From the NCBI GenBank assembly GCA_027491195.1, contig JAIXWQ010000006.1, positions 1-64,000 of the forward strand: a stretch of 64,000 nt of DNA. The letters run 5' to 3'. The position numbers were made by a program, and so were the translations under genes. The DNA is from Cytophagaceae bacterium (GTDB lineage Bacteria; Bacteroidota; Bacteroidia; Cytophagales; Spirosomataceae). Of the stretch, positions 1 through 64,000 are shown one piece after another (positions within the stretch are counted from its first letter, which is position 1; each line of letters begins with the position of its first letter). A model generated the notes under the pieces. The model was not told the DNA's origin and did not search any database. It saw nothing but the letters and a program-made list of their open reading frames with translations.

Positions 1-140
1 TCTTTATTTCTATCAACACGTCAAAGAACTCTTGTACCTCGAAATAAATCAAACAAAGCAACCCGCTCTGTCGTGAACTTAATCACCTAATCTACTCTCA
101 GTCTTGCTCTAGAAACCTTTTGTTCCTAGCGATTGGGAGT
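1..140 (-). other. rRNA operon leader (16S gene lies off the left edge)
   Basis: No ORF is found here. Read on the minus strand, the segment ends with GTTCTTTGAC at 29-20, followed by an A-rich stretch running off position 1. This matches the boxA-like antitermination segment that commonly lies just before 16S rRNA in Bacteroidota. With the promoter-like sequence at 142-172 it is best read as the leader of an rRNA operon transcribed leftwards out of the window. No mature rRNA sequence is visible, so the call rests on the leader only. Confidence 0.6.
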
Positions 141-141
141 G

Positions 142-172
142 CAAAGATGTAGGATTATTTTTTTAAACGCAA
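142..172 (-). promoter_or_regulatory. Promoter of the leftward rRNA operon
   Basis: Minus strand: TTG at 172-170, 18 nt of mostly A/T, then TACATCTTTG at 151-142. This resembles the Bacteroidota -33/-7 pattern (TTG, about 19, TAnnTTTG) with two extra bases inside the -7 element. The sequence just downstream (GCACTCCC) resembles that after the tRNA-Phe promoter at 37625, as expected for stable-RNA promoters. Inferred, not measured. Confidence 0.5.
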
Positions 173-248
173 GTCTGAGCTAGAAACTTTTTACTGATTA
201 TAGGCTAAAACACTGAAAATCAAAGAGAAAAAAATCAAATAAAAAATA

Positions 249-284
249 AGAAATCCTCGCAAAAATTAATTCTGCGAGGATTTG
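249..284 (-). terminator. Rho-independent terminator after pruA
   Basis: Perfect 11-bp inverted repeat (AAATCCTCGCA at 251-261, its complement at 273-283) with an 11-nt A/T loop. On the minus strand it is followed by a T-rich run, as expected downstream of the pruA stop at 311. The stretch 172-248 between it and the rRNA promoter shows nothing further. Confidence 0.8.
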
Positions 285-310
285 ACCTTTTTTTGGCAAT
301 AAAAGGATTA

Positions 311-1939
311 TTACTTTTCTAAGAATGGATATCTAAAATCTGTAGGTGAAACGAAGACTTCCTTCACCGTGCGCGGAGAAACCCAACGCAGCAAATTCAA
401 ATATGAACCCGCCTTATCATTCGTTCCTGAAGCACGCGCACCACCAAATGGCTGCTGGCCTACCACGGCTCCCGTACACTTATCATTTAAGTATAAGTTA
501 CCTGCCGCGTTTTCTAGCACTTTCATCGCTTCCAGCATCGCGTATTTATCCTGTGCAAAAATCGCACCCGTTAAAGCATAAGCCGAAGTCGAATCCACTA
601 AAGTCAAGACCGAATTCCAATCCGCATCATTATATACATAGATCGTTAGCACCGGGCCAAATATCTCCTCCACCATCGTGCGGTAGGTCGGATTAGTCGT
701 TAATAAAACCGTAGGTTCTACAAAATAGCCTTTCGAATCGTCGAAGTTTCCGCCAGAAATAACCGTTACTTCTGGAGATTTTTTGGCTTCACTTATATAA
801 GAGGTAATTTTGGCGAAAGCTTTCGCATCGATCACCGCGTTTACGAAGTTTTCAAAATCTTCTGTGCCGCCCATTTTAATAGCTGCTAAATCAGCTTTCA
901 ATTGAGCCTCCACCGCTGGCCATAAAGAAGCTGGGATGTAGGCGCGAGAGGCTGCGGAGCATTTTTGGCCTTGGTATTCGAAGGCGCCACGGACTAATCC
1001 AGTGGTTAATGCTTTTACATCCGCTGATGCGTGAGCTACGACGAAGTCCTTACCACCTGTTTCGCCTACGATGCGAGGATAGGATTTATAGTTGGCGATG
1101 TTTTGGCCTATATTCTTCCAAATCGTCTGGAAAACGCCTGTCGATCCCGTAAAGTGAATCCCCGCAAAGTCACGATGAGAGAAAACAACCTCCCCTGCTT
1201 CCGGGCCATCCGCTAACACTAAATTGATAACGCCAGCCGGCAAACCTGCCTCCTCTAAAATTTCCATTAATAAGCCCGCCGAATAGACCTGCGTAGGCGA
1301 CGGCTTCCAAACCACCGTATTCCCCATCAAGGCTGGCGCCGCTGGTAAATTACCCGCGATCGCTGTAAAGTTAAACGGAGTTAATGCATAAACGAAGCCT
1401 TCTAAAGGACGGTATTCCAATCGATTCCAAACGCCAGGCGACGAAATCGGTTGTTCGCTGTATATCTGTTGTGCATAATGCACATTAAAACGTAAGAAAT
1501 CGATCCACTCACAGGCCGCGTCAATTTCAGCCTGGTAGGCATTTTTCGACTGCCCTAGCATCGTACGCGCATTTAATTGCATTCGGTATTTCGTCGCCGA
1601 AAGATCTGCTGCCTTTAAAAAGATAGCCGCGCGATCCTCCCAAGGCATCGAAGCCCAAGCTGATCTAGCTTCCAATGCCGCATCAATGGCCTGAGCCACT
1701 TCCGCTTTTCCACCTTCATAATAATGACCCAACACATGTTGGTGATCGTGCGGGCAAGTCATGGCGACTTTTTTGGCACCCTTCACAGAACGACCTGCAA
1801 TACGCATCTGCACATCAATTTGCTGATTACGCAAATCTGAAAGGGCTTGCTTTAATTTAGTACGTTCCGCTGAATTCGCACCGTACTGCAAAATCGGCTC
1901 ATTAATAGGGGTAGGGACTTGAAAAACTCCTGAGGACAT
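311..1939 (-). CDS. pruA: 1-pyrroline-5-carboxylate dehydrogenase (proline catabolism)
   Basis: Oxidises L-glutamate gamma-semialdehyde (in equilibrium with pyrroline-5-carboxylate) to glutamate with NAD, the second step of proline breakdown; cytoplasmic. The 542-residue protein is a full-length aldehyde dehydrogenase superfamily member of the stand-alone PruA type. It has the catalytic glutamate in GETGGKD near residue 293 and the catalytic cysteine in EYQGQKCSAASR near residue 327. The C-terminal GGARASGTNDKAG segment is typical of PruA rather than generic aldehyde dehydrogenases. The ATG at 1939 gives the expected N-terminus. No proline dehydrogenase gene is adjacent. It appears to be a single-gene unit with the terminator at 249-284. 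Confidence 0.93.
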   Translation of the reverse strand: MSSGVFQVPTPINEPILQYGANSAERTKLKQALSDLRNQQIDVQMRIAGRSVKGAKKVAMTCPHDHQHVLGHYYEGGKAEVAQAIDAALEARSAWASMPWEDRAAIFLKAADLSATKYRMQLNARTMLGQSKNAYQAEIDAACEWIDFLRFNVHYAQQIYSEQPISSPGVWNRLEYRPLEGFVYALTPFNFTAIAGNLPAAPALMGNTVVWKPSPTQVYSAGLLMEILEEAGLPAGVINLVLADGPEAGEVVFSHRDFAGIHFTGSTGVFQTIWKNIGQNIANYKSYPRIVGETGGKDFVVAHASADVKALTTGLVRGAFEYQGQKCSAASRAYIPASLWPAVEAQLKADLAAIKMGGTEDFENFVNAVIDAKAFAKITSYISEAKKSPEVTVISGGNFDDSKGYFVEPTVLLTTNPTYRTMVEEIFGPVLTIYVYNDADWNSVLTLVDSTSAYALTGAIFAQDKYAMLEAMKVLENAAGNLYLNDKCTGAVVGQQPFGGARASGTNDKAGSYLNLLRWVSPRTVKEVFVSPTDFRYPFLEK

Positions 1940-1996
1940 ATGGTTTCGTTGATGTGTAATAAATAGGATGCTAAATTACGGGTTTTCTATTTATTA

Positions 1997-2716
1997 TCAA
2001 GGCGCGGCAAAGCTGAGGTAGGGTTTCAATCTTTTCCACGCCACGAGATCCAGCAATTGTATTTTTTCCAAAGCCTCGAAATCCTTCAGCACCCCATGTT
2101 GTTTACGATAGGCCAAAACCACCTTCGACTGCCCATAGGGCAAGTAAGGGTGTTTGAAATCCTTCCACTCCACCTGATTAATGGCTAAAAACCGATACAC
2201 CCCTGCCCCTACCTTTAATAAGGCCTTATTTTCTTTTACCCAAAGCGAATCCAAGCCATACACCTCCTTCAATTGATCCACCTGATAAAACCCGCCCAAT
2301 TTCTCCCGAAAAGTCATAATCCGTTTCGCGAACCCCGGCCCTATCCCATTCAGAGCCACCCACGCCGCCGAATCCGCGGTATTAATATCGATACTTTGCT
2401 GCTTCCTTCGAACTCCGGACTCTTTGCCTCCGAACTTGTAGTCTACCCACTTCCTCCGGACTCCGGACTTATTCCCTACGGACTCTTTCCCTCCGAACTT
2501 TCGCGAACCGAACACCTTCGGACTTATCTCCTTATAATTCGCCTCCCAAACAACCGGTTGAAAATCTAATTTCGCTGATTCGTTTTCCCGCCATTTGTAA
2601 CCTATATATAGAAGGGCATAAACAACCATCATTCCCAGCATCACGATTAGCCCTTTGATCTCGGCGTGAGTATAGGCGAGGGTGAAGCGGAGGAGGTACA
2701 TTAGTTTGGTTTTCAT
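1997..2716 (-). CDS. ComEA-like helix-hairpin-helix protein, membrane anchored
   Basis: 239 residues from ATG 2716. A membrane helix near residues 24-42 is followed by a charged low-complexity linker at about 64-105 and then tandem helix-hairpin-helix motifs (INTADSAAWVALNGIGPGFAKRI near 110). Helix-hairpin-helix repeats bind DNA non-specifically. ComEA proteins bind incoming DNA during transformation, but this architecture is common and uncharacterised in Bacteroidota, so the uptake role is inference. A start at 2767 is possible but would put translation into the 7-bp word array at 2733-2781, so 2716 is preferred. The linker is encoded by a repeat-derived stretch (see 2401-2525). Confidence 0.75.
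   Translation of the reverse strand: MKTKLMYLLRFTLAYTHAEIKGLIVMLGMMVVYALLYIGYKWRENESAKLDFQPVVWEANYKEISPKVFGSRKFGGKESVGNKSGVRRKWVDYKFGGKESGVRRKQQSIDINTADSAAWVALNGIGPGFAKRIMTFREKLGGFYQVDQLKEVYGLDSLWVKENKALLKVGAGVYRFLAINQVEWKDFKHPYLPYGQSKVVLAYRKQHGVLKDFEALEKIQLLDLVAWKRLKPYLSFAAP
2401..2525 (-). repeat. In-frame purine-rich repeat inside the ComEA-like gene
   Basis: Two 25-bp near-identical copies (2413-2437 and 2476-2500, each reading AAGTTCGGAGG at its minus-strand 5' end) lie exactly 63 bp apart, a multiple of both 7 and 3. Between and around them are GTCCGGA/GTTCGAA-type heptamers. The repeat encodes two KFGGKES...GVRRK blocks between the membrane helix and the helix-hairpin-helix domain. 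Confidence 0.8.
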
Positions 2717-2732
2717 TAGTGGTGGGATTGAA

Positions 2733-2781
2733 AGCATAAAGAATAAAGCACAAAGAATAAGGCACAAATAATAAAGAATAA
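2733..2781 (+). repeat. 7-bp word array (AGCATAA/AGAATAA type)
   Basis: Seven consecutive heptamers in perfect register: AGCATAA, AGAATAA, AGCACAA, AGAATAA, GGCACAA, ATAATAA, AGAATAA. It lies 17 bp upstream of the preferred ATG of the ComEA-like gene. Related heptamers recur at 13350-13377. Confidence 0.85.
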
Positions 2782-2807
2782 AGCTGGTTAAAACATTTCA
2801 AGTATGC

Positions 2808-2822
2808 ATCGCCTATGGCGAT
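2808..2822. repeat. Mini-hairpin ATCGCC-TAT-GGCGAT
   Basis: Perfect 6-bp inverted repeat with a 3-nt loop, lying between two 7-bp word arrays that are reverse complements of each other. The same stem with a different loop (TGC) occurs at 13385-13399. Confidence 0.8.
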
Positions 2823-2828
2823 ACCAAC

Positions 2829-2884
2829 TTTATGCTTTATTCTTTATGCTCTATGCTTTATTGAAAATGCTCTATGCTTTACCG
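2829..2884 (-). repeat. 7-bp word array, inverted relative to 2733-2781
   Basis: Eight heptamers in register on the plus strand: TTTATGC, TTTATTC, TTTATGC, TCTATGC, TTTATTG, AAAATGC, TCTATGC, TTTACCG. Most are reverse complements of the words at 2733-2781, so the spacer as a whole forms a large imperfect inverted repeat around the mini-hairpin at 2808-2822. Confidence 0.85.
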
Positions 2885-2918
2885 AAAAGCAAGTTCAAAC
2901 AAAAATTCCACAACCCCC

Positions 2919-2949
2919 TTGCATCCTAAAAAATTATCAGTACCTTTGC
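2919..2949 (+). promoter_or_regulatory. Promoter of the rpoBC operon
   Basis: TTG at 2919-2921, exactly 19 nt, then TACCTTTG at 2941-2948. This is a full match to the Bacteroidota housekeeping-sigma consensus. It predicts a leader of about 170 nt before rpoB (2955-3124). The leader contains short hairpins (GCC-TTC-GGGC near 2970 and CCC-AGA-GGG near 3083) but no ORF that I can support. Confidence 0.75.
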
Positions 2950-3124
2950 AGGCTATTTTAGGGTACAAGCCTTCGGGCCTATCCAAAAAGAAATGATTTC
3001 TGAAACACAATTCCTTTATCGTAGGGGAAGCGCAAAGGGGAATCATTTTTTCATCTACGAGGCATTTCAGCTTTAAATTGTGCCCAGAGGGCCATTTTTC
3101 ATTTAATTTAAAACGTATAAAGCC

Positions 3125-6100
3125 TTGAGTAACATCACTGCCACCGGAAGACACAGCTTTGCAAAAACGCAGTCTGTGATCGATTATCCAGATTTTCTGG
3201 ATATCCAAATCAAATCCTTTCAGGATTTTTTCCAGCTAGAGACAGCTGCTGAGAATCGTACTGACGAAGGTTTATTTAAAGTGTTTGCTGAGAATTTTCC
3301 AATCGCGGATTCGCGGGAAAACTTCGTTTTATCGTTCGTTGACTACTCTGTAGATCCGCCGAAATATTCGGTAGATGAGTGTATCGACCGCGGTTTAACG
3401 TATTCAGTACCTTTAAAAGCGAAATTACGTTTGATCTGTAATGATACAGACAACGAGGATTTCCAAACCATCGAACAGGAAGTATTCTTAGGAAACATTC
3501 CTTACATGACAGAGCGTGGATCATTCGTGATCAACGGTGCTGAGCGTGTCATAGTTTCCCAGCTACACCGTTCACCAGGTGTATTCTTCGCGCAATCGAA
3601 GCATACAAATGGAACGAAATTGTATTCGGCTCGTATCATTCCATTCAAGGGTTCTTGGATTGAATTTGCAACGGACGTAAACAATGTGATGTACGCGTAC
3701 ATCGACCGTAAAAAGAAATTCCCTGTGACTGTATTGCTTCGTGCGATTGGTTACGGAAATGACAAGGACATCCTAGATTTATTTGGCCTAGCTGAAGAAA
3801 TGAAGGTGGACAAGAAGAATTTAAAAACTACGGTAGGACGTCGCTTAGCTGCAAGAGTTTTGAAAACGTGGCAAGAAGACTTCGTAGATGAAGATACAGG
3901 TGAGGTAGTTTCTATCGACCGTAACGAAATCTTGATCGAGCGTGATACCGTTATTACGGAGAACGAGATCGAGACGATTTTGGAATCAGGATCAAGCACA
4001 ATCATCTTGCACAAAGACGATGTGAACGTATCTGATTACAACATCATCTACAATACTTTACAAAAAGATACTTCGAACTCGGAGAAAGAGGCGGTAGAAG
4101 TTATCTACAAGCAATTACGTAACACGGATGCTCCAGATGAGCAAACGGCACGTGATATCATCCAAAACTTGTTCTTCTCAGACAAGCGTTATGATTTAGG
4201 CGAAGTAGGTCGTTACCGTATCAATAAAAAATTAGGCCACGATATCCCGATGGATATTAAGGTATTGACAAAAGAGGATATCATCTCTATCGTGAAGTAC
4301 TTGATCGGTTTGATCAACTCTCGCGCGGTTGTCGATGATATTGACCACTTGTCTAACCGTCGTGTACGTACAGTAGGTGAGCAATTATATGCTCAGTTTG
4401 GTGTAGGTCTTGCACGTATGGCTCGTACCATCAAAGAGCGTATGAACGTTCGTGATAACGAGGACTTTAAGCCAGTAGATTTAATTAATGCACGTACGTT
4501 ATCGTCTGTGATTAACTCGTTCTTTGGAACGAATCAGTTATCTCAGTTTATGGACCAAACGAATCCATTAGCCGAGATCACGCACAAGCGTCGTATGTCT
4601 GCCCTAGGACCAGGTGGTCTTTCTCGTGAAAGAGCTGGTTTCGAGGTTCGTGACGTTCACTATACGCACTACGGTCGTCTTTGTACGATTGAAACACCAG
4701 AGGGACCGAACATCGGTTTGATTTCTTCTCTTTGTGTGCACGCGAAAGTAAACGGAATGGGCTTCATCGAAACTCCTTACCGTGTGATCGAATCAGGTAA
4801 AGTAGATACGTCTACGACTGTTTCGTATTTAACGGCTGAAGAAGAAGATGGAATGAACATCGTTCAGGCAAATGCACAGATTGACAAAAATGGTAAATTC
4901 TTATCTGAGCGTGTGAAGGCACGTTTTGAGGGTGACTTCCCATTAGTGAATCCAGCAGATGCACAATATATGGACGTGGCGCCTAACCAAATCGTATCCG
5001 TTGCTGCTTCTATGATTCCTTTCTTAGAGCATGATGATGCGAACCGTGCCTTGATGGGATCGAACATGCAGCGCCAAGCGGTGCCATTGTTACGCCCTGA
5101 AGCACCTATCGTAGGTACAGGTTTAGAACACCGCGTTGCGATTGACTCACGTACTTTAGTAGTTGCTGAAGGAAGTGGTGTGATCGAATACGTAGATGCT
5201 TTACGCATCGTAGTTAACTACGATCAAACAGAAGAGCAAAAATTAGTAAGCTTCCACGGCTCTACGAAAGAATACAAATTAATCAAGTTCCGTAGAACGA
5301 ACCAGGATACAACGATCAACTTAAAGCCAATTGTTTTCAAAGGACAAAAGGTGGAGAAGGGTCAAGCGCTTTGCGAGGGTTATGCAACTCAAGCAGGTGA
5401 GCTAGCTTTAGGTCGTAACATGAAAGTGGCGTTCATGCCATGGCAAGGTTACAACTTTGAGGATGCGATCGTGATGTCTGAAAAAGTGGTTCGTGACGAT
5501 ATCTTTACTTCAATCCACATTGAGGAATTCGAATTAGAGGTACGTGACACGAAACGTGGTGAGGAGGAATTAACTTCTGAAATCCCGAACGTTTCTGAGG
5601 AAACAGTTCGTAACCTAGACGAGAACGGTGTTGTTCGCGTAGGTTCTGAGGTGAAAGAAGGAGATATCTTAATTGGTAAGATTACACCAAAAGGTGAGTC
5701 TGATCCAACTCCAGAAGAGAAATTATTACGTGCCATCTTTGGTGACAAAGCGGGTGACGTGAAAGATGCTTCGAAGAAAGCGCCACCATCATTAAAAGGT
5801 GTGGTTATCGACACGAAGTTGTTCGCTCGTCCTAAAAAGGATAAGGATCAACGTGATAAGTCGAAAGCTGAATTGAAATTGGTTATGAAGCAATACGGTA
5901 AAGACCTTTTAGAGGTTCGTAAGATCATGATCGAAAAGACCGTTGCTTTATTAGCTGGTAAAACATGTGGAGGTATCCGTCACAAGTTTGGTACAGTGAT
6001 CGTAGAGAAAGGGGTTAAATTCACAGCGAAGAATATCGAAGAATTATTATTCCCAGATAAAAACTTATACCGCGATGAGTCAACGTATGCCGTACCAGAG

Positions 6101-6997
6101 GAAGCGAATTTACTTTCAGATTTGATCGTAGAAGAGGCTACTGCGGATGCAGCGACTAACGCAACTTTCTTAGCGTTAATCAAGAGCTACCACGTTCGTC
6201 GTAACGAAATCGCTGGTAACTTCAAGCGTGAGCGTTTCGTGTTAGAAGTAGGAGATGAATTACCTGCTGGTATCGTGAAATTAGCGAAGGTGTATGTGGC
6301 TAAGAAGCGTAAGTTAAAAGTGGGTGATAAGATGGCGGGTCGTCACGGTAATAAGGGTATTGTTGCTCGTATCGTTCGTGAAGAAGATATGCCATTCTTA
6401 GAAGATGGAACACCGGTAGATATCGTATTGAATCCACTAGGGGTACCATCTCGTATGAACTTAGGACAAATTTACGAGACCGTATTAGGTTGGGCTGGAC
6501 AAAAATTAGGTAAGCGTTATGCGACGCCTATTTTCGACGGTGGAACTGAAGCAGAGGTAGCAGCTGAATTAACATTAGCTGGTTTACCAGACTGGGGTCG
6601 TACGTATTTATACAATGGTTTAACGGGTGATAAATTTGATCAACCGGTGACTGTAGGTATCATCTATATGTTGAAACTGGGTCACTTAGTGGATGATAAG
6701 ATGCACGCACGTTCGATCGGACCTTACTCATTAATTACACAACAACCATTGGGTGGTAAAGCTCAATTCGGTGGTCAGCGTTTTGGTGAGATGGAGGTTT
6801 GGGCATTAGAGGCCTTCGGTGCAGCGAATATCTTGCAAGAGATCTTAACTGTGAAGTCGGATGATGTCATCGGTCGCGCAAAAGCTTACGAAGCTATTGT
6901 AAAAGGGGAGAATATGCCAAAACCAAACATTCCAGAATCATTCAACGTATTGATTCACGAATTGAGAGGTTTAGCCCTTGAAATCACCCTTGAGTAA
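3125..6997 (+). CDS. rpoB: RNA polymerase beta subunit
   Basis: 1290 residues, full length for Bacteroidota. Forms the core polymerase with RpoC and RpoA. The rifampicin pocket near residues 465-500 ([27 protein letters not shown]) matches the drug-sensitive consensus. The RHGNKG motif and the C-terminal [14 protein letters not shown] block are intact. Translation must start at TTG 3125, because the protein aligns from [12 protein letters not shown] and no ATG lies in frame before the conserved [17 protein letters not shown] block. The upstream gene is the divergent ComEA-like gene, not rplL, so rpoBC is separated from the ribosomal stalk operon and uses the promoter at 2919. rpoC follows after 58 nt. 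Confidence 0.97.
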
Positions 6998-7055
6998 AAC
7001 CATTGGGCTTTGGCCCTGAATAAAAGAGTTCATTTTCCAATAAAATACAAAGAAA

Positions 7056-10000
7056 ATGTCATTTAAAAAGACTAGAAAGCTGAATAGCGATTTCCAAAAA
7101 GTAACCATTTCCTTAGCCTCTCCAGAGTCAATCTTGGAGGGTTCTAACGGGGAGGTAACACAACCGGAAACCATCAACTACCGTACCTACAAACCCGAAA
7201 TGGGCGGTTTGTTTTGCGAGCGTATCTTCGGTCCTACAAAGGACTGGGAGTGTCACTGCGGTAAATACAAGCGTATTCGTTACAAAGGCATCATTTGCGA
7301 TCGCTGTGGTGTAGAAGTAACGGAAAAGAAAGTACGTCGTGAGCGTATGGGCCACATCGAATTAGTGGTTCCAGTTGCACACATCTGGTACTTCCGTAGC
7401 TTACCTAACAAAATTGGTTATATGCTTGGTCTATCGACTAAGAAATTAGACCAAGTAATCTATTACGAGCGTTTCGTTGTAGTTCAACCAGGTATGTATG
7501 CGGAAGAAGGAAAGATCGGTAGCCAATACCTTGATTTCTTAACAGAAGACGAGTACTTAGATATCTTAGACAAATTACCGCGCGAGAACCAACATTTACC
7601 TGATGAAGATCCACAGAAATTCATCGCGAAAATGGGTGCTGACGCGTTAAATATGTTATTATCTCGTATTGACTTAGACAGCTTATCGGCTGACTTGCGT
7701 CACTCTGCGGATACAGAATCATCTCAACAACGTAAGGCAGAAGCCTTGAAGCGTTTGAAGGTGGTGGAAGCGTTCCGTGAGTCGATCGGTCGTATCGATA
7801 ACCGTCCTGAGTGGATGATCATCAAAATGGTTCCAGTAATTCCACCAGAATTACGTCCATTGGTGCCATTAGATGGAGGTCGTTTCGCGACGTCTGACTT
7901 GAACGACTTATACCGACGTGTGATTATCCGTAACAACCGTTTGAAGCGTTTGATCGAGATCAAGGCTCCAGAGGTAATCTTACGTAACGAGAAGCGTATG
8001 TTGCAAGAGGCTGTAGATAGCTTATTTGACAACTCACGTAAAGTAAATGCGGTTCGTTCTGAAGGTAACCGTGCCTTGAAGTCTCTTTCTGATATGTTGA
8101 AAGGTAAGCAAGGTCGTTTCCGTCAAAACTTATTAGGTAAGCGTGTCGATTATTCAGGTCGTTCGGTTATCGTTGTAGGTCCAGAATTGAAAATGCACGA
8201 GTGTGGTCTTCCAAAAGATATGGCGGCAGAATTATTCAAGCCGTTTGTTATCCGTAAGTTGATCGAGCGTGGTATCGTGAAGACGGTTAAGTCTGCGAAG
8301 AAAATTGTAGATCGTAAGGATCCAGTGGTTTGGGATATTTTGGAAAATGTCATGAAAGGACACCCAGTTCTTTTAAACCGTGCTCCTACCCTTCACCGTT
8401 TAGGTATCCAAGCTTTCCAACCGAAATTAATCGAAGGAAAAGCGATCCAATTGCACCCATTAACTTGTACGGCCTTTAACGCCGATTTTGATGGTGACCA
8501 GATGGCGGTTCACGTTCCACTAGGACATGAAGCGATTTTGGAAGCCTCTTTATTAATGCTTGCATCTCATAACATCTTGAACCCAGCGAATGGTGCGCCT
8601 ATTACGGTACCATCTCAGGACATGGTGTTAGGTTTATATTATGTAACAAAAGGACGTAAGTCTACTCCAGATCACAAAGTGGCTGGTGAAGGATCTCGTT
8701 TCTACGGATTTGAGGAGGTTGTTATCGCCTTGAACGAGAAGAAATTATCGAAGCACGCGAACATCGTGGTGAAAGCTACGGTTCGTAAAGAAGATGGTAC
8801 ATTGGTTCAAGAAATGGTGGAAACTGTTGCGGGTCGTGTATTATTCAACTTATGTGTTCCTGAGCAAGTAGGTTACATCAATGAGTTATTAACTAAGAAG
8901 AAGCTACAACAAATCATCTCACACGTTCACAAGATCTGTGGTATGGCTCGTACAGCGCAATTCTTGGATGATATCAAAGAATTAGGTTTCCAACAAGCCT
9001 TCCACGGTGGTTTATCGATGGGTATTGGTGATGTTCAAATTCCGGCAGAAAAAGCTTCATTAGTGAAGAAAGCACAGGAAGATGTTCAAGCAGTTTGGGA
9101 CAACTACTTAATGGGTCTAATCACAGATAACGAGCGTTACAACGCAGTTATCGACATCTGGACAAAGGTGAACTCGAAGATTACCGAGACGCTTATGAAG
9201 CAGATGGAGGAAGACAACCAAGGATTTAACGCGATCTACATGATGATGCACTCTGGAGCCCGTGGTTCTCGTGAGCAAATTCGTCAACTAGGTGGTATGC
9301 GTGGTTTGATGGCTAAGCCTCAGAAGAACTTACAAGGTTCCGTAGGTGAAATCATCGAAAACCCAATCCTTTCTAACTTTAAAGAAGGTCTTGACGTATT
9401 AGAGTACTTTATCTCTACTCACGGTGCGCGTAAAGGTTTAGCAGATACTGCCTTGAAAACAGCCGATGCGGGTTACTTGACTCGTCGTTTACACGATGTT
9501 GCGCAAGACGTTATCGTGAACGAAGAGGATTGTGGTACCTTACGTGGTATCGAGGTGTTTCCATTGAAAGACAATGAGGAGATCATCGAGCCATTATCTG
9601 AGCGTATCTTAGGCCGTGTGTCTATTCACGATGTGTACGATCCGATCACAAATGAGTTAATCGTTGCTTCAGGTGATGAAATCAACGAGGCAATCGCAAC
9701 GAAAATTGATGAGACAGCGATCGAATCAGTGGAGATTCGTTCGGTATTAACTTGTGAGACTAAGAGCGGTGTGTGTGCGAAATGTTACGGACGTAACTTA
9801 GCAACTGCTGCGATGGTGAACTTAGGAGAAGCTGTAGGTGTAATTGCCTCTCAATCGATCGGTGAGCCAGGTACTCAGTTAACATTACGTACCTTCCACG
9901 TGGGTGGTACAGCCCAAAACGTTTCTCTAGATGCGAGCGTTAAAGCGAAATTTGACGGGGTAATTAACTTCGAAGAGGTTCGTTCAGTAAGCTCTACAGA

Positions 10001-11387
10001 TGCAGATGGCAACCCAGTTGAAATCGTCATGGGACGTTCTGGTGAGGTTCAAATTGTGAACCCAGCGAACAAACAAGTATTGATCTCTTCTAACATTCCT
10101 TATGGTTCATTCTTACGCGTTAAGGAAGGCCAATCGGTGAAAAAAGGAGATGAAATCTGTGCTTGGGATCCATACAATGCGGTTATCCTTTCTGAGGCTG
10201 AAGGTAAAATTGAATTCGAAGCAATCGAAGAAAACAATACCTACAAAGAAGAAGCGGATGAGCAAACAGGTATGCGTGAGAAGGTCATTGTAGAATCGAA
10301 AGATAAGACAAAGAACCCATCCGTATTAGTGAAAGCAAAAGGGAAAGAAGATTTAGTATACAACGTTCCAGTAGGTGCGCGTTTAGCGATCGACGAAGGA
10401 GATAAAATCAAAGCGGGTCAAATTATCGCTAAGATTCCTCGTGCGGCAGGTAAAACACGTGACATTACGGGAGGTCTTCCACGTGTAACGGAATTATTCG
10501 AAGCACGTAACCCATCTAACCCTGCAGTTGTTACTGAGATTGATGGTGTTATTTCTTACGGTGTGATTAAGCGTGGTAATCGTGAGATTATCGTGACACC
10601 GAAAGAGGGAGCTGAGCGTCGTTACTTAGTACCTTTGACTCGATTCATCTTAGTACAAAATAATGACTTCGTACGTGCTGGTTCTCCACTTTCTGATGGT
10701 GCAATTACACCTTCAGATATCTTGAAGATCAAAGGACCAACAGCGGTACAAGAATATTTAGTGAACGAAATCCAAGACGTATACCGTCTACAAGGTGTGA
10801 AGATCAATGATAAGCACATCGAGTGTATCGTTCGTCAAATGATGCAAAAAGTGCAGATTTTAGAGCCAGGTGATACACAATTCTTACAAGGTCAAAACGT
10901 AGATCGTTTCGTATTCCGTCACGAGAACGACTTGATCTTAGATCAGAAGGTGATTACTGACGCTGGAGATTCTGAGAAATACAAAGCAGGTATGATTCTT
11001 TCAGCTCGTGCTTTACGTGATGAGAACTCTTCGTTAAAACGTAGAGACTTGAAGTTAATGAAAGTACGTGATGCGCAAGCAGCGGTATCTTCTTCTAACT
11101 TACAAGGTATCACGCAAGCTTCGTTAGGAACAGAATCATTCATCTCAGCTGCGTCGTTCCAGGAAACTACGAAAGTACTTTCTGAAGCGTCTATCCGCGC
11201 GAAACAAGATACCTTAGACGGCTTGAAAGAGAACGTTATCGTAGGTCACTTGATTCCAGCAGGTACAGGTCTTCGTCGCTACAAAGACATCTTAGTTACA
11301 TCGAAAGATGAATTAAGAGCAATCGAAGCGAAGAAAGAAGCTGCAGAAATCGCTGAGGCGAAAGAAAAAGTAGAAGCTGCAAACTAA
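7056..11387 (+). CDS. rpoC: RNA polymerase beta' subunit
   Basis: 1443 residues. Carries the catalytic Mg-binding motif [15 protein letters not shown] near residue 475, the N-terminal zinc ribbon [20 protein letters not shown] near 66-85, and the second zinc site [15 protein letters not shown] near 900. Together with RpoB it makes the active centre and clamp. ATG 7056 gives the usual SFKKTRKLN start. Transcription is expected to continue from rpoB and is limited by the hairpin at 11409-11446. No truncation or insertion beyond the Bacteroidota norm is seen. Confidence 0.97.
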
Positions 11388-11408
11388 TTTGTAGATTCAT
11401 TTGAATAG

Positions 11409-11446
11409 ACCCCCGGCTTTTCTTAAGTTCGGGGGTTTATTTTTTA
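11409..11446 (+). terminator. Terminator after rpoC
   Basis: ACCCCCG at 11409-11415 pairs with CGGGGGT at 11430-11436, with inner CTT/AAG pairing, and a T-rich run follows. It lies in the 72-nt gap before the DUF3467 gene, so that gene may be expressed by read-through or from its own weak promoter. Confidence 0.8.
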
Positions 11447-11459
11447 CCAAAAAAGAAAT

Positions 11460-11780
11460 ATGGAAAACCCCACTGAAGAAAATCAATTAAATATCGAACT
11501 TCCAGAGGAAATGGCGGAAGGTCATTATGTGAATTTAGCACTCATCGCGCACAGCCCATCGGAATTCGTGATGGACTTTATTCGCATCTTACCAGGTCTT
11601 CCAAAGGCCAAAGTAAAGTCCCGCGTTGTCATGACTCCGGACCATGCCTATCGCTTAATGCAGGCGTTGCAAGAGAATATATTGAAGTACGAAGAGGCCT
11701 TTGGCCCTATTATGAAGGAGGGGGATGCCTCAGGTTTCCAATTCCCGATGAATTATAACGGCCCCATAGGCGAAGCGTAA
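11460..11780 (+). CDS. DUF3467 family protein
   Basis: 106 residues, acidic, no signal peptide or membrane segment. It matches the DUF3467 pattern: a strand-rich core GHYVNLALIAHSPSEFVMDFIRILPG followed by KVKSRVVMTPDHAYRLMQAL and a C-terminal helix. The family is widespread in Bacteroidota and other bacteria, is often found immediately after rpoC as here, and has no established function. A weak resemblance to the COG/DUF3467 immunoglobulin-like fold is all that can be said. It sits between two terminators (11409 and 11797). Confidence 0.85.
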   Translation: MENPTEENQLNIELPEEMAEGHYVNLALIAHSPSEFVMDFIRILPGLPKAKVKSRVVMTPDHAYRLMQALQENILKYEEAFGPIMKEGDASGFQFPMNYNGPIGEA

Positions 11781-11796
11781 ACGTTTTAGGTCATTT

Positions 11797-11842
11797 AATC
11801 CCATTTTTTTAGCTGAAAATCAGGTAAAAAGGTGGGATTTTT
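11797..11842 (+). terminator. Terminator after the DUF3467 gene
   Basis: AATCCCA at 11797-11803 and TGGGATT at 11833-11839 form the outer stem. A T-run pairs with an A-run inside it, and CTGA-AAA-TCAG forms the tip. TTT follows. It separates the rpoBC unit from the hexuronate operon. Confidence 0.75.
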
Positions 11843-11867
11843 GCCTTTTAAAGGAAATTAGAATTAT

Positions 11868-13319
11868 ATGCGCTTATCGAAAAAATTCCTGGAGTCAGGC
11901 ACGTTGAACTCATCCATTCCTTTACAAACCCCACCGGCAGACATTTTTAGCTATCCGGAGAAAGTCCTGCAATTTGGGACAGGAGTTTTGCAACGCGGTC
12001 TTTGCGATTTCTATATCGACAAAGCAAACCGCGCGGGCATTTTCAAAGGCCGGGTAGTCGTAGTGAAGTCGACTTCAAAAGGGGGTGCGGATGCGTTCGA
12101 CGAACAAGACGGTTTGTATACGCATTGCATTAAAGGAATCGAAGATGGCGTAGCGAAAGAAGAGAACATCATTAACTCCTCTATTTCTCGCACGATTACT
12201 GCGTCTAAAGACTGGGATGCCATTCTAGCCTGCGCAAAAAGTGAAGACATGCAAATCGTGTTATCCAACACGACCGAAGTAGGAATCAGCTATGTAGCGA
12301 ATGATCCAATTGCCAATGGATGTCCTAACTCCTTCCCTGCAAAATTATTAGCGTTCTTGCATGCGCGTTTTACGCATTTTCAAGGATCGGCTTCTTCCGG
12401 AATGGTCATCGTGCCTACCGAATTGATTATCAACAACGGAGATAAATTAAAGGAGATTGTATTAAAATTAGCGGCAGACCACGGTCTCTCAGCTGATTTC
12501 GTAGCTTGGTTACACAACGCGAATCATTTCTGTAATTCCTTAGTGGATCGCATCGTTCCGGGTAGCCCTGATGCGGCGACTAACGCGGAGATTTGTGCCA
12601 AGCTTGGTTACGAAGATTCCTTACTGATCATCTCAGAGGTATATAGCCTGTGGGCGATTCAGGGCGGAGCGAAAGTGAAAGAAGTATTGTCATTTGCGCC
12701 GGCTGATAAGGGGGTGATTATTGCAGAGGATATCGAGATCTACCGCGAGTTGAAATTGCGCTTATTGAATGGCACGCATACCTTATTGTGCGGGATGTCC
12801 TTTTTATTAGGCTTCCGCATCGTGAAGGATGTGATGGCAAATGGCTATTTGAGCAAGTTGATTATGAATTTGATGCTGAGCGAATTAGCGCTGGGCATTC
12901 CCTATAAGATGGACTTTAAGGTGGCGGATCGTTTCGGGCGTTCGGTTTTAGACCGTTTCCGCAACCCGTTCATTAACCACAAGTTAATCGACATTACGGT
13001 TCAGTATACGACCAAAATGCGTATGCGCAACGTGCCTTTGTTAGTGAACTATGCGAAGAATTTTGGCAAAGCTCCAGAGCTATTCTGCATGGGATTCGCA
13101 GCCTATTTGCAGTTTATGCACGCGGTGAAAGAAGAAAATGGAAAGTATTATGGCGATAGCAATGGTGAGGCCTACCCTATCCAATGTGACTATGCCCCTT
13201 ATTTTTATGAGGCATGGAAGAATTTTGATTTGAAGAAAGTATTAGCGGATAAAGAACTTTGGGGAGAGGACTTAAGTGCGGTTCCCGGGTTTGTGGAGGG
13301 GGTTAGTAAGTATATTTAA
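11868..13319 (+). CDS. uxaB: Tagaturonate reductase (altronate oxidoreductase)
   Basis: 483 residues of the mannitol dehydrogenase family. Reduces D-tagaturonate to D-altronate with NADH in galacturonate catabolism. The N-terminal VLQFGTGVLQRGLCDFYIDKAN is the Rossmann-type nucleotide-binding segment, and the C-terminal helical half contains RLLNGTHTLLCGMSFLLGF, typical of polyol/uronate dehydrogenases. Fructuronate reductase (UxuB) is the closest alternative, but the length and the GVLQRG...TSKGGADAF pattern favour UxaB. It heads a five-gene uronate cluster and is separated from uxaC by a 213-bp word-array spacer beginning two bases after its stop. No promoter with a clear TAnnTTTG was found upstream. 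Confidence 0.88.
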   Translation: MRLSKKFLESGTLNSSIPLQTPPADIFSYPEKVLQFGTGVLQRGLCDFYIDKANRAGIFKGRVVVVKSTSKGGADAFDEQDGLYTHCIKGIEDGVAKEENIINSSISRTITASKDWDAILACAKSEDMQIVLSNTTEVGISYVANDPIANGCPNSFPAKLLAFLHARFTHFQGSASSGMVIVPTELIINNGDKLKEIVLKLAADHGLSADFVAWLHNANHFCNSLVDRIVPGSPDAATNAEICAKLGYEDSLLIISEVYSLWAIQGGAKVKEVLSFAPADKGVIIAEDIEIYRELKLRLLNGTHTLLCGMSFLLGFRIVKDVMANGYLSKLIMNLMLSELALGIPYKMDFKVADRFGRSVLDRFRNPFINHKLIDITVQYTTKMRMRNVPLLVNYAKNFGKAPELFCMGFAAYLQFMHAVKEENGKYYGDSNGEAYPIQCDYAPYFYEAWKNFDLKKVLADKELWGEDLSAVPGFVEGVSKYI

Positions 13320-13321
13320 GA

Positions 13322-13384
13322 GAGTATAGAGTAGAGAGTATAGATTTAAAGCATAAAGAATAGAGCATAAAGAATAAAGGAGGA
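13322..13384 (+). repeat. 7-bp word array between uxaB and uxaC, first block
   Basis: Nine heptamers in unbroken register starting two bases after the uxaB stop: GAGTATA, GAGTAGA, GAGTATA, GATTTAA, then AGCATAA, AGAATAG, AGCATAA, AGAATAA, AGGAGGA. The second group is the same word family as 2733-2781, and the first recurs at 47120-47147. Confidence 0.85.
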
Positions 13385-13399
13385 ATCGCCTGCGGCGAT
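13385..13399. repeat. Mini-hairpin ATCGCC-TGC-GGCGAT
   Basis: Perfect 6-bp stem identical to that at 2808-2822, with a different 3-nt loop, and again placed directly after an AGCATAA-type word array. Confidence 0.8.
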
Positions 13400-13443
13400 G
13401 AATATGAAATATTTTAATGTCATTCTTTGAACTTTGCCACAGA

Positions 13444-13513
13444 CGACTAACTACTGACGACTGGCTACTGACTACCGACTACTGACCACTGTCCACTGCC
13501 CACTAACTACTGA
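13444..13513 (+). repeat. 7-bp word array CTACTGA type, ten units
   Basis: Ten consecutive heptamers with no register slip: CGACTAA, CTACTGA, CGACTGG, CTACTGA, CTACCGA, CTACTGA, CCACTGT, CCACTGC, CCACTAA, CTACTGA. It ends 19 bp before the uxaC start. It is a different word family from 13322-13384. Confidence 0.9.
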
Positions 13514-13532
13514 ATAGATTAAACGAAATACT

Positions 13533-14939
13533 ATGAAAGCGTTTTTAGATAAAGATTTCTTGTTGCAGTCAGAGACCGCACAGACTTTGTACCATCAATA
13601 TGCGGCAAAAATGCCCATCATTGATTACCACAATCACTTGATTCCGCAGCAAATTGCGGAGGACAAGCAATTCGATAATGTATCCCAAATCTGGCTAGCC
13701 GGCGACCACTACAAGTGGCGTGCGATGCGTGCGCATGGGGTGGATGAAAAATACATCACGGGGAATGCGTCAGACGAGGAGAAATTCTTAAAGTGGGCAG
13801 AGACAGTACCTTACACGATGCGTAACCCACTTTATCACTGGACGCATTTAGAGCTGCAACGTTATTTTGGGATTACGGAATTATTAAATGCAGAAAGTGG
13901 GAAGCGAATCTACGACCAATGCAATGCTTTGTTGCGTACGAAGGAGTTTTCTGTGCGCAATTTATTGCTAAAAATGAACGTGAAGGCGCTTTGTACGACG
14001 GATGATCCGATCGACAATTTGGCCTATCATAAACAAATAAAAGAGAGCGGCTCCGCGATCAAAGTATTGCCTACCTTTCGTCCGGACAAGGCGATGGGCG
14101 TGGATGATGAGATCGTGTTCGTGGAGTATGTGAATTCACTGGCGAAAGCGGCGGCGATGGAGATTCACACCTTAGCTGATTATAAAAAGGCGATCGCGGC
14201 GAGACATGATTTCTTTCATTCGGTGGGATGCCGTTTAAGCGATCACGGATTAGAGCAGATTTATGCGGACGAGTATACCGAGCAAGAAATCACGCACATC
14301 TTTGAGCGTTTGATGACCGGAAAAACGATTAATCAAAAGGAGAAAGTGCAGTTCAAATCAGCGATGCTGGTGTATTTTGCGCATTTAGATCATGCAAAAG
14401 GTTGGACACAACAGTTCCACTTAGGTGCGATTAGAAATAACAATGACCGTCTCTTAGGGACTTTAGGGCCTGATACGGGATTTGATTCGATTGGGGATTT
14501 TGAGCAGGCACGTCCTTTATCGAAATTCTTAAATCACTTAGATTCGACGAATCAATTAGCAAAGACGATTTTATATAATTTGAATCCACGCGATAACGAA
14601 TTATTAGCGACGATGACGGGTAATTTCCAAGATGGAACCATCGTAGGAAAGATGCAATTTGGGTCAGGCTGGTGGTTTTTAGACCAAAAAGACGGGATGG
14701 AAAAGCAAATCAATGCGCTATCAAATATGGGGATGTTAAGCCACTTCGTGGGGATGTTAACAGACTCCAGAAGCTTCCTTTCGTTCCCTCGCCATGAGTA
14801 TTTTAGAAGAATCTTGTGTAATTTACTGGGCGCGGATGTGGAAAATGGCGAATTGCCAGCAGATATCGCGTGGTTAGGGAAGTTGGTGGAGGACATTTCG
14901 TATAACAACGCGGCAGGATTTTTTAATTTCGAGAACTAA
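13533..14939 (+). CDS. uxaC: Uronate (glucuronate/galacturonate) isomerase
   Basis: 468 residues, amidohydrolase-superfamily fold. Isomerises D-galacturonate to D-tagaturonate and D-glucuronate to D-fructuronate. The signature IDYHNHLIPQQIAED near residues 30-45 holds the metal-ligand HxH. GAIRNNNDRLLGTLGPDTGFDSIGD and LTDSRSFLSFPRHEYFRR are conserved in UxaC. Its stop overlaps the kdgK start by one base (TAATG), so the two are translationally coupled. The 5' side is the word-array spacer, so this gene could have a promoter there or be read through from uxaB. Confidence 0.94.
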   Translation: MKAFLDKDFLLQSETAQTLYHQYAAKMPIIDYHNHLIPQQIAEDKQFDNVSQIWLAGDHYKWRAMRAHGVDEKYITGNASDEEKFLKWAETVPYTMRNPLYHWTHLELQRYFGITELLNAESGKRIYDQCNALLRTKEFSVRNLLLKMNVKALCTTDDPIDNLAYHKQIKESGSAIKVLPTFRPDKAMGVDDEIVFVEYVNSLAKAAAMEIHTLADYKKAIAARHDFFHSVGCRLSDHGLEQIYADEYTEQEITHIFERLMTGKTINQKEKVQFKSAMLVYFAHLDHAKGWTQQFHLGAIRNNNDRLLGTLGPDTGFDSIGDFEQARPLSKFLNHLDSTNQLAKTILYNLNPRDNELLATMTGNFQDGTIVGKMQFGSGWWFLDQKDGMEKQINALSNMGMLSHFVGMLTDSRSFLSFPRHEYFRRILCNLLGADVENGELPADIAWLGKLVEDISYNNAAGFFNFEN

Positions 14940-15949
14940 TGAAGAAGGTTATTACTTTTGGTGAAATCATGGGGCGTTTAAGTCCTGCAGGTTATGGCCG
15001 AATCACGCAAGCGCAATCGTTGAACATCACTTATGGTGGCGGTGAGGCGAACGTAGCAGGTGGTTTAGCTCACATCGGTATCCCGGCAGAACACGTAACT
15101 TGTTTCCCAAACAATGAATTAGGCAAAGCAGCCACGGGTTATTACCGCCAAGTGGGTGTGGATATGTCCCATACAGCCTATAAAGAAGGGCGATTAGGTT
15201 TGTATTTCGTCGAGTTTGGGGCAGCCATGCGCCCGAGCAAAGTGACGTATGACCGCGCTGATTCTGCTTTCGCTAATTTAAATCCAGCTGATTTTAACTG
15301 GAAAGAGATCTTCGCAGGTGCGGGCTGGTTCCACTGGACGGGCATTACGCCAGCGATTTCAGAGGCGGCGACGGTTGCTTTGAGAGCGGCCTTGAAGGAA
15401 GCAAAAGCGCAGGGTTTAACGATTTCGGCGGATGTGAATTACCGGAAGAACCTTTGGCAATATGGTAAATCAGTGAAAGAAGTGATGCCGGACTTGATCG
15501 CACAATGTGATATCATCGTGTGCGGAAAGGCGGATGCGGAAGATATTTTAGATATCGTTCCAGATGGCCGTGTTAAGAGTGGCTGGCATGATATTTGCCT
15601 GCAAATCAAAGAGCGTTTCCCTAACTTAAAGAAGATTATCAACACGAAAAGAGGCCAGATTTCAGCTTCTCAAAATACCTTATCAGCCACTTCATTTGAT
15701 GGCTCGAAAGTCATTAAATCAGAAACCGTAGAAATCTCCCAAATCGTCGATCGAATTGGCGGTGGAGATGCTTTCATGGCGGGATATATTTACGGAAACT
15801 TAGTCTATGGCGACGAGGCGAAATCTTTAGCTTTCGCTGTGGCGGCTTCCGCTTTAAAACATACGATCGAGGGAGATATTAATTTATCCAACTTAGACGA
15901 AATTGAAACCGTCATGGGCGGTGATATTACTGGACGATTAAAAAGATAA
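14939..15949 (+). CDS. kdgK: 2-keto-3-deoxygluconate kinase
   Basis: 336 residues, PfkB/ribokinase family. Phosphorylates 2-keto-3-deoxygluconate (KDG) to KDPG with ATP. Evidence: GEIMGRLSP at the N-terminus, YGGGEANVAGGLAHIG near residue 30, and the C-terminal PfkB signature IVDRIGGGDAFMAGYIYG with its catalytic Asp. Context with uxaC (1-nt overlap upstream) and kdgA (2-nt gap downstream) fixes the substrate as KDG rather than another sugar. Confidence 0.92.
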   Translation: MKKVITFGEIMGRLSPAGYGRITQAQSLNITYGGGEANVAGGLAHIGIPAEHVTCFPNNELGKAATGYYRQVGVDMSHTAYKEGRLGLYFVEFGAAMRPSKVTYDRADSAFANLNPADFNWKEIFAGAGWFHWTGITPAISEAATVALRAALKEAKAQGLTISADVNYRKNLWQYGKSVKEVMPDLIAQCDIIVCGKADAEDILDIVPDGRVKSGWHDICLQIKERFPNLKKIINTKRGQISASQNTLSATSFDGSKVIKSETVEISQIVDRIGGGDAFMAGYIYGNLVYGDEAKSLAFAVAASALKHTIEGDINLSNLDEIETVMGGDITGRLKR

Positions 15950-15951
15950 TA

Positions 15952-16614
15952 ATGGCTAGAAATTCAGCAGATGTAGTGTACTCTCGATTAGCGGAAACGC
16001 CGATCGTTCCTTTATTTTTCAATGCCGATCAAAAAATCGCAGAAAACGTCCTTAAAGCCTGCTATGACGGTGGAATTCGCGTATTTGAATTCACGAATCG
16101 CGGCGAAGCCGCTCCAGCAATTTTTGCTAAATTAATCGACTTCTGCGAGAAAGAATGTCCAGATTTAGTGCTTGGAATCGGAACGATTTTTGACGAAAAG
16201 CAAGCAAAAGAATTCATCGAAATGGGTGCAGACTTTATGTTGCAACCATTCACTACGGCTTCCGTAGGCGAGATTTGTGCGAAACACGATATCCCATGGA
16301 TGCCTGGAACGATGACCCTAACGGAGATCCGCAATGCGGAGGTTTTAGGCGCGAAGTATGTGAAAATTTTCCCGGGTAACGTGGTGGGTCCAGCTTTCGT
16401 AAAGGCAATTCAAGGACCGATGCCGAAGACAAAAATTATGGTGACTGGTGGCGTGGAGCCGAATCGCGAGAGTTTACAATCGTGGTTCAGTGCGGGTGCT
16501 GCGGCCGTGGGTATGGGATCTCAATTATTCCCAGCCGAATTAATACAAAAACAAGACTATACCTCTATATCAAACACGATCGCTAACCTGATCAAAACCT
16601 ATCACGAACTTTAA
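15952..16614 (+). CDS. kdgA: KDPG/KHG aldolase
   Basis: 220 residues, class I aldolase. Splits 2-keto-3-deoxy-6-phosphogluconate to pyruvate and glyceraldehyde-3-phosphate. The Schiff-base lysine is in AKYVKIFPGN. The glutamate in FEFTNRGE and the phosphate loop MVTGGVEPN are also present. Final step of the uronate route encoded here. It is placed 2 nt after kdgK and 1 nt before exuT. Confidence 0.93.
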   Translation: MARNSADVVYSRLAETPIVPLFFNADQKIAENVLKACYDGGIRVFEFTNRGEAAPAIFAKLIDFCEKECPDLVLGIGTIFDEKQAKEFIEMGADFMLQPFTTASVGEICAKHDIPWMPGTMTLTEIRNAEVLGAKYVKIFPGNVVGPAFVKAIQGPMPKTKIMVTGGVEPNRESLQSWFSAGAAAVGMGSQLFPAELIQKQDYTSISNTIANLIKTYHEL

Positions 16615-16615
16615 T

Positions 16616-17899
16616 ATGGAAACAATTGGAAAGTACCGCTGGAAAATATGCGCACTGCTATTTTTCGCGACGACGATTAACTACCTAGACCGCCAGGTAA
16701 TTGGTTTATTGAAGCCGGTATTAGAAAAAGAATTTGATTGGTCAGAAACAGACTATTCGAATATTGTGATCACTTTCCAAGCAGCCTATGCGATTAGTTT
16801 ATTGGGTTTTGGCGGAATTATTGACCGTATCGGTACGAAATTAGGCTATTCCATTTCGATCGTGGTTTGGAGTATTGCGGCGATGATGCACGCTTTAGCC
16901 ACAGGAACGATGAGCTTTGCGTTTATGCGTGGCTTATTAGGTCTAGGCGAGGCGGGTAATTTCCCGGCGGCGATTAAGACCGTAGCGGAATGGTTCCCTA
17001 AAAACGAACGTGCGTTAGCGACAGGTATCTTTAATTCAGGAGCGAATATCGGCGCCGTAGCTGCGCCTATTTTAGTGCCTTGGATTTTAGGAGTATACGG
17101 TTGGGAAATGGCTTTCATTGCGACTGGAGCGATCGGATTTATTTGGTTGATCTTCTGGTGGTTCTATTATGAAGTGCCTTCTAAGCATAAGTCTTTATCA
17201 AAAGCAGAATTCGACTATATCCACGCGGATATGGAGGCGAAGGATGACAACGTGACTCCGGTTCGATGGAGTAAATTATTCGGATTCAAGCAGACTTGGG
17301 CTTTCTTTTTTGGGAAGATGTTTACGGATCCGATCTGGTGGTTCTTCCTTTTCTGGTTGCCTTCTTATTTCTCTGAGCGCTTCCATTTGGACTTAAAGAA
17401 GCCTAGTTTAGAATTGATTATTGTCTATACAGCGACGACGATCGGTAGTATCGGTGGTGGATATTTATCTGGCTATTTAATCAATAAAGGCTGGCCTTCA
17501 TTCAAGGCGAGAAAGTGGTCGATGTTCAGTTTCGCGATCGCGGTGGTACCGATTATGTTAGCGCGTTACTGCGATAATATCTGGCAGGCGGTAGGATTGA
17601 TTTCCTTAGCGGCAGCGGCTCACCAGGCTTGGAGCGCGAATATCTATTCGATTGCGACGGATATGTTCCCGAAGAAAGCCGTTAGTTCGGTGATCGGAAT
17701 CGGGGGTATGGCGGGTTCTGTGGGCGGTATTTTCTTCCCGATGATTGTGGGATCGTTATTAGACAAATACAAGTTATTAGGTAATATCAACGATGGTTAT
17801 AATATCATCTTCTTGCTTTGCGGAAGTGCGTATATGATCGCTTGGGTGATTATTTACAGCTTAGTACCTACGCTAGAAACAGCGAAGATCGACGACTAG
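16616..17899 (+). CDS. exuT: Hexuronate transporter, MFS family
   Basis: 427 residues with about twelve membrane helices; anion:cation symporter branch of the major facilitator superfamily. The motif FFATTINYLDRQVIGLLKP at the first helix and the GLGEAGNFPAAIKTVAEWFP segment near residue 110 are typical of ExuT/GudP-type uronate:H+ symporters. Being last in the uronate operon supports galacturonate/glucuronate as substrate. The gene end overlaps the convergent siroheme gene by 4 bp, and no terminator is visible there. Confidence 0.9.
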   Translation: METIGKYRWKICALLFFATTINYLDRQVIGLLKPVLEKEFDWSETDYSNIVITFQAAYAISLLGFGGIIDRIGTKLGYSISIVVWSIAAMMHALATGTMSFAFMRGLLGLGEAGNFPAAIKTVAEWFPKNERALATGIFNSGANIGAVAAPILVPWILGVYGWEMAFIATGAIGFIWLIFWWFYYEVPSKHKSLSKAEFDYIHADMEAKDDNVTPVRWSKLFGFKQTWAFFFGKMFTDPIWWFFLFWLPSYFSERFHLDLKKPSLELIIVYTATTIGSIGGGYLSGYLINKGWPSFKARKWSMFSFAIAVVPIMLARYCDNIWQAVGLISLAAAAHQAWSANIYSIATDMFPKKAVSSVIGIGGMAGSVGGIFFPMIVGSLLDKYKLLGNINDGYNIIFLLCGSAYMIAWVIIYSLVPTLETAKIDD

Positions 17900-18480
17900 T
17901 CTTTTTTAGGGAAGATTAAGTTCTTCGTCAATTCATTTAATTGGGTGATTTTCTCTTGAAAGTCACCCTTTAGTGTTTTTCGGGCAGCCTCTAATTGTTC
18001 GAGGGAAGTTTGGATTTCGTCTGGGATGACGTCCTCTAGGAAGGCTCTGATTCTTTTGGCCAAAGTAGGTGATTTCCCATTCGTGGAAATCGCAATCTTC
18101 AAGTCACCTTTTTGGACGATAGACCCGAGGTAGAAATCACACAAAGGAGGCGTATCAGCCACATTGCACAACAAATGCTGCGCTGCAGCTAATGCCTTTA
18201 TTTCCGCGTGTAATGCGGGTGAATCCGTCGCACAGATAATCAAGTCTAATCCTACTAAATCGGAGGCTTGAAAGCCGCGCTCAATGATACGAACCCGCGG
18301 GAAATCCTGTAAATACTCCAACGTTTCCGGTCGGAAGAAAGGGGCCACTAAAGTCAAATTTGCCTCCGGCGAATTACGCAATATAGCGGATGCTTTTTCA
18401 AGCGCAACGTTTCCTCCTCCCACGACCAAAGTCTGGATCTGATCCATTTTCAAGAAGATCGGAAACATCGTATTAGGCAT
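17896..18480 (-). CDS. Precorrin-2 dehydrogenase / sirohydrochlorin ferrochelatase-type protein (CysG N-domain)
   Basis: 194 residues corresponding only to the N-terminal (Met8-like) half of CysG. It oxidises precorrin-2 to sirohydrochlorin, with a possible chelatase function, for siroheme used by sulfite and nitrite reductases. Evidence: the NAD-binding start TLVVGGGNVALEKASAIL, the segment LIICATDSPALHAEIKALA and the NVADTPPLCDFYLGSIVQKGDLKIAISTNGKSPTLAKRIR block. The methyltransferase half is absent, so a separate CobA-type enzyme is expected. The ATG at 18480 overlaps the end of rlmN by 8 bp. It is last in a six-gene minus-strand operon. Confidence 0.88.
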   Translation of the reverse strand: MPNTMFPIFLKMDQIQTLVVGGGNVALEKASAILRNSPEANLTLVAPFFRPETLEYLQDFPRVRIIERGFQASDLVGLDLIICATDSPALHAEIKALAAAQHLLCNVADTPPLCDFYLGSIVQKGDLKIAISTNGKSPTLAKRIRAFLEDVIPDEIQTSLEQLEAARKTLKGDFQEKITQLNELTKNLIFPKKD

Positions 18481-19525
18481 CTGCTGGTGCTTTTTTGCCG
18501 GCTAATTGACCACAAGCTGCATCGATATCGCGACCGCGAGAACGGCGAATATTCACAATCATACGTTTGCTTTCAAGGAAAGCCGAGAACTTTGCGATCG
18601 CATCCGCCTCCGCATTTACGAAAGAAGATTGGGCAATGGGATTGTATTCGATGAGGTTGATTTTGCAAGGGATGCCTTTGGCAAACTCATACAATTCCCG
18701 AGCATCCTCGATGGTATCGTTAAACTTATTAAATACGATGTATTCGAGCGTAATCTCGTTGCCCGTCTTCTCGAAGAAATACAATAAGGCGGCTTTCAAG
18801 GCCTGCAAGGTATTGCTTTCGTTGATGGGCATAATCTGATTACGCTTCGTATCGTTCGCGGCGTGCAGGGAAAGGGCTAGATTGAACTTGACCTGATCAT
18901 CGCCTAGTTTCTGAATCATCTTCGCGATACCCGCCGTGGAAACCGTAATGCGGCGCGGCGACATGCCTAATCCTTCCGGCGAAGTAATTTGCTCGATGGA
19001 TTTTAAGACATTCGCATAGTTCAAAAGCGGTTCGCCCATCCCCATGTAGACGATGTTCGTCAGCGCTTGACCGTATTTTTCTTGTGCCTGATCGCGGATT
19101 AACACGACCTGATCGTAGATCTCGAAAGACTCTAAATTCCGTTTGCGGTCCATATAACCTGTCGCACAGAAGCTGCAGGTTAGCGAGCATCCCACTTGGG
19201 AGGAAACGCAGGCCGTTACTCGCTCGCGGGTAGGAATTAACACCCCCTCCACGAGGTTATTATCGTGTAATTGAAAGCTGGATTTGATGGTGCGATCGGA
19301 GCTGTATTGCGCCTCCGCGGTGGTCACGATTTGCAAAGAGAATTTCTCCGAAAGCCACTCTCGCGTTGTCTTCGGGATATTTCCCATCGCATCGAAACTA
19401 CGTGCCGCCTTCTTCCAAATCCACTCGTACACCTGTTTTGCCCGGAATGCGGGTTCTCCAGCCGCCAGCATTTCTGCTTTCAACTGCTCAAAACTCAGGT
19501 TCCGTATCGCAACTTTCTTTTCCAA
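18473..19525 (-). CDS. rlmN: 23S rRNA (A2503-C2)/tRNA (A37-C2) methyltransferase
   Basis: 350 residues, radical-SAM enzyme that methylates C2 of A2503 in 23S rRNA and of A37 in some tRNAs. The cluster-binding CxxxCxxC is in CSLTCSFCATGYMDRKRNL near residue 112. The GMGEPLLNYANVLKSI motif and the second-half cysteine in RRSRGRDIDAACGQL are present. Length and both catalytic cysteines fit RlmN, not Cfr. Starts 2 nt after the YqeY gene on the minus strand. Confidence 0.94.
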   Translation of the reverse strand: MEKKVAIRNLSFEQLKAEMLAAGEPAFRAKQVYEWIWKKAARSFDAMGNIPKTTREWLSEKFSLQIVTTAEAQYSSDRTIKSSFQLHDNNLVEGVLIPTRERVTACVSSQVGCSLTCSFCATGYMDRKRNLESFEIYDQVVLIRDQAQEKYGQALTNIVYMGMGEPLLNYANVLKSIEQITSPEGLGMSPRRITVSTAGIAKMIQKLGDDQVKFNLALSLHAANDTKRNQIMPINESNTLQALKAALLYFFEKTGNEITLEYIVFNKFNDTIEDARELYEFAKGIPCKINLIEYNPIAQSSFVNAEADAIAKFSAFLESKRMIVNIRRSRGRDIDAACGQLAGKKAPADA

Positions 19526-19527
19526 TC

Positions 19528-19980
19528 TTATTTCTTTAATAACTCACTAACTTTCGTAGAGATGGCTTTGCCATCCGCAAGACCAGCTAATTGCTTCGAT
19601 GCAACGCCCATCACTTTACCCATATCAGCGGGGCTACTTGCTCCCACTGAAGCGATGATTTCGGTGATTTTTGCCGTTAATTCTTCATCAGATAATTGCT
19701 TTGGCAAGAACTCTTCGATGATCGCTAATTCCGCTTGTTCTTTCTCCGCTAAGTCTGGACGGTTTTGAGACACATACACTTCTAATGAGTCGCGGCGTTG
19801 TTTTGCTGCTTTCATTAAGATTTTCATCTCTGCGTCTGCGCTTAAACCATCGGCGCTAGAGCCTGAAGTTTCTTCTAATAAAATCAATGATTTGATAGCG
19901 CGTAACGCACGTAAACGGTCTGCGTCTTTCGCACGCATGGCATCTTTGATACCATTCTCGATAGTTAATTTTAACGACAT
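19528..19980 (-). CDS. GatB/YqeY domain protein
   Basis: 150 residues, helical, matching the YqeY family that corresponds to the C-terminal tRNA-binding domain of GatB. Features: the N-terminal IKDAMRAKDADRLRALRAIKSLI and the central EQAELAIIEEFLPKQLSDEE, typical of the family. Role is presumed to be in tRNA metabolism or amidation but is not established for stand-alone forms. Lies 12 nt after the GH3-family gene in the same operon. Confidence 0.88.
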   Translation of the reverse strand: MSLKLTIENGIKDAMRAKDADRLRALRAIKSLILLEETSGSSADGLSADAEMKILMKAAKQRRDSLEVYVSQNRPDLAEKEQAELAIIEEFLPKQLSDEELTAKITEIIASVGASSPADMGKVMGVASKQLAGLADGKAISTKVSELLKK

Positions 19981-19992
19981 AGCTTGTATTGA

Positions 19993-21507
19993 TTAAAAAT
20001 GAGCCTTCACTCCTTCTAAAAATTCCCGGTGGTTACTTAACCTCGGAACTTTATGCTGGCCTCCTAATTTCCCTCGTTCCCGCATCCAGTTGTGGAATGT
20101 TCCGGCTGGGGCGATATGGACCAAAGGCGGGCCAAGCACTAAATCATAAGACCTTTTCGCATCGTAATCCGAGTTTTGCTCGCGAAGCGTTTGGTCTAAA
20201 ATCTGTGCAAAGGTACGAAAATCTTTCGGGGCTTTTGAAAATTCGATCACCCATTCGTGGTGCCCATTCTTGCCCTCGTTCATGAAGGCCGGAGCCGCGG
20301 TATAATCCTTGATCTCTGCCTGCGTCGCGGCGCAAGCGCGCGCAACGGCCGTCTCGGCATTCTCGATGATCAGCTCCTCCCCAAAAGCATTAATAAAATG
20401 CTTCGTCCGTCCGGAAATCTTGATGCGGAACGGGCTTAAAGAAGTAAATTTCACCGTATCCCCGATCTTGTAGCGCCACAAACCCGCGTTCGTCGAAATG
20501 ACCATCGCATAATTCACGCCTACCTCGACTTGATCCAAAGCTATAATGGTGTTCGCTTCTTCCCCCTCATCGCTCATCGGAATAAACTCATAGAAAATGC
20601 CGTAATCGAGCATCAGGAGCATCTCATCCGGTTTGGAAAGATCATCCTGAATCCCAAAAAACCCTTCAGACGCATTGTATATCTCGAGAAATCCGACCTG
20701 CGACGACGGGAATATTTGGTTCTTAAACAACTCGCGATACGGCCCAAAAGCCACCGCCCCGTGAATCATAAACTCAAAATTCTCCCAGACCTCCAGAATC
20801 GACTTCTTCCCGGTAATCTCTAATATCTTTTCGATCAACACAAGCGTCCAGGTAGGCACGCCCAAAATACTCGTCACATTCTCCTTCGACGTCTCGATCG
20901 CCATCTTCTCGATCTTCTGATCCCAATCCCCCATCAACGCGACATCCAGCGAAGGTGTTCTGATCATCTGCGCCCAAATAGGCAAATTCTTCATCACCAC
21001 CGCCGACACATCGCCCATCAACATCCGCGAATTCACCGGGCTTTCCGATAGACTTCCGCCGATCGACAATCCTTTTCCTTCAAATACTTTCGTGTCTGGT
21101 TTATTGTTCGCCAGCAGGGTAATCATATCTTTCCCGCCCATCATGTGGCATTCCTCCAACGATTCTTTCGAGACAGGAATGAATTTACTGCGGGCATTCG
21201 TCGTTCCGGACGACTTCGAAAACCAGTTAATCGGCGTATCCCAAAGGACATTCTGCTCCCCCTGCATCATTCGATCGATGTAGGGAAAAATCTCTTCGTA
21301 AGTCGAAATGGGAACTTGTTGCTTGAACTTCTCGTAGTCGGAAATGTCTTTATACCCGTACAGAGAGCCCCATTCCGTCGAGCGGCCATGAGACAATAAG
21401 CCCTGCAACATCTGCTCTTGTAATTCCAAAGGCCTATCGTACATCGCCTCGATCCGCGGCATCCGCCGCTTCATGAACCACAACAAAGTCTCATTAAACA
21501 GTGACAT
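19993..21507 (-). CDS. GH3 auxin-promoter family (acyl-adenylate type) protein
   Basis: 504 residues. The GH3 family in plants conjugates amino acids to acyl substrates such as auxin or jasmonate through an adenylate. The bacterial homologues, common in Bacteroidota, have no settled substrate. Features: WFSKSSGTTNARSKFIPVS near residue 90 (adenylate-forming nucleotide loop), a central YNASEGFFGIQDD motif, and the C-terminal GLWRYKIGDTVKFTSLSPFRIKISGRTKHFINAFGEELI hinge. It sits between a phosphodiesterase and YqeY in an operon, which does not reveal its substrate. Confidence 0.85.
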   Translation of the reverse strand: MSLFNETLLWFMKRRMPRIEAMYDRPLELQEQMLQGLLSHGRSTEWGSLYGYKDISDYEKFKQQVPISTYEEIFPYIDRMMQGEQNVLWDTPINWFSKSSGTTNARSKFIPVSKESLEECHMMGGKDMITLLANNKPDTKVFEGKGLSIGGSLSESPVNSRMLMGDVSAVVMKNLPIWAQMIRTPSLDVALMGDWDQKIEKMAIETSKENVTSILGVPTWTLVLIEKILEITGKKSILEVWENFEFMIHGAVAFGPYRELFKNQIFPSSQVGFLEIYNASEGFFGIQDDLSKPDEMLLMLDYGIFYEFIPMSDEGEEANTIIALDQVEVGVNYAMVISTNAGLWRYKIGDTVKFTSLSPFRIKISGRTKHFINAFGEELIIENAETAVARACAATQAEIKDYTAAPAFMNEGKNGHHEWVIEFSKAPKDFRTFAQILDQTLREQNSDYDAKRSYDLVLGPPLVHIAPAGTFHNWMRERGKLGGQHKVPRLSNHREFLEGVKAHF

Positions 21508-21509
21508 GT

Positions 21510-22370
21510 TTAGTGCTTTAGGAATTGAGGTGCGCGATTAGGGTAATCGGTGATGATGCCATCCACTTTCCAATCGCTAAATTTCTGCATTTCGGCCGTC
21601 GTATTGATGGTCCAAGGAATGACTTGCATTCCTTTTGAATGGCAAAAATCTATTTGCTCCTTCGTTAAATACTTGTGCGAAGAGCTGAATATTTCTGGCA
21701 CAAAACCAAGGTCAGCGAGCATCTGCTCCGGCGTCTCTTTCTCTACGAGGGCAGAAATACGGCCCTGGTGAATGGCTGTTTTCCAATACTGCAATACCGC
21801 AAAATCGAAACTCTGCAAGATCAAAGTAGACGGAGAAATGCCAGCAGAAATCACTGCCCAAACTTTATCAGCGAACTCTTTTACGGTTGCTGGTTGGGAG
21901 ATCCCGTATTCAGCGGGTTCAGATTTGATCTCAATATTGTACTCGATTCTGCGACCGGTTTTACGGGCATAGGCCTCGCCTAGGGCTAATACTTCGGAAA
22001 GCAAAGGCTTGTAGGTCGCCACGTGTGCTTGTTCTGGGAATAATTTATTCCCTCTGGAACCTACATCGAAGGATTTGATTTCCGCGTAAGTTTTTTGGTA
22101 TAAATTAATCGATGCATCGCTCACTGGACGTCCATCCGAGAAAGAGGCATACAAGGGATTCATGTAAGGCTCGTGGGAAACGTATACCTGTCCGTCTTTA
22201 GAGAGGCAAACATCCATTTCCAGGACCGTCACTCCCATCTCTAAGGCATGTTGAAAAGCCGGCAAAGAGTTTTCCGGATACAATCCCCGGCAACCACGGT
22301 GTCCTTGAATAATGGGCGATTGAGCCATAGAAACTAGATTAATGCACAGTAATAGCAGAAGAATTCTCAT
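21510..22370 (-). CDS. Secreted glycerophosphodiester phosphodiesterase
   Basis: 286 residues with an N-terminal signal peptide (MRILLLLLCINLVSMAQS). GDPD family, TIM barrel; hydrolyses glycerophosphodiesters to glycerol-3-phosphate and an alcohol in the periplasm. Catalytic/metal residues are visible in IQGHRGCRGLYPENSLPAF and VLEMDVCLSKDGQVYVSHEP, and again in YNIEIKSEP. Its ATG overlaps the stop of the preceding lipoprotein gene (ATGA). Confidence 0.9.
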   Translation of the reverse strand: MRILLLLLCINLVSMAQSPIIQGHRGCRGLYPENSLPAFQHALEMGVTVLEMDVCLSKDGQVYVSHEPYMNPLYASFSDGRPVSDASINLYQKTYAEIKSFDVGSRGNKLFPEQAHVATYKPLLSEVLALGEAYARKTGRRIEYNIEIKSEPAEYGISQPATVKEFADKVWAVISAGISPSTLILQSFDFAVLQYWKTAIHQGRISALVEKETPEQMLADLGFVPEIFSSSHKYLTKEQIDFCHSKGMQVIPWTINTTAEMQKFSDWKVDGIITDYPNRAPQFLKH

Positions 22371-22708
22371 GGTTTCTTGCCTGCGGATTTTTTCCCTCGC
22401 TCCTCGATAATTTCATTCACACGGGTGTATAATTTGACGAAAGCGGCGGGATCTTTCACGTAAGAGCCATAGCTTTTCGCGACTTGCGTAGAATCTAGGC
22501 CGCGTTTTTTAAGCGTCTGCTGAGATAATTCGTGGTAAAGGACTAAGGCCGTGTCGGAATTGCCCACGTGCATGTTTTGGATGATGGCTTCATCGATGTG
22601 AATATCTGCCAAAACCTGCGCCATCTGTTCCTGTTCTAGTCGATCACTCGAGGATTCCCCCGTGCACCCGACTACAGCCAAGAAAAGCAATAAAAAGACC
22701 TTTTTCAT
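22367..22708 (-). CDS. DUF4296 lipoprotein
   Basis: 113 residues. Lipoprotein signal with lipobox cysteine near residue 15 (LAVVGCTGE), then the DUF4296 pattern MAQVLADIHIDEAIIQNM and a helical body ending in a lysine-rich tail. Function unknown; Bacteroidota-specific family. It heads the minus-strand operon that runs to 17896. A -7-like element abuts its start (22713-22720). Confidence 0.82.
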   Translation of the reverse strand: MKKVFLLLFLAVVGCTGESSSDRLEQEQMAQVLADIHIDEAIIQNMHVGNSDTALVLYHELSQQTLKKRGLDSTQVAKSYGSYVKDPAAFVKLYTRVNEIIEERGKKSAGKKP

Positions 22709-22712
22709 CTTG

Positions 22713-22720
22713 TAAATATA
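22713..22720 (-). promoter_or_regulatory. -7 element TATATTTA, 4 nt before the DUF4296 gene
   Basis: On the minus strand TATATTTA ends 4 nt before ATG 22708. If functional, transcription would begin at or next to the start codon. No matching -33 TTG at 19 nt spacing is visible. Confidence 0.4.
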
Positions 22721-22758
22721 CCCGTAAATTAGAAAGCTTTTCGCTCATTTCATTCAGA

Positions 22759-22787
22759 TTGCCTAAAATTTAGGTAATTTAGTCTTG
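22759..22787 (+). promoter_or_regulatory. Promoter of the DUF58/BatA cluster
   Basis: TTG at 22759-22761, 18 nt, TAGTCTTG at 22780-22787, ending 5 nt before ATG 22793. One mismatch to TAnnTTTG. The placement predicts a leaderless or nearly leaderless transcript from the ATG and argues against the GTG at 22787 as start. Confidence 0.45.
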
Positions 22788-22792
22788 TGGAT

Positions 22793-23659
22793 ATGGATAT
22801 CAAAGCCTTCCTGACCCATGTAGTAAAGCTTGAAATTCGCATCAGAAAGGCGATTAACACGCAAATGCATGGAAATTTCTCCTCCGTCTTTAAGGGATCG
22901 GGCTTAGAGTTTAGTGACCTACGCCAATACCATTATGGAGACGACGTGCGGCACATTGACTGGAACACCTCATCGAAAGGTCACGGGACTTTTGTGAAAC
23001 TCTTCAAAGAGGAAAAAGAGCAAACCGTTTTCTTTTTAATCGACGTCAGCGCCTCTGGATCCGTTGGGAGACAGGGCAATAGTAAAATCAAAACCTTAAA
23101 GGAAGTGGCGGGTGTTTTGGCTTTTGCGGCCATTCAAGAAGCGAGCCATTTAGGTTTTGTGTGTTTTAGTGATAAAAACGAGAAATACATGCCGGCAGCT
23201 ATGGGCAAAAAACATGGCTATAAAGTAATATCAGAGCTTTTTAGGGTAGAACCAGAGAATACGGCAACGGATTTGAAAGCGGGTTTAACCTTCGCTCTTC
23301 AGACCTTGAAGCGGAAGAGTTTACTTTTTGTGCTTTCTGATTTCATCGACGAAGGATACGAAGATTTATTACGCGCAGCGGCATTGAAGCACGATTTAGT
23401 GGTCTTGCACGCTTTGGATAAACAAGAGATTCAATTGCCTTCCATGGGCATTATTCCCATCTATGATCCCGAACGTAAGCGGACGACTTGGGTGAATACC
23501 TCTGCGCGCTCGTTCAAAAATCTGTTGCAGCAGCAGGTCAAAAACCGAGGCGGGGAGTTGAAAGAGATGTGCAAGAAGTGGCATGCAGATTACGTAGAAT
23601 TGCATTCGGGAGAGGATTTTGTCCCAGCATTAGTGAAACTATTTAACGCCAGACGCTAA
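22793..23659 (+). CDS. DUF58 domain protein of the Bat-type cluster
   Basis: 288 residues from ATG 22793 (an in-frame GTG lies 6 nt upstream). DUF58 family with the signature GSGLEFSDLRQYHYGDDVRHIDWNTSSK near residue 35, followed by a von Willebrand A-like fold whose metal site starts with FFLIDVSASGS. Such proteins are encoded next to MoxR ATPases and BatA in the Bacteroidota aerotolerance-type cluster; their molecular role is unclear. Here no moxR is present upstream. The stop overlaps the next gene by one base. Confidence 0.88.
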   Translation: MDIKAFLTHVVKLEIRIRKAINTQMHGNFSSVFKGSGLEFSDLRQYHYGDDVRHIDWNTSSKGHGTFVKLFKEEKEQTVFFLIDVSASGSVGRQGNSKIKTLKEVAGVLAFAAIQEASHLGFVCFSDKNEKYMPAAMGKKHGYKVISELFRVEPENTATDLKAGLTFALQTLKRKSLLFVLSDFIDEGYEDLLRAAALKHDLVVLHALDKQEIQLPSMGIIPIYDPERKRTTWVNTSARSFKNLLQQQVKNRGGELKEMCKKWHADYVELHSGEDFVPALVKLFNARR

Positions 23660-24513
23660 TGCAAGAGACGCCGTTTCGAATTAAGGGAAAGTTTTTAGAG
23701 GATTCGGTTGTCATCGGGCAGCCGGTTCATTACTCCTTGTATGTGAGTCACCCGAAAGCGCAGGAGGTGTTTTTCCCAAATGCGAACCAGAATTTTGGGG
23801 CATTTGAGACCGTAAAAAGAGAGTTTTTTGCGACGAAGACGACGGCTACAGGTTCATTGGATTCCGCGGTCTACACGCTGCGTTTATTTAATTTAGCCCC
23901 GGTCCAAAAACTCCAAATTCCCATCTACCTCCTCCAGGAGCCTGATTGCACAATCATTTACCCAGTGGTAGACAGCGTTCATTTGAAGCGTTTACTTCCT
24001 CATCCGGAACAAATTGATTTAGATTCTTTGTACCAAAGCATCCCCATTCAGCCCATCAGCCCTAAAACGGAACTGAAAAATGTATTTGCGGCAGGGATCA
24101 GTTTCTTGATTCTGGCGGGATTCATTTATTGGATTTTTGGGAAAGCCATCACGAAATTATTTAAGCGTTACTTGCTCTGGAGACGACACCGAGAATTTAG
24201 GCGTACTTTCTTACGCTTTTCACGTCAAGTAGCGGGTACGCCGGTGGGTTTATCTAACCTGGAGAAGGCCTTTTCTGCCTGGAAGAAATACGTGGAGGAA
24301 TTAACAAAACTTCCGTTTACTACGTTTACCTCGAAAGAAATGCTGGATAACCTAGCCGATGAGGCGATGGAAAAAGTGCTTAACGAGATGGATTCAGCGA
24401 TTTATGGCGGAAATTTCTCCACGAAGACGACGGAATCGGTGGACTATTTAGAGTCTTTGGCGACGAATTTATACGAATCAGAACAAGACAAGATTAAGAG
24501 CAATGAAGTTTAA
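23659..24513 (+). CDS. Bat-cluster membrane protein of unknown function
   Basis: 284 residues. A strand-rich N-terminal half (about 1-135) without a clear signal peptide, one membrane helix near 145-165 (FAAGISFLILAGFIYWIF), then a basic, helical cytoplasmic tail. This is the layout of the BatD-like/DUF4381-like protein usually found between DUF58 and BatA. It overlaps batA by 11 bp. The orientation, with the N-terminal domain outside, is inferred. Confidence 0.65.
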   Translation: MQETPFRIKGKFLEDSVVIGQPVHYSLYVSHPKAQEVFFPNANQNFGAFETVKREFFATKTTATGSLDSAVYTLRLFNLAPVQKLQIPIYLLQEPDCTIIYPVVDSVHLKRLLPHPEQIDLDSLYQSIPIQPISPKTELKNVFAAGISFLILAGFIYWIFGKAITKLFKRYLLWRRHREFRRTFLRFSRQVAGTPVGLSNLEKAFSAWKKYVEELTKLPFTTFTSKEMLDNLADEAMEKVLNEMDSAIYGGNFSTKTTESVDYLESLATNLYESEQDKIKSNEV

Positions 24514-25495
24514 TCCCCTCTATTCTTGGTACCAAATTCAGGATTTTTTCACCTTTGAGTGGGAGAATGGCCTGTTTTTGTATGGATTGATTTTGCCCTT
24601 CCTGTTCTATTTTATCAAGTATTTACGCCAGCGAGGGAATCAACCGCGCTTAGAATTGTCTTTGTCAGTGCCGCTGAAGCAAAAGCGCATCACCTTGCTG
24701 CTCAGCTATGTACCCATGGTCATTCAGATGCTTTGTATCGCCTCGGTGATTATCGTGGCGGCAGGCCCTTACCGGGTCATTAAACATCAGAAGAAACAGG
24801 TGGAGGGAATCGATATTGCGCTGGCTTTGGACATATCCTCTTCGATGCAGACCCGCGATATCAACCCTAGTCGTTTAGAAACGGCGAAAACGATGGGTAC
24901 CGCCTTCATCCGCCAGCGAAGTCATGATCCCATTGCGTTGATTGCCTTTGCCGGTGCGCCCTATTTAGCGAGCCCCATTACCACGGATACGGCCTTTTTA
25001 TTGCATCAATTGCAGCAGTTTACTACGAATCAAATTCCGGAAGAGGGGACGGCTTTAGGGGATGCCTTAGGGATGTGTATTAACCAAATCCGCGACAGCA
25101 AAAACCCGAAAAAAATCAGTATCCTGATTTCTGATGGTAATAATACAGCTGGAAATTTAGACCCCGTTACCTCCGCAGAATTAGCTAAAAACTTTAACAT
25201 CAAGGTCTACACGATCGCCGTGGGAAGCCTTCAACCTAGCACGGATCCGGTAGATGAAAGTACGTTGCGAGAGATTGCCAGCCTGACGAAGGGGAAGTTT
25301 TTCCGGGCCACGAATGGCCAAACCTTGCAACAAATATTTCAAGAAATTGATAAAATGGAGGCTTCCGTCGTGAAAACAGTCACGTGGGAGGAACACCTAT
25401 CGCTCACCTATTTATTCGCTGAAATAGCGCTCATCCTCTTCTTTGTGGGATTATGGGTGCGCATCAGTTGGATAGGCAACTCATTAGAAGATTAA
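24503..25495 (+). CDS. BatA-like VWA domain membrane protein
   Basis: 330 residues. Two N-terminal membrane helices (about 20-40 and 70-92), a von Willebrand A domain with an intact metal site (LALDISSSMQTRDI, the later threonine in EEGTALGDALG and the Asp in ISDGNNTAG), and a C-terminal membrane helix near 305-325. BatA proteins are part of the Bat complex linked to stress tolerance in Bacteroidota, with mechanism not established. BatB, C, D and E, normally next, are absent. ispE follows instead after one base. Confidence 0.88.
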   Translation: MKFNPLYSWYQIQDFFTFEWENGLFLYGLILPFLFYFIKYLRQRGNQPRLELSLSVPLKQKRITLLLSYVPMVIQMLCIASVIIVAAGPYRVIKHQKKQVEGIDIALALDISSSMQTRDINPSRLETAKTMGTAFIRQRSHDPIALIAFAGAPYLASPITTDTAFLLHQLQQFTTNQIPEEGTALGDALGMCINQIRDSKNPKKISILISDGNNTAGNLDPVTSAELAKNFNIKVYTIAVGSLQPSTDPVDESTLREIASLTKGKFFRATNGQTLQQIFQEIDKMEASVVKTVTWEEHLSLTYLFAEIALILFFVGLWVRISWIGNSLED

Positions 25496-25496
25496 T

Positions 25497-26300
25497 ATGG
25501 TTTTATTTCCGCACGCGAAGATTAACATCGGTTTATTCATCACGAAGAAACGCAAAGACGGGTTTCACGACTTAGAGACTTGCTTTTTCCCGGTGCCGTG
25601 GACGGATATTTTAGAGATTACGCCCGCCTCTGAATTCAGTTTCAGTTCTTCCGGACTCGAGATTTCTGGAGCCATCGAAAACAACTTGTGTTACCGGGCT
25701 TACGAATTATTACGCCAAGACCACGCCTTCCCGCCGGTTCACATCCATTTGCATAAAATCATCCCGATGGGCGCTGGTTTAGGTGGTGGATCCTCTGACG
25801 CGGCTTTTACGCTAATGGGATTGCGTGATCTATTTCAATTACCTTTAACGAATGAAGATTTGCAGCCTTATGCCGCTAAATTAGGCAGCGACTGTGCATT
25901 CTTCTTGTCGAATCAGGCGGCTTTTGGCAAAGGAAAAGGTGATGTACTTAGCCCGATCGATGCGAGCCTAAAAGGCAAATTCCTCGTGCTTTTATATCCA
26001 GCGGTGGGTATTTCTACGGCTGAGGCCTATGGGGGCGTGACGCCGGCAAAGGCTCCGGTGGATTTGCGCAAAGCCATTCTGAAGGCAGATTGGAAGGAGA
26101 CGATTTCGAATGATTTTGAGAAGAGTATTTTCCCCCATTATCCGTTGCTTGCCTCTTTAAAAGAGGAAATGTATACCTTGGGCGCTAGCTATGCCGCGAT
26201 GAGTGGATCGGGATCGACGATATTCGGGATTTTTGACAAAAAAATCGACCCACCTGCGGGATGGGCCGATTATACGGTTTGGTCTGGCTTAGTACATTAA
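25497..26300 (+). CDS. ispE: 4-diphosphocytidyl-2-C-methyl-D-erythritol kinase
   Basis: 267 residues, GHMP kinase family; fourth step of the MEP isoprenoid pathway. The N-terminal PHAKINIGLFITKKRKDGFHDLET is the IspE signature. The ATP loop PMGAGLGGGSSDAAF is near residue 92 and the C-terminal MSGSGSTIFGIF motif is intact. It is placed behind batA in the same reading direction, an unusual partner, so it may depend on that promoter. Its end overlaps the convergent efflux adaptor gene by 4 bp. Confidence 0.94.
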   Translation: MVLFPHAKINIGLFITKKRKDGFHDLETCFFPVPWTDILEITPASEFSFSSSGLEISGAIENNLCYRAYELLRQDHAFPPVHIHLHKIIPMGAGLGGGSSDAAFTLMGLRDLFQLPLTNEDLQPYAAKLGSDCAFFLSNQAAFGKGKGDVLSPIDASLKGKFLVLLYPAVGISTAEAYGGVTPAKAPVDLRKAILKADWKETISNDFEKSIFPHYPLLASLKEEMYTLGASYAAMSGSGSTIFGIFDKKIDPPAGWADYTVWSGLVH

Positions 26301-27415
26301 TCTTTCGCGAAGATTGCCTCCAAGGCAGAAGCCCCTTTTGTGACCACTTTGCCTGCCGGCAATTCTTTCAATAATTTGATTCCTGCGAATTCCGGAGTGG
26401 AGCTCAAGATTTCCACCGGCACCTGCGCCATCGCACCATTGCTCATTTCTACGTAGATGAATCCGCCTTTTCCTACGCGAGCAAGACCTGCCTGTGGAAT
26501 GCTTGGGATTTTCTGTGTTCCCACTTCGATGCGGGCGCTCACAAATTGTCCTACCGTGAATTTCCTCTCGTCTGCCTTATTCGCAAAATGGCCGTGAACA
26601 GAGGTCGTGCGGTCGGTTAAATCTACTTGTGGGGCGATTAAGAAGATCTTAGCCGAGGCTTTTTCTCCTTCGGATTCGAATTCGATGGTTTGGCCGATGT
26701 TTAATTTTGCCAAATCCTTCTCGAATACCTTCAGCTCCACGTGTTTGTCCGCCATCCCTACGACTTTGATTAAGACATCAGAGGGCGTCACGTATTTGCC
26801 AATCGCTAAGAATTGGTCTTGAATGTAGCCATCGATGGGCGAACGCAAAGTTAAAACGGACGAGATGTTTCCTTTCGCCAGCGATTTCAAATCGCAGCCT
26901 AAGACCTCTAATTTTAGCCCCAAAGCCTTCACCTGCGCATTCACATTCCCTAAATCTGCCTCCGATTGTTGCAGTTTCTTCTTCGATCCCACTTCCTCAT
27001 TCGTCAACACTTGTTGACGCGATTTCTCTGAGCTCATAAAGGTCTGAGACGAAAGCGCCTGCAAGTATTCTTGCTGCATTTGGATGAATTCAAGTGAGGT
27101 TAAAGTGGCCAAAGCCTGGCCTTTCGATACCTTTTTGCCTGGAAGCAATTCGTAGGTCGTCTTCACGTAACCTGCGATGGGAATCGAGATGGAGGCAAGC
27201 GAAACGGGTGGCACATCGACCACGCCCGTGCATTTGATTTCGGTGGACATTTCTTTTTCTTCCAAAGTCCCGAATTCGATGCCCGCGTTTGTCTTCTGCT
27301 CCGCCGTTAATTTAATTTCGGTCACCGGCGTTTCCTCCTGTGCTTCTTCTTTTTTCGAGCAAGCGCTCAAGCCGATTAAGAGGCTTAGCGTTGCATATTT
27401 CAATAGCTTATTCAT
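26297..27415 (-). CDS. RND efflux periplasmic adaptor (CusB/CzcB-like lipoprotein)
   Basis: 372 residues. Lipoprotein signal with cysteine near residue 19 (LLIGLSACSKK). Membrane fusion protein of a tripartite metal pump, with lipoyl/barrel-sandwich halves around a coiled-coil hairpin (about 115-200: QQEYLQALSSQTF to KLEVLGCDLKSL), then a beta-barrel domain and membrane-proximal domain. Overlaps the pump gene by 8 bp, so it is the last gene of the operon 32224-26297. No histidine- or methionine-rich metal-binding N-terminus is seen. Confidence 0.9.
   Translation of the reverse strand: MNKLLKYATLSLLIGLSACSKKEEAQEETPVTEIKLTAEQKTNAGIEFGTLEEKEMSTEIKCTGVVDVPPVSLASISIPIAGYVKTTYELLPGKKVSKGQALATLTSLEFIQMQQEYLQALSSQTFMSSEKSRQQVLTNEEVGSKKKLQQSEADLGNVNAQVKALGLKLEVLGCDLKSLAKGNISSVLTLRSPIDGYIQDQFLAIGKYVTPSDVLIKVVGMADKHVELKVFEKDLAKLNIGQTIEFESEGEKASAKIFLIAPQVDLTDRTTSVHGHFANKADERKFTVGQFVSARIEVGTQKIPSIPQAGLARVGKGGFIYVEMSNGAMAQVPVEILSSTPEFAGIKLLKELPAGKVVTKGASALEAIFAKD
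26299..26315. other. Small inverted repeat at the ispE/adaptor convergence
   Basis: AATCTT-TCGCG-AAGATT, a 6-bp stem with 5-nt loop, spans the last bases of both convergent genes. It could act as a weak bidirectional terminator, but there is no T-tract, and it also encodes the adaptor's C-terminus. Confidence 0.3.
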
Positions 27416-30400
27416 TTCCTATGATCGTTTGACGTGTGATAATCGCCTGGTTGTAGGCGTTGACTTCTTGTAAATAACTCTCGCGAATCTGCCAGGCTTG
27501 CTGCGTATTTTGCAGCATTTCGACGTATTCGATTTCGCCTTGTTGGTAACTTTTTAGGGCGGTCTTTTCTAATAAAATGGCCTGAGGCAGAGCCGTGGTA
27601 GTGTAGTAGGCCAAACTCGCCCGGTATTTTGAAACCGCCGCCTCCGCATTCTTGTAATCCGTTTGCAAGGCAGATTCGGTTTGGATTTTTTGGCTAATAA
27701 AAGCCTCCTCCTGCAATTTCGCAGAGGCAATTTTCGCCTTTTGTGCTTTGCCAAAAATTGGGATAGCCAGGCCGGCCTGCACGAAGTTTTGGCCCCCTAC
27801 CTTGTCAATACTCTGCGTAGTTACACCGATTCTTACATCCGGTTTCAAACGTTCCCGCTCTACCGCCGTCAATAATTTCCCATGTTCCACCTGCTCCGCT
27901 AAGAGTTCAATCGTCGGGTTCTTCGCCGGATCAAAAGCCGCGACGCCAGATTCCATCGTCAAAGGCTCTAGCCCTTCTATCGTAAATTCGCCGGGTTCGT
28001 TGATCCAATAAGCGAGGTTTTGGTAGGCCGTTTTTTGATCAGCTTCTAACGACAGTCGCTTCTGTTGAAACTCGCGTAAACGCGTCTCCGCCGCCATCAA
28101 TTCCAGTCGATTCGTCTCACCTTGTTGGTACTTGATCGTCGCTGCACGTTTCATTTGGGTGTACAAACTGTCTTGCGAAGCTAGAAATACAAGATTCTTT
28201 TGCTGTGCCAAAATCTGGTAATAGTAGAACTTCACACTCGAAGCCACTAAATTCTGCGTAATCTTCAAGCGCTTTTCACTCAACACTTTCGCCGAAGTCA
28301 AGGCCTTCACCTGTGCCTTCAAAAGCGTGGGCCAAGGGATGCTTTGGGAAGCCATCACCGTATAATCTTGACTCGAAAAGGTCTGCGTTTTTCCGTACTG
28401 CGCATCCAACGTTCCCTTCGGCAATTCTTTGCCAGAATTGATCAAGGCCTCCGCGGTTTTTACGTCGGCGATGCCAGTAGCGAGGAGGGCATTCCGGGTG
28501 GAAGCAAGCGAGAGACAAGACTTAAGCGAAAGGCGGGTGTCGTCACTTCGTGACTTAGTCGACTTCGTCTTAGTCAATGGGTCGTCGCTTTGCGACTTAG
28601 TCACTGCAAAGGTCGAAAAGGATAAAAACATGAAAAGGGCTATCATCCCTAAACCTTTGGCCTTCAGCTTCGCTTCTCTGCGGCCCATCACCAGCGAATA
28701 GACAACTGGGATAACGACCAGCGTTAAGAAGGTCGCGGTGATAAGTCCGCCGATCACGACAGTTGCTAATGGACGTTGAACTTCAGCACCTGGCGAATGA
28801 CTTAATGCCATCGGTAGGAAACCTAAAGAGGCCACCGCCGCAGTCATAATAACGGGTCTGAAACGTAATTCTAAGCCTTTCTTCAAACGTTCTTCCACAC
28901 CTAATCCTTCGTCTGCTAATTGCTTAAAGAAGGAAAGCAATACAATCCCGTTCAGAACGGCAACACCGAATAAGGCGATAAACCCGATCCCTGCAGAAAC
29001 AGAGAAGGGCATGCCACGCAACCAGAGCGCTACTACGCCACCGATCGCGGATAAAGGAATCGCCAAATAAATAATGGCCGCCTCCAGGAAGGATTGGAAC
29101 GTAAAAAATAGCAATACAAAAATTAGCGCGAGCGCGATGGGAACCACTAAGGCTAAGCGGGATTTCGCGGCTTGCAAGTTTTCGAAGGTGCCGCCGTAGG
29201 TCACATAATAACCGGCTGGCAAGGTAATCTTGTTCTTCATGACTTTTTGGATATCCGCTACGACACTTTCCACGTCACGACCACGCACGTTAATACCGAT
29301 GGTGATTCGGCGGTGCGTGTTATCGCGCGAGATTTCTAAAGGTGCATTTTCGTATGCCACCTCGGCTACTTCCTGCAACGGGATTTGGGAGCCAGAAGGT
29401 AGGTCGATGTATAATTCGCGCAAGTTTTGGATATCCTGGCGATGCACAGAATCCATACGCACCACGAGGTCAAAGCGCTTCTCCCCTTCCATCACGATTC
29501 CCGCCGTTTCTCCAGCGAATGTCATCTTGATGGCCGAGTTTACTTCGTTCACATTCAATCCGTATTGCGCCATCTTCACGCGGTTGTATTTCACCACGAG
29601 CTGTGGAATGCCATCGATTTGTTGCACTTTAATATCTCCCACCCCCTCAATAGAGCGAATGTAGCGAGAGGCCTCCGTCGCGTGATCAAATAATTCTTGC
29701 AGATCTTCCCCAAAAATCTTCACCGCAATATCGGACTTCACACCCGCAATCAATTCATTAAAACGCATCTGAATCGGCTGCGTAAATTCAAAGTTCACTT
29801 CTGGATAGACATCCAAGGCCTTGTCCATCTTCTCCTCTAATTCTTCCATCGTCTCTGCATTCTTCCATTCCGAAGGATCCTTTAGCTGGATAATTAAGTC
29901 ACAAGAGTTGATCCCCATCGGGTCCGTCGGGATTTCAGAGGCTCCAATACGAGAAACGACTTGTTTGATTTCTGTTGGAAATTTCTTCAGTAACATCGCT
30001 TGAGCGGCGGTGTTGACTTTGATGCTTTGGGACAAAGAGGCGTTCGTCGGTAACAATGTTTCCACCGCGAAATCGCCTTCGTTTAATTCGGGAATAAACT
30101 CTCCGCCTAATGACATAAATAAGGCGATGCTAGCTGAGAATAGGCTAAAAGCCCCGATCACCACCCATTTGCGTTGCTTCAATGCCCAATTAATGATCGG
30201 CTGGTATTTACCATACAAGAATCCCATAATGCGATCTGCGATGGTCACCTCGTGGCTGATTTTCTTGCTTAAAAATAAGGCCGACATCATGGGTACGTAA
30301 GTCAACGAAAGAATTAAAGCGCCTAGGATGGCGAAACTCACGGTTTGAGCCATCGGTCTGAACATCTTGCCTTCGATACCGCCTAGTGCCATGATGGGCA

Positions 30401-31802
30401 GGTAGACAATCAGGATGATGATAACGCCGAAGGCAGCGGAGCTGAAAATGGCTTTGGCAGAAATACCCACTTCCTCATCCATCGCGTGCTGACTTAATTC
30501 CTCGCCTTTTCGATGGCTGTGGAGCCGGTGAATAATGGACTCCACGATGATGACGGCGCCGTCTACAATCAGGCCAAAGTCAATCGCACCCAAGCTCATC
30601 AAGTTCGCCGACACCCCGAAAATGTGCATCAGCGCAAAGGCAAACAATAAACAAAGGGGAATCACCGAGGCCACGATCAAACCAGCGCGTAGATTTCCAA
30701 GCAATAAAACCAAGATAAATACCACGATTAGTCCCCCTTCGATCAGGTTTTTCTCCACCGTATTAATGGCGCGACCGATCAACACGCTCCGGTCTAAATA
30801 AGGGACAATCTTAATTCCTTGCGGCAATGTTTTACCGATGATGTCCATTTGGGCTTTCACATCTTGTACGACCTGATTCGCGTTCGCTCCTTTTAAAAGC
30901 AACATCACGCCACCTACTGCTTCGCCTTCGCCGTTTCGGGTCATGGCACCATAGCGGACCGCTTTCCCGAAGCCTACTTTGGCCACATCCTTCACTAAAA
31001 TAGGTAATCCGGCCTCGCCTCTTTGGTAAACCACCGTATTTTCAATGTCCTCTAAGGAGGTTAACATTCCCTCTGAGCGGATGAAATAGGCATCAGTCCC
31101 TTTCTCTAAATAGCTACCTCCCGAATTAGAATTGTTGATTGAAACGGCCTTAAACACGTCATTCACACTCACATGCATGGCGCGCAAACGCTCCGGATTC
31201 ACGGCGATTTCGTATTGTTTCAAGTTACCCCCAAAAGAGCTGACCTCCACCACGCCCTTGATTCCCAAGAGCTGTCTTTTAATCAACCAATCCTGGTAGG
31301 TCCTCAAATCCGCCAGCGAATATTGGTCCTTGAAAGCCGGGTCGACCACTAAGGTATATTGGAAGAATTCCCCTAAACCGGTCGTGATAGGCGCCATTTC
31401 CGGCACCCCAGCCCCCTGTAATAAATAAGGTTCAGCCGCTTTCAACTTCTCCGCGACTTGCTGACGCGTGACCTCCGTGGCGACGTCATCCTCGAAAACG
31501 ACGGTAATAATGGACAGCCCCATCCGGGAAACGGAACGAATATCCTTCACATTCGGGATCGTACGTAAAGAAATCTCCAGCGGATAGGTGATGAATTTTT
31601 CGACCTCTGAAGTCGCCAGCGCCGGGGATTGCGTAATCACCTGCACTTGGTTCGAGGTAATATCTGGAAGCGCATCGATGGGTAATTTACTCAGCGAATA
31701 TCCTCCCCAAAAAACCAGCCCCAGGACAAATAGCCCGACCACTAATTTATTGCGAATACTAAAACTAATAATGGAATTAATCATGATTTTAAAATTAAGC
31801 AT
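27408..31802 (-). CDS. Heavy-metal RND pump fused to a TolC-type outer-membrane channel
   Basis: 1464 residues from ATG 31802 (ATG 31784, giving MINSIISFSIRNK, is an equally good start). Residues about 1-1035 are a complete CzcA/CusA-type inner-membrane pump. The proton-relay motif DFGLIVDGAVIIVE, near residue 410, resembles CzcA-type divalent-cation pumps more than CusA. A hydrophobic stretch (GLGMIALFMFLSFSTFAV, about 1045-1062) looks like a former signal peptide. It is followed by a repeat-derived linker (about 1067-1087) and a TolC-family domain of about 375 residues rich in long helices. Pump-channel fusions of this kind occur in other Bacteroidota. How the channel part reaches the outer membrane (processing or otherwise) is not known. 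Confidence 0.9.
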   Translation of the reverse strand: MLNFKIMINSIISFSIRNKLVVGLFVLGLVFWGGYSLSKLPIDALPDITSNQVQVITQSPALATSEVEKFITYPLEISLRTIPNVKDIRSVSRMGLSIITVVFEDDVATEVTRQQVAEKLKAAEPYLLQGAGVPEMAPITTGLGEFFQYTLVVDPAFKDQYSLADLRTYQDWLIKRQLLGIKGVVEVSSFGGNLKQYEIAVNPERLRAMHVSVNDVFKAVSINNSNSGGSYLEKGTDAYFIRSEGMLTSLEDIENTVVYQRGEAGLPILVKDVAKVGFGKAVRYGAMTRNGEGEAVGGVMLLLKGANANQVVQDVKAQMDIIGKTLPQGIKIVPYLDRSVLIGRAINTVEKNLIEGGLIVVFILVLLLGNLRAGLIVASVIPLCLLFAFALMHIFGVSANLMSLGAIDFGLIVDGAVIIVESIIHRLHSHRKGEELSQHAMDEEVGISAKAIFSSAAFGVIIILIVYLPIMALGGIEGKMFRPMAQTVSFAILGALILSLTYVPMMSALFLSKKISHEVTIADRIMGFLYGKYQPIINWALKQRKWVVIGAFSLFSASIALFMSLGGEFIPELNEGDFAVETLLPTNASLSQSIKVNTAAQAMLLKKFPTEIKQVVSRIGASEIPTDPMGINSCDLIIQLKDPSEWKNAETMEELEEKMDKALDVYPEVNFEFTQPIQMRFNELIAGVKSDIAVKIFGEDLQELFDHATEASRYIRSIEGVGDIKVQQIDGIPQLVVKYNRVKMAQYGLNVNEVNSAIKMTFAGETAGIVMEGEKRFDLVVRMDSVHRQDIQNLRELYIDLPSGSQIPLQEVAEVAYENAPLEISRDNTHRRITIGINVRGRDVESVVADIQKVMKNKITLPAGYYVTYGGTFENLQAAKSRLALVVPIALALIFVLLFFTFQSFLEAAIIYLAIPLSAIGGVVALWLRGMPFSVSAGIGFIALFGVAVLNGIVLLSFFKQLADEGLGVEERLKKGLELRFRPVIMTAAVASLGFLPMALSHSPGAEVQRPLATVVIGGLITATFLTLVVIPVVYSLVMGRREAKLKAKGLGMIALFMFLSFSTFAVTKSQSDDPLTKTKSTKSRSDDTRLSLKSCLSLASTRNALLATGIADVKTAEALINSGKELPKGTLDAQYGKTQTFSSQDYTVMASQSIPWPTLLKAQVKALTSAKVLSEKRLKITQNLVASSVKFYYYQILAQQKNLVFLASQDSLYTQMKRAATIKYQQGETNRLELMAAETRLREFQQKRLSLEADQKTAYQNLAYWINEPGEFTIEGLEPLTMESGVAAFDPAKNPTIELLAEQVEHGKLLTAVERERLKPDVRIGVTTQSIDKVGGQNFVQAGLAIPIFGKAQKAKIASAKLQEEAFISQKIQTESALQTDYKNAEAAVSKYRASLAYYTTTALPQAILLEKTALKSYQQGEIEYVEMLQNTQQAWQIRESYLQEVNAYNQAIITRQTIIGNE
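28542..28602 (+). repeat. Mini-hairpin + TTAGTC units inside the RND-TolC gene
   Basis: Three units read on the plus strand (antisense to the gene): GTCAC-TTC-GTGAC then TTAGTC (28542-28560); GAC-TTC-GTC then TTAGTC (28561-28575); AATGGGTC, then GTCGC-TTT-GCGAC and TTAGTC (28576-28602, with the hairpin at 28584-28596). The same unit design forms the intergenic array 46967-47111. Here it encodes the linker (reading SQSDDPLTKTKSTKSRSDD) between the pump and channel domains. Confidence 0.85.
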
Positions 31803-31809
31803 TTACATG

Positions 31810-31833
31810 ACGGCGTATGCCGTGACCTGCAGG
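31810..31833. repeat. Two adjacent small palindromes before the RND gene
   Basis: ACGGC-GTAT-GCCGT at 31810-31823 and CCTGCAGG at 31826-31833 fill the 38-bp gap between the small upstream gene and the pump gene. They could be a processing or attenuation structure within the operon mRNA, or a stray mini-hairpin repeat. Confidence 0.45.
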
Positions 31834-31840
31834 CATTAAT

Positions 31841-32224
31841 TTAAAACCGGGGAGGCGCGATTAAAACGCGCTCCATTGCGAAATGGTAGTTGTTTTCGTA
31901 GAACTCGGAGCGACGGCGCGCGATAATCAAGGCGACCGCAGCCGTAAAAAAGAAGGCAACAGTAGGTAATACAAAACCCATCGCGCCTGAGAAATCAAAA
32001 GAAGGTAAACTAGGATGACTGGTTGTTTTCGCGTGCTTTGAATCCGCTGAATAGTGCATCCACAAAAAATCGGCAAAACTGAAACCAGCCGGAGCTTGTT
32101 TCTTGTGATCTTGAAAATGCTTCACGAGTTCATTTGCCTTAATGGCCTGCTCCATACCCACCTTTGGCAACAAGCCGCCAGCGAACATGATCGCGAAAAG
32201 AACGTATGCAAGGACATTTTTCAT
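31841..32224 (-). CDS. Small membrane protein of the metal-efflux operon, function unknown
   Basis: 127 residues from ATG 32224 (a start at 32257 would put the -7 element inside the gene). An N-terminal signal or membrane helix (NVLAYVLFAIMFAGGLLP), a soluble histidine-containing middle (HFQDHKKQ, SFADFLWMHYSADSKHAK), then a C-terminal membrane helix (FVLPTVAFFFTAAVALIIA). Small proteins with a SFxDFLxMHY-like segment precede RND metal pumps in other Bacteroidota; the histidines suggest metal binding, which is inference. First gene of the operon. Confidence 0.7.
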   Translation of the reverse strand: MKNVLAYVLFAIMFAGGLLPKVGMEQAIKANELVKHFQDHKKQAPAGFSFADFLWMHYSADSKHAKTTSHPSLPSFDFSGAMGFVLPTVAFFFTAAVALIIARRRSEFYENNYHFAMERVLIAPPRF

Positions 32225-32228
32225 CTCC

Positions 32229-32236
32229 CAAATGTA
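32229..32236 (-). promoter_or_regulatory. -7 element TACATTTG, 4 nt before the metal-efflux operon
   Basis: Perfect TAnnTTTG on the minus strand, followed by GGAG and then ATG 32224. No -33 TTG at 19 nt. Suggests a leaderless or very short-leader transcript. The GGAG could alternatively serve as a ribosome site only if the true transcription start lies further upstream. Confidence 0.45.
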
Positions 32237-32306
32237 ACAAAAATTCGAATTTTTCACCCATATTTATACTTTCATTTTAATTTAAGATGAAATGACGGCC
32301 TAAATC

Positions 32307-32924
32307 ATGGATGAAATAAATCTTTTGTGGCATCAGCTCACTGATTCTGAAACCATTATCCGCTCTGGATTGATGGTGATTACCCTGATTGTTTTCGCCG
32401 AGAATGGCCTGTTCTTCGCTTTTTTCCTTCCAGGTGATTATTTATTGTTTTTGACGGGAGTTTTTGGGGGTACAGGCGTGTTAAAAGAGCCATTATCCTC
32501 CCTTTTGATGAGTATTTTCCTAGCTGCGGTCATCGGTTCACTCGTCGGTTATTTAGTGGGGCGCTTTTTCGGAAAATCGCTTATGAATCGGCCTGATGGC
32601 TGGTTTTTCAAGAAGAAACACCTGGAATCAACCCGGGAATTTTTCGATAAATATGGATTTATGGCGCTAGTTATTAGTCGCTTTTTACCCATCGTTCGTA
32701 CGTTTACGCCCATTTTAGCGGGAATTAGCCACCTTTCATGGTATAAATTCATTGTTTTGAACCTAGTGGGCGCAGCCTTGTGGGTGGGTATTTTAGTGAC
32801 GGGAGGCTATTATTTAGGCCAAAGTTTCCCCGGCATCATTAACTACGTACAATACATCATCCTATTCTTCCTGGCGATCACCACCTTTACGGTGATTAAG
32901 GGTTATTTGAAATTGAGACAATGA
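32307..32924 (+). CDS. DedA family membrane protein
   Basis: 205 residues, SNARE-associated (VTT/DedA) domain with about five membrane segments and two re-entrant regions. DedA family members act as lipid (undecaprenyl phosphate or phospholipid) flippases or transporters. Motifs: ENGLFFAFFLPGDYLLFLTG near residue 33 and the FDKYGFMALVISRFLPIVRTFTPILAGISHL block near 105, including the conserved Arg. Overlaps nuoA by 4 bp (ATGA), making it the first gene of a six-gene overlapping operon. Confidence 0.9.
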   Translation: MDEINLLWHQLTDSETIIRSGLMVITLIVFAENGLFFAFFLPGDYLLFLTGVFGGTGVLKEPLSSLLMSIFLAAVIGSLVGYLVGRFFGKSLMNRPDGWFFKKKHLESTREFFDKYGFMALVISRFLPIVRTFTPILAGISHLSWYKFIVLNLVGAALWVGILVTGGYYLGQSFPGIINYVQYIILFFLAITTFTVIKGYLKLRQ

Positions 32925-33400
32925 TCGAGCAATTAGGCTATGTGGCGGCGTATCTAGGGGCTGGAATCGTATTTCTAGCCTTGATCTTAACGATTGCCCG
33001 TATCATCCGTCCGAATCGCCCGAATGTCGAAAAATTAAGCACCTACGAATCCGGGGAAGCACCAGTGGGAAATGCGAACATTCGTTTTAATCCCCGTTTT
33101 TACGTTATCGCCCTCCTTTTCGTGCTTTTCGAAATAGAACTTGTTTTCTTATTCCCCACAGCGACTTTATTGAAGAATAAAGAGCTCGCGGCTGCAGCAC
33201 CCGAATTTCCAGTTTATGCGGTGGTAGAGATCTTATTGTTCGTTGGAATTTTAGCCTTAGGCCTGGCCTTCGCTTGGGTGAAAGGATATTTAAACTGGGA
33301 AAAACCAGCGAGTTCAGCAGAGAAATTGAACATTCCGATTCCAGATAGCGTTTACGATACCATTAGAAAGAAACATTCCACGCCTACAAATGTCCTATAA
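32921..33400 (+). CDS. nuoA: NADH-quinone oxidoreductase subunit A
   Basis: 159 residues, three membrane helices. Subunit of the membrane arm of complex I. Signature STYESGEAPVGNANIRFNPRFYVIALLFVLFEIELVFLFP, including the glutamates on the second helix. A C-terminal extension of about 35 residues lies beyond the usual core. Normally first in a nuoA-N operon. Here it stands alone between dedA (4-bp overlap) and bshC (11-bp overlap), so the rest of complex I must be encoded elsewhere. Confidence 0.93.
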   Translation: MIEQLGYVAAYLGAGIVFLALILTIARIIRPNRPNVEKLSTYESGEAPVGNANIRFNPRFYVIALLFVLFEIELVFLFPTATLLKNKELAAAAPEFPVYAVVEILLFVGILALGLAFAWVKGYLNWEKPASSAEKLNIPIPDSVYDTIRKKHSTPTNVL

Positions 33401-34862
33401 AACACATTCCTTTGCTTCTCTGAATGCTTTTTCAAAGCTACTGCTGGATTACCTAGCGGAGAAGCCGGCGTTGCAGGAATTTTATGGGAATGGGCCTCGA
33501 TTGGCAAATTTCAAAGACCAAATTGTAGCGAAGAAATCATTCCCCGCGGCTTCACGGGCGATTCTTCAAACTGTATTAATCGAGCAATACGAAGCGATAG
33601 GCGCAGAGATGCCAGCTGTGGATTTGCGGGATGAAAATACCTTTACCGTTACCACAGGCCATCAATTAAACATCTACACGGGGCCGCTGTATGTGATTTA
33701 TAAATTGGTTTCTACCATTAATCTAGCTCGTGCACTCCAAAAAGCTTATCCCGCTCAGCGTTTTGTGCCGGTCTATTGGATGGCGACAGAGGACCACGAT
33801 TTTGAGGAGATTAATCATTTCTTTGCTTTCGGGACTAAATACGAGTGGATTACTCCCCAAAAAGGCGCCGTAGGTCGCTTTAATCTCAGCGATTTCCCTC
33901 GCATTCCACTTAGAAACGAGATTTTTGATAAGGCCTATTCTGAAGGCAAAACCCTTTCAGAAGCGGTGAGAATCTATATGCACGCGCTTTTTGGCGCAGA
34001 AGGATTAGTTTGTCTCGATGCGGATGATGCCCGTTCGAAATCACTTTTCGCCCCTATCATGGAGGCGGATTTGAATCAGCAGGTGCACGAACCGATTGTA
34101 CGGGCGACCACAGAAAAATTAGAGGCCTTAGGCTATAAAACGCAGGTGGCTGCACGTGAGGTGAATCTTTTCCGTTTGACGGAGAACGATCGCATTCGTC
34201 TTGAAAAGGGCGATTCAGTGGAGATGGCAGACGCCAGCCCAAATGTCATTTTACGACCTTTGTACCAAGAAGTCATTTTGCCTAACCTCGCCTACATCGG
34301 CGGGCCAGCAGAGGTTGCTTATTGGTTGCAACTAAAAGGTATATTCGATTTACACCAGGTTCCGTTCCCGATCTTATTGCCCCGCAATTTTGCGATCGTG
34401 AAGACGCAGAAACAGGCGGAGAGAGCGGAGAAATTAGGCTTGAGTCTAGCAGATTTATTCCAAGATGAACTAAGACTTCGTCGCTCGTTTGTGGCGGGTC
34501 GGACGGTTCATCAATTGGATACTGCCTCAGAATTGAAGGCTCTGCAACCCATACTGGATACTCTAGCGGGAAGAGCAAAAGCCATCGACCCTACCCTAGA
34601 AGCAAGCGTTTTAGCCGAGCAGGCACGCTGGACTAAAGGTCTAGAGCGATTAGCGAAGAAAATGAAGCGTGCGGAGGAACGCAACCAAGGGGATGAAGTA
34701 AGACAGGTTTTGGCCTTAAAAGAGGCGCTATTCCCTGCTGGCGAGTGGCAAGAACGCCACACGAACTTTTTGGAATTCGCCACAGATCATCCCGAATTTA
34801 TCAGCGATTTACTACAGATATTCGATCCACTGAACTTCGAATTCTACGAAATAACCCTATAA
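33390..34862 (+). CDS. bshC: Bacillithiol biosynthesis cysteine-adding enzyme
   Basis: 490 residues, slightly shorter than the Bacillus enzyme. Joins cysteine to glucosaminyl-malate in the last step of bacillithiol synthesis. Features: TVTTGHQLNIYTGPLYVIYKL near residue 87 and FVPVYWMATEDHDFEEINH near 125, both hallmarks of BshC, plus a central coiled coil and GGPAEVAYWLQL near 307. Its presence implies bacillithiol as a low-molecular-weight thiol. Overlaps the following selU gene by one base (TAATG) and lies two genes ahead of cysE-cysM, which make its cysteine substrate. Confidence 0.92.
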   Translation: MSYKTHSFASLNAFSKLLLDYLAEKPALQEFYGNGPRLANFKDQIVAKKSFPAASRAILQTVLIEQYEAIGAEMPAVDLRDENTFTVTTGHQLNIYTGPLYVIYKLVSTINLARALQKAYPAQRFVPVYWMATEDHDFEEINHFFAFGTKYEWITPQKGAVGRFNLSDFPRIPLRNEIFDKAYSEGKTLSEAVRIYMHALFGAEGLVCLDADDARSKSLFAPIMEADLNQQVHEPIVRATTEKLEALGYKTQVAAREVNLFRLTENDRIRLEKGDSVEMADASPNVILRPLYQEVILPNLAYIGGPAEVAYWLQLKGIFDLHQVPFPILLPRNFAIVKTQKQAERAEKLGLSLADLFQDELRLRRSFVAGRTVHQLDTASELKALQPILDTLAGRAKAIDPTLEASVLAEQARWTKGLERLAKKMKRAEERNQGDEVRQVLALKEALFPAGEWQERHTNFLEFATDHPEFISDLLQIFDPLNFEFYEITL

Positions 34863-35881
34863 TGCCTGAAAAACTTAGTCCGTCAGACTTCCTCGAAGCC
34901 GCAAAAATATACCCGGTGCTCGATGTACGATCGCCTGGCGAATATACGCGTGCACGCATCCCCGGGGCCATTTCCTTTCCTATTTTTGATGATGCCCAAC
35001 GCGCCGCGGTAGGGACTTGTTACAAGCAAAAGGGGAAAGACCAGGCGATTGAATTAGGTTTAGAATATGTGGGGCCGCAACTGGCGAAATGGGTGAAGAA
35101 GGCGAAAAAATTAGCCGTCGACAACACCGTTTTAGTCCATTGCTGGCGCGGAGGAATGCGTTCTGGCAGCATGACCTGGCTTTTTGAGACCGCTGGATTG
35201 AAGGTAAAAATTTTAGTAGGAGGTTATAAGGCCTACAGAAACGAAGTCTTAGCCATTTTCGATCGACCGATTCCCTTCCGTGTTTTAGGCGGAAAGACGG
35301 GATCAGGAAAGACCGAAATCTTGCCTGAATTAGCCAAAAGAGGCCACCAAGTCTTGGATTTAGAAGGATTAGCGCATCACCGGGGATCGGCTTTTGGGCA
35401 TTTAGGCCTGGCTGAGCAGCCTACGAGTGAGCATTTTGAGAATGAAGTACACCGCGTTTTGAGCGGTTTAGATTATAGCCGAGAGATCTGGGTGGAGGAC
35501 GAAAGTCGCCACATCGGTCAAGTATTTATGGGTGCGCCATTGTACAATCAATTGCGTGCGGCACCGGTCGTATTTTTAGACATCGAGCCGGTCTATCGTT
35601 TGCCTCATTTAGTGAACGTGTATGCGTCTTATCCGAAGGAGGATTTGGCCAAAGCTTTGGGCAAAATAAAAAAACGCCTAGGCTTAGACCGCTACGCCAC
35701 TGCGATGGAAGCGCTAGATGCTGGGGATTTCAGTTTAGTCGCCGAAATCACCCTCCATTACTACGACAAGGCCTATATGTACGGGCTTGAATTACGCGAC
35801 GAGGCACAAATCACCCGCATCGAGGTCCACACGCTGGACCCGATCGAACAAACCGAAATACTGTTACAGCATGCTACCTAA
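34862..35881 (+). CDS. selU: tRNA 2-selenouridine/geranyl-2-thiouridine synthase
   Basis: 339 residues from ATG 34862 (longer upstream extensions lie inside bshC). An N-terminal rhodanese domain with catalytic cysteine in VLVHCWRGGMRSGSM near residue 96, followed by a P-loop domain GGKTGSGKTEILPELAKRG near 140. SelU/MnmH replaces sulfur by selenium in 2-thiouridine of certain tRNAs via a geranyl intermediate. No selenophosphate synthetase is in the window, so whether selenium is actually used is open. One-base overlap with bshC and 11-bp overlap with cysE. Confidence 0.92.
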   Translation: MPEKLSPSDFLEAAKIYPVLDVRSPGEYTRARIPGAISFPIFDDAQRAAVGTCYKQKGKDQAIELGLEYVGPQLAKWVKKAKKLAVDNTVLVHCWRGGMRSGSMTWLFETAGLKVKILVGGYKAYRNEVLAIFDRPIPFRVLGGKTGSGKTEILPELAKRGHQVLDLEGLAHHRGSAFGHLGLAEQPTSEHFENEVHRVLSGLDYSREIWVEDESRHIGQVFMGAPLYNQLRAAPVVFLDIEPVYRLPHLVNVYASYPKEDLAKALGKIKKRLGLDRYATAMEALDAGDFSLVAEITLHYYDKAYMYGLELRDEAQITRIEVHTLDPIEQTEILLQHAT

Positions 35882-36674
35882 GTCCTTTTTAGACAAACTA
35901 TTAGCGCAACACCAGCAGACGCCCCCTTTCCCGGCGACATCTGATATCAAGAAGTTGTTCACGAAAATCGTTTTGACGCTTTTCCCTGAACAAACTCAGC
36001 GGCATTTTAGCCAGGCATCTGAATTGAAAGCCGTTTGGGAAAGCATCGAAAATGGGCTAGAAAGCTTGTTGTATTCGATGAAAGACCAACTTTCAGAAGA
36101 ACCATCGGTCATCGCTCATCGCTTTTTAGAACGCATTCCAGCCATCTATGACCTGTTACAAACGGACGTAGAGGCGATGGTGGCGGGCGATCCGGCCGCG
36201 ACGACTTCCTATGAGGTGATTCGCACCTATCCGGGTTTTTATGCGCTAGCCTTCTATCGCTTAGCCCATGGATTGCATCAGGAGAAGGTGCCTTTGATTC
36301 CTCGCATTTTGACGGAATATGCCCATTCCAAAACAGGAATCGACATCCACCCCGGCGCCAGCATCGGTCGTTATTTCTTCATGGACCACGGCACCGGAAT
36401 CGTGATCGGAGAAACTACCGTCATCGGAGAACGGGTAAAAATCTACCAAGGAGTGACTTTAGGGGCCCTTTCGGTCGATAAATCGATGGCCTCCACAAAG
36501 CGCCATCCCACCATCGAAGACGGCGTCGTGATCTATTCCGGAGCCACCATTTTAGGCGGGGAAACGATAGTCGGAAAAGATTCCATCATAGGCGGAAACG
36601 TCTGGTTGACGCGCAGCGTGCCAGCGAATACGAAGATTTACCACCAAGAAAACGTCAAAGTCATTCAAGATTAA
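35871..36674 (+). CDS. cysE: Serine O-acetyltransferase
   Basis: 267 residues from ATG 35871, which overlaps the selU end by 11 bp. Acetylates serine with acetyl-CoA, the first committed step of cysteine synthesis. An N-terminal helical domain precedes left-handed beta-helix hexapeptide repeats: IHPGASIGRYFFMDHGTGIVIGE and RVKIYQGVTLGALSV, with the catalytic His/Asp in MDHGTG. The C-terminus ends in the short tail (ENVKVIQD) usual for complex formation with cysteine synthase. cysM follows after one base. Confidence 0.92.
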   Translation: MLPKSFLDKLLAQHQQTPPFPATSDIKKLFTKIVLTLFPEQTQRHFSQASELKAVWESIENGLESLLYSMKDQLSEEPSVIAHRFLERIPAIYDLLQTDVEAMVAGDPAATTSYEVIRTYPGFYALAFYRLAHGLHQEKVPLIPRILTEYAHSKTGIDIHPGASIGRYFFMDHGTGIVIGETTVIGERVKIYQGVTLGALSVDKSMASTKRHPTIEDGVVIYSGATILGGETIVGKDSIIGGNVWLTRSVPANTKIYHQENVKVIQD

Positions 36675-36675
36675 T

Positions 36676-37551
36676 ATGAGCCAGCTTTTAGAATTAGTGG
36701 GCAACACGCCCTTAGTCGAATTATCTCGCTTGAACCCGAATCCGAAGGTGAAGATCTTTGGCAAATTAGAGGGGAATAACCCAGGCGGATCTGTGAAAGA
36801 CCGCGCCGCGAAAAACATGATCGAAGGCGCCATCGCCCGCGGAGAATTGAAAGCGGGCATGAAGCTCATCGAAGCGACTTCCGGCAATACAGGCATCGCA
36901 TTAGCCATGATCGCGCGTTTGTATGACATCGAAATTGAATTAGCCATGCCTGCAAACTCTACGCGCGAACGCGTGCTGACGATGGAGGCTTTTGGCGCTA
37001 CAGTTACCTTAACGGAAAGCATCGAATCTGCCCGCGATTATGCGGTAGAAAAAGCCGCATCAGGCGAATTCTTTATGCTCAATCAGTTCGAGAATCCAGA
37101 CAATTATTTAGCCCATTACAAAACCACAGGTCCTGAAATCTACCGCGACACAAAAGGCCAGGTAACTCACTTCGTCAGTTCCATGGGAACGACCGGCACG
37201 ATTATGGGTACCTCGATGTATTTAAAGGAGCAAAATCCTTCCATTCAAATTATCGGTTGCCAGCCTACCGACGGCTCGAAGATTCCGGGCATCCGCCGCT
37301 GGCCTATCGAATACCGTCCCAAAATCTACGATCCCTCCCGCGTAGACCGCGTCATGGACATTTCCGAAGCCGATGCGACCGCGATGACACAAGCACTTGC
37401 GAAAGTCGAAGGCGTCTTCGGCGGCATGAGCAGTGGCGGGAGCGTTTTAGCCAGCCTCCGCTTAGCGACTGAATTAGAGGAGGGTATCATTGTCTGCATC
37501 ATTTGCGATCGCGGAGATCGCTATTTGTCGAGCGGACTTTTTGGCGAATAA
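36676..37551 (+). CDS. cysM: Cysteine synthase (O-acetylserine sulfhydrylase, CysM type)
   Basis: 291 residues, fold-type II PLP enzyme that makes cysteine from O-acetylserine and sulfide or thiosulfate. The PLP lysine is in NPGGSVKDRAAKNMI near residue 41. The substrate loop is EATSGNTGIALA and the phosphate-binding loop is VSSMGTTGTIMGT. The short length and GSKIPGIRRWPIEYRPKIYDPSRVD segment fit CysM better than CysK. Last gene of the operon from 32307, co-transcribed with cysE. Confidence 0.9.
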   Translation: MSQLLELVGNTPLVELSRLNPNPKVKIFGKLEGNNPGGSVKDRAAKNMIEGAIARGELKAGMKLIEATSGNTGIALAMIARLYDIEIELAMPANSTRERVLTMEAFGATVTLTESIESARDYAVEKAASGEFFMLNQFENPDNYLAHYKTTGPEIYRDTKGQVTHFVSSMGTTGTIMGTSMYLKEQNPSIQIIGCQPTDGSKIPGIRRWPIEYRPKIYDPSRVDRVMDISEADATAMTQALAKVEGVFGGMSSGGSVLASLRLATELEEGIIVCIICDRGDRYLSSGLFGE

Positions 37552-37593
37552 TTCCCTGCTTCGCGAGAATTCTTCGTTTTTTTTAGCCCAAGA

Positions 37594-37624
37594 TTGGGAT
37601 TAAATAAAATTATACTTATTTTTG
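37594..37624 (+). promoter_or_regulatory. Promoter of tRNA-Phe
   Basis: TTG at 37594-37596, 20 nt, TATTTTTG at 37617-37624, close to the Bacteroidota consensus, followed by GCACTCCCG as in the rRNA promoter at the left edge. The expected transcription start is about 20 nt before the tRNA. Confidence 0.65.
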
Positions 37625-37650
37625 CACTCCCGATTAACGCGGGCAATTGA

Positions 37651-37723
37651 GGTGGATTAGCTCAGTTGGTAGAGCATCGGATTGAAAATCCGTGTGTCCC
37701 CGGTTCGAGTCCGGGATCTACCA
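37651..37723 (+). tRNA. tRNA-Phe (anticodon GAA)
   Basis: 73-nt cloverleaf. The acceptor stem GGTGGAT pairs with ATCTACC (one G-T pair), with discriminator A at 37723. The D arm is GCTC-AGTTGGTA-GAGC, the anticodon stem CGGAT/ATCCG encloses TTGAAAA, and GAA at 37684-37686 gives Phe. The T arm has GGTTCGAGTCC. The CCA end is not encoded. Single gene with its own promoter and terminator. Confidence 0.96.
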
Positions 37724-37732
37724 CTTCAATGA

Positions 37733-37772
37733 AAAAAGACCCTAGCAGCGATGTTAGGGTCTTTTGTTTTTT
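37733..37772 (+). terminator. Terminator after tRNA-Phe
   Basis: GACCCTA at 37738-37744 pairs with TAGGGTC at 37755-37761, extended by A-run/T-run pairing, and followed by a T-rich tract. Confidence 0.88.
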
Positions 37773-37786
37773 AGAGATTTTGCATT

Positions 37787-37803
37787 TTGACAAATCTTGT
37801 CAA
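37787..37803. promoter_or_regulatory. 17-bp palindrome TTGACA-N5-TGTCAA, copy 1
   Basis: TTGACAAATCTTGTCAA, followed by TACCTGAAAA. It lies 63 bp before the TylF-like methyltransferase start and upstream of a TATTTTTA -7-like element at 37843-37850. Two more copies with the same spacing are at 47248 and 47347. Looks like an operator for a dimeric regulator; the regulator is unknown. Confidence 0.6.
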
Positions 37804-37866
37804 TACCTGAAAAGCCCCTATATCAAAACACAAATTTTTTACTATTTTTAGGGGAAATTATCCTCT

Positions 37867-38628
37867 ATGCGCAAATTCCTCCTAAGCCTCATTGAACAAT
37901 TCGGTTACAAAGTCACTAAATTCGATCGCAAAGCGGCCGGTCCGTATGCGGATATTCAGGACAAGACCTTTTGGGAGTTTTATAATGTTTGCCAGCCCTA
38001 CACGATGACTTCGGTGGAGCGGATGTTTGCACTGTATCAAGCGACGAATTACGTTATTGATGAAAATATTCCGGGAGATTTCGTGGAATGCGGGGTTTGG
38101 AGAGGCGGTTCTTCCCTGATGGTGGCGCAGGTGTTGCAGCATCGCGGAGTGAACGATCGCCACTTGTATTTATATGATACTTTTGAGGGGATGTCGGAAC
38201 CTACGGCGGAGGATGTGGATTTCAGGGGCCAAAAAGCCGACCTAATGCTCCAGCAAACTCAGGATAAGAAGGAGACTTCGGTTTGGTGTTTGGCAAACTT
38301 AGACGACGTTAAATTAACGATGTCGAACAGTAAATTCCCGTCTGAAAACATCCACTACGTGGAGGGAAAAGTGGAAGACACGATCCCGGTAACCGTGCCC
38401 GCAGGACCGATCGCCCTTTTGCGCTTAGACACCGACTGGTACACGTCCACAAAACATGAATTAATCCATTTATATCCTTCTCTAAGCTCTGATGGCGTTT
38501 TAATCATCGACGATTATGGCCACTGGGAGGGCTGCCGCAAAGCCGTGGACGAGTATTTTGCGGAACAAAAACAGACGATTTTCTTGCAACGAATTGACTA
38601 CACCGGCCGTTTAGCCATCAAAAAATAA
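37867..38628 (+). CDS. TylF/MycF-family sugar O-methyltransferase
   Basis: 253 residues, class I SAM-dependent methyltransferase of the macrocin-O-methyltransferase family. Features: VIDENIPGDFVECGVWRGGSSLMVAQVL near residue 60 (SAM loop), LYDTFEGMSEPT near 100, and the metal/substrate residues in LRLDTDWYTSTKHELIHLYP and VLIIDDYGHWEGC. Family members methylate hydroxyls of deoxysugars on macrolides and are common in polysaccharide loci. The acceptor here is unknown. No signal peptide. It is followed by the GH95 gene after 4 nt, suggesting co-transcription and a link to a fucose-type or methylated sugar (inference). Confidence 0.85.
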   Translation: MRKFLLSLIEQFGYKVTKFDRKAAGPYADIQDKTFWEFYNVCQPYTMTSVERMFALYQATNYVIDENIPGDFVECGVWRGGSSLMVAQVLQHRGVNDRHLYLYDTFEGMSEPTAEDVDFRGQKADLMLQQTQDKKETSVWCLANLDDVKLTMSNSKFPSENIHYVEGKVEDTIPVTVPAGPIALLRLDTDWYTSTKHELIHLYPSLSSDGVLIIDDYGHWEGCRKAVDEYFAEQKQTIFLQRIDYTGRLAIKK

Positions 38629-38632
38629 ACCT

Positions 38633-41011
38633 ATGCGCTATCTATTCTTGACTCTGATTGCTTTTAGTACGTTCGCACAGCAAAAGCCGATGCGTTTATG
38701 GTACGATAAACCGGCTACCTATTTCGAAGAGGCGCTGGTGCTGGGAAATGGAAAGCAGGGGGCGACTGTTTTTGGCGGGACGAAGAGCGATAAGATCTTT
38801 TTGAATGACCTGACTTTGTGGTCTGGGGAACCGATGGACCCTTATATGAACAAGGAGGCGTATAAAAACTTGCCGGCGGTTCGCGAGGCTTTGCGCCTTG
38901 AGAATTATAAAGCGGCGGATTCTTTGGTACGTAAAATACAAGGTAAATTTTCGGAATCCTATGCCCCACTAGGCACTTTATACATCGATTTTAACCACGA
39001 AAATCCGACGGAATACCGCCGCGAATTGAGTTTAGATAAAGCGGTTTCGACGGTGCATTACCACGCGGGCACGAACGAAATTCGCAAGGAATACTTCTTC
39101 TCGCATCCAGATAATGTGTTCGTGATTCACTTAACGAGTAGGGAGAAAAAGGGCCTGAATTTCACGGTTCAATTTAAGTCGCTTTTGAAATATGCGACGA
39201 AATCAACCATCAATCACTTGCATGCAAAAGGAGTAGCGCCGGTTAGAGCGGATCCAAACTATGTGCGCAAACAAGGGAATCCAATTATGTTCGATGATTC
39301 AAAAGGGACACGTTTTGCTACCGATATTTTGATTCAATCGGCTGATGGAAAGGTAGTTAGAACCGACTCCACTTTACAGATGGCGGGCGGAACGGACGCG
39401 ACGATTTTAGTGACGATGGCGACGAGTTTTAATGGTTTCGACAAGAGCCCATCGAAAGAGGGTTTGAACGAAGATGAGCTATCTGAAAAGCATTTGCAGG
39501 CAGCCAGCTTTAAGGGGGCGGAGCAATTATTAGCGCGGCATTTAGCAGATTATCAATCGTATTTCAAGCGCGTAAACTTGAGTTTACCTGCAGATAATGC
39601 ACCTGAGTTGCCTACAGATGAGCGTTTAAGACGTTATGCCAAAGGCGAGAAGGACAACTACCTCGAAACCCTATACTTCCAGTTTGGGCGTTATTTATTG
39701 ATCTCTAGTTCGCGTACTCCGGGCGTCCCAGCCAACTTGCAAGGTTTATGGAATCCACACATTCGACCGCCTTGGTCGAGTAATTACACGATGAATATTA
39801 ACGCCGAAGAGAATTATTGGCTGGCGGAAAATACAAATTTAGGGGAGATGCACGCGCCGTTTTTGGGCTTCTTGGAGAACCTAGAAAAGACGGGACGCAT
39901 CACCGCAAAGACCTTTTACGATGCCCCAGGCTGGGTGGTTCACCACAATTCGGATATTTGGGCGATGTCAAATCCGGTGGGAGATTTCGGAAATGGCGAT
40001 CCAAGCTGGGCGAACTGGCCTATGGGTGCGACTTGGGCTTCGACCCACTTGTGGGAGCATTATTTGTTCACACAAGACAAGAAATTCTTAGAGGCTAAAG
40101 CTTATCCATTAATGCGTGGCGCGGCAGAATTCTGCCTCTATTGGTTAATTGAGGACAAAAATGGGCGCTTAATCACGTCTCCATCGACTTCCCCAGAGAA
40201 CAAATTCATTACGCCTACAGGCTACCAAGGAGCGACGGCCTACGGTGCGACGGCCGATTTAGCGATGATTCGCGAGTTGTTTTTGGACTTAATCGCAGCA
40301 GAAAAAGTCCTTAAAAAAGACCCGGCTTTCCAGGCTACTTTAGAAAAGGCATTAGCTAAAATGCTTCCGTACCAAGTAGGGGCAAAAGGCAACTTGCAGG
40401 AATGGTATTTCGACTGGGAAGATACGGACCCAAAACACCGCCACCAATCTCATTTGTACGGTTTATACCCAGGAACGCACGTGACAGTGGCTGAAACGCC
40501 AACGATTGCAGCAGCGGCGAAAAGAACCTTAGAAATCAAAGGAGACGAAACAACAGGCTGGTCCAAAGGCTGGCGCATCAACTTATGGGCTCGTTTACGC
40601 GACGGAGATCACGCCTATAAAATGTACCGCGAACTCTTGAAATACGTAGAACCAGACGGCGTAAAAGTAAACTATGCTCGCGGCGGTGGCACCTACCCGA
40701 ACTTGTTCGATGCACACCCTCCTTTCCAAATCGATGGTAACTTTGGTGGATCCGCAGCGGTAGCAGAAATGCTGGTTCAATCCACTCCGGAATTAATTGA
40801 AATACTCCCTGCTTTACCGGCTGCATGGGCTTCAGAAGGCTCTGTTTCTGGCCTAAAAACCCGCGGTGGATTCGAGGTTTCGATGAGCTGGAAAAACGGC
40901 AAAGTGACGTCCTTGCACCTGAAAGGGCTAAAAGGCAGCACGGCGAAAGTAAAGGTGAATGGCGAGATTAAAAGTTTGTTGATAAAAACGGGAGAAGTTC
41001 ACGTTTTGTGA
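38633..41011 (+). CDS. GH95 family alpha-L-fucosidase/galactosidase, exported
   Basis: 792 residues with a short signal peptide (MRYLFLTLIAFSTFAQQ). Glycoside hydrolase family 95, inverting enzymes acting on alpha-1,2-L-fucosides or alpha-L-galactosides. An N-terminal beta domain (PATYFEEALVLGNGKQGATVFGG near residue 25) precedes the (alpha/alpha)6 barrel with SNYTMNINAEENYW near 385, the likely catalytic Glu in STSPENKFI near 520, and the Asp in HPPFQIDGNFGGSAA near 700. A small C-terminal beta domain follows. Probably periplasmic. No SusCD pair or sulfatase is nearby, so it is not part of a classical polysaccharide utilisation locus here. Confidence 0.9.
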   Translation: MRYLFLTLIAFSTFAQQKPMRLWYDKPATYFEEALVLGNGKQGATVFGGTKSDKIFLNDLTLWSGEPMDPYMNKEAYKNLPAVREALRLENYKAADSLVRKIQGKFSESYAPLGTLYIDFNHENPTEYRRELSLDKAVSTVHYHAGTNEIRKEYFFSHPDNVFVIHLTSREKKGLNFTVQFKSLLKYATKSTINHLHAKGVAPVRADPNYVRKQGNPIMFDDSKGTRFATDILIQSADGKVVRTDSTLQMAGGTDATILVTMATSFNGFDKSPSKEGLNEDELSEKHLQAASFKGAEQLLARHLADYQSYFKRVNLSLPADNAPELPTDERLRRYAKGEKDNYLETLYFQFGRYLLISSSRTPGVPANLQGLWNPHIRPPWSSNYTMNINAEENYWLAENTNLGEMHAPFLGFLENLEKTGRITAKTFYDAPGWVVHHNSDIWAMSNPVGDFGNGDPSWANWPMGATWASTHLWEHYLFTQDKKFLEAKAYPLMRGAAEFCLYWLIEDKNGRLITSPSTSPENKFITPTGYQGATAYGATADLAMIRELFLDLIAAEKVLKKDPAFQATLEKALAKMLPYQVGAKGNLQEWYFDWEDTDPKHRHQSHLYGLYPGTHVTVAETPTIAAAAKRTLEIKGDETTGWSKGWRINLWARLRDGDHAYKMYRELLKYVEPDGVKVNYARGGGTYPNLFDAHPPFQIDGNFGGSAAVAEMLVQSTPELIEILPALPAAWASEGSVSGLKTRGGFEVSMSWKNGKVTSLHLKGLKGSTAKVKVNGEIKSLLIKTGEVHVL

Positions 41012-41015
41012 AACC

Positions 41016-41624
41016 TTACGCTACTTCTTCCACCAGCGAACTCACCCAATCCTGAAATAATTCCGACTCAATCTGCACGGCCACGGCGGCATGCTTCTCC
41101 CAGTCTGGCCAGGTAGCCTTTAGCTGAGAAATCATTTCCTCCAGGTGCCCTTCCTCTTCCACGATGATGGATTTCACTTGGACTTTCGATTTCGTTTCCG
41201 TGAGAATTTGCTGGTAAATCGGATACAATTCGTCCGCGCGTAATTCGATGGCATAGGTCACTAATAAATAGGCCGCCCATTTTACCTCATAGCCAGAAAG
41301 ACCTAAGTTCTTCTTTGCATATTGGCTTACCCGTAGGTCTAAAAGATCAAGGTAAAAACGGGATGAGCGTGGATTAATCAAAAATGAATCGTCATAGGTC
41401 TCGAAACCGGATGGGACTAATTTGCTGATTTGCTTCTTTAAGTAATAGGCGTGGCGATGCTCTTCAGCGGCGTGCTTTAGGATGATCAGGCTGACCTCTT
41501 TTTTGTGCTCAAACTTTGAAATCTTGCGCGCGCCAGAATTTTCCATAAAGGAAAGGGTGTTCAAAAAACGGGCATGCGACTCTGGATTCGCCACCAGGTG
41601 GGCGATGGTATTAGCGGTATTCAT
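41016..41624 (-). CDS. Ferritin-like helical protein, possible di-iron
   Basis: 202 residues from ATG 41624. A start at 41696 would place the -7 element 41650-41657 inside the gene, so it is rejected. Mostly helical, with carboxylate/histidine clusters spaced as in ferritin-like four-helix bundles: MENSGARKISKFE, HAAEEHRHAYYLKKQI, AIELRADELYPIY and IVEEEGHLEEM. The ExxH-type pairs suggest a di-iron site but are not a decisive match to a named family. No signal peptide. It is divergent from the amidohydrolase gene and convergent with GH95. Function unknown. Confidence 0.6.
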   Translation of the reverse strand: MNTANTIAHLVANPESHARFLNTLSFMENSGARKISKFEHKKEVSLIILKHAAEEHRHAYYLKKQISKLVPSGFETYDDSFLINPRSSRFYLDLLDLRVSQYAKKNLGLSGYEVKWAAYLLVTYAIELRADELYPIYQQILTETKSKVQVKSIIVEEEGHLEEMISQLKATWPDWEKHAAVAVQIESELFQDWVSSLVEEVA

Positions 41625-41649
41625 GATGGACTTAGGCAAAATGTGTAGA

Positions 41650-41657
41650 CAAAGATA
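41650..41657 (-). promoter_or_regulatory. -7 element TATCTTTG for the ferritin-like gene
   Basis: Perfect TAnnTTTG on the minus strand, 25 nt before ATG 41624. Decides the start choice for that gene. No TTG at the -33 position. Confidence 0.5.
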
Positions 41658-41677
41658 GGCACAAGACAAAAATTTTC

Positions 41678-41685
41678 TATCTTTA
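41678..41685 (+). promoter_or_regulatory. -7 element TATCTTTA for the amidohydrolase genes
   Basis: TAnnTTTA on the plus strand, 22 nt before ATG 41708 and 20 bp from the opposite-strand -7 element, making a compact divergent promoter region. Confidence 0.4.
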
Positions 41686-41707
41686 AACTCTAACAATAAA
41701 TCAACGA

Positions 41708-44700
41708 ATGAAAAAAATCTACTCCTATTGGCTAGGGGCTCTGTTCCTTTTCATGAGCAGCCCACTCATTGCCCAGGTGACTTTCCCCATTAATGATGTG
41801 GCGAGTCCGTCGAATGGTTATTATGCCTTCACGAATGCGACCATCGTGAAAGATGCGAAGACGACTTTACAGAAGGCGACTTTGGTCATTAAAAATGGCA
41901 AAATTGAATCGGTAGGAACGGCAATCGTTCCAAAGGACGCGGTGGTGATCGATTGTGGCGGCAAGTACATTTACCCGTCTTTCATTGATCTTTACAGTGA
42001 TTACGGAATGAATCCGGTAGCAGCAGGTGGTGGCGGTTTCCGTTCTCCATCGCAAATGATTTCAAATACAAAAGGCCCTTATTCTTGGAATCAGGCCATT
42101 AAATCGGAGGTTTCGCACGCGAAATTGTTCGAGGTGAATGATGCGAAGGCGAAGGAATTGCGCAAGCTGGGCTTTGGCACGGTTTTAACGCACCAAATGG
42201 ACGGTATCTCTCGTGGAACCGGCGTTTTTGTGAGTTTAGCGAAGGAAAGAGAAAACTTGGTGGTCTTGAAAGAGAAGGCTTCGGCGCATTATTCCTTTAA
42301 CAAAGGGTCGTCGACGCAGGATTATCCGGGCTCTTTGATGGGTTCGATTGCGCTTTTACGCCAAAACTTCTTAGACGCCGCTTGGTACAAATCGAAGCCG
42401 GCGAAAGAGGGAACGAATTTATCTTTGGCCTCTTTCAATGAGATCCAAACACTTCCTCAAATCTTCGAGGTAACGGATAAATGGTCAGTATTGCGAGCAG
42501 ATAAAATCGGTGATGAGTTTGGTGTTCAATACATTATCAAGGCGAGCGGTAACGAATACCAACGTATCGATGAAATGAAAGCGACGAATGCGAAATTCAT
42601 TTTGCCTTTGGACTTCCCGCAAGCGATGGATTTAGAAGATCCAACGGACGCGCGTTTTGTGAACGTGGCGGACATGAAGCACTGGGAATTAGCGCCTACG
42701 AATCCAGCGACATTTGAAAAAGCTGGTCTTGCTTTTGCGATTACGGCGAATGGTTTGAAAGATGTGAGCAGTTTTATGCCAAATCTTCGCAAGGCCATTC
42801 AATATGGTTTGAGCGAGCAAAAGGCCTTAGAGGCGTTGACTTCAACTCCGGCTTCTATTTTAGGAGTGTCTGATTTAGTTGGAAGCCTTGATGCTGGTAA
42901 ATTAGCGAACTTCGTGATTACGAACGGTCCGGTTTTCGCGGATAAAACAACGATTATCGAAAACTGGGTACAAGGTGATGCGTATCCGATCGCGAAGGAG
43001 CAATGGAACTCTTTGGCAGGAAAATACGACTTACAATTAGGCGCAAACAAGGCGACTTTGAGCATCTCAGACGAGCCAGGAGGCTATAAAGTGCAGCTTT
43101 TAGCGAAGGACACAACTTCTGTAGATTTCTCCCAAAAAGAATCCTTAATCAACATCAGCTTCGCTTCGAAAGCGGACAAAGGCAAGCGCACACGCTTGAG
43201 CGGTACATTCGCAAATGCGACTTTCACAGGAACAGGACAATTAGCGAACGGCGATTGGGTTTCTTGGAAAGCAACGGCAGCTGCGGCGGCTGATACGGCT
43301 TCTAAGAAAACAGCGAAGAAAGAAGATAAATTGGACTTAGGATCCGTGATTTATCCTTTCGCAGGTTACGGAACACCAAAACCAGCAACAGCAGAAACGA
43401 TTTTGATCAAGAACGCGACGGTTTGGACGAATGAAAAATCTGGCGTTTTAAAGAATAGCGACGTCTTATTAAAGAATGGTAAAATCGCAGCGATCGGCAA
43501 AGGATTAAAAGATCCAGCGGCGCGCGTGATCGACGGAACGGGCAAGCACGTGACGGCGGGTATCATCGACGAGCACTCGCACGTAGCGGGTACAGGCGGG
43601 ATTAACGAATGTTCACAATCGGTGACGGCTGAGGTACGTATCCAAGACGTAATCGATCCAGATGACGTGGATATCTACCGTCAATTAAGTGGAGGTGTGA
43701 CGTCTAGCCACATCTTGCATGGTTCTTGTAACACGATCGGTGGCCAAACGCAATTATTAAAGTTCCGTTGGGGCGCTAATGCAGAAGGAATGAAGTTTGA
43801 GAATTGGGATCCGTTCATCAAATTCGCTTTGGGCGAGAACGTAAAACGTTCTTGGAATACGTCAAATCCTCGTTTCCCAGATTCAAGAATGGGTGTGGAG
43901 CAGGTGTTAATGGATGCCTTTACACGTGCGAGAGACTATGAAAAGCAAGGTCCTGGAAAGCGTATTGATTTGGAATTAGAGACTTTGGTCGAAATCCTAA
44001 ACCACAAGCGTTTCATCACCTGCCACTCGTATGTACAGAGTGAGATCAATGCGATGATGAAGGTGGCGGATCATTTTGGATTCACTGTAAATACCTTTAC
44101 ACACATCTTAGAGGGCTATAAAGTGGCTGACATCATGGCGAAACACGGCGCAAATGCGTCAACGTTCTCGGACTGGTGGACTTATAAAATGGAAGTGACG
44201 GATGCGATTCCACAGAATGCGTACTTGATGCAAAAGACGGGTGTGAACGTAGCGATTAATTCGGATGATGCGGAAATGGCGCGTCGTTTGAATCAAGAAG
44301 CAGCTAAATCCGTGAAATACGCAGGTATGTCAGAGGAAGAGGCGTTGAAAATGGTGACCTTGAATCCTGCCAAAATGTTACACGTCGCTGACCGCGTCGG
44401 TTCAATCAAAGAAGGTAAGGATGCGGATATCGTGGTTTGGTCAGATAATCCTTTATCGATCTATGCTAAATCAGAACACACGATTGTAGACGGTGCGGTT
44501 GTATTCGATCGCGCGGCGGACTTAGTTCGTCAGGCGGAATTGAAAGCAGAGAAGCAGCGTTTAGTTCAGAAGATGATCGGTGCCAAAAAAGGCGGCGCAT
44601 CGACTCGCCCAGCTACTCCTTCTTACCGCGCAGAAAACGAGTGCGAAGAGGATCACCACCATGGAAACAGCATTTGGGACCGTATTTCGAACCGTTGGGC

Positions 44701-44716
44701 AAACACTGAAAACTAG
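41708..44716 (+). CDS. Exported tandem amidohydrolase, N-terminal domain degenerate
   Basis: 1002 residues, signal peptide at 1-22 (LFLFMSSPLIAQ). Two amidohydrolase modules with a beta insert (about 430-545) between them. In the N-terminal module the expected HxH metal motif is replaced (YIYPSFIDLYSDYG), so it is probably inactive. The C-terminal module keeps IIDEHSHV near residue 623, HSYV and FTHILEGYK histidines, and the Asp in AINSDDAEMAR, so it should bind metal. Related to imidazolonepropionase/prolidase-like secreted amidohydrolases of Bacteroidota; the natural substrate is unknown. The C-terminus ends in a charged, histidine-containing tail. The second amidohydrolase gene follows after 8 nt. 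Confidence 0.85.
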   Translation: MKKIYSYWLGALFLFMSSPLIAQVTFPINDVASPSNGYYAFTNATIVKDAKTTLQKATLVIKNGKIESVGTAIVPKDAVVIDCGGKYIYPSFIDLYSDYGMNPVAAGGGGFRSPSQMISNTKGPYSWNQAIKSEVSHAKLFEVNDAKAKELRKLGFGTVLTHQMDGISRGTGVFVSLAKERENLVVLKEKASAHYSFNKGSSTQDYPGSLMGSIALLRQNFLDAAWYKSKPAKEGTNLSLASFNEIQTLPQIFEVTDKWSVLRADKIGDEFGVQYIIKASGNEYQRIDEMKATNAKFILPLDFPQAMDLEDPTDARFVNVADMKHWELAPTNPATFEKAGLAFAITANGLKDVSSFMPNLRKAIQYGLSEQKALEALTSTPASILGVSDLVGSLDAGKLANFVITNGPVFADKTTIIENWVQGDAYPIAKEQWNSLAGKYDLQLGANKATLSISDEPGGYKVQLLAKDTTSVDFSQKESLINISFASKADKGKRTRLSGTFANATFTGTGQLANGDWVSWKATAAAAADTASKKTAKKEDKLDLGSVIYPFAGYGTPKPATAETILIKNATVWTNEKSGVLKNSDVLLKNGKIAAIGKGLKDPAARVIDGTGKHVTAGIIDEHSHVAGTGGINECSQSVTAEVRIQDVIDPDDVDIYRQLSGGVTSSHILHGSCNTIGGQTQLLKFRWGANAEGMKFENWDPFIKFALGENVKRSWNTSNPRFPDSRMGVEQVLMDAFTRARDYEKQGPGKRIDLELETLVEILNHKRFITCHSYVQSEINAMMKVADHFGFTVNTFTHILEGYKVADIMAKHGANASTFSDWWTYKMEVTDAIPQNAYLMQKTGVNVAINSDDAEMARRLNQEAAKSVKYAGMSEEEALKMVTLNPAKMLHVADRVGSIKEGKDADIVVWSDNPLSIYAKSEHTIVDGAVVFDRAADLVRQAELKAEKQRLVQKMIGAKKGGASTRPATPSYRAENECEEDHHHGNSIWDRISNRWANTEN

Positions 44717-44724
44717 AAAATAAG

Positions 44725-46029
44725 ATGAAAAAACAGATCATATATACACTCTTCTTAGCTATCAGCGGTTTCTCTGCGGTAGCACAAGAAAATATGCACC
44801 CCTCACCTGCCCAAAGCAAGACGATCGTCATTTCTGGCGGTACAATTCACGTAGGTAATGGCAGCATCATCGAGAACGGCACGGTCGTGATCGAGAAAGG
44901 CAAAATCAAAAGCGTTTCAGCTACTTCTGCTTCAATTACAGGAGATGTAGAACGCATCGATGCGACCGGAAAACACGTTTATCCAGGCTTAATCGCTCCT
45001 AACTCGAGTTTAGGTTTAGTTGAATTCGCTTCTACGAAGTCGACTGTTGACATTGAGGAATTAGGTGAAATGAATCCAAACATTCGGGCGATTGTTGCCT
45101 ATAATACTGATTCGAAAATCATCAATACCGTTCGTTCAAATGGTGTTTTATTAGCGCAAATCACGCCGCAAGGTGGGATGATCCCCGGTTCTTCTAGCGT
45201 CGTACAATTAGATGCGTGGAACTGGCAAGATGCCGCTTACGCGATGGATAATGGTATTCACTTCAAGATGCCGGCTTTGATTAACCGTCCGGCGGCATTT
45301 CAAAGAAGAGGTGCGAATGCGGATCCAGTGGCGGCGGGTTTGGCGCGCCTCGAAGAGGCGCGGTCCTTTTTCAAGGAGGCGAAAGCGTATTTGAACGAGA
45401 AGACGCATACGAGTACGAACTTGAAGTTCGAAGCTACAAGAGGTCTTTTTGATGGTAGCAAGCCCTTTTTCGTGCATTGCGACCTAGTGAAGGAGATGTT
45501 AGCGGCGATAAATTTTGCCAAAGAATTTAACTTCAAACTCGTTCTCGTAGGAGCAACAGATAGTTGGATGATTGCGGATATTTTGAAGGAGAATAACGTG
45601 GCGGTGATTTTGGGAGAAATCCATAGTTTACCAGCCTCCGAAGATGATGCCGTAGATCAACCGTATAAGACACCAGGTATGTTACAAAAAGCCGGTGTTT
45701 TATTCTCGATGGGATTCGAAGGTGGTGATGGTAACTGGCGCCAACGCGACCTACCTTTCCACGCTGGAACGATGGCAGCTTACGGTGTAACGAAGGAGGA
45801 AGCTTTATCAGCGATTACCTTAAACGCAGCGAAAATCTTAGGAATTGCGGATCGTACCGGAAGTATCGAAGCAGGTAAAGATGCGAACATCGTGATCAGC
45901 ACGGGAGACATTTTGGACATGCGTTCAAGCGTGTTGACGAATGCCTTTATTCAAGGTCGCGCGTTGAACTTAGACAACAAACACTCGCAATTATTTGAGC
46001 GTTATAAATACAAGTACAACGTAAAATAA
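44725..46029 (+). CDS. Exported amidohydrolase paralogue lacking the HxH motif
   Basis: 434 residues, signal peptide (IIYTLFLAISGFSAVAQ). Single amidohydrolase-type module resembling the N-terminal half of the preceding protein. Where HxH is expected it reads VYPGLIAPNSSLGLVEF. Later it has FFVHCDLVKEMLAAI and FEGGDGNWRQRDLPFHAGTMAAYG, so several metal ligands are missing. Probably non-catalytic or using altered chemistry, perhaps a partner of the 1002-residue protein, with which it is co-transcribed. Terminator at 46050-46092. Confidence 0.8.
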   Translation: MKKQIIYTLFLAISGFSAVAQENMHPSPAQSKTIVISGGTIHVGNGSIIENGTVVIEKGKIKSVSATSASITGDVERIDATGKHVYPGLIAPNSSLGLVEFASTKSTVDIEELGEMNPNIRAIVAYNTDSKIINTVRSNGVLLAQITPQGGMIPGSSSVVQLDAWNWQDAAYAMDNGIHFKMPALINRPAAFQRRGANADPVAAGLARLEEARSFFKEAKAYLNEKTHTSTNLKFEATRGLFDGSKPFFVHCDLVKEMLAAINFAKEFNFKLVLVGATDSWMIADILKENNVAVILGEIHSLPASEDDAVDQPYKTPGMLQKAGVLFSMGFEGGDGNWRQRDLPFHAGTMAAYGVTKEEALSAITLNAAKILGIADRTGSIEAGKDANIVISTGDILDMRSSVLTNAFIQGRALNLDNKHSQLFERYKYKYNVK

Positions 46030-46049
46030 TTTGAATTAAAGTTTAGTGC

Positions 46050-46092
46050 AAAAAGTCCTCAAAAGCCGATTTTGTCTTTTGAGGACTTTTTT
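46050..46092 (+). terminator. Terminator after the amidohydrolase pair
   Basis: A-run plus AGTCCTCAAAA (46050-46064) pairs with TTTTGAGGACT and a T-run (46077-46092). Strong stem with T-tract. The remaining gap to 46216 is A/T-rich with no further feature recognised. Confidence 0.9.
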
Positions 46093-46216
46093 ATATACTC
46101 TCATTGCGCATCATTATCAGTGTTTTTATAATCTTCTGTGATATAGTGGATTAAGTTTTGTTTTTGAATTAATTCTCTGAATATTATCAAAAATATCACT
46201 GTAACCACTAATAAGT

Positions 46217-46423
46217 ATGAAAACCAAACTCGTCTTTTCGACCGTTTTGATCAAGTCCCGCTTGACTTTACGGATGACACAATCACAGGTAGCTTCCGCC
46301 GTAGGAGTTTCCCAAAGCGCCTACAATTATTGGGAATCCGGAAAACATTATCCGAACGCCACGAAGATCTACCTCCTCATTAAAGTCTTGAAGATTCCCA
46401 TAGAGGATGTTTTCTCCGCCTAA
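46217..46423 (+). CDS. Small XRE-family DNA-binding protein
   Basis: 68 residues, almost entirely a Cro/C1-type helix-turn-helix domain: LTLRMTQSQVASAVGVSQSAYNYWESGKHYPNATKIYLLIKVLKIPIEDVF. No effector domain. Could regulate itself or the neighbouring lipoprotein; no toxin-like partner is present. The TTGACA/TGTCAA palindromes 0.8-0.9 kb downstream are possible targets, which is speculation. Confidence 0.85.
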   Translation: MKTKLVFSTVLIKSRLTLRMTQSQVASAVGVSQSAYNYWESGKHYPNATKIYLLIKVLKIPIEDVFSA

Positions 46424-46431
46424 AAAATTCT

Positions 46432-46439
46432 TACCTTTG
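46432..46439 (+). promoter_or_regulatory. -7 element TACCTTTG, 5 nt before the lipoprotein gene
   Basis: Perfect TAnnTTTG followed by five G and then ATG 46445. Suggests a leaderless or near-leaderless mRNA. The element overlaps the 21-nt gap after the XRE gene, giving the lipoprotein its own promoter. Confidence 0.5.
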
Positions 46440-46444
46440 GGGGG

Positions 46445-46966
46445 ATGATTCGCCTCAGCATTTTAATCTTTTTGACATTCATTGCGTGCACCAGCTCCCC
46501 GGAGCCGGCGACCCATTTCTACGATTGGAAAAAAGAGCTGAACCAGCTTTCCTCATCCCCCCTATCGGTAAAAAAGACCGTCACCCTCGATGGCACCACC
46601 GAAGTCATCGACTCCGTTCAGCTAGATTTGAAGAAAGAATGGGCCCTTTTTGAGGAAGCGGACCTAAACAAACCTGCTTACGCCCTCAGTTACACGGATG
46701 AATCCACCCCAGGCCTAATCCAATACACCCTAAAAAAAGGCGAAAATCTTCCTGTTCGTTCCTTTAAAATAGCCCTGGACTCTGCAGGCCGCCCATCACA
46801 GGTAGACTTTGAGATTTCCTCTGAGAATTTAATTTATATTACGTCCAAAAACCTATCGATGCACCTCATCTCCGGTCGCGTCGTTTCCTACACCATTTCT
46901 GGATCTCAAGCTCTTCGCTGGTTTTCGTCTCCTACTCGGTATACGGTTAGTGGGGTGGCGCTCTAG
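46445..46966 (+). CDS. Lipoprotein of unknown function
   Basis: 173 residues. Lipobox with cysteine near residue 15 (IFLTFIACTSS), then a strand-rich globular region (VKKTVTLDGTTEVIDSVQLDLKKEW, GLIQYTLKKGENLPVRSFKIALD). I do not recognise the family. The stop codon is immediately followed, with no gap, by the mini-hairpin array at 46967. Confidence 0.7.
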   Translation: MIRLSILIFLTFIACTSSPEPATHFYDWKKELNQLSSSPLSVKKTVTLDGTTEVIDSVQLDLKKEWALFEEADLNKPAYALSYTDESTPGLIQYTLKKGENLPVRSFKIALDSAGRPSQVDFEISSENLIYITSKNLSMHLISGRVVSYTISGSQALRWFSSPTRYTVSGVAL

Positions 46967-47111
46967 CGCTTCGCTGCGCGAAGTCGTGATCGCTGCGCGA
47001 AGTCGTGACTTCGTCACTTAGTCATCGCTACGCGATTTAGTCGTCAATGCGTGACTTAGTCGCTGCTTCGCCGCTTAGTCGACTCCGGCTTAGTGTCTTT
47101 CCGGCTTAGTA
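46967..47111 (+). repeat. Array of about 19-bp mini-hairpin + AGTC units
   Basis: Eight units begin at the first base after the lipoprotein stop codon. The first six have exact 19-bp spacing: a 13-nt segment and then GAAGTC (units 1-2) or TTAGTC (units 3-6). Unit 3 is GTGAC-TTC-GTCAC, unit 4 ATCGC-TAC-GCGAT, unit 5 GTCAA-TGC-GTGAC, unit 6 GCTGC-TTC-GCCGC; 3 and 4 pair perfectly and 5 and 6 have one mismatch. The last two units are shorter (GACTCCGGC and TCTTTCCGGC). Stems differ in sequence but keep pairing. No ORF. Confidence 0.88.
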
Positions 47112-47119
47112 TCATATGA

Positions 47120-47147
47120 GATTAGAGAGTAGAGAGCATAGAGAATG
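47120..47147 (+). repeat. 7-bp word array GATTAGA/GAGTAGA type
   Basis: Four heptamers in register, GATTAGA, GAGTAGA, GAGCATA, GAGAATG, directly following the 19-bp array. Same word family as 13322-13349. The region 47148-47240 shows nothing I can name. Confidence 0.7.
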
Positions 47148-47247
47148 GGGTAATGCAAACCTGCTGCCAATACCATACTGGCCGTGAAATGACTGAAACG
47201 GCATAATGTTAAAATAGCGGCGAGGTATGCAAAGGCGTTTTCAGCTT

Positions 47248-47264
47248 TTGACACAATCTGTCAA
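47248..47264. promoter_or_regulatory. 17-bp palindrome TTGACA-N5-TGTCAA, copy 2
   Basis: TTGACACAATCTGTCAA followed by TACCTGAAAATCG, as at 37787. Part of a roughly 99-bp module repeated at 47347. Confidence 0.65.
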
Positions 47265-47346
47265 TACCTGAAAATCGAGTTTATCAATTTGTCCAGTTAT
47301 TCACAAAACCGCTTTAAACAGAGCTTAAAACCGGATACTCTTGCTA

Positions 47347-47363
47347 TTGACACATTCTGTCAA
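47347..47363. promoter_or_regulatory. 17-bp palindrome TTGACA-N5-TGTCAA, copy 3
   Basis: TTGACACATTCTGTCAA followed by TACGCCAAAATCG, 99 bp after copy 2 and 192 bp before lptB. Confidence 0.65.
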
Positions 47364-47380
47364 TACGCCAAAATCGTTTC

Positions 47381-47439
47381 TACAGCTCACGAAGATTCAC
47401 AAAATTGTTTATACAGCTCTCGAAGATTTACAAAATCCG
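47381..47439 (+). repeat. Two tandem copies of a 31-bp-period repeat
   Basis: TACAGCTC[A/T]CGAAGATT[C/T]ACAAAAT at 47381 and 47412, 31 bp apart, lying between palindrome copy 3 and lptB. No ORF with coding character covers it. 47440-47526 has no recognised feature. Confidence 0.7.
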
Positions 47440-47526
47440 ACTGCAAGCTGGCGCAAGGTTTGAAAACAACAGGTTCAAGTCGTAAAGGAGCAAACAAGGC
47501 GTGGAGTAAAACATCGAAATAATTCG

Positions 47527-47534
47527 TATTTTTA
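47527..47534 (+). promoter_or_regulatory. -7 element TATTTTTA, 4 nt before lptB
   Basis: TAnnTTTA followed by AGGC and ATG 47539. Predicts a leaderless transcript. No -33 TTG at 19 nt. Confidence 0.4.
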
Positions 47535-47538
47535 AGGC

Positions 47539-48270
47539 ATGATTTTACGGACAGAGAATTTAGTCAAGAAATACGGGCAGCGATTAGTGAATGATCACAT
47601 TTCGTACCAGGTGGCGCAGGGGGAAATTGTGGGACTTTTGGGGCCAAATGGCGCCGGGAAGACCACTTCCTTCTATATCGCGACGGGATTAGTGAAGCCG
47701 AATGAGGGGAAAGTGTATTTAGATGATTTGGACGTAACAGACTTACCTATGTACAAGCGCGCGCGTTTAGGCATCGGGTATTTAGCACAGGAGGCATCGG
47801 TATTCCGGACTTTAAGCGTGGAGGAAAATATACAGGCGGTGTTAGAGATGACGGATTTGTCCAAAGCCGCCCAAAAAGAAAAGGTCGAAAGCTTGCTCGA
47901 AGAGTTCTCCTTGACGCATGTGCGCAAGAGTTTGGGGCAGGTGCTTTCAGGTGGAGAGCGTAGAAGAACCGAAATCGCAAGGGCGCTAGCGGTAGATCCC
48001 AAATTCATCTTGTTAGATGAGCCGTTTGCGGGGGTCGATCCAATCGCGGTGGAGGAGATTCAAACAATCGTATCGAAGTTGAAGTTTAGAAATATCGGCA
48101 TCTTGATTACGGACCATAATGTGGATGAGACGTTGTCGATTACAGACCGAGCTTATTTGCTTTTTGAGGGAAAGATTTTGAAGGCGGGGACGCCGAGAGA
48201 ATTAGCGGATGACGAACAAGTTCGTCGTTTGTATTTAGGTAAAAACTTTAAGTTAAGAGAAAATAAATAG
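47539..48270 (+). CDS. lptB: LPS export ABC transporter ATP-binding protein
   Basis: 243 residues, ABC ATPase. Drives extraction of lipopolysaccharide from the inner membrane with LptFG. Walker A is [11 protein letters not shown] near residue 37. The ABC signature [15 protein letters not shown] is near 136, Walker B is [13 protein letters not shown], and the H-loop is ITDHNV. The GERRR form of the signature is typical of LptB. LptF/G/C/A are not adjacent. The next gene begins with no spacer. Confidence 0.92.
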
Positions 48271-49398
48271 ATGAAGAAGGAGACGATTGCGGTACATGGG
48301 AGTCATTTGAAGGATGAGACGGCGGGGTCAATTGCGGCGCCGGTGTTTTTGACGACGACTTTTGAACGGGCTTTGGACGGAACCTACCCAAAAGGCCACA
48401 TGTATTCTCGCAACTCCAATCCTAATCGTACTGCCCTTGAAAAAGGCCTAGCGGCCTTAGAAGGAGCGTCGCGAGGCTTCGCCTTCGGCTCAGGCCTCGC
48501 CGCCGTCAACGCCGTTTTCCAATGCCTTCAATCCGGCGACCACATTTTGATGCCCGAAGTAGGCTATTACGCCTCCTACAAACTTGCTGAAGAAATTCTA
48601 GGCCCCTGGGGTTTAGAGGTAACGCAGGTAGACATGACGGATTTGGCGAAAGTCGAAAAGGCGATTCAACAAAACACAAAACTGATCTGGGCGGAGACGC
48701 CGGCGAATCCGATGCTTTGTTTAACAGACATCGCTGGACTAGCAAAGATAGCGCAGAAAAACGGCCTAAAATTAGGGGTAGATAATACCTTAGCGACTCC
48801 GATCATCCAAAATCCCATCGCCCTTGGTGCAGACTTCGTGATGCACGCAACGACGAAATATATTGGCGGACACTCCGATATTATGGGTGGAGCGGTGCTC
48901 GTAAAAGAAGATGATGAGTGGGCGAAACGTATCGAGCGAGTGCAGATATTGATGGGGGCGACCCCTAATCCGCTGGATTGTTATTTACTAGCGAGAGGAT
49001 TGAAGACTTTGCCTTTGAGAATGAGAGAGCATAGTGCGACGGCTTTGGAACTAGCCAAACGTTTAGAAAAGCATCTAAAAGTAGAAAAAGTACATTACCC
49101 GGGTTTAGAGTCCCATCCACAATACGATCTTGCGAAAGAACAAATGAAACAAGGTTTCAGTGGTATGATTGCGCTGCAGGTGAAGGCGGGAGAAACGGAA
49201 ACGCGGGATATGGCTGGCAAATTGCAGCTGTTTCAACAGGCGACGAGTTTAGGTGGGGTGGAATCTTTAGTAGAGCACCGCAGATCCATCGAAGGACCGC
49301 AAAGTACGACACCGGGAAACTTGTTGCGTTTCTCGATTGGACTCGAACATGTGGATGATTTATGGGCAGACTTAGATCAAGCCCTGAATACTATTTAG
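48271..49398 (+). CDS. Trans-sulfuration PLP enzyme (cystathionine gamma-synthase/beta-lyase type)
   Basis: 375 residues, Cys/Met-metabolism PLP family (fold type I). Motifs: the N-terminal GSIAAPVFLTTTFE, YSRNSNPNRTALEKGLAALEG, WAETPANPMLCLTDIAGL and the PLP lysine in MHATTKYIGGHSDIMGG near residue 199. SLGGVESLVEHR near 315 is common to the gamma-synthase/lyase group. Whether it is MetB, MetC, MGL or O-acetylhomoserine sulfhydrylase cannot be settled by eye. Directly abuts lptB, so both are probably on one mRNA. Its end overlaps the convergent PEGA gene by 8 bp. Confidence 0.87.
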   Translation: MKKETIAVHGSHLKDETAGSIAAPVFLTTTFERALDGTYPKGHMYSRNSNPNRTALEKGLAALEGASRGFAFGSGLAAVNAVFQCLQSGDHILMPEVGYYASYKLAEEILGPWGLEVTQVDMTDLAKVEKAIQQNTKLIWAETPANPMLCLTDIAGLAKIAQKNGLKLGVDNTLATPIIQNPIALGADFVMHATTKYIGGHSDIMGGAVLVKEDDEWAKRIERVQILMGATPNPLDCYLLARGLKTLPLRMREHSATALELAKRLEKHLKVEKVHYPGLESHPQYDLAKEQMKQGFSGMIALQVKAGETETRDMAGKLQLFQQATSLGGVESLVEHRRSIEGPQSTTPGNLLRFSIGLEHVDDLWADLDQALNTI

Positions 49399-49663
49399 AG
49401 AGGTCCTTCTCTAATTTCACTTCAATTTCTTTATCGATTCCTTTCAATTCGACACGCTGACGTTTGTAGCCAGACTTCGAAATGGAAAGAAAATTGTATT
49501 GTTTCTCGTCGATCTTAATTTCTACGGGAGTCTTCCCTACGAAATAACCGTTTAATATAACCTCTGCTCCAGCAGGGTCAGTTTTAACCGTTATCGTCTT
49601 TGTAGCAGGAGCCACAAATGAACTTAAAGCACTGATTAACAATACGATAAAGAAATTTTTCAT
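49391..49663 (-). CDS. Small exported PEGA domain protein
   Basis: 90 residues. A signal peptide (FFIVLLISALSSFVAPA) is followed by a single PEGA domain: ITVKTDPAGAEVILNGYFVGKTPVEIKI, and SISKSGYKRQRVEL. PEGA domains are surface-associated beta modules with no enzyme activity. No lipobox. Monocistronic. Confidence 0.82.
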   Translation of the reverse strand: MKNFFIVLLISALSSFVAPATKTITVKTDPAGAEVILNGYFVGKTPVEIKIDEKQYNFLSISKSGYKRQRVELKGIDKEIEVKLEKDLSK

Positions 49664-49684
49664 GTAGGCTATGATTTAAGAAAT

Positions 49685-49692
49685 CAAAACTA
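49685..49692 (-). promoter_or_regulatory. -7 element TAGTTTTG for the PEGA gene
   Basis: Perfect TAnnTTTG on the minus strand, 21 nt before ATG 49663. No -33 TTG at 19 nt. Confidence 0.45.
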
Positions 49693-49723
49693 CCGAAAAA
49701 TAAACGAAATTGTATCCTGAGAG

Positions 49724-51253
49724 TTAAAAATATCTAGTTGCTGATATTTTCGCTTGGAAATTAAAGCGATGATTATCTAATTCCCACTGATAATTGCGTA
49801 TCCAAGCGGCAGTTAAAGATGCATTAATTCCTATATCCTTATAGCGCTTCTGGTAATATCCACCTAAACTAAGATCAACCCATTTTTGGTCATAATTTGT
49901 AAGGCCATCATATACAAAATCAAGATTGTGAGCATAACGCTCAAAAGTTAGTCCTATAGCTTTATTTGATGAAATAGCCGCCAAATCTATTGTTTGAGCA
50001 TTTCCTCCTGGGCCAATCCCTGCCCCGATCACTTGACCTTGCTGTGTATAACCCGAACGAACAATCCAATGCCTGTACCACGAACCCTCGTTTCGAAGTA
50101 AGCGATCTGCAGACATATCCAAAGCGGAACTTTCAACCGCTACTCGAAAATAGGAGCCATCTATCCGCTTAAATAATTTACGGAACCCCAATGTAGAAGC
50201 ATAGGAATGATCTGGAGACAATAAAAAGTCCCATACATTAATAAAATAGTCGTTCCAGCCACTTTCTGCGTATACTTCCAATTGAGCGGCAGTAAACACC
50301 CAACGTGCAGATAATGAAGCAAGTTGATCTCGCTTTTTATCGTCCTCTAATAGAGTAGATTTCTTCTCGAATGGAATAATTATGGGAAAAAAGTCTGTCA
50401 AACCATGTCCCATATCTTTTGAATATAATTGAAAAATACGCGAAAAACCGAGAAACAAGCCTGGAGCCCACTTAGGTTGATAATTAAATGTAATTCCTGT
50501 CAAGTAACGCCAGTCCTTCGGTTTTGGCCAAAAATAATTAACTCCACCCACGCTAACTTCAGCAGTGGTAGGCTCCATTCCAGAACCATCCAGTCGACCC
50601 GCAATCCACTGAAATTCACACTTCCCTGCGAAAGTTTTAAGAGGTTTTACACTATTAAAAGTGACATGGATGAACCCTGGCGCATTATTTGTCATCAATA
50701 AACTATTGCGAAATCCAGGTCCCCACCACAGATTCTCCGTAGAAATACCAAAAGAAACAGATTTAGAAGAAATGCGTAAGGAACTTTGACCAGGATAAAA
50801 TTTCGTGATAGGTTCGGCACCGAAACGTTCCGGTATATCAGATGTGGTCAAATAATACACCATCGCCCGCCTGGCAAGATCCGTTTGAGATAAACTAAAT
50901 GTCGAAAAATCCGTATTCGCTGCCCATACTATTTCAGGTTTTACCTGCAAAGACAACGCTTTGTATTTCAAAAACAAACCACCCGTAAATAGTGTCTGTA
51001 ATCCTCTTGCAGGCAACATTCCGCCATCATTATACCCCATAGGAGCGAAAGAATTAAAATTAGCCTGTAAGTTAATGGGCAATAAACGATGTGTGGTCGA
51101 ATCAGAAACAGGCCGAATAGTAAACGAATGCTGCGCGCCGGAAATTAGTTGTTGATTACGCAGCCTTTCTTCTGCCAAATCAGTCATTCCAACAGGGATG
51201 GTTTGAGCAAAAATTGGAAAAGATATCAGGCAGAAAAAGATCTGTTTCAACAT
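49724..51253 (-). CDS. Capsule assembly Wzi family outer-membrane protein (copy A)
   Basis: 509 residues from ATG 51253, which gives a clean signal peptide (MLKQIFFCLISFPIFAQ); a start at 51313 would overrun the divergent promoter. Wzi is an outer-membrane beta-barrel that anchors capsule/exopolysaccharide to the surface. Features: the conserved NLWWGPGFRNSLLMTNNAPGFIHVTFNS near residue 195, alternating aromatic beta-strand pattern and a C-terminal aromatic residue (SATRYF). Divergent from the glycosyltransferase gene. First of three paralogues in 6 kb. Confidence 0.86.
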   Translation of the reverse strand: MLKQIFFCLISFPIFAQTIPVGMTDLAEERLRNQQLISGAQHSFTIRPVSDSTTHRLLPINLQANFNSFAPMGYNDGGMLPARGLQTLFTGGLFLKYKALSLQVKPEIVWAANTDFSTFSLSQTDLARRAMVYYLTTSDIPERFGAEPITKFYPGQSSLRISSKSVSFGISTENLWWGPGFRNSLLMTNNAPGFIHVTFNSVKPLKTFAGKCEFQWIAGRLDGSGMEPTTAEVSVGGVNYFWPKPKDWRYLTGITFNYQPKWAPGLFLGFSRIFQLYSKDMGHGLTDFFPIIIPFEKKSTLLEDDKKRDQLASLSARWVFTAAQLEVYAESGWNDYFINVWDFLLSPDHSYASTLGFRKLFKRIDGSYFRVAVESSALDMSADRLLRNEGSWYRHWIVRSGYTQQGQVIGAGIGPGGNAQTIDLAAISSNKAIGLTFERYAHNLDFVYDGLTNYDQKWVDLSLGGYYQKRYKDIGINASLTAAWIRNYQWELDNHRFNFQAKISATRYF

Positions 51254-51256
51254 ATA

Positions 51257-51264
51257 CAAATGTA
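51257..51264 (-). promoter_or_regulatory. -7 element TACATTTG, 3 nt before wzi copy A
   Basis: Perfect TAnnTTTG on the minus strand, ending 3 nt before ATG 51253. Predicts a leaderless mRNA and supports that start. Confidence 0.45.
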
Positions 51265-51286
51265 AAAAGGAATGACTTGAATTGTG

Positions 51287-51294
51287 TATTTTTG
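51287..51294 (+). promoter_or_regulatory. -7 element TATTTTTG for the glycosyltransferase operon
   Basis: Perfect TAnnTTTG on the plus strand, 19 nt before the TTG start at 51314. Together with 51257-51264 it makes a divergent promoter within 61 bp. Confidence 0.45.
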
Positions 51295-51313
51295 AAGGAT
51301 AAAGATTGCACAC

Positions 51314-52426
51314 TTGAAATCCATTCTCTTTTTACACAGCTCTTCTGACTTATATGGCGCAAGCCGTATTTTCCTTCAAATCGTAGAAAACACGATCAAA
51401 AGAGGGGACAAAGCAGTTGTCGTTTTGTCAAATGAAGGGCCACTATCCATTCGTTTACGAGAATTGGGAGCGGAACTATTCATTTTTAAATTAGGAATAC
51501 TTCGAAGACGCTACATGAGCCCATTGGGTTTGATAAATCGTCTTTATTATCTAGTTAATTCTTTCGTCAAATTAAAGACGCTAATTCAAGTTGAAAAAAT
51601 AGAATTAGTTTATTCAAATAGCACCTCTGTTTTGGTAGGAGCTATTACGTGTATGATCACAAAGACGCCACACATCTGGCATATTCATGAAATCATGACC
51701 CCACCTTGGCCCTTAAGACAAGTGCAGACTTACCTTATGGATCATGCTTCTAACCTTCAAATAGCTGTTTCAAAAGCGACAGAGTCACATTGGAAGTCAT
51801 TGGTCAATAAACCAGAAAAAATTATCCGACTTTTTAATGGGGTAGATTGTGAGCACTATGCCAATGTGAAATCCCCCACTGGCAACATCTGCATTGGGAT
51901 GATCGGACGCGTGAACCACTGGAAAGGCCAGCCCTACTTTTTAGAAATCGCTAAAGAATTAGGGGCTTCTTTTTCCTATGTAATGGCTGGAGATCCATAT
52001 CCAGGCTATGAATATTTGTTAGAAGAAAATGAATCCATTCGTAAAAAGCTAAATGTAGAAGTGCAGAATCTGGGATATGTGGCTGATAACAGGGATTTTT
52101 TCAATCAAATTCACGTATTAGTGCTCCCTTCAATTCTACCAGACCCACTTCCCACCGTCGTTTTAGAAGCGATGGCGGCGGGGAAACCCGTCATTGCAAC
52201 CCGACAAGGTGGTGCCTTGGATATGATAAAAGATGGAGAAACTGGGTTTTTCATTCCAATCAAAGAGCCTAAAGAAGCCGCTGACTTGATCCGCCCATTC
52301 TTAAACAATAAAGTACAAATACATCAATTAAGCATTCAAGCTAGAGAAAGAGCTAAGGTACACTTCTCTCTCGAGCGCTTTAATGATGAAATCACCCGAA
52401 TTATTTCTCTAACTTTACAAGGATGA
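51314..52426 (+). CDS. Glycosyltransferase family 4
   Basis: 370 residues, starting at TTG 51314 (MKSILFLHSSSDLYGASRIFLQI, the proper N-terminal Rossmann strand; no ATG precedes it in frame). GT-B fold, retaining. The C-terminal half has IGMIGRVNHWKGQPYFLEIAKEL near residue 195 and the donor-binding EX7E region LPTVVLEAMAAGKPVIATRQGGALDMI near 275. Transfers a nucleotide-activated sugar, unidentified, during exopolysaccharide assembly in the cytoplasm. Overlaps the next gene by 4 bp (ATGA). Confidence 0.88.
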   Translation: MKSILFLHSSSDLYGASRIFLQIVENTIKRGDKAVVVLSNEGPLSIRLRELGAELFIFKLGILRRRYMSPLGLINRLYYLVNSFVKLKTLIQVEKIELVYSNSTSVLVGAITCMITKTPHIWHIHEIMTPPWPLRQVQTYLMDHASNLQIAVSKATESHWKSLVNKPEKIIRLFNGVDCEHYANVKSPTGNICIGMIGRVNHWKGQPYFLEIAKELGASFSYVMAGDPYPGYEYLLEENESIRKKLNVEVQNLGYVADNRDFFNQIHVLVLPSILPDPLPTVVLEAMAAGKPVIATRQGGALDMIKDGETGFFIPIKEPKEAADLIRPFLNNKVQIHQLSIQARERAKVHFSLERFNDEITRIISLTLQG

Positions 52427-53916
52427 GGTATTTTATCCTGTATTTAGTTCTAATAAGCTTCCATAGCTTCGCTCAATCCAGCATTGTGGCTGGGTCTAGT
52501 GATGAAATGACGCTTCGAGACTTACAATTAACAGGTCGATACGACGAAAATGCCTCCTTTACCTCTCGGCCTTTATGGGTAAATAAGGACAGCCTTTTTC
52601 AGTCAGAAATTAATCAACTTGCCGGCAAAAATCGACAAAAAAAATATTTCAACGCCTATCCCGTCGAATGGGAGCAGCGTTTTAATTCTCATTCCTACTG
52701 GGGCCGTAACGATGGGCCGATGATGTCTGTAAAAGGCTATCAAACCCTTATAAGAGGAGGATTTAGCGCAAACTCGAAATACATAGACTTGCAATTAATC
52801 CCAGAAATCTATTGGACCCCAGAGGCTAGCGTTAAAACATTCAGTTTAGGCCAATCAGCTTTGAGATTTCATGTAAATAAATTTCCGATTGGATTATCAC
52901 TATCTACTGAAAGCATTTGGTGGGGGCCAGGAGTCTTTAACTCACTCATGATGAGCAATAACGCCCCTGGATTCGAGCATATTTCATTACATACAAGAAG
53001 TCCATTGAAAACCTGGATTGGAAATTTTGAATTCCAATTAATCAGTGGAAATCTCCAAAGTCAATCACCCCTACCTTTTGAAAATCAACAACTAAATGTA
53101 TTCTCAAGTGTTTTTGGAAGGGATCCTCAGGATCGTTATTTCAATGCTATCAATCTAACTTACAGCCCACGCTTTTTAAGAGGTTTAAGCCTTGGCATGA
53201 ATCGTATGTTTCAGCGCTATGGGGGAGATGGTATGAAAGGCGGCAGTTTCATGCAGGATTACATACCCGTATTAAGCTCCATTTTCAAAAATTCTGCAGG
53301 TGGTTTGGATGAGGATGCCCGCGCAAGAGACCAATTGATTAACTTATTTATGCGCTATTCTTTTCCGAAAGCAAACACGGAGATCTATGGTGAATTTGGC
53401 TGGAATGACCACAAATATAACATTCGAGACCTAACATTAAACCCGGATCATGCAGCAGCCTATTTAGTAGGCATGCGAAAAATAGTACCCTTATCGAATC
53501 AACGAAGAGTGGGAATTGAATTTGAATTAACACAATTAGAGCCTACGAATTCTGATATTGCTAGACCTGCTGGAAATTGGTACGTGCATGGGCAAATTTG
53601 GGAAGGATATACAAATCAAAATCAAATTATCGGCGGTGGCGTTACACCTGGTGATAATACCGCTACATTTCGGGTAACATATAGCGATGGATTAAGAAAA
53701 CAATCTATAACCGTTGAGCGCTACCAGCATGATCCACGTTTCCATGGAGTTGAATGGACGGATATTGCCATGTCTCTTAAACACCAACAACCCTGGAAGG
53801 AGCGTTTTCTTTTCGTAGCAGGGCTTGATTTCGTAAGTAGAAAAGGCTTGTATTGGCAAGACAATAATGATGTGATCAATCTACAGCTATCACTAAAAAC
53901 TTATTATTATTGGTAA
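52423..53916 (+). CDS. Capsule assembly Wzi family protein (copy B)
   Basis: 497 residues, signal peptide (FILYLVLISFHSFAQS). Same family as copy A: ESIWWGPGVFNSLMMSNNAPGFEHISLH near residue 165, a beta-barrel strand pattern and a C-terminal aromatic ending (LKTYYYW). Overlaps the glycosyltransferase start-side gene by 4 bp and copy C by 1 bp, so all three plus-strand genes are coupled. Confidence 0.86.
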   Translation: MRYFILYLVLISFHSFAQSSIVAGSSDEMTLRDLQLTGRYDENASFTSRPLWVNKDSLFQSEINQLAGKNRQKKYFNAYPVEWEQRFNSHSYWGRNDGPMMSVKGYQTLIRGGFSANSKYIDLQLIPEIYWTPEASVKTFSLGQSALRFHVNKFPIGLSLSTESIWWGPGVFNSLMMSNNAPGFEHISLHTRSPLKTWIGNFEFQLISGNLQSQSPLPFENQQLNVFSSVFGRDPQDRYFNAINLTYSPRFLRGLSLGMNRMFQRYGGDGMKGGSFMQDYIPVLSSIFKNSAGGLDEDARARDQLINLFMRYSFPKANTEIYGEFGWNDHKYNIRDLTLNPDHAAAYLVGMRKIVPLSNQRRVGIEFELTQLEPTNSDIARPAGNWYVHGQIWEGYTNQNQIIGGGVTPGDNTATFRVTYSDGLRKQSITVERYQHDPRFHGVEWTDIAMSLKHQQPWKERFLFVAGLDFVSRKGLYWQDNNDVINLQLSLKTYYYW

Positions 53917-55481
53917 TGAAAAAGGCGGTATTTTTTCTTGGAATTAGCCTGATTTTGAGCCTTCAGCTAAATGCTCAAAGATATTACAGCTACCAGGGGC
54001 CAGATGTATTGAAAAATACCTTTTTGTTCTCTGACCGCTCCTTTTTAATAAATGCAAATCAATTAGAGCAAAGGGACGTTGATTCCCTTTTAGGCATTTC
54101 TCTTAAAAATTCAGCTGAATTAGAAGTTAGAGCAGTACCATTTACCCTATTAAATCAATACAATTCAAGGTTACCTATAGGTATAAATCAGGGATCGGCA
54201 ATCCCTAACGTGGGCGGTCAACAAATCTATAGTTTTGGCATAAACCTAGAATACAATAACAAATTAACGATTCACTTAGCACCTGAACATCAATTCGCAC
54301 AAAACTTAGCCTTCCCACGATTTCCGCTAAACAGCACCGACTGGGAGCAACATTACTATTACTTAAATCATATAGATCTCCCCGAGCGATTTGGAGAACA
54401 ACAACTGAATAGCTGGAATCCGGGGCAATCTTTTATTCAGTATAAATACAAAAATTGGGTAGCTAAGCTGTCTACGGAAAACAAATGGTGGGGGCCAGCA
54501 AGTTTTAATCCACTGATATTAGGCAGTAATGCCCCAGGTTTTTTACATGGCAGTATAAGCACAAAGGAGCCTATCCAGACACCTCTTGGAAAAGTAGAGG
54601 GAGAGTTTATTGGGGGACTTTTAAACAATTCTGGCTATGGCCCGCCCGAACAGAATCGTATTTCTACATCGACGAATACCTGGTTATATAAACCGAAAAA
54701 AGAAAGTGACCGTTACCTTATTGGATTAGTCTATTCATTACAGCCTAAATGGGTTCCGGGCATGTATGTGGGTTTTGCTAAGATCAGAATGACCTACCAA
54801 AACGAGTTTTTCAGTGAGGCCTCCGCTTCTATGGGTTCTTGGTTTTTACGCTATGCGATGCCGAAAGAGCATGCAGAAATATATTTTGAATACGGAAGAT
54901 CTGATACAGATTTAAGCATTGCTAATATCTTCCAAAGTAGTCCCTATGGCCGAGGCTATACCGCAGGATTGAAAAAGGGTTATTCTTTAGGTACGAGTGA
55001 TCAACTTATTCTGCTCGGCGCTGAGATAACTAATTTAAGTTTGCCAGAGAAAGAACAAGTAGACTACCAGCCTAAGTCTTGGTATTTAGATGATTATATC
55101 CGCCAAGGCTTTACTAACAAAGGCCGGGTTTTAGGTGCAGGAATTGGACCTGGTAGTAATGCACAAACAGTGTATGTGCAATGGATGAAAAAATTGAGTT
55201 TTATAGGGATTCGATTTAATCGAGTAATCCACAATTTAGATTACTATCATTCGACTAAATACTACCGAACAGATCACTTTAACCAGTATTGGGCCTCGTT
55301 AAATACGGCTCTCTACGTAAATTGGCATTACAAACAACTAAGTCTCTCTGGAGAGGTTTCTTGGCAGCGCGATTATAATTACAACTGGGAATGGACGCGA
55401 TACACCTGGATTGGATTTGAAAACATCGGTGCAGACGAGGTGAATTATGGTGGCAAATTACTTATTCAGTACCGTTTTTAG
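53916..55481 (+). CDS. Capsule assembly Wzi family protein (copy C)
   Basis: 521 residues from ATG 53916 (the upstream in-frame TTG is within copy B). Signal peptide (AVFFLGISLILSLQLNAQ). Conserved ENKWWGPASFNPLILGSNAPGFLHGSI near residue 190, with the barrel C-terminus ending in YRF. More diverged from A and B than they are from each other by eye. Its last 20 bp overlap the convergent Wzz gene. Confidence 0.85.
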   Translation: MKKAVFFLGISLILSLQLNAQRYYSYQGPDVLKNTFLFSDRSFLINANQLEQRDVDSLLGISLKNSAELEVRAVPFTLLNQYNSRLPIGINQGSAIPNVGGQQIYSFGINLEYNNKLTIHLAPEHQFAQNLAFPRFPLNSTDWEQHYYYLNHIDLPERFGEQQLNSWNPGQSFIQYKYKNWVAKLSTENKWWGPASFNPLILGSNAPGFLHGSISTKEPIQTPLGKVEGEFIGGLLNNSGYGPPEQNRISTSTNTWLYKPKKESDRYLIGLVYSLQPKWVPGMYVGFAKIRMTYQNEFFSEASASMGSWFLRYAMPKEHAEIYFEYGRSDTDLSIANIFQSSPYGRGYTAGLKKGYSLGTSDQLILLGAEITNLSLPEKEQVDYQPKSWYLDDYIRQGFTNKGRVLGAGIGPGSNAQTVYVQWMKKLSFIGIRFNRVIHNLDYYHSTKYYRTDHFNQYWASLNTALYVNWHYKQLSLSGEVSWQRDYNYNWEWTRYTWIGFENIGADEVNYGGKLLIQYRF

Positions 55482-56508
55482 GTTCGAATAGGAAGACCAG
55501 AATGAATATGATGGCAAATAAACCTCCTAATAAGCCATAAATTAGCCCCTCATACCATTCAATTAGATTACTTGGCAAAGGCGTCTCAGGCGAATCTACA
55601 AGTTGAATTGTAGGAGTTTCTTGTAATAGAGAAGCTTTAGATATCTCTAAATTTTTCAAAACTTCAGCGTAAATCATGCCTGAAAGACTTTCCTCTCGCG
55701 TATTTATGGTACTCTCTACTTCTTGATCATAATATTGCGGATTTAAATCTAACATCTTGAAATTTGATTGAGCGGTCGTTCTTACGCGTTGATTTGCGTA
55801 ACGCTGTAAGCTATCAGCTAAGTGTTGCAAACGGCTAATATTTCCCTTGATACGCTTCGTCTTCGCATTGATGTACAAATCAGAGGTCTTCGACAAGAGA
55901 CGAGTACAGAAAAGACTGGCTAATTGTTCATCACGCATGGTGATGTTAATTTCAAATAGACTCAAACGACGATCTGGCTTAAATACTTCAATATCTTTCT
56001 TAATGACCCGGTCAATCAACGTATTCAATAAACTATCTTCCAGACGAGAGTATTTCTTTTTAGACAAGGAGAAATCAATATTCACGCCTACTTTACGACT
56101 GTCTAGCCAATCCTCTTTTAGCTTTAGGGAAGTAGCATAGCGATCCGCCAGTGAAACGTTAGATCCATCATACGAGGTTAAAAAGGTCTTTCGTAATAAG
56201 GAACGGCTTTTAGCTAATTCAATAATGTTTTCTCCACTCAATAAATTACTTCCGCCTAAAGCGCCTAATAATTCAGGTCCTAACTGTCCTGAGATGGCAC
56301 CCATTAACCCAGAGCCTCCTAAAGACTTGCTGTCTTCTACCACAAAAGAAGAACGAGCCGTATATTTGATTGGCTTAAAACTCACATATAACAACCCTAA
56401 CAAGGCTCCTACCACTGTCACTCCGACAATCAGCAGCAACTTAGTACGCAAGTATGCCACGTAGGTCTTCAGAGTAGCTAATATAAAAGTATATATAGAT
56501 CCTTGCAT
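55462..56508 (-). CDS. Polysaccharide chain-length/co-polymerase protein (Wzz family)
   Basis: 348 residues with membrane helices near 21-40 and 318-338 flanking a periplasmic, coiled-coil-rich domain, the PCP topology. The N-terminal YTARSSFVVEDSKSLGGSGLM is typical of Bacteroidota Wzz-domain proteins. No tyrosine kinase domain is attached. Controls or couples polymerisation and export with the SLBB protein encoded 4 nt upstream. Confidence 0.85.
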   Translation of the reverse strand: MQGSIYTFILATLKTYVAYLRTKLLLIVGVTVVGALLGLLYVSFKPIKYTARSSFVVEDSKSLGGSGLMGAISGQLGPELLGALGGSNLLSGENIIELAKSRSLLRKTFLTSYDGSNVSLADRYATSLKLKEDWLDSRKVGVNIDFSLSKKKYSRLEDSLLNTLIDRVIKKDIEVFKPDRRLSLFEINITMRDEQLASLFCTRLLSKTSDLYINAKTKRIKGNISRLQHLADSLQRYANQRVRTTAQSNFKMLDLNPQYYDQEVESTINTREESLSGMIYAEVLKNLEISKASLLQETPTIQLVDSPETPLPSNLIEWYEGLIYGLLGGLFAIIFILVFLFEPKNGTE

Positions 56509-56512
56509 GCGT

Positions 56513-58780
56513 TTATTTATTCAAAATGGAGATGACCGCTACTAAAGATGTTAATAGGGTCGCGATGCTGCTTATTTCAGACACCCCTATCGTCTTAATA
56601 TCTGCTAACGATTTTTCAGGAACAAAAATCTTACTTCCTGGCTTAATACGTGGGTAGAATTTGATAAACAAGAAACGATGAGTCTTTTTATACATTCCAT
56701 TCGGATATTGTACATAAGCCTTGCGCAAATTCGCGTTATTCTTTGTACCACCTACCGCAGAAATATATTCTCCTAAACGACCTGAATGGTATTCAATTAA
56801 TTGCTCATTAAATACGGCACCAGTCACCGTTACAAAGTTGTTCTTACGTGGAACCACGATTTGATCACCTGGTAATAGATACAATGGCGTTCCCGTTTCC
56901 TCAATACCAATCCGCAATCCATTTCGATAGACTTGCAAATCACCAATGGAGGCATATGGAGAAATCCCTCCCGCACGTGCGATAATTTCAGCAACCGTTT
57001 CATCTCTTTTCTCTAAACTGTAATCCCCTTCATAGAGAACCTCACCTCTTACCTTTACAGAACCCAGTAAGCGGTAGTTTAATAATTTAGGGACTAAGAT
57101 ATCGTCAAATGGCTCTAAGGCTAAGGAAGCAGCTGAACTGCGTAAAGATGAGTCAACAGATACTTTAGATCGCGTTAAAATCTGATTCGAAAGATTCTCT
57201 TGGTTGTCCCTCTTTAAACGATTTAATTCCACCTTGTGGAAGGCTGCATCTAAAGTAAAACCTCCAGCCAAAGCAATAAGGTCTTCTATTTTCATTCCTT
57301 TTTGGAAAGTATAAGATCCCGGTTTCTTTACCCCTCCACTAATCGTCACGAAGGTATTCGTTAGAAAGTTGCGCGAGGAGAAGATGACGATGGAGTCATT
57401 TTTTACTAAAAGGATGTCTGGCTGTTTTTTGGCCAAAATCTCCTGAATATCAAAAGGGATCATCTGCGTGTTTACACCCGGCATCTTCCGCTGAACAAAT
57501 CCACGATTTGCAAAAGCATTCTCCTTTATCCCTCCAGCACGAGAAATTAACGACGCCAAACTCTCATTTTTTAATAAGCCATATGGCCCCGGACGAGTAA
57601 TTTCACCTGATATGATTACTTTGTTCTCATACAAGGAATCAATAGATCCCACCGTAACACCATCTCCTGCTCCTAAAACGAACGTTGCAAAATCTGCAGC
57701 TAACACATTTCTAATCTGTAAACCAGTCTCCCCTTTTGTTTTTATCGTCACGGATTGAGTATAGGCCTTTTCTCCAAAACCACCCGCTAACTGTAAGACC
57801 TGTTGCAGCGTTTCTTTTTCCTTTAATTCAAAAATGGAGGAGATTTTTACCTCTCCTTCTACTTTTACTCTATTTTTATAAATAGGGTAATGAATGATGT
57901 CTTGGTCTTCTAAGCGGACATTTTGGCCTAAAATGCCTTTCTTGATAAACTCATAGAAGTCCACTTCGCGAAGTACTTTATTATTGCGAATTACTTGAAT
58001 GGTTCTTAGAGAGCCGTTGTCTGTAGGACCTCCAGAAAGATATAATAAATTGAACAAATTAGTCAAACCTGAAACGGTATATCCCCCTGGTCTTCTAGCC
58101 TCTCCGGACACATATACCTGAATTGTTCTTACCTCAGATAAACTAACATATACCTTGGTGGCTCCGGATGAAATTCCCGGATAAATAGAAGTTAAGCGGG
58201 AGCGAATCAACTTTTTCGCCGCTTCAATAGACAAACCGGTTAATGATACCTTACCAACATATGGCAATGTATAATACCCCTCAGGACTGATATAACCTGT
58301 TATTTCTCGCTCATTCAAGCCTGTCACATCTACTTTTAGCCCATCACCAGGACCTAAAATATAACTTTCTGGTGTTGCTAGATTCGTATTAGGAGCATAT
58401 TCAGAAAAAGCCTCTGAAAAGAAAGAATAGCCAAAATAAGGTGATTTAGCTTGCCCCTCTAAGGGTGTTTTAAAAATCCAGTTTGTGTCACGTCGAGCAA
58501 TGGCGTTTGAAAGAGAAGTATCACGAACTGATTCTCCACGCATTGTACCTACGGTCGCTTGGCTTTGAACCACTTGTTTAACCTGTTCTAAAACACTTGC
58601 AGGATATCCACGTTTGATAAGTTGATTTTTAATCTCTGTATCAGAAAGTCCCATTTGTTTTGCTCTCATATAAGCGTTAACAGCCTGGGATTGCATGGCG
58701 CCGCTTAGTTTCGCTTTTTGGCCCATAGCCGAAAAAGTGAGCAGAAAACAAGCCAATATGGTGGTTAATAATAATTTCAT
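56513..58780 (-). CDS. SLBB-domain polysaccharide export protein (Wza-like)
   Basis: 755 residues, signal peptide (LLLTTILACFLLTFSAMGQ) without a lipobox. A Poly_export domain begins near residue 140 (SYILGPGDGLKVDVTGLNEREITGYISPEGYYTLPYVGKV), followed by about five SLBB repeats (for example VYVSGEARRPGGYTVSGLTNLFNLLYLSGGP, VTISGGVKKPGSYTFQKGM, VKVRGEVLYEGDYSLEKRDE) and a C-terminal membrane segment. Forms the outer-membrane translocon for exopolysaccharide. Longer than E. coli Wza because of the extra SLBB repeats, as usual in this phylum. Pairs with the Wzz protein. Confidence 0.9.
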   Translation of the reverse strand: MKLLLTTILACFLLTFSAMGQKAKLSGAMQSQAVNAYMRAKQMGLSDTEIKNQLIKRGYPASVLEQVKQVVQSQATVGTMRGESVRDTSLSNAIARRDTNWIFKTPLEGQAKSPYFGYSFFSEAFSEYAPNTNLATPESYILGPGDGLKVDVTGLNEREITGYISPEGYYTLPYVGKVSLTGLSIEAAKKLIRSRLTSIYPGISSGATKVYVSLSEVRTIQVYVSGEARRPGGYTVSGLTNLFNLLYLSGGPTDNGSLRTIQVIRNNKVLREVDFYEFIKKGILGQNVRLEDQDIIHYPIYKNRVKVEGEVKISSIFELKEKETLQQVLQLAGGFGEKAYTQSVTIKTKGETGLQIRNVLAADFATFVLGAGDGVTVGSIDSLYENKVIISGEITRPGPYGLLKNESLASLISRAGGIKENAFANRGFVQRKMPGVNTQMIPFDIQEILAKKQPDILLVKNDSIVIFSSRNFLTNTFVTISGGVKKPGSYTFQKGMKIEDLIALAGGFTLDAAFHKVELNRLKRDNQENLSNQILTRSKVSVDSSLRSSAASLALEPFDDILVPKLLNYRLLGSVKVRGEVLYEGDYSLEKRDETVAEIIARAGGISPYASIGDLQVYRNGLRIGIEETGTPLYLLPGDQIVVPRKNNFVTVTGAVFNEQLIEYHSGRLGEYISAVGGTKNNANLRKAYVQYPNGMYKKTHRFLFIKFYPRIKPGSKIFVPEKSLADIKTIGVSEISSIATLLTSLVAVISILNK

Positions 58781-58806
58781 GAGTTAAAATTAAGGAAAAG
58801 AATGAA

Positions 58807-60210
58807 CTAATACGCCTGATCTTCTCCTTTTAGTAGATTAATGATGGTTTGAAGAACAATTTGGCAGTCTAACCAAAAATTCCATTTACGAATGTAATAC
58901 AAATCGTAATTTACCCGATTTTGCATATCTAAATTTGTCTTTGTAATGCCCCTAAAGCCATTCACCTGAGCCCAACCCGTAATTCCTGGTTTGATAATGT
59001 GTCTAAGCGTGTAGGAAGAAACCACATTAAGCGATTCCAAATTGTGTGGTATCGAGTGTGGACGAGGGCCCACCACAGACATATCACCTCTAAGTACGTT
59101 TAAAAACTGCGGTAATTCATCTAAGCTCGTCTTACGCAAAATTCGTCCCACCGATGTTATGCGATTGTCCATCTCTTCTGTCTGCATAAAACTCCCATCC
59201 GCGCGTGAAGTGGGAGCCTGATAAAACATCGTCCTGAACTTGTATACATTTATGTGGCTGTTATTCAATCCCCAGCGTTTCTGCTTGTAAAAAATAGGCC
59301 CCGAGCTTGTCACTTTTACCAGTAAAATTAAAATAGGGAAAAGCCAGGAGGCAATGAAAACAAAAAACAACAACGAGAAAATGATATCAAATAATCGTTT
59401 AATTAATTGATTCCCCCATTCATCTAATGGTAATGCTTGCTGACTGATGACAGGTATCAAACCGATGTTTTCAATAGTCATCGGACTTGCCGTCAAATGG
59501 GTGAAATTAGGAATGATTCGTACATTCACCCGGTGTTGATTACACACCGTGATGATGCGATTAACTTCTTTTTCTTTTTTCTGAGGTAAAGCAATGACCA
59601 CTTCATCCAGATTCATCTGTTGAATTATGTTCTCTATTTGATCCGTTTTACCTAGATAAGGACACAAATCAAAGCCCTCTGAACTATCAAACAATGCCCC
59701 AAAACACTTATAACCATAAAATGCGTTTCGGGTCAAAATATCAAAAAAATGATTCGCATATTCTGCATTAGAAATAATTACTACGCGTTCGAAAATCTTT
59801 CCTTTATTAGTGAAGGTGTGCAAATACTTACGAACGATATACTTCACTAAGAACAAAATCGCAAATAAGGTAGCTAGATAATCATAGAAAAAGGAGGAAT
59901 TATAATAGAGGAATAACTGGAAGAAGAAGATATTTGCTCCTTGAACAAAGGCAAAAAGCAAAATAGTGTACCCTATAAAAATGATTTCTTCTGCATATTT
60001 ATTGAAACGTCGATCCGTGTTTAGACGTGAGATGCGTGCTGCTAAATACCAGGAAAAAACAGAGGTAGATATAAATACTAAATGGACGCTGAATGGAATA
60101 CTGTCTGTACTTTTTTCAATAATGAAAAAAGCGCAGAGGTAAGCGGTGATTAGAACGGGGAAATCCAGCACCACTTTGGCAATTACATACCGATTAAAGA
60201 TTCCCTTCAT
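58807..60210 (-). CDS. Undecaprenyl-phosphate sugar phosphotransferase (WcaJ type)
   Basis: 467 residues, polyisoprenyl-phosphate hexose-1-phosphate transferase with about four N-terminal membrane helices, a CoA-binding-like middle domain, a further membrane segment near 280, then the catalytic domain: PIFYKQKRWGLNNSHINVYKFRTM, RKTSLDELPQFLNVLRGDMSVVGPRP, and KPGITGWAQVNGFRG. It starts exopolysaccharide synthesis by loading the first sugar phosphate on undecaprenyl phosphate. Overlaps the fused glycosyltransferase gene by 17 bp. Confidence 0.93.
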   Translation of the reverse strand: MKGIFNRYVIAKVVLDFPVLITAYLCAFFIIEKSTDSIPFSVHLVFISTSVFSWYLAARISRLNTDRRFNKYAEEIIFIGYTILLFAFVQGANIFFFQLFLYYNSSFFYDYLATLFAILFLVKYIVRKYLHTFTNKGKIFERVVIISNAEYANHFFDILTRNAFYGYKCFGALFDSSEGFDLCPYLGKTDQIENIIQQMNLDEVVIALPQKKEKEVNRIITVCNQHRVNVRIIPNFTHLTASPMTIENIGLIPVISQQALPLDEWGNQLIKRLFDIIFSLLFFVFIASWLFPILILLVKVTSSGPIFYKQKRWGLNNSHINVYKFRTMFYQAPTSRADGSFMQTEEMDNRITSVGRILRKTSLDELPQFLNVLRGDMSVVGPRPHSIPHNLESLNVVSSYTLRHIIKPGITGWAQVNGFRGITKTNLDMQNRVNYDLYYIRKWNFWLDCQIVLQTIINLLKGEDQAY

Positions 60211-62365
60211 GTTGCGAATTTACGAATATTCGCTCATATTGTGTTGCAATGTAATCCCAATTATAGGTATCAACTATTCGACTTTGTGCCTTCGCCCTTA
60301 AATCAGCGAAAACTTCTTCTGACGCCATCAAGCTCGCTGCAACAGCTTTTGGATTCTTTTCGAACAATAGGCCAAACTCTCCGTCTGCTAAAACTTCTTT
60401 ATTAAATCGAGTCCCTAACGCTGCGATTCCAGTTCCCTCCGATAAAGCTTTAATCAAGGTTGGATTTGTCCCACCGAATTCATGTCCATGTAAATACGCA
60501 TAGCAATGCTGGTATAATGCAGAAAGAATTGATGAATCTTTCACATAACCCGTGAACAAAATATGAGGGTTCCCCTTAATTTTCTCTTTTATCGATTGCG
60601 CATAGGCATCATTAAACACATCGTCCCCTACGATTACTAATTTTTTATCTGTCTGCGCCTGTAAATATCCTTCTATTAATACATCTGAATTATTGTCCGG
60701 AATCAATCGTCCCACAATCAAAAAATATGACCTAGATTCAAGCTTCCACGGGTTTAATAATTCAATGGATACTGGAATAAATGGTTCTGCTCCGTAGGCG
60801 ATCATACTCGATTCTGCCTGAAATAACTCTTGGTAAGTCTTCTGCATTTCCCTCGCATCAGTCACTAAATGATCCATCCAACGCGTTGCCTGCTTTGCCG
60901 CAAAATAGAAGTATTTTGCCCCCAAACCCCTCCACTTAGGTCGTAACCATTCCATTCCATCTACATTAATGACGGTGGGAATACGAAACAGTCTCGTTAA
61001 TAAACCAAAAGGCCCATTCGCTGCATTGACGTAGAAAATCACGTCAGGTCTCCGCAGGATACAGGCATGTAAGGTGGAGAGGAAAGTATGCGTTAACTGA
61101 CTTAAACTCTTCTTTTCAACAGAAGGAACATAAATCAAATTAATCCCATTCACCCGTGCTGGACGCTCAGCAAATAAAGATCGATGGCAGTAGACCGTAA
61201 CTTCAATCTGTTTCTTCTCCAGACGCTCCACTAATTCTTTTATCAACGTTTCATATCCACCATAAACATAGGGATAACCTTTCACACCCATCATAGCCAC
61301 GCGGAGTGGCCTATGTAATAAGCTCAAAAATGCATCTGCCACAGCTGGCCATTGAAATAACTTTACGCGCTCTAACCCTGCTTTTTTCAGGCATGCACGT
61401 TGCGTTTCATCTGTTACAAGTACCTGAAGTGTATCTCGAATCGCTGTAATATTGTAGGGGTCAAAATACAGTACCGCATCTCCGCCCACCTCTGGCATCG
61501 CTGTATTATTAGCAGCTGCACAAGGAAGCCCTTGTTGCATGGCTTCCACAAGTGGCAAACCAAAGCCTTCATTCAATGAAGGAAAAACATAAGCATATGC
61601 ATGTGCATATAAATTTGCTAATTCTACATCTGTCACGCGTCCTAACAGTATGACGCGATCTTGCAAATCTTTCTCCAGAATGATTTTTTCTACCTCTTCT
61701 CGACCATTTGAACCTGCATACGCTGGAGAATCACCCGCTAAAACCAACAATCCGCCCCAATCTAGTTTATCAAACGCTTCTACTAAACGCGGTAAATTCT
61801 TGCGGAAGTCTAGCGTACCTACGTGTAGAATATAGGGTTTATCGAAACGAGAGCCCCCCTCTGGCACAGGAAGTGGCTTAGCTCCTTCGGTAATAACTTG
61901 AATGCTATGTAACCCTGGTATAAAATGCAGTAGCCGAGTCTTCACATATTCTGTCGGAACGATGACTGCCTCCGCCCGCTTAGCTGCTGGTACTGCTAAT
62001 AAATGAAATAATTTAAGCCATAAAGAATTATAATGTGCAGGCTGTTCGAAGAAAAAAGCATCATGAAAAACGACGAATTTTCGAGTAGGTAAGGGTAGAA
62101 CTGGCAAAAAATAGTCTGTGCACAATAGGGCATCAACCCTGTGCCAAATACAATAAAGAGGTAAATAGATTTGCTTCCACAGGAAAAACAACACATGTTC
62201 CGCCATTTTCCCACTAAAGGCGGGACCTGTATATACTTGAAAAGGGTAGGAGATAAATAGCACTTCAGGATCAGCGGAGAATTCATCGCATAATGCCTTC
62301 AAGTAGGTAAACGTGCCTGTCTTACCCTTTTTCAGATCTCTCGTATCAATAGCGATCTTTCTCAT
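60194..62365 (-). CDS. Fusion of two family-4 glycosyltransferases
   Basis: 723 residues comprising two complete GT-B enzymes in one chain. Domain 1 (about 1-345): MRKIAIDTRDLKKGKTGTF, HVGTLDFRKNLPRLVEAFDKL, FPSLNEGFGLPLVEAMQQGLPCA. Domain 2 (about 355-720) begins VAMMGVKGYPYVYGGYETLIKEL, the DUF1972-type N-terminus of rhamnosyltransferase-like GT4 enzymes, then NVDGMEWLRPKWRG and HGHEFGGTNPTLIKALSEG. The junction is short, and the reading frame is continuous. This would allow two consecutive sugar transfers by one protein. Overlaps the membrane polymerase gene by 4 bp and WcaJ by 17 bp. Confidence 0.88.
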   Translation of the reverse strand: MRKIAIDTRDLKKGKTGTFTYLKALCDEFSADPEVLFISYPFQVYTGPAFSGKMAEHVLFFLWKQIYLPLYCIWHRVDALLCTDYFLPVLPLPTRKFVVFHDAFFFEQPAHYNSLWLKLFHLLAVPAAKRAEAVIVPTEYVKTRLLHFIPGLHSIQVITEGAKPLPVPEGGSRFDKPYILHVGTLDFRKNLPRLVEAFDKLDWGGLLVLAGDSPAYAGSNGREEVEKIILEKDLQDRVILLGRVTDVELANLYAHAYAYVFPSLNEGFGLPLVEAMQQGLPCAAANNTAMPEVGGDAVLYFDPYNITAIRDTLQVLVTDETQRACLKKAGLERVKLFQWPAVADAFLSLLHRPLRVAMMGVKGYPYVYGGYETLIKELVERLEKKQIEVTVYCHRSLFAERPARVNGINLIYVPSVEKKSLSQLTHTFLSTLHACILRRPDVIFYVNAANGPFGLLTRLFRIPTVINVDGMEWLRPKWRGLGAKYFYFAAKQATRWMDHLVTDAREMQKTYQELFQAESSMIAYGAEPFIPVSIELLNPWKLESRSYFLIVGRLIPDNNSDVLIEGYLQAQTDKKLVIVGDDVFNDAYAQSIKEKIKGNPHILFTGYVKDSSILSALYQHCYAYLHGHEFGGTNPTLIKALSEGTGIAALGTRFNKEVLADGEFGLLFEKNPKAVAASLMASEEVFADLRAKAQSRIVDTYNWDYIATQYERIFVNSQHEGNL

Positions 62366-63708
62366 TTCTCTCTAAGCACTTGGTTAATCACATAACCTGA
62401 AAAAAGCCATGTCATATATGACAAATACAAGAAAGACTCGAAATAGGACGTTAACATGGGAATGATAGCTCCTAGCTTAAAGAGCATAAGCGCAAAGGCA
62501 ATGACTTTCGTGTATCCGCTAAACGAAGACCAGTTTTTAGCTAAGACAACAATGATCCCAATGTAAATCACTAAATAGGCTAGCATGGAGATAATACCGG
62601 TAGAAACACCCATAAAGATGGGCTGACTTTCACCTCCAATACCGAGTCCATCCCCAAAAGCGTAGAGCCCAGAGGAGCCCAATCCCATTCCCAGTGGTTG
62701 CTGAAAAATGGCATCCAATCCAGTCACCCAACTAATTAAATGGCCTAAACTCGAGCTTTCACGGAGGTTAATGGTGTCGAATACATAGGCTTTGAATTTG
62801 ATATTTGCAAAGACCATAAATAGAACAAAACCTAAGAATAACCCAAAATACAGGGTCCTTAATAATTGCTGACGCTTTGTTAAAATAGCATACAAGTAAA
62901 GTACAATGACTGAACCCAGCATCGAAGCCCGCGAAAAAGTTAAGTATAATCCCCATAAGAGGATCACTACGATAAGCCAGCGGTGTTTAGGCCGGATAAT
63001 TTTTTCTTCCGAAAAAGATATCCAGGAAAGAGCTAAACACAAAGCAAAAAGAAGGGAAATGGCAAAATCTAGCGGATCATTAAAGAACGAGGCAAAACGT
63101 TTTACCATTAAATCGGTCTCGAAAGTGAACGTTAGGCCAAAAGACCCAGAGGGGTAGAGCAAATTTACTTTTTGGTTATAATCAGTATAAGATGTCAGTG
63201 TCTGTAAATGTTGGTAGGTCAGCCATTCAAGCGATTGAACTACCACCGCGAAAACGGTCCAAGAGATGATTCCTAACACTATTTTTCGCAAATCCATCTC
63301 TTTCAATGGAAGTAATTTCCCAATAAAATAAAGCAGACCAAATAAACCATAACTCTTAAAAACGGTTAGTTTTTCGATGAAGGTTAACTTCCCTACAGGT
63401 AAGAAAACATACATGAGGCAATAGAGAAATAGGCCAAGGACCCATATGTCGATCCAATGAAATTTTAAAGGCCCTTCGTGCTTCAGAAGCAGATATCCTA
63501 AAGTTGTAATCGCAGCAATTTCTTTGAAATACTTTATAACATTTACGACCGGTAACAACCCATAGCCGTAGCTTACAGACAACGCCGTAGTATACACCGT
63601 CATTCCTATAAGGAAAAACCAAAGAATTCGTTCCGGCTTACCTAAAAAGAGGCCTTTGAAAAAATAGAGAAAGGAAGAAATGTATAAAAGCGGGAACAGC
63701 AAAAACAT
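62362..63708 (-). CDS. Wzy/O-antigen ligase-like membrane protein
   Basis: 448 residues with about eleven to twelve membrane helices and a larger periplasmic loop near 300-330 (NLRESSSLGHLISWVTGLDAIFQQPLGMGLGSSG), the pattern of the Wzy_C/O-antigen ligase family. Likely the exopolysaccharide polymerase or ligase of this locus. Starts 3 nt after the partial gene at the right edge, so it is in the same operon. Confidence 0.75.
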   Translation of the reverse strand: MFLLFPLLYISSFLYFFKGLFLGKPERILWFFLIGMTVYTTALSVSYGYGLLPVVNVIKYFKEIAAITTLGYLLLKHEGPLKFHWIDIWVLGLFLYCLMYVFLPVGKLTFIEKLTVFKSYGLFGLLYFIGKLLPLKEMDLRKIVLGIISWTVFAVVVQSLEWLTYQHLQTLTSYTDYNQKVNLLYPSGSFGLTFTFETDLMVKRFASFFNDPLDFAISLLFALCLALSWISFSEEKIIRPKHRWLIVVILLWGLYLTFSRASMLGSVIVLYLYAILTKRQQLLRTLYFGLFLGFVLFMVFANIKFKAYVFDTINLRESSSLGHLISWVTGLDAIFQQPLGMGLGSSGLYAFGDGLGIGGESQPIFMGVSTGIISMLAYLVIYIGIIVVLAKNWSSFSGYTKVIAFALMLFKLGAIIPMLTSYFESFLYLSYMTWLFSGYVINQVLREK

Positions 63709-63711
63709 GAT

Positions 63712-64000
63712 CTAATTGTCGTAATTAGTACAAGTAACAATTAAATTATCAATCGACCAACTTTTAACACAGGGGTCTAATTCCCGAACTAAATCACTCA
63801 AAGCAAATTTAATTGATGATGCACTATGAGGTTTTTTCCAAACAAATTGATACACGGAAGACCCGCCCACTTTACCTTTAAAACTGCAACGACCTTCTAA
63901 ATCATTTTTAAATGAATTAGCTCCTGGCATAAAGTAATGTCCCTCTTGCTCTGGATAAGCTTGAGTGGTATTAGGCAGGTTAGAAAAGGTTGTATAAAAG
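63712..64000 (-). CDS. C-terminal part of a larger protein running off the right edge, unknown
   Basis: The reading frame is open from the window edge to the stop at 63712, giving at least 96 residues. An internal methionine at 63930 is not likely to be the start, because the frame continues in sense (QAYPEQEGHYFMPGANSF). The visible part has four cysteines (GRCSFKG, DPCVKSW, VTCTNYDN) and a strand-rich look that suggests an exported protein. I do not recognise a family. First visible gene of the minus-strand exopolysaccharide operon. Confidence 0.65.
   Translation of the reverse strand, partial: FYTTFSNLPNTTQAYPEQEGHYFMPGANSFKNDLEGRCSFKGKVGGSSVYQFVWKKPHSASSIKFALSDLVRELDPCVKSWSIDNLIVTCTNYDN

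Follow-up and report, generated by a model that had tools for sequence, protein, structure and literature searches.

Results

The window, as we call the whole 64,000-nt stretch of DNA that was analysed, carries an array of mini-hairpins in the gap between a 173-aa ORF and an ABC-transporter ATPase gene that is presumably LptB-like (Table 1). As the first-pass annotation had described, this array lies at 46967-47111, starts at the first base after a stop codon (TAG, 46964-46966) and consists of six units with an exact 19-bp spacing (46967-47080), followed by two shorter ones. Its description of the stems as keeping a 5-3-5 pairing applied to part of the array: only units 3 and 4 are perfect in that register, while in units 1 and 2 the pairing is shifted in register, and units 5 and 6 contain one mismatch each. 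The folding energy of the window array is uninformative (z = -1.55 to -1.90, as DNA or RNA and for either strand), and the only Rfam match above the gathering score in the window was a tRNA, leaving the array without a match. The case for preserved pairing rests on the units elsewhere in the genome and the genus, where it is strong.

Table 1. Repeat arrays and neighbouring features of the window (position 1 is the first nucleotide of the window)
Feature	Position	Strand	Remarks
ORF-less inverted heptamer-array element	2731..2888		AAAGAAT/AAAGCAC left, complement right
Heptamer arrays of AAAGAAT, AGAGTAG and AGTAGTC types	13321..13513		around a short palindromic core
Second hairpin array, TTAGTC dialect	28540..28602	+	inside minus-strand ORF 27408-31802
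Upstream ORF, 173 aa	46445..46966	+	3' border adjoins the array
TAG stop of the upstream ORF	46964..46966	+	next base is the array start
Mini-hairpin array, TTAGTC orientation	46967..47111	+	six 19-bp units, then two short degenerate ones
Unit 1 hairpin, TTCGC-TGC-GCGAA, then GTC	46970..46982	+	shifted register
Unit 2 hairpin, TCGC-TGC-GCGA, then AGTC	46990..47000	+	shifted register
Unit 3, GTGAC-TTC-GTCAC + TTAGTC	47005..47023	+	perfect 5-3-5, hairpin 47005-47017
Unit 4, ATCGC-TAC-GCGAT + TTAGTC	47024..47042	+	perfect 5-3-5, hairpin 47024-47036
Unit 5, GTCAA-TGC-GTGAC + TTAGTC	47043..47061	+	one mismatch
Unit 6, GCTGC-TTC-GCCGC + TTAGTC	47062..47080	+	one mismatch
Two short degenerate units	47081..47110	+	end is TTAGT
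Heptamer array of another dialect (AGAGTAG/AGAGCAT)	47118..47143	+	directly downstream of the hairpin array
Downstream ABC-transporter ATPase ORF	47539..48270	+	anchor for the orthologous intergenic comparison

Hairpin units in Aquirufa

In the genomes searched, hairpin arrays were found in one group of bacteria. A simple search pattern (TTAGTC-N11..15-TTAGTC) matched three times in the window, against a shuffle mean of 0.01, and 70 times in the 2.49-Mb genome (G000), against seven matches of a reversed-pattern control. Under a stricter pattern, with the tag, the closing C-G pair and the TNC loop fixed and the inner three pairs left free, ten of the 222 genomes in the family had matches, each of them among the 38 genomes of a single genus, Aquirufa; when reversed as a control, this pattern matched nowhere in the genus and once elsewhere in the family. 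The array is thus not unique to the window site, and some of these freshwater Aquirufa bacteria hold dozens of such short arrays. Along the G000 genome the matches are very unevenly spread, with 44 of the 70 on contig C3 (576,707 bp) and three on the similar-sized C6. A scan of named genomes returned 84 stretches, 80 of them listed, and among the matches listed were Aquirufa antheringensis, several 'Cytophagaceae' MAGs, a MAG labelled Spirosoma fluviale and one Actinomycetes MAG (L106). The latter, the sole match outside the group, is a lone unit without an array and was therefore taken as chance.

The inserts between TTAGTC tags in Aquirufa measure 9, 11 or 13 nt (3-3-3, 4-3-4 or 5-3-5), with unit lengths of 15, 17 or 19 bp; summed over three sets of sequences, successive tags were separated by one of these lengths in 494 cases and by 10, 12 or 14 nt in 16. 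TTAGTC forms the 3' tag of 636 out of 690 units, and a stem longer than 5 bp was found in none of the 690. Perfect 13-nt hairpins accounted for 46 of 55 inserts in G000, whose stretches had mostly been picked around arrays, for all 18 in the evenly spaced stretches of a second genome (G012), and for 248 of 274 at other Aquirufa loci, as compared with means of 8.6, 3.5 and 43.2 when the 3' arms were redistributed at random among the units. This bears out the claim that the stems pair beyond chance. Such a test does not suit the 4-3-4 class, whose arm types are too few (one in G000, where the control gave 12.1 and 12 were observed). With slightly looser tags, 382 of 426 units were perfect, 38 had one mismatch and six had two; the perfect units comprised 25 arm types, began with a purine in 382/382 cases and had C at the closing position in 380/382. 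Since changes in the stems are paired and the tag is constant, the earlier suggestion of a structure-dependent process or function is supported.

Such a process might be that of a neutral, self-correcting satellite, whose arrays expand and contract by slippage, whose stems are repaired by hairpin-templated (quasipalindrome) template switching, and for which the PF05635 genes described below would be passengers surviving in gene-free gaps. Duplications of several-unit blocks are indeed visible in the arrays, and rapid templated correction would agree with the predominance of perfect stems and the scarcity of mismatched intermediates, yet the stop of the stems at 5 bp is left unexplained. We consider this explanation unlikely, and return to it with the gene data.

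The mismatches that do occur point to one strand. Of the distinct units with a single mismatch, 20 show an A·C and 5 a G·T when read on the TTAGTC strand, and a further 10 have another mismatch (20:5, p = 0.004; 23, 5 and 10 when all units are counted), and an A·C on this strand is a G·T/U wobble on the GACTAA strand. Besides, the loops read GNA on the GACTAA strand in 267 of the 382 perfect units; C-GNA-G is the loop of unusually stable DNA mini-hairpins. Because the mismatches are mostly G·T/U there, and the C-GNA-G loops lie there as well, it is probably the GACTAA strand, antisense to the upstream gene, that folds, either as single-stranded DNA or as RNA. A mutational strand bias could be an alternative source of the mismatch asymmetry, which the satellite explanation would otherwise leave unexplained. 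As a separate observation, CC-GNA-GG mini-hairpins exist in the repeats of the TCCGGAGG type too (L227, L232, L290 and related loci), where they sit on the AGTC strand, opposite to the TTAGTC type.

Placement at gene borders

The layout was determined for 41 arrays, from the window and the G000 and G012 stretches, with genes called by a simple ORF caller. Overlap with an ORF was absent in 40 of them. The arrays tend to sit close behind a gene: of the 38 that have a called gene on both sides (the window array at 28561 was left out), 33 are nearer to the gene on their own 5' side, as read in TTAGTC orientation. A same-strand gene precedes 27 of the 41 arrays, seven of which start exactly on its TAG stop, so that at some arrays the upstream stop codon is the TAG of the first TAGTC tag; TAG ends 17 of these 27 upstream genes versus 152 of 718 genes overall. 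At the other 13 arrays with a gene on that side, one of them inside an ORF, the gene on the 5' side lies on the opposite strand, in some cases with its start codon a few bases away. Where two hairpin arrays lie at most 700 bp apart, they are convergent in ten cases, divergent in one and on the same strand in one. The window holds a further array (28540-28602) that runs in frame within a 1464-aa minus-strand ORF (27408-31802), whose product resembles a fusion of an RND efflux pump with a TolC-like outer-membrane protein; the array encodes a linker, and two genes may here have been fused through it.

At orthologous positions the arrays come and go. In the gap upstream of lptB that corresponds to the one in the window, seven species have hairpin units, with stems that differ, while one (G029) is without an array, another (G017) has heptamers instead, and the three outgroups shown (G024, G028, G014) have none. 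Heptamers are also present inside some hairpin arrays. Between the pdhA-like and pxpA-like genes, five species possess arrays together with a gene, and pdhA ends with TAG; in G023 and G025 there is neither array nor gene and the stop is TAA, as it likewise is in G029 over the 385 nt seen. Presence and absence were both seen at these two loci, whose flanking DNA differs as well.

The position behind genes might indicate an RNA function in host UTRs, with strings of mini-hairpins that end transcripts, block exonucleases or offer sites to RNase III, and that are kept for their benefit to the host. The 27 arrays that follow a same-strand gene, including those that start on its stop codon, would suit this explanation, and wobble-type intermediates fit RNA pairing. 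However, an opposite-strand gene occupies that side in the 13 remaining cases, some near a start codon, and the apparent folding strand is antisense to the upstream gene. Also, the lptB gap lacks an array in one species and has heptamers in another, which argues against a conserved host need. Finally, two intrinsic terminators were found in 46400-48300, against 2.4 expected from shuffles, so that the sole terminator-like match within the array is at chance level. Overall, we regard a host UTR function as improbable.

PF05635 genes between inverted arrays

The gene at the pdhA-pxpA locus encodes a PF05635 four-helix-bundle protein and is flanked, in all five genomes, by a convergent pair of hairpin arrays. 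No PF05635 gene stands beside the window array. The protein is 122 aa long, matches TIGR02436 (1.6e-31) and has the solved relatives 2gsc and 2rld; a profile search reached these two, and no Avd chain. The gene evolves under purifying selection: dN/dS lies at 0.02-0.13 in nine of ten pairs (one with a saturated dS), and at 0.39 for the closest one. On a midpoint-rooted tree, which has some long branches elsewhere, the five hairpin-array proteins fall on one branch (99/99).

A frame of inverted repeats is common to PF05635 genes of the genus. The left flank of each gene was scored against the reverse complement of the right one, using 50 of the 60 PF05635 matches in the genus, one of which (L244) was dropped for its short flank. 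All 49 scored Aquirufa genes exceeded 13.5, as compared with 4/49 for the same genes in direct orientation and 0/250 for random ORFs (maximum 13.5). This threshold was drawn from two random-ORF controls, the earlier of which (300 ORFs, of other sizes) had its 99% point at 13.5 and its maximum at 49.5. A control with mismatched left and right flanks is invalid within Aquirufa since orthologous loci occur in both orientations; the controls finally used were random ORFs, direct orientation and unrelated loci. A motif found the gene in 32 of 60 loci only, and a profile from those 32 was used for later scoring.

Beyond the genus, a sample of 118 genomes from the whole phylum yielded PF05635 genes in 90. 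Their flanks exceeded the 95% point of mismatched unrelated loci in 18 of 30 cases in a sample of the order (14 exceeded the 99% point) and in 15 of 28 in a sample of the phylum (13), both samples being best-scoring search matches rather than random draws. In direct orientation, 7/30 and 3/28 lay above 13.5. Mismatched flank pairs reached 21.0 and 20.5, which makes the flank test less clean outside Aquirufa. Of note, one PF05635 gene with heptamers of the ATGTAGA type (L248, G013) adjoins, as judged by eye, the apparent end of a 5S/23S rRNA operon, a setting reminiscent of the classical rRNA intervening sequences.

The convergent layout at gene borders, the PF05635 gene between arrays and the wider class of inverted tandem repeats are new relative to the first-pass annotation. 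The neutral satellite introduced above leaves unexplained that 49/49 Aquirufa PF05635 genes, with many unrelated repeat types, lie between inverted arrays.

Repeat dialects and their proteins

We refer to the repeat sequence type proper to a PF05635 element as its dialect. Flank repeats mostly have a period of 7 or its multiples (7, 14 and 21 dominate), and the dialects differ between proteins, comprising GCTAGTC, TCCGGAGG, CAGTAGTC, GACGTTG, TGGTGAA and GTTCAAA, further AGAGTAG, AAAGAAT, TAAGAGT and TAGGTAA, and the TTAGTC hairpins. Across 50 genes, the identity of the proteins correlated with shared array vocabulary (Mantel r = 0.636, 0/2000 permutations). At the hemE locus, which is occupied by different PF05635 genes in different species, dialect followed protein (r = 0.80; partial 0.81, 0/5000) and not species (r = -0.08), as calculated from the 12 of 17 rows that have species distances, two of them from one genome (G009). 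This shows that the dialect tracks the protein, not the species, and that the cassette is inherited or exchanged as a unit, although plain linkage of adjacent DNA could also give the protein-dialect correlation.

The number of arrays was related to the presence of the gene in part of the dialects. The five genomes with a hairpin-dialect gene (73-99% complete) have 41, 30, 39, 37 and 42 pattern matches, as opposed to 7, 15, 28, 10 and 17 in the five array-bearing genomes, 80-90% complete, in which that gene was not found (p = 0.008, for ten closely related genomes that are not independent samples). The persistence of arrays in the latter five would also be expected of the satellite. AAAG-dialect copies numbered 72, 46 and 29 in three genomes with an AAAG-dialect gene versus 4-27 in the other seven, whereas the AGAGTAG-dialect count does not rank with its own gene (26 in G023 and 10 in G009 versus 33 in G000).

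Copies without an ORF are frequent. The window hairpin array is itself ORF-less and one-sided. Across the entire genome that contains the window, AAAG-dialect copies at a distance of 20-300 bp from each other converge in 17 cases, share a strand in four and never diverge, a bias that the satellite explanation does not account for. Several ORF-less AAAG copies (L183, L294, L297) enclose a short palindromic core, and in these as well as at window positions 2731-2888 the core palindrome is followed by a stretch like CGTATTTGAAATGTTTC. ORF-less heptamer copies look like internally deleted derivatives, and the AAAGAAT elements with a palindromic core are candidates for a MITE-like family nested beside PF05635 genes.

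Discussion

Our conclusion is that the arrays represent either the mirror-image ends of small PF05635 cassettes or what remains of such cassettes, and that one of the Aquirufa dialects evolved into a hairpin code that conserves shape. For the window array itself, we favour with moderate confidence the reading that it is a stand-alone copy, lacking an ORF, of the array that terminates a small selfish PF05635 element with a shape-recognising protein. The full element would consist of a PF05635 four-helix-bundle gene between two convergent arrays of its own short tandem repeat, in the order gene border, TAGTC(hairpin TTAGTC)n, gene, (GACTAA hairpin)m GACTA, gene border. To judge from presence and absence among orthologous gaps, cassettes and their array-only derivatives may spread between intergenic sites with a fast turnover. 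The PF05635 protein would recognise the hairpin shape plus the GACTAA spacer rather than the stem sequence, and this recognition may keep the units foldable on the GACTAA strand, as single-stranded DNA or RNA, leaving stems free to drift provided that both arms change together. A target-site duplication, a clean empty site or a transposition event was not among our findings, and pdhA-pxpA differs between species beyond the element.

To our knowledge, no nuclease or recombinase activity has been described for PF05635 proteins. A member from Xanthomonas campestris forms a pentamer of four-helix bundles according to PMC4990558, and Avd of diversity-generating retroelements is presented in PMC10053308 as a structural relative of PF05635. 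Because of this pentamer and the relationship to Avd, binding of structured nucleic acid by PF05635 proteins is a fair guess.

The same resemblance to Avd might suggest that the units are copied by a retroelement akin to diversity-generating ones, with the PF05635 protein acting as Avd alongside a reverse transcriptase. RVT_1 was detected in three of the ten array-bearing genomes (G000, G012 and G017, all with a hairpin-dialect gene), as compared with 2 of the 28 others. However, it was not found in the remaining seven, no reverse transcriptase was noticed in reading the surroundings of individual arrays, and the 99%-complete A. antheringensis genome (G001) is without RVT_1 yet has a hairpin-dialect gene and 30 pattern matches, which leaves this mode of copying very improbable. 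Still further down in likelihood stands mobilisation by a Y1 transposase (IS200/IS605 or RAYT) that reads a tetranucleotide plus a hairpin. REP/BIME repeats are short intergenic hairpins with a fixed tetranucleotide-like tag that occur in clusters, and a fixed tag beside a hairpin is common to REP/BIME-RAYT systems and our arrays. Y1_Tnp (PF01797), though, was found in 0/10 array-bearing genomes and in 12/28 others, and the arrays are further set apart by the variation of stems from unit to unit, the 15-, 17- or 19-bp units and the convergent layout at gene borders, so that this explanation is largely refuted. With Y1 in 0/10 and a reverse transcriptase in 3/10 array-bearing genomes, neither enzyme appears to be required.

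The closest known systems are the intervening sequences (IVSs) of 23S rRNA genes in Coxiella and Leptospira, which likewise are small selfish elements with a single S23p/PF05635 ORF and pairable inverted terminal sequences. For the Coxiella IVS, PMC4990558 describes three tandem heptamers just before the S23p ORF and inverted repeats as its frame. A PF05635/S23p ORF is also present in the full element at pdhA-pxpA, but whereas IVSs reside inside 23S rRNA genes and are excised by RNase III, hairpin-dialect elements lie between protein genes, and none of the five hairpin-dialect copies is inserted within a 23S rRNA gene. They further differ from IVSs in having arrays of their own dialect on both sides, covarying stems and many ORF-less copies. 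By analogy, rRNA intervening sequences may be one branch of a larger PF05635-array class.

Other known repeats share single traits with the arrays. TAACTGA heptamers are sporadic, intergenic 7-bp direct repeats of Beggiatoaceae, cyanobacteria and Bacteroidetes for which a role as regulatory binding site has been proposed (PMC4679880); the terms '23S', 'S23', 'four-helix' and 'intervening' do not occur in the main text of that article. In our data, by contrast, the inverted arrays that surround PF05635 genes include a dialect class made of heptamers and another made of hairpin units, the latter units not being 7-bp repeats of the TAACTGA or STRR-like kind, as those of other dialects are. Unlike the fixed-sequence terminal inverted repeats of MITEs or classical insertion sequences, the ends here are arrays of variable units. 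Fungal mitochondria contain GC clusters and double-hairpin elements, which are portrayed as small mobile palindromes with constrained hairpins (PMC4478555, PMC7218506). Constrained hairpins are thus common to these clusters and our arrays. The GC clusters are organellar, and we know of none that forms tandem arrays on a fixed tag or has an associated protein gene. A link between PF05635 and repeat arrays was not found in the open-access PMC literature (preprints excluded).

More tentatively, it is possible that Bacteroidota widely harbour a new class of selfish prokaryotic element, in which a non-enzymatic four-helix-bundle protein and its two inverted arrays co-evolve. The protein would read a private dialect, in Aquirufa a hairpin shape code, and use it to copy or maintain the arrays via host replication or repair, in place of a transposase or reverse transcriptase. 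Should the arrays indeed be driven by the protein, they would be moved or amplified by none of the known transposases, integrases or reverse transcriptases. The location of PF05635 genes between arrays could join an orphan protein family and scattered intergenic heptamers into one testable system, and the hairpin dialect, with its structure conserved and its sequence not, is a natural experiment that makes shape recognition directly testable.

Apart from the arrays, a dispersed palindrome (TTGACA-n4..8-TGTCAA) is found in the window at 37787, 47248 and 47347, two of these three copies being followed by TACCTGAAAA; it occurs ten times in 387 kb of G000 stretches and six times in 400 kb of G012. 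Ahead of the lptB-like gene, two copies score as promoter-like -35 boxes, about as often as chance would predict.
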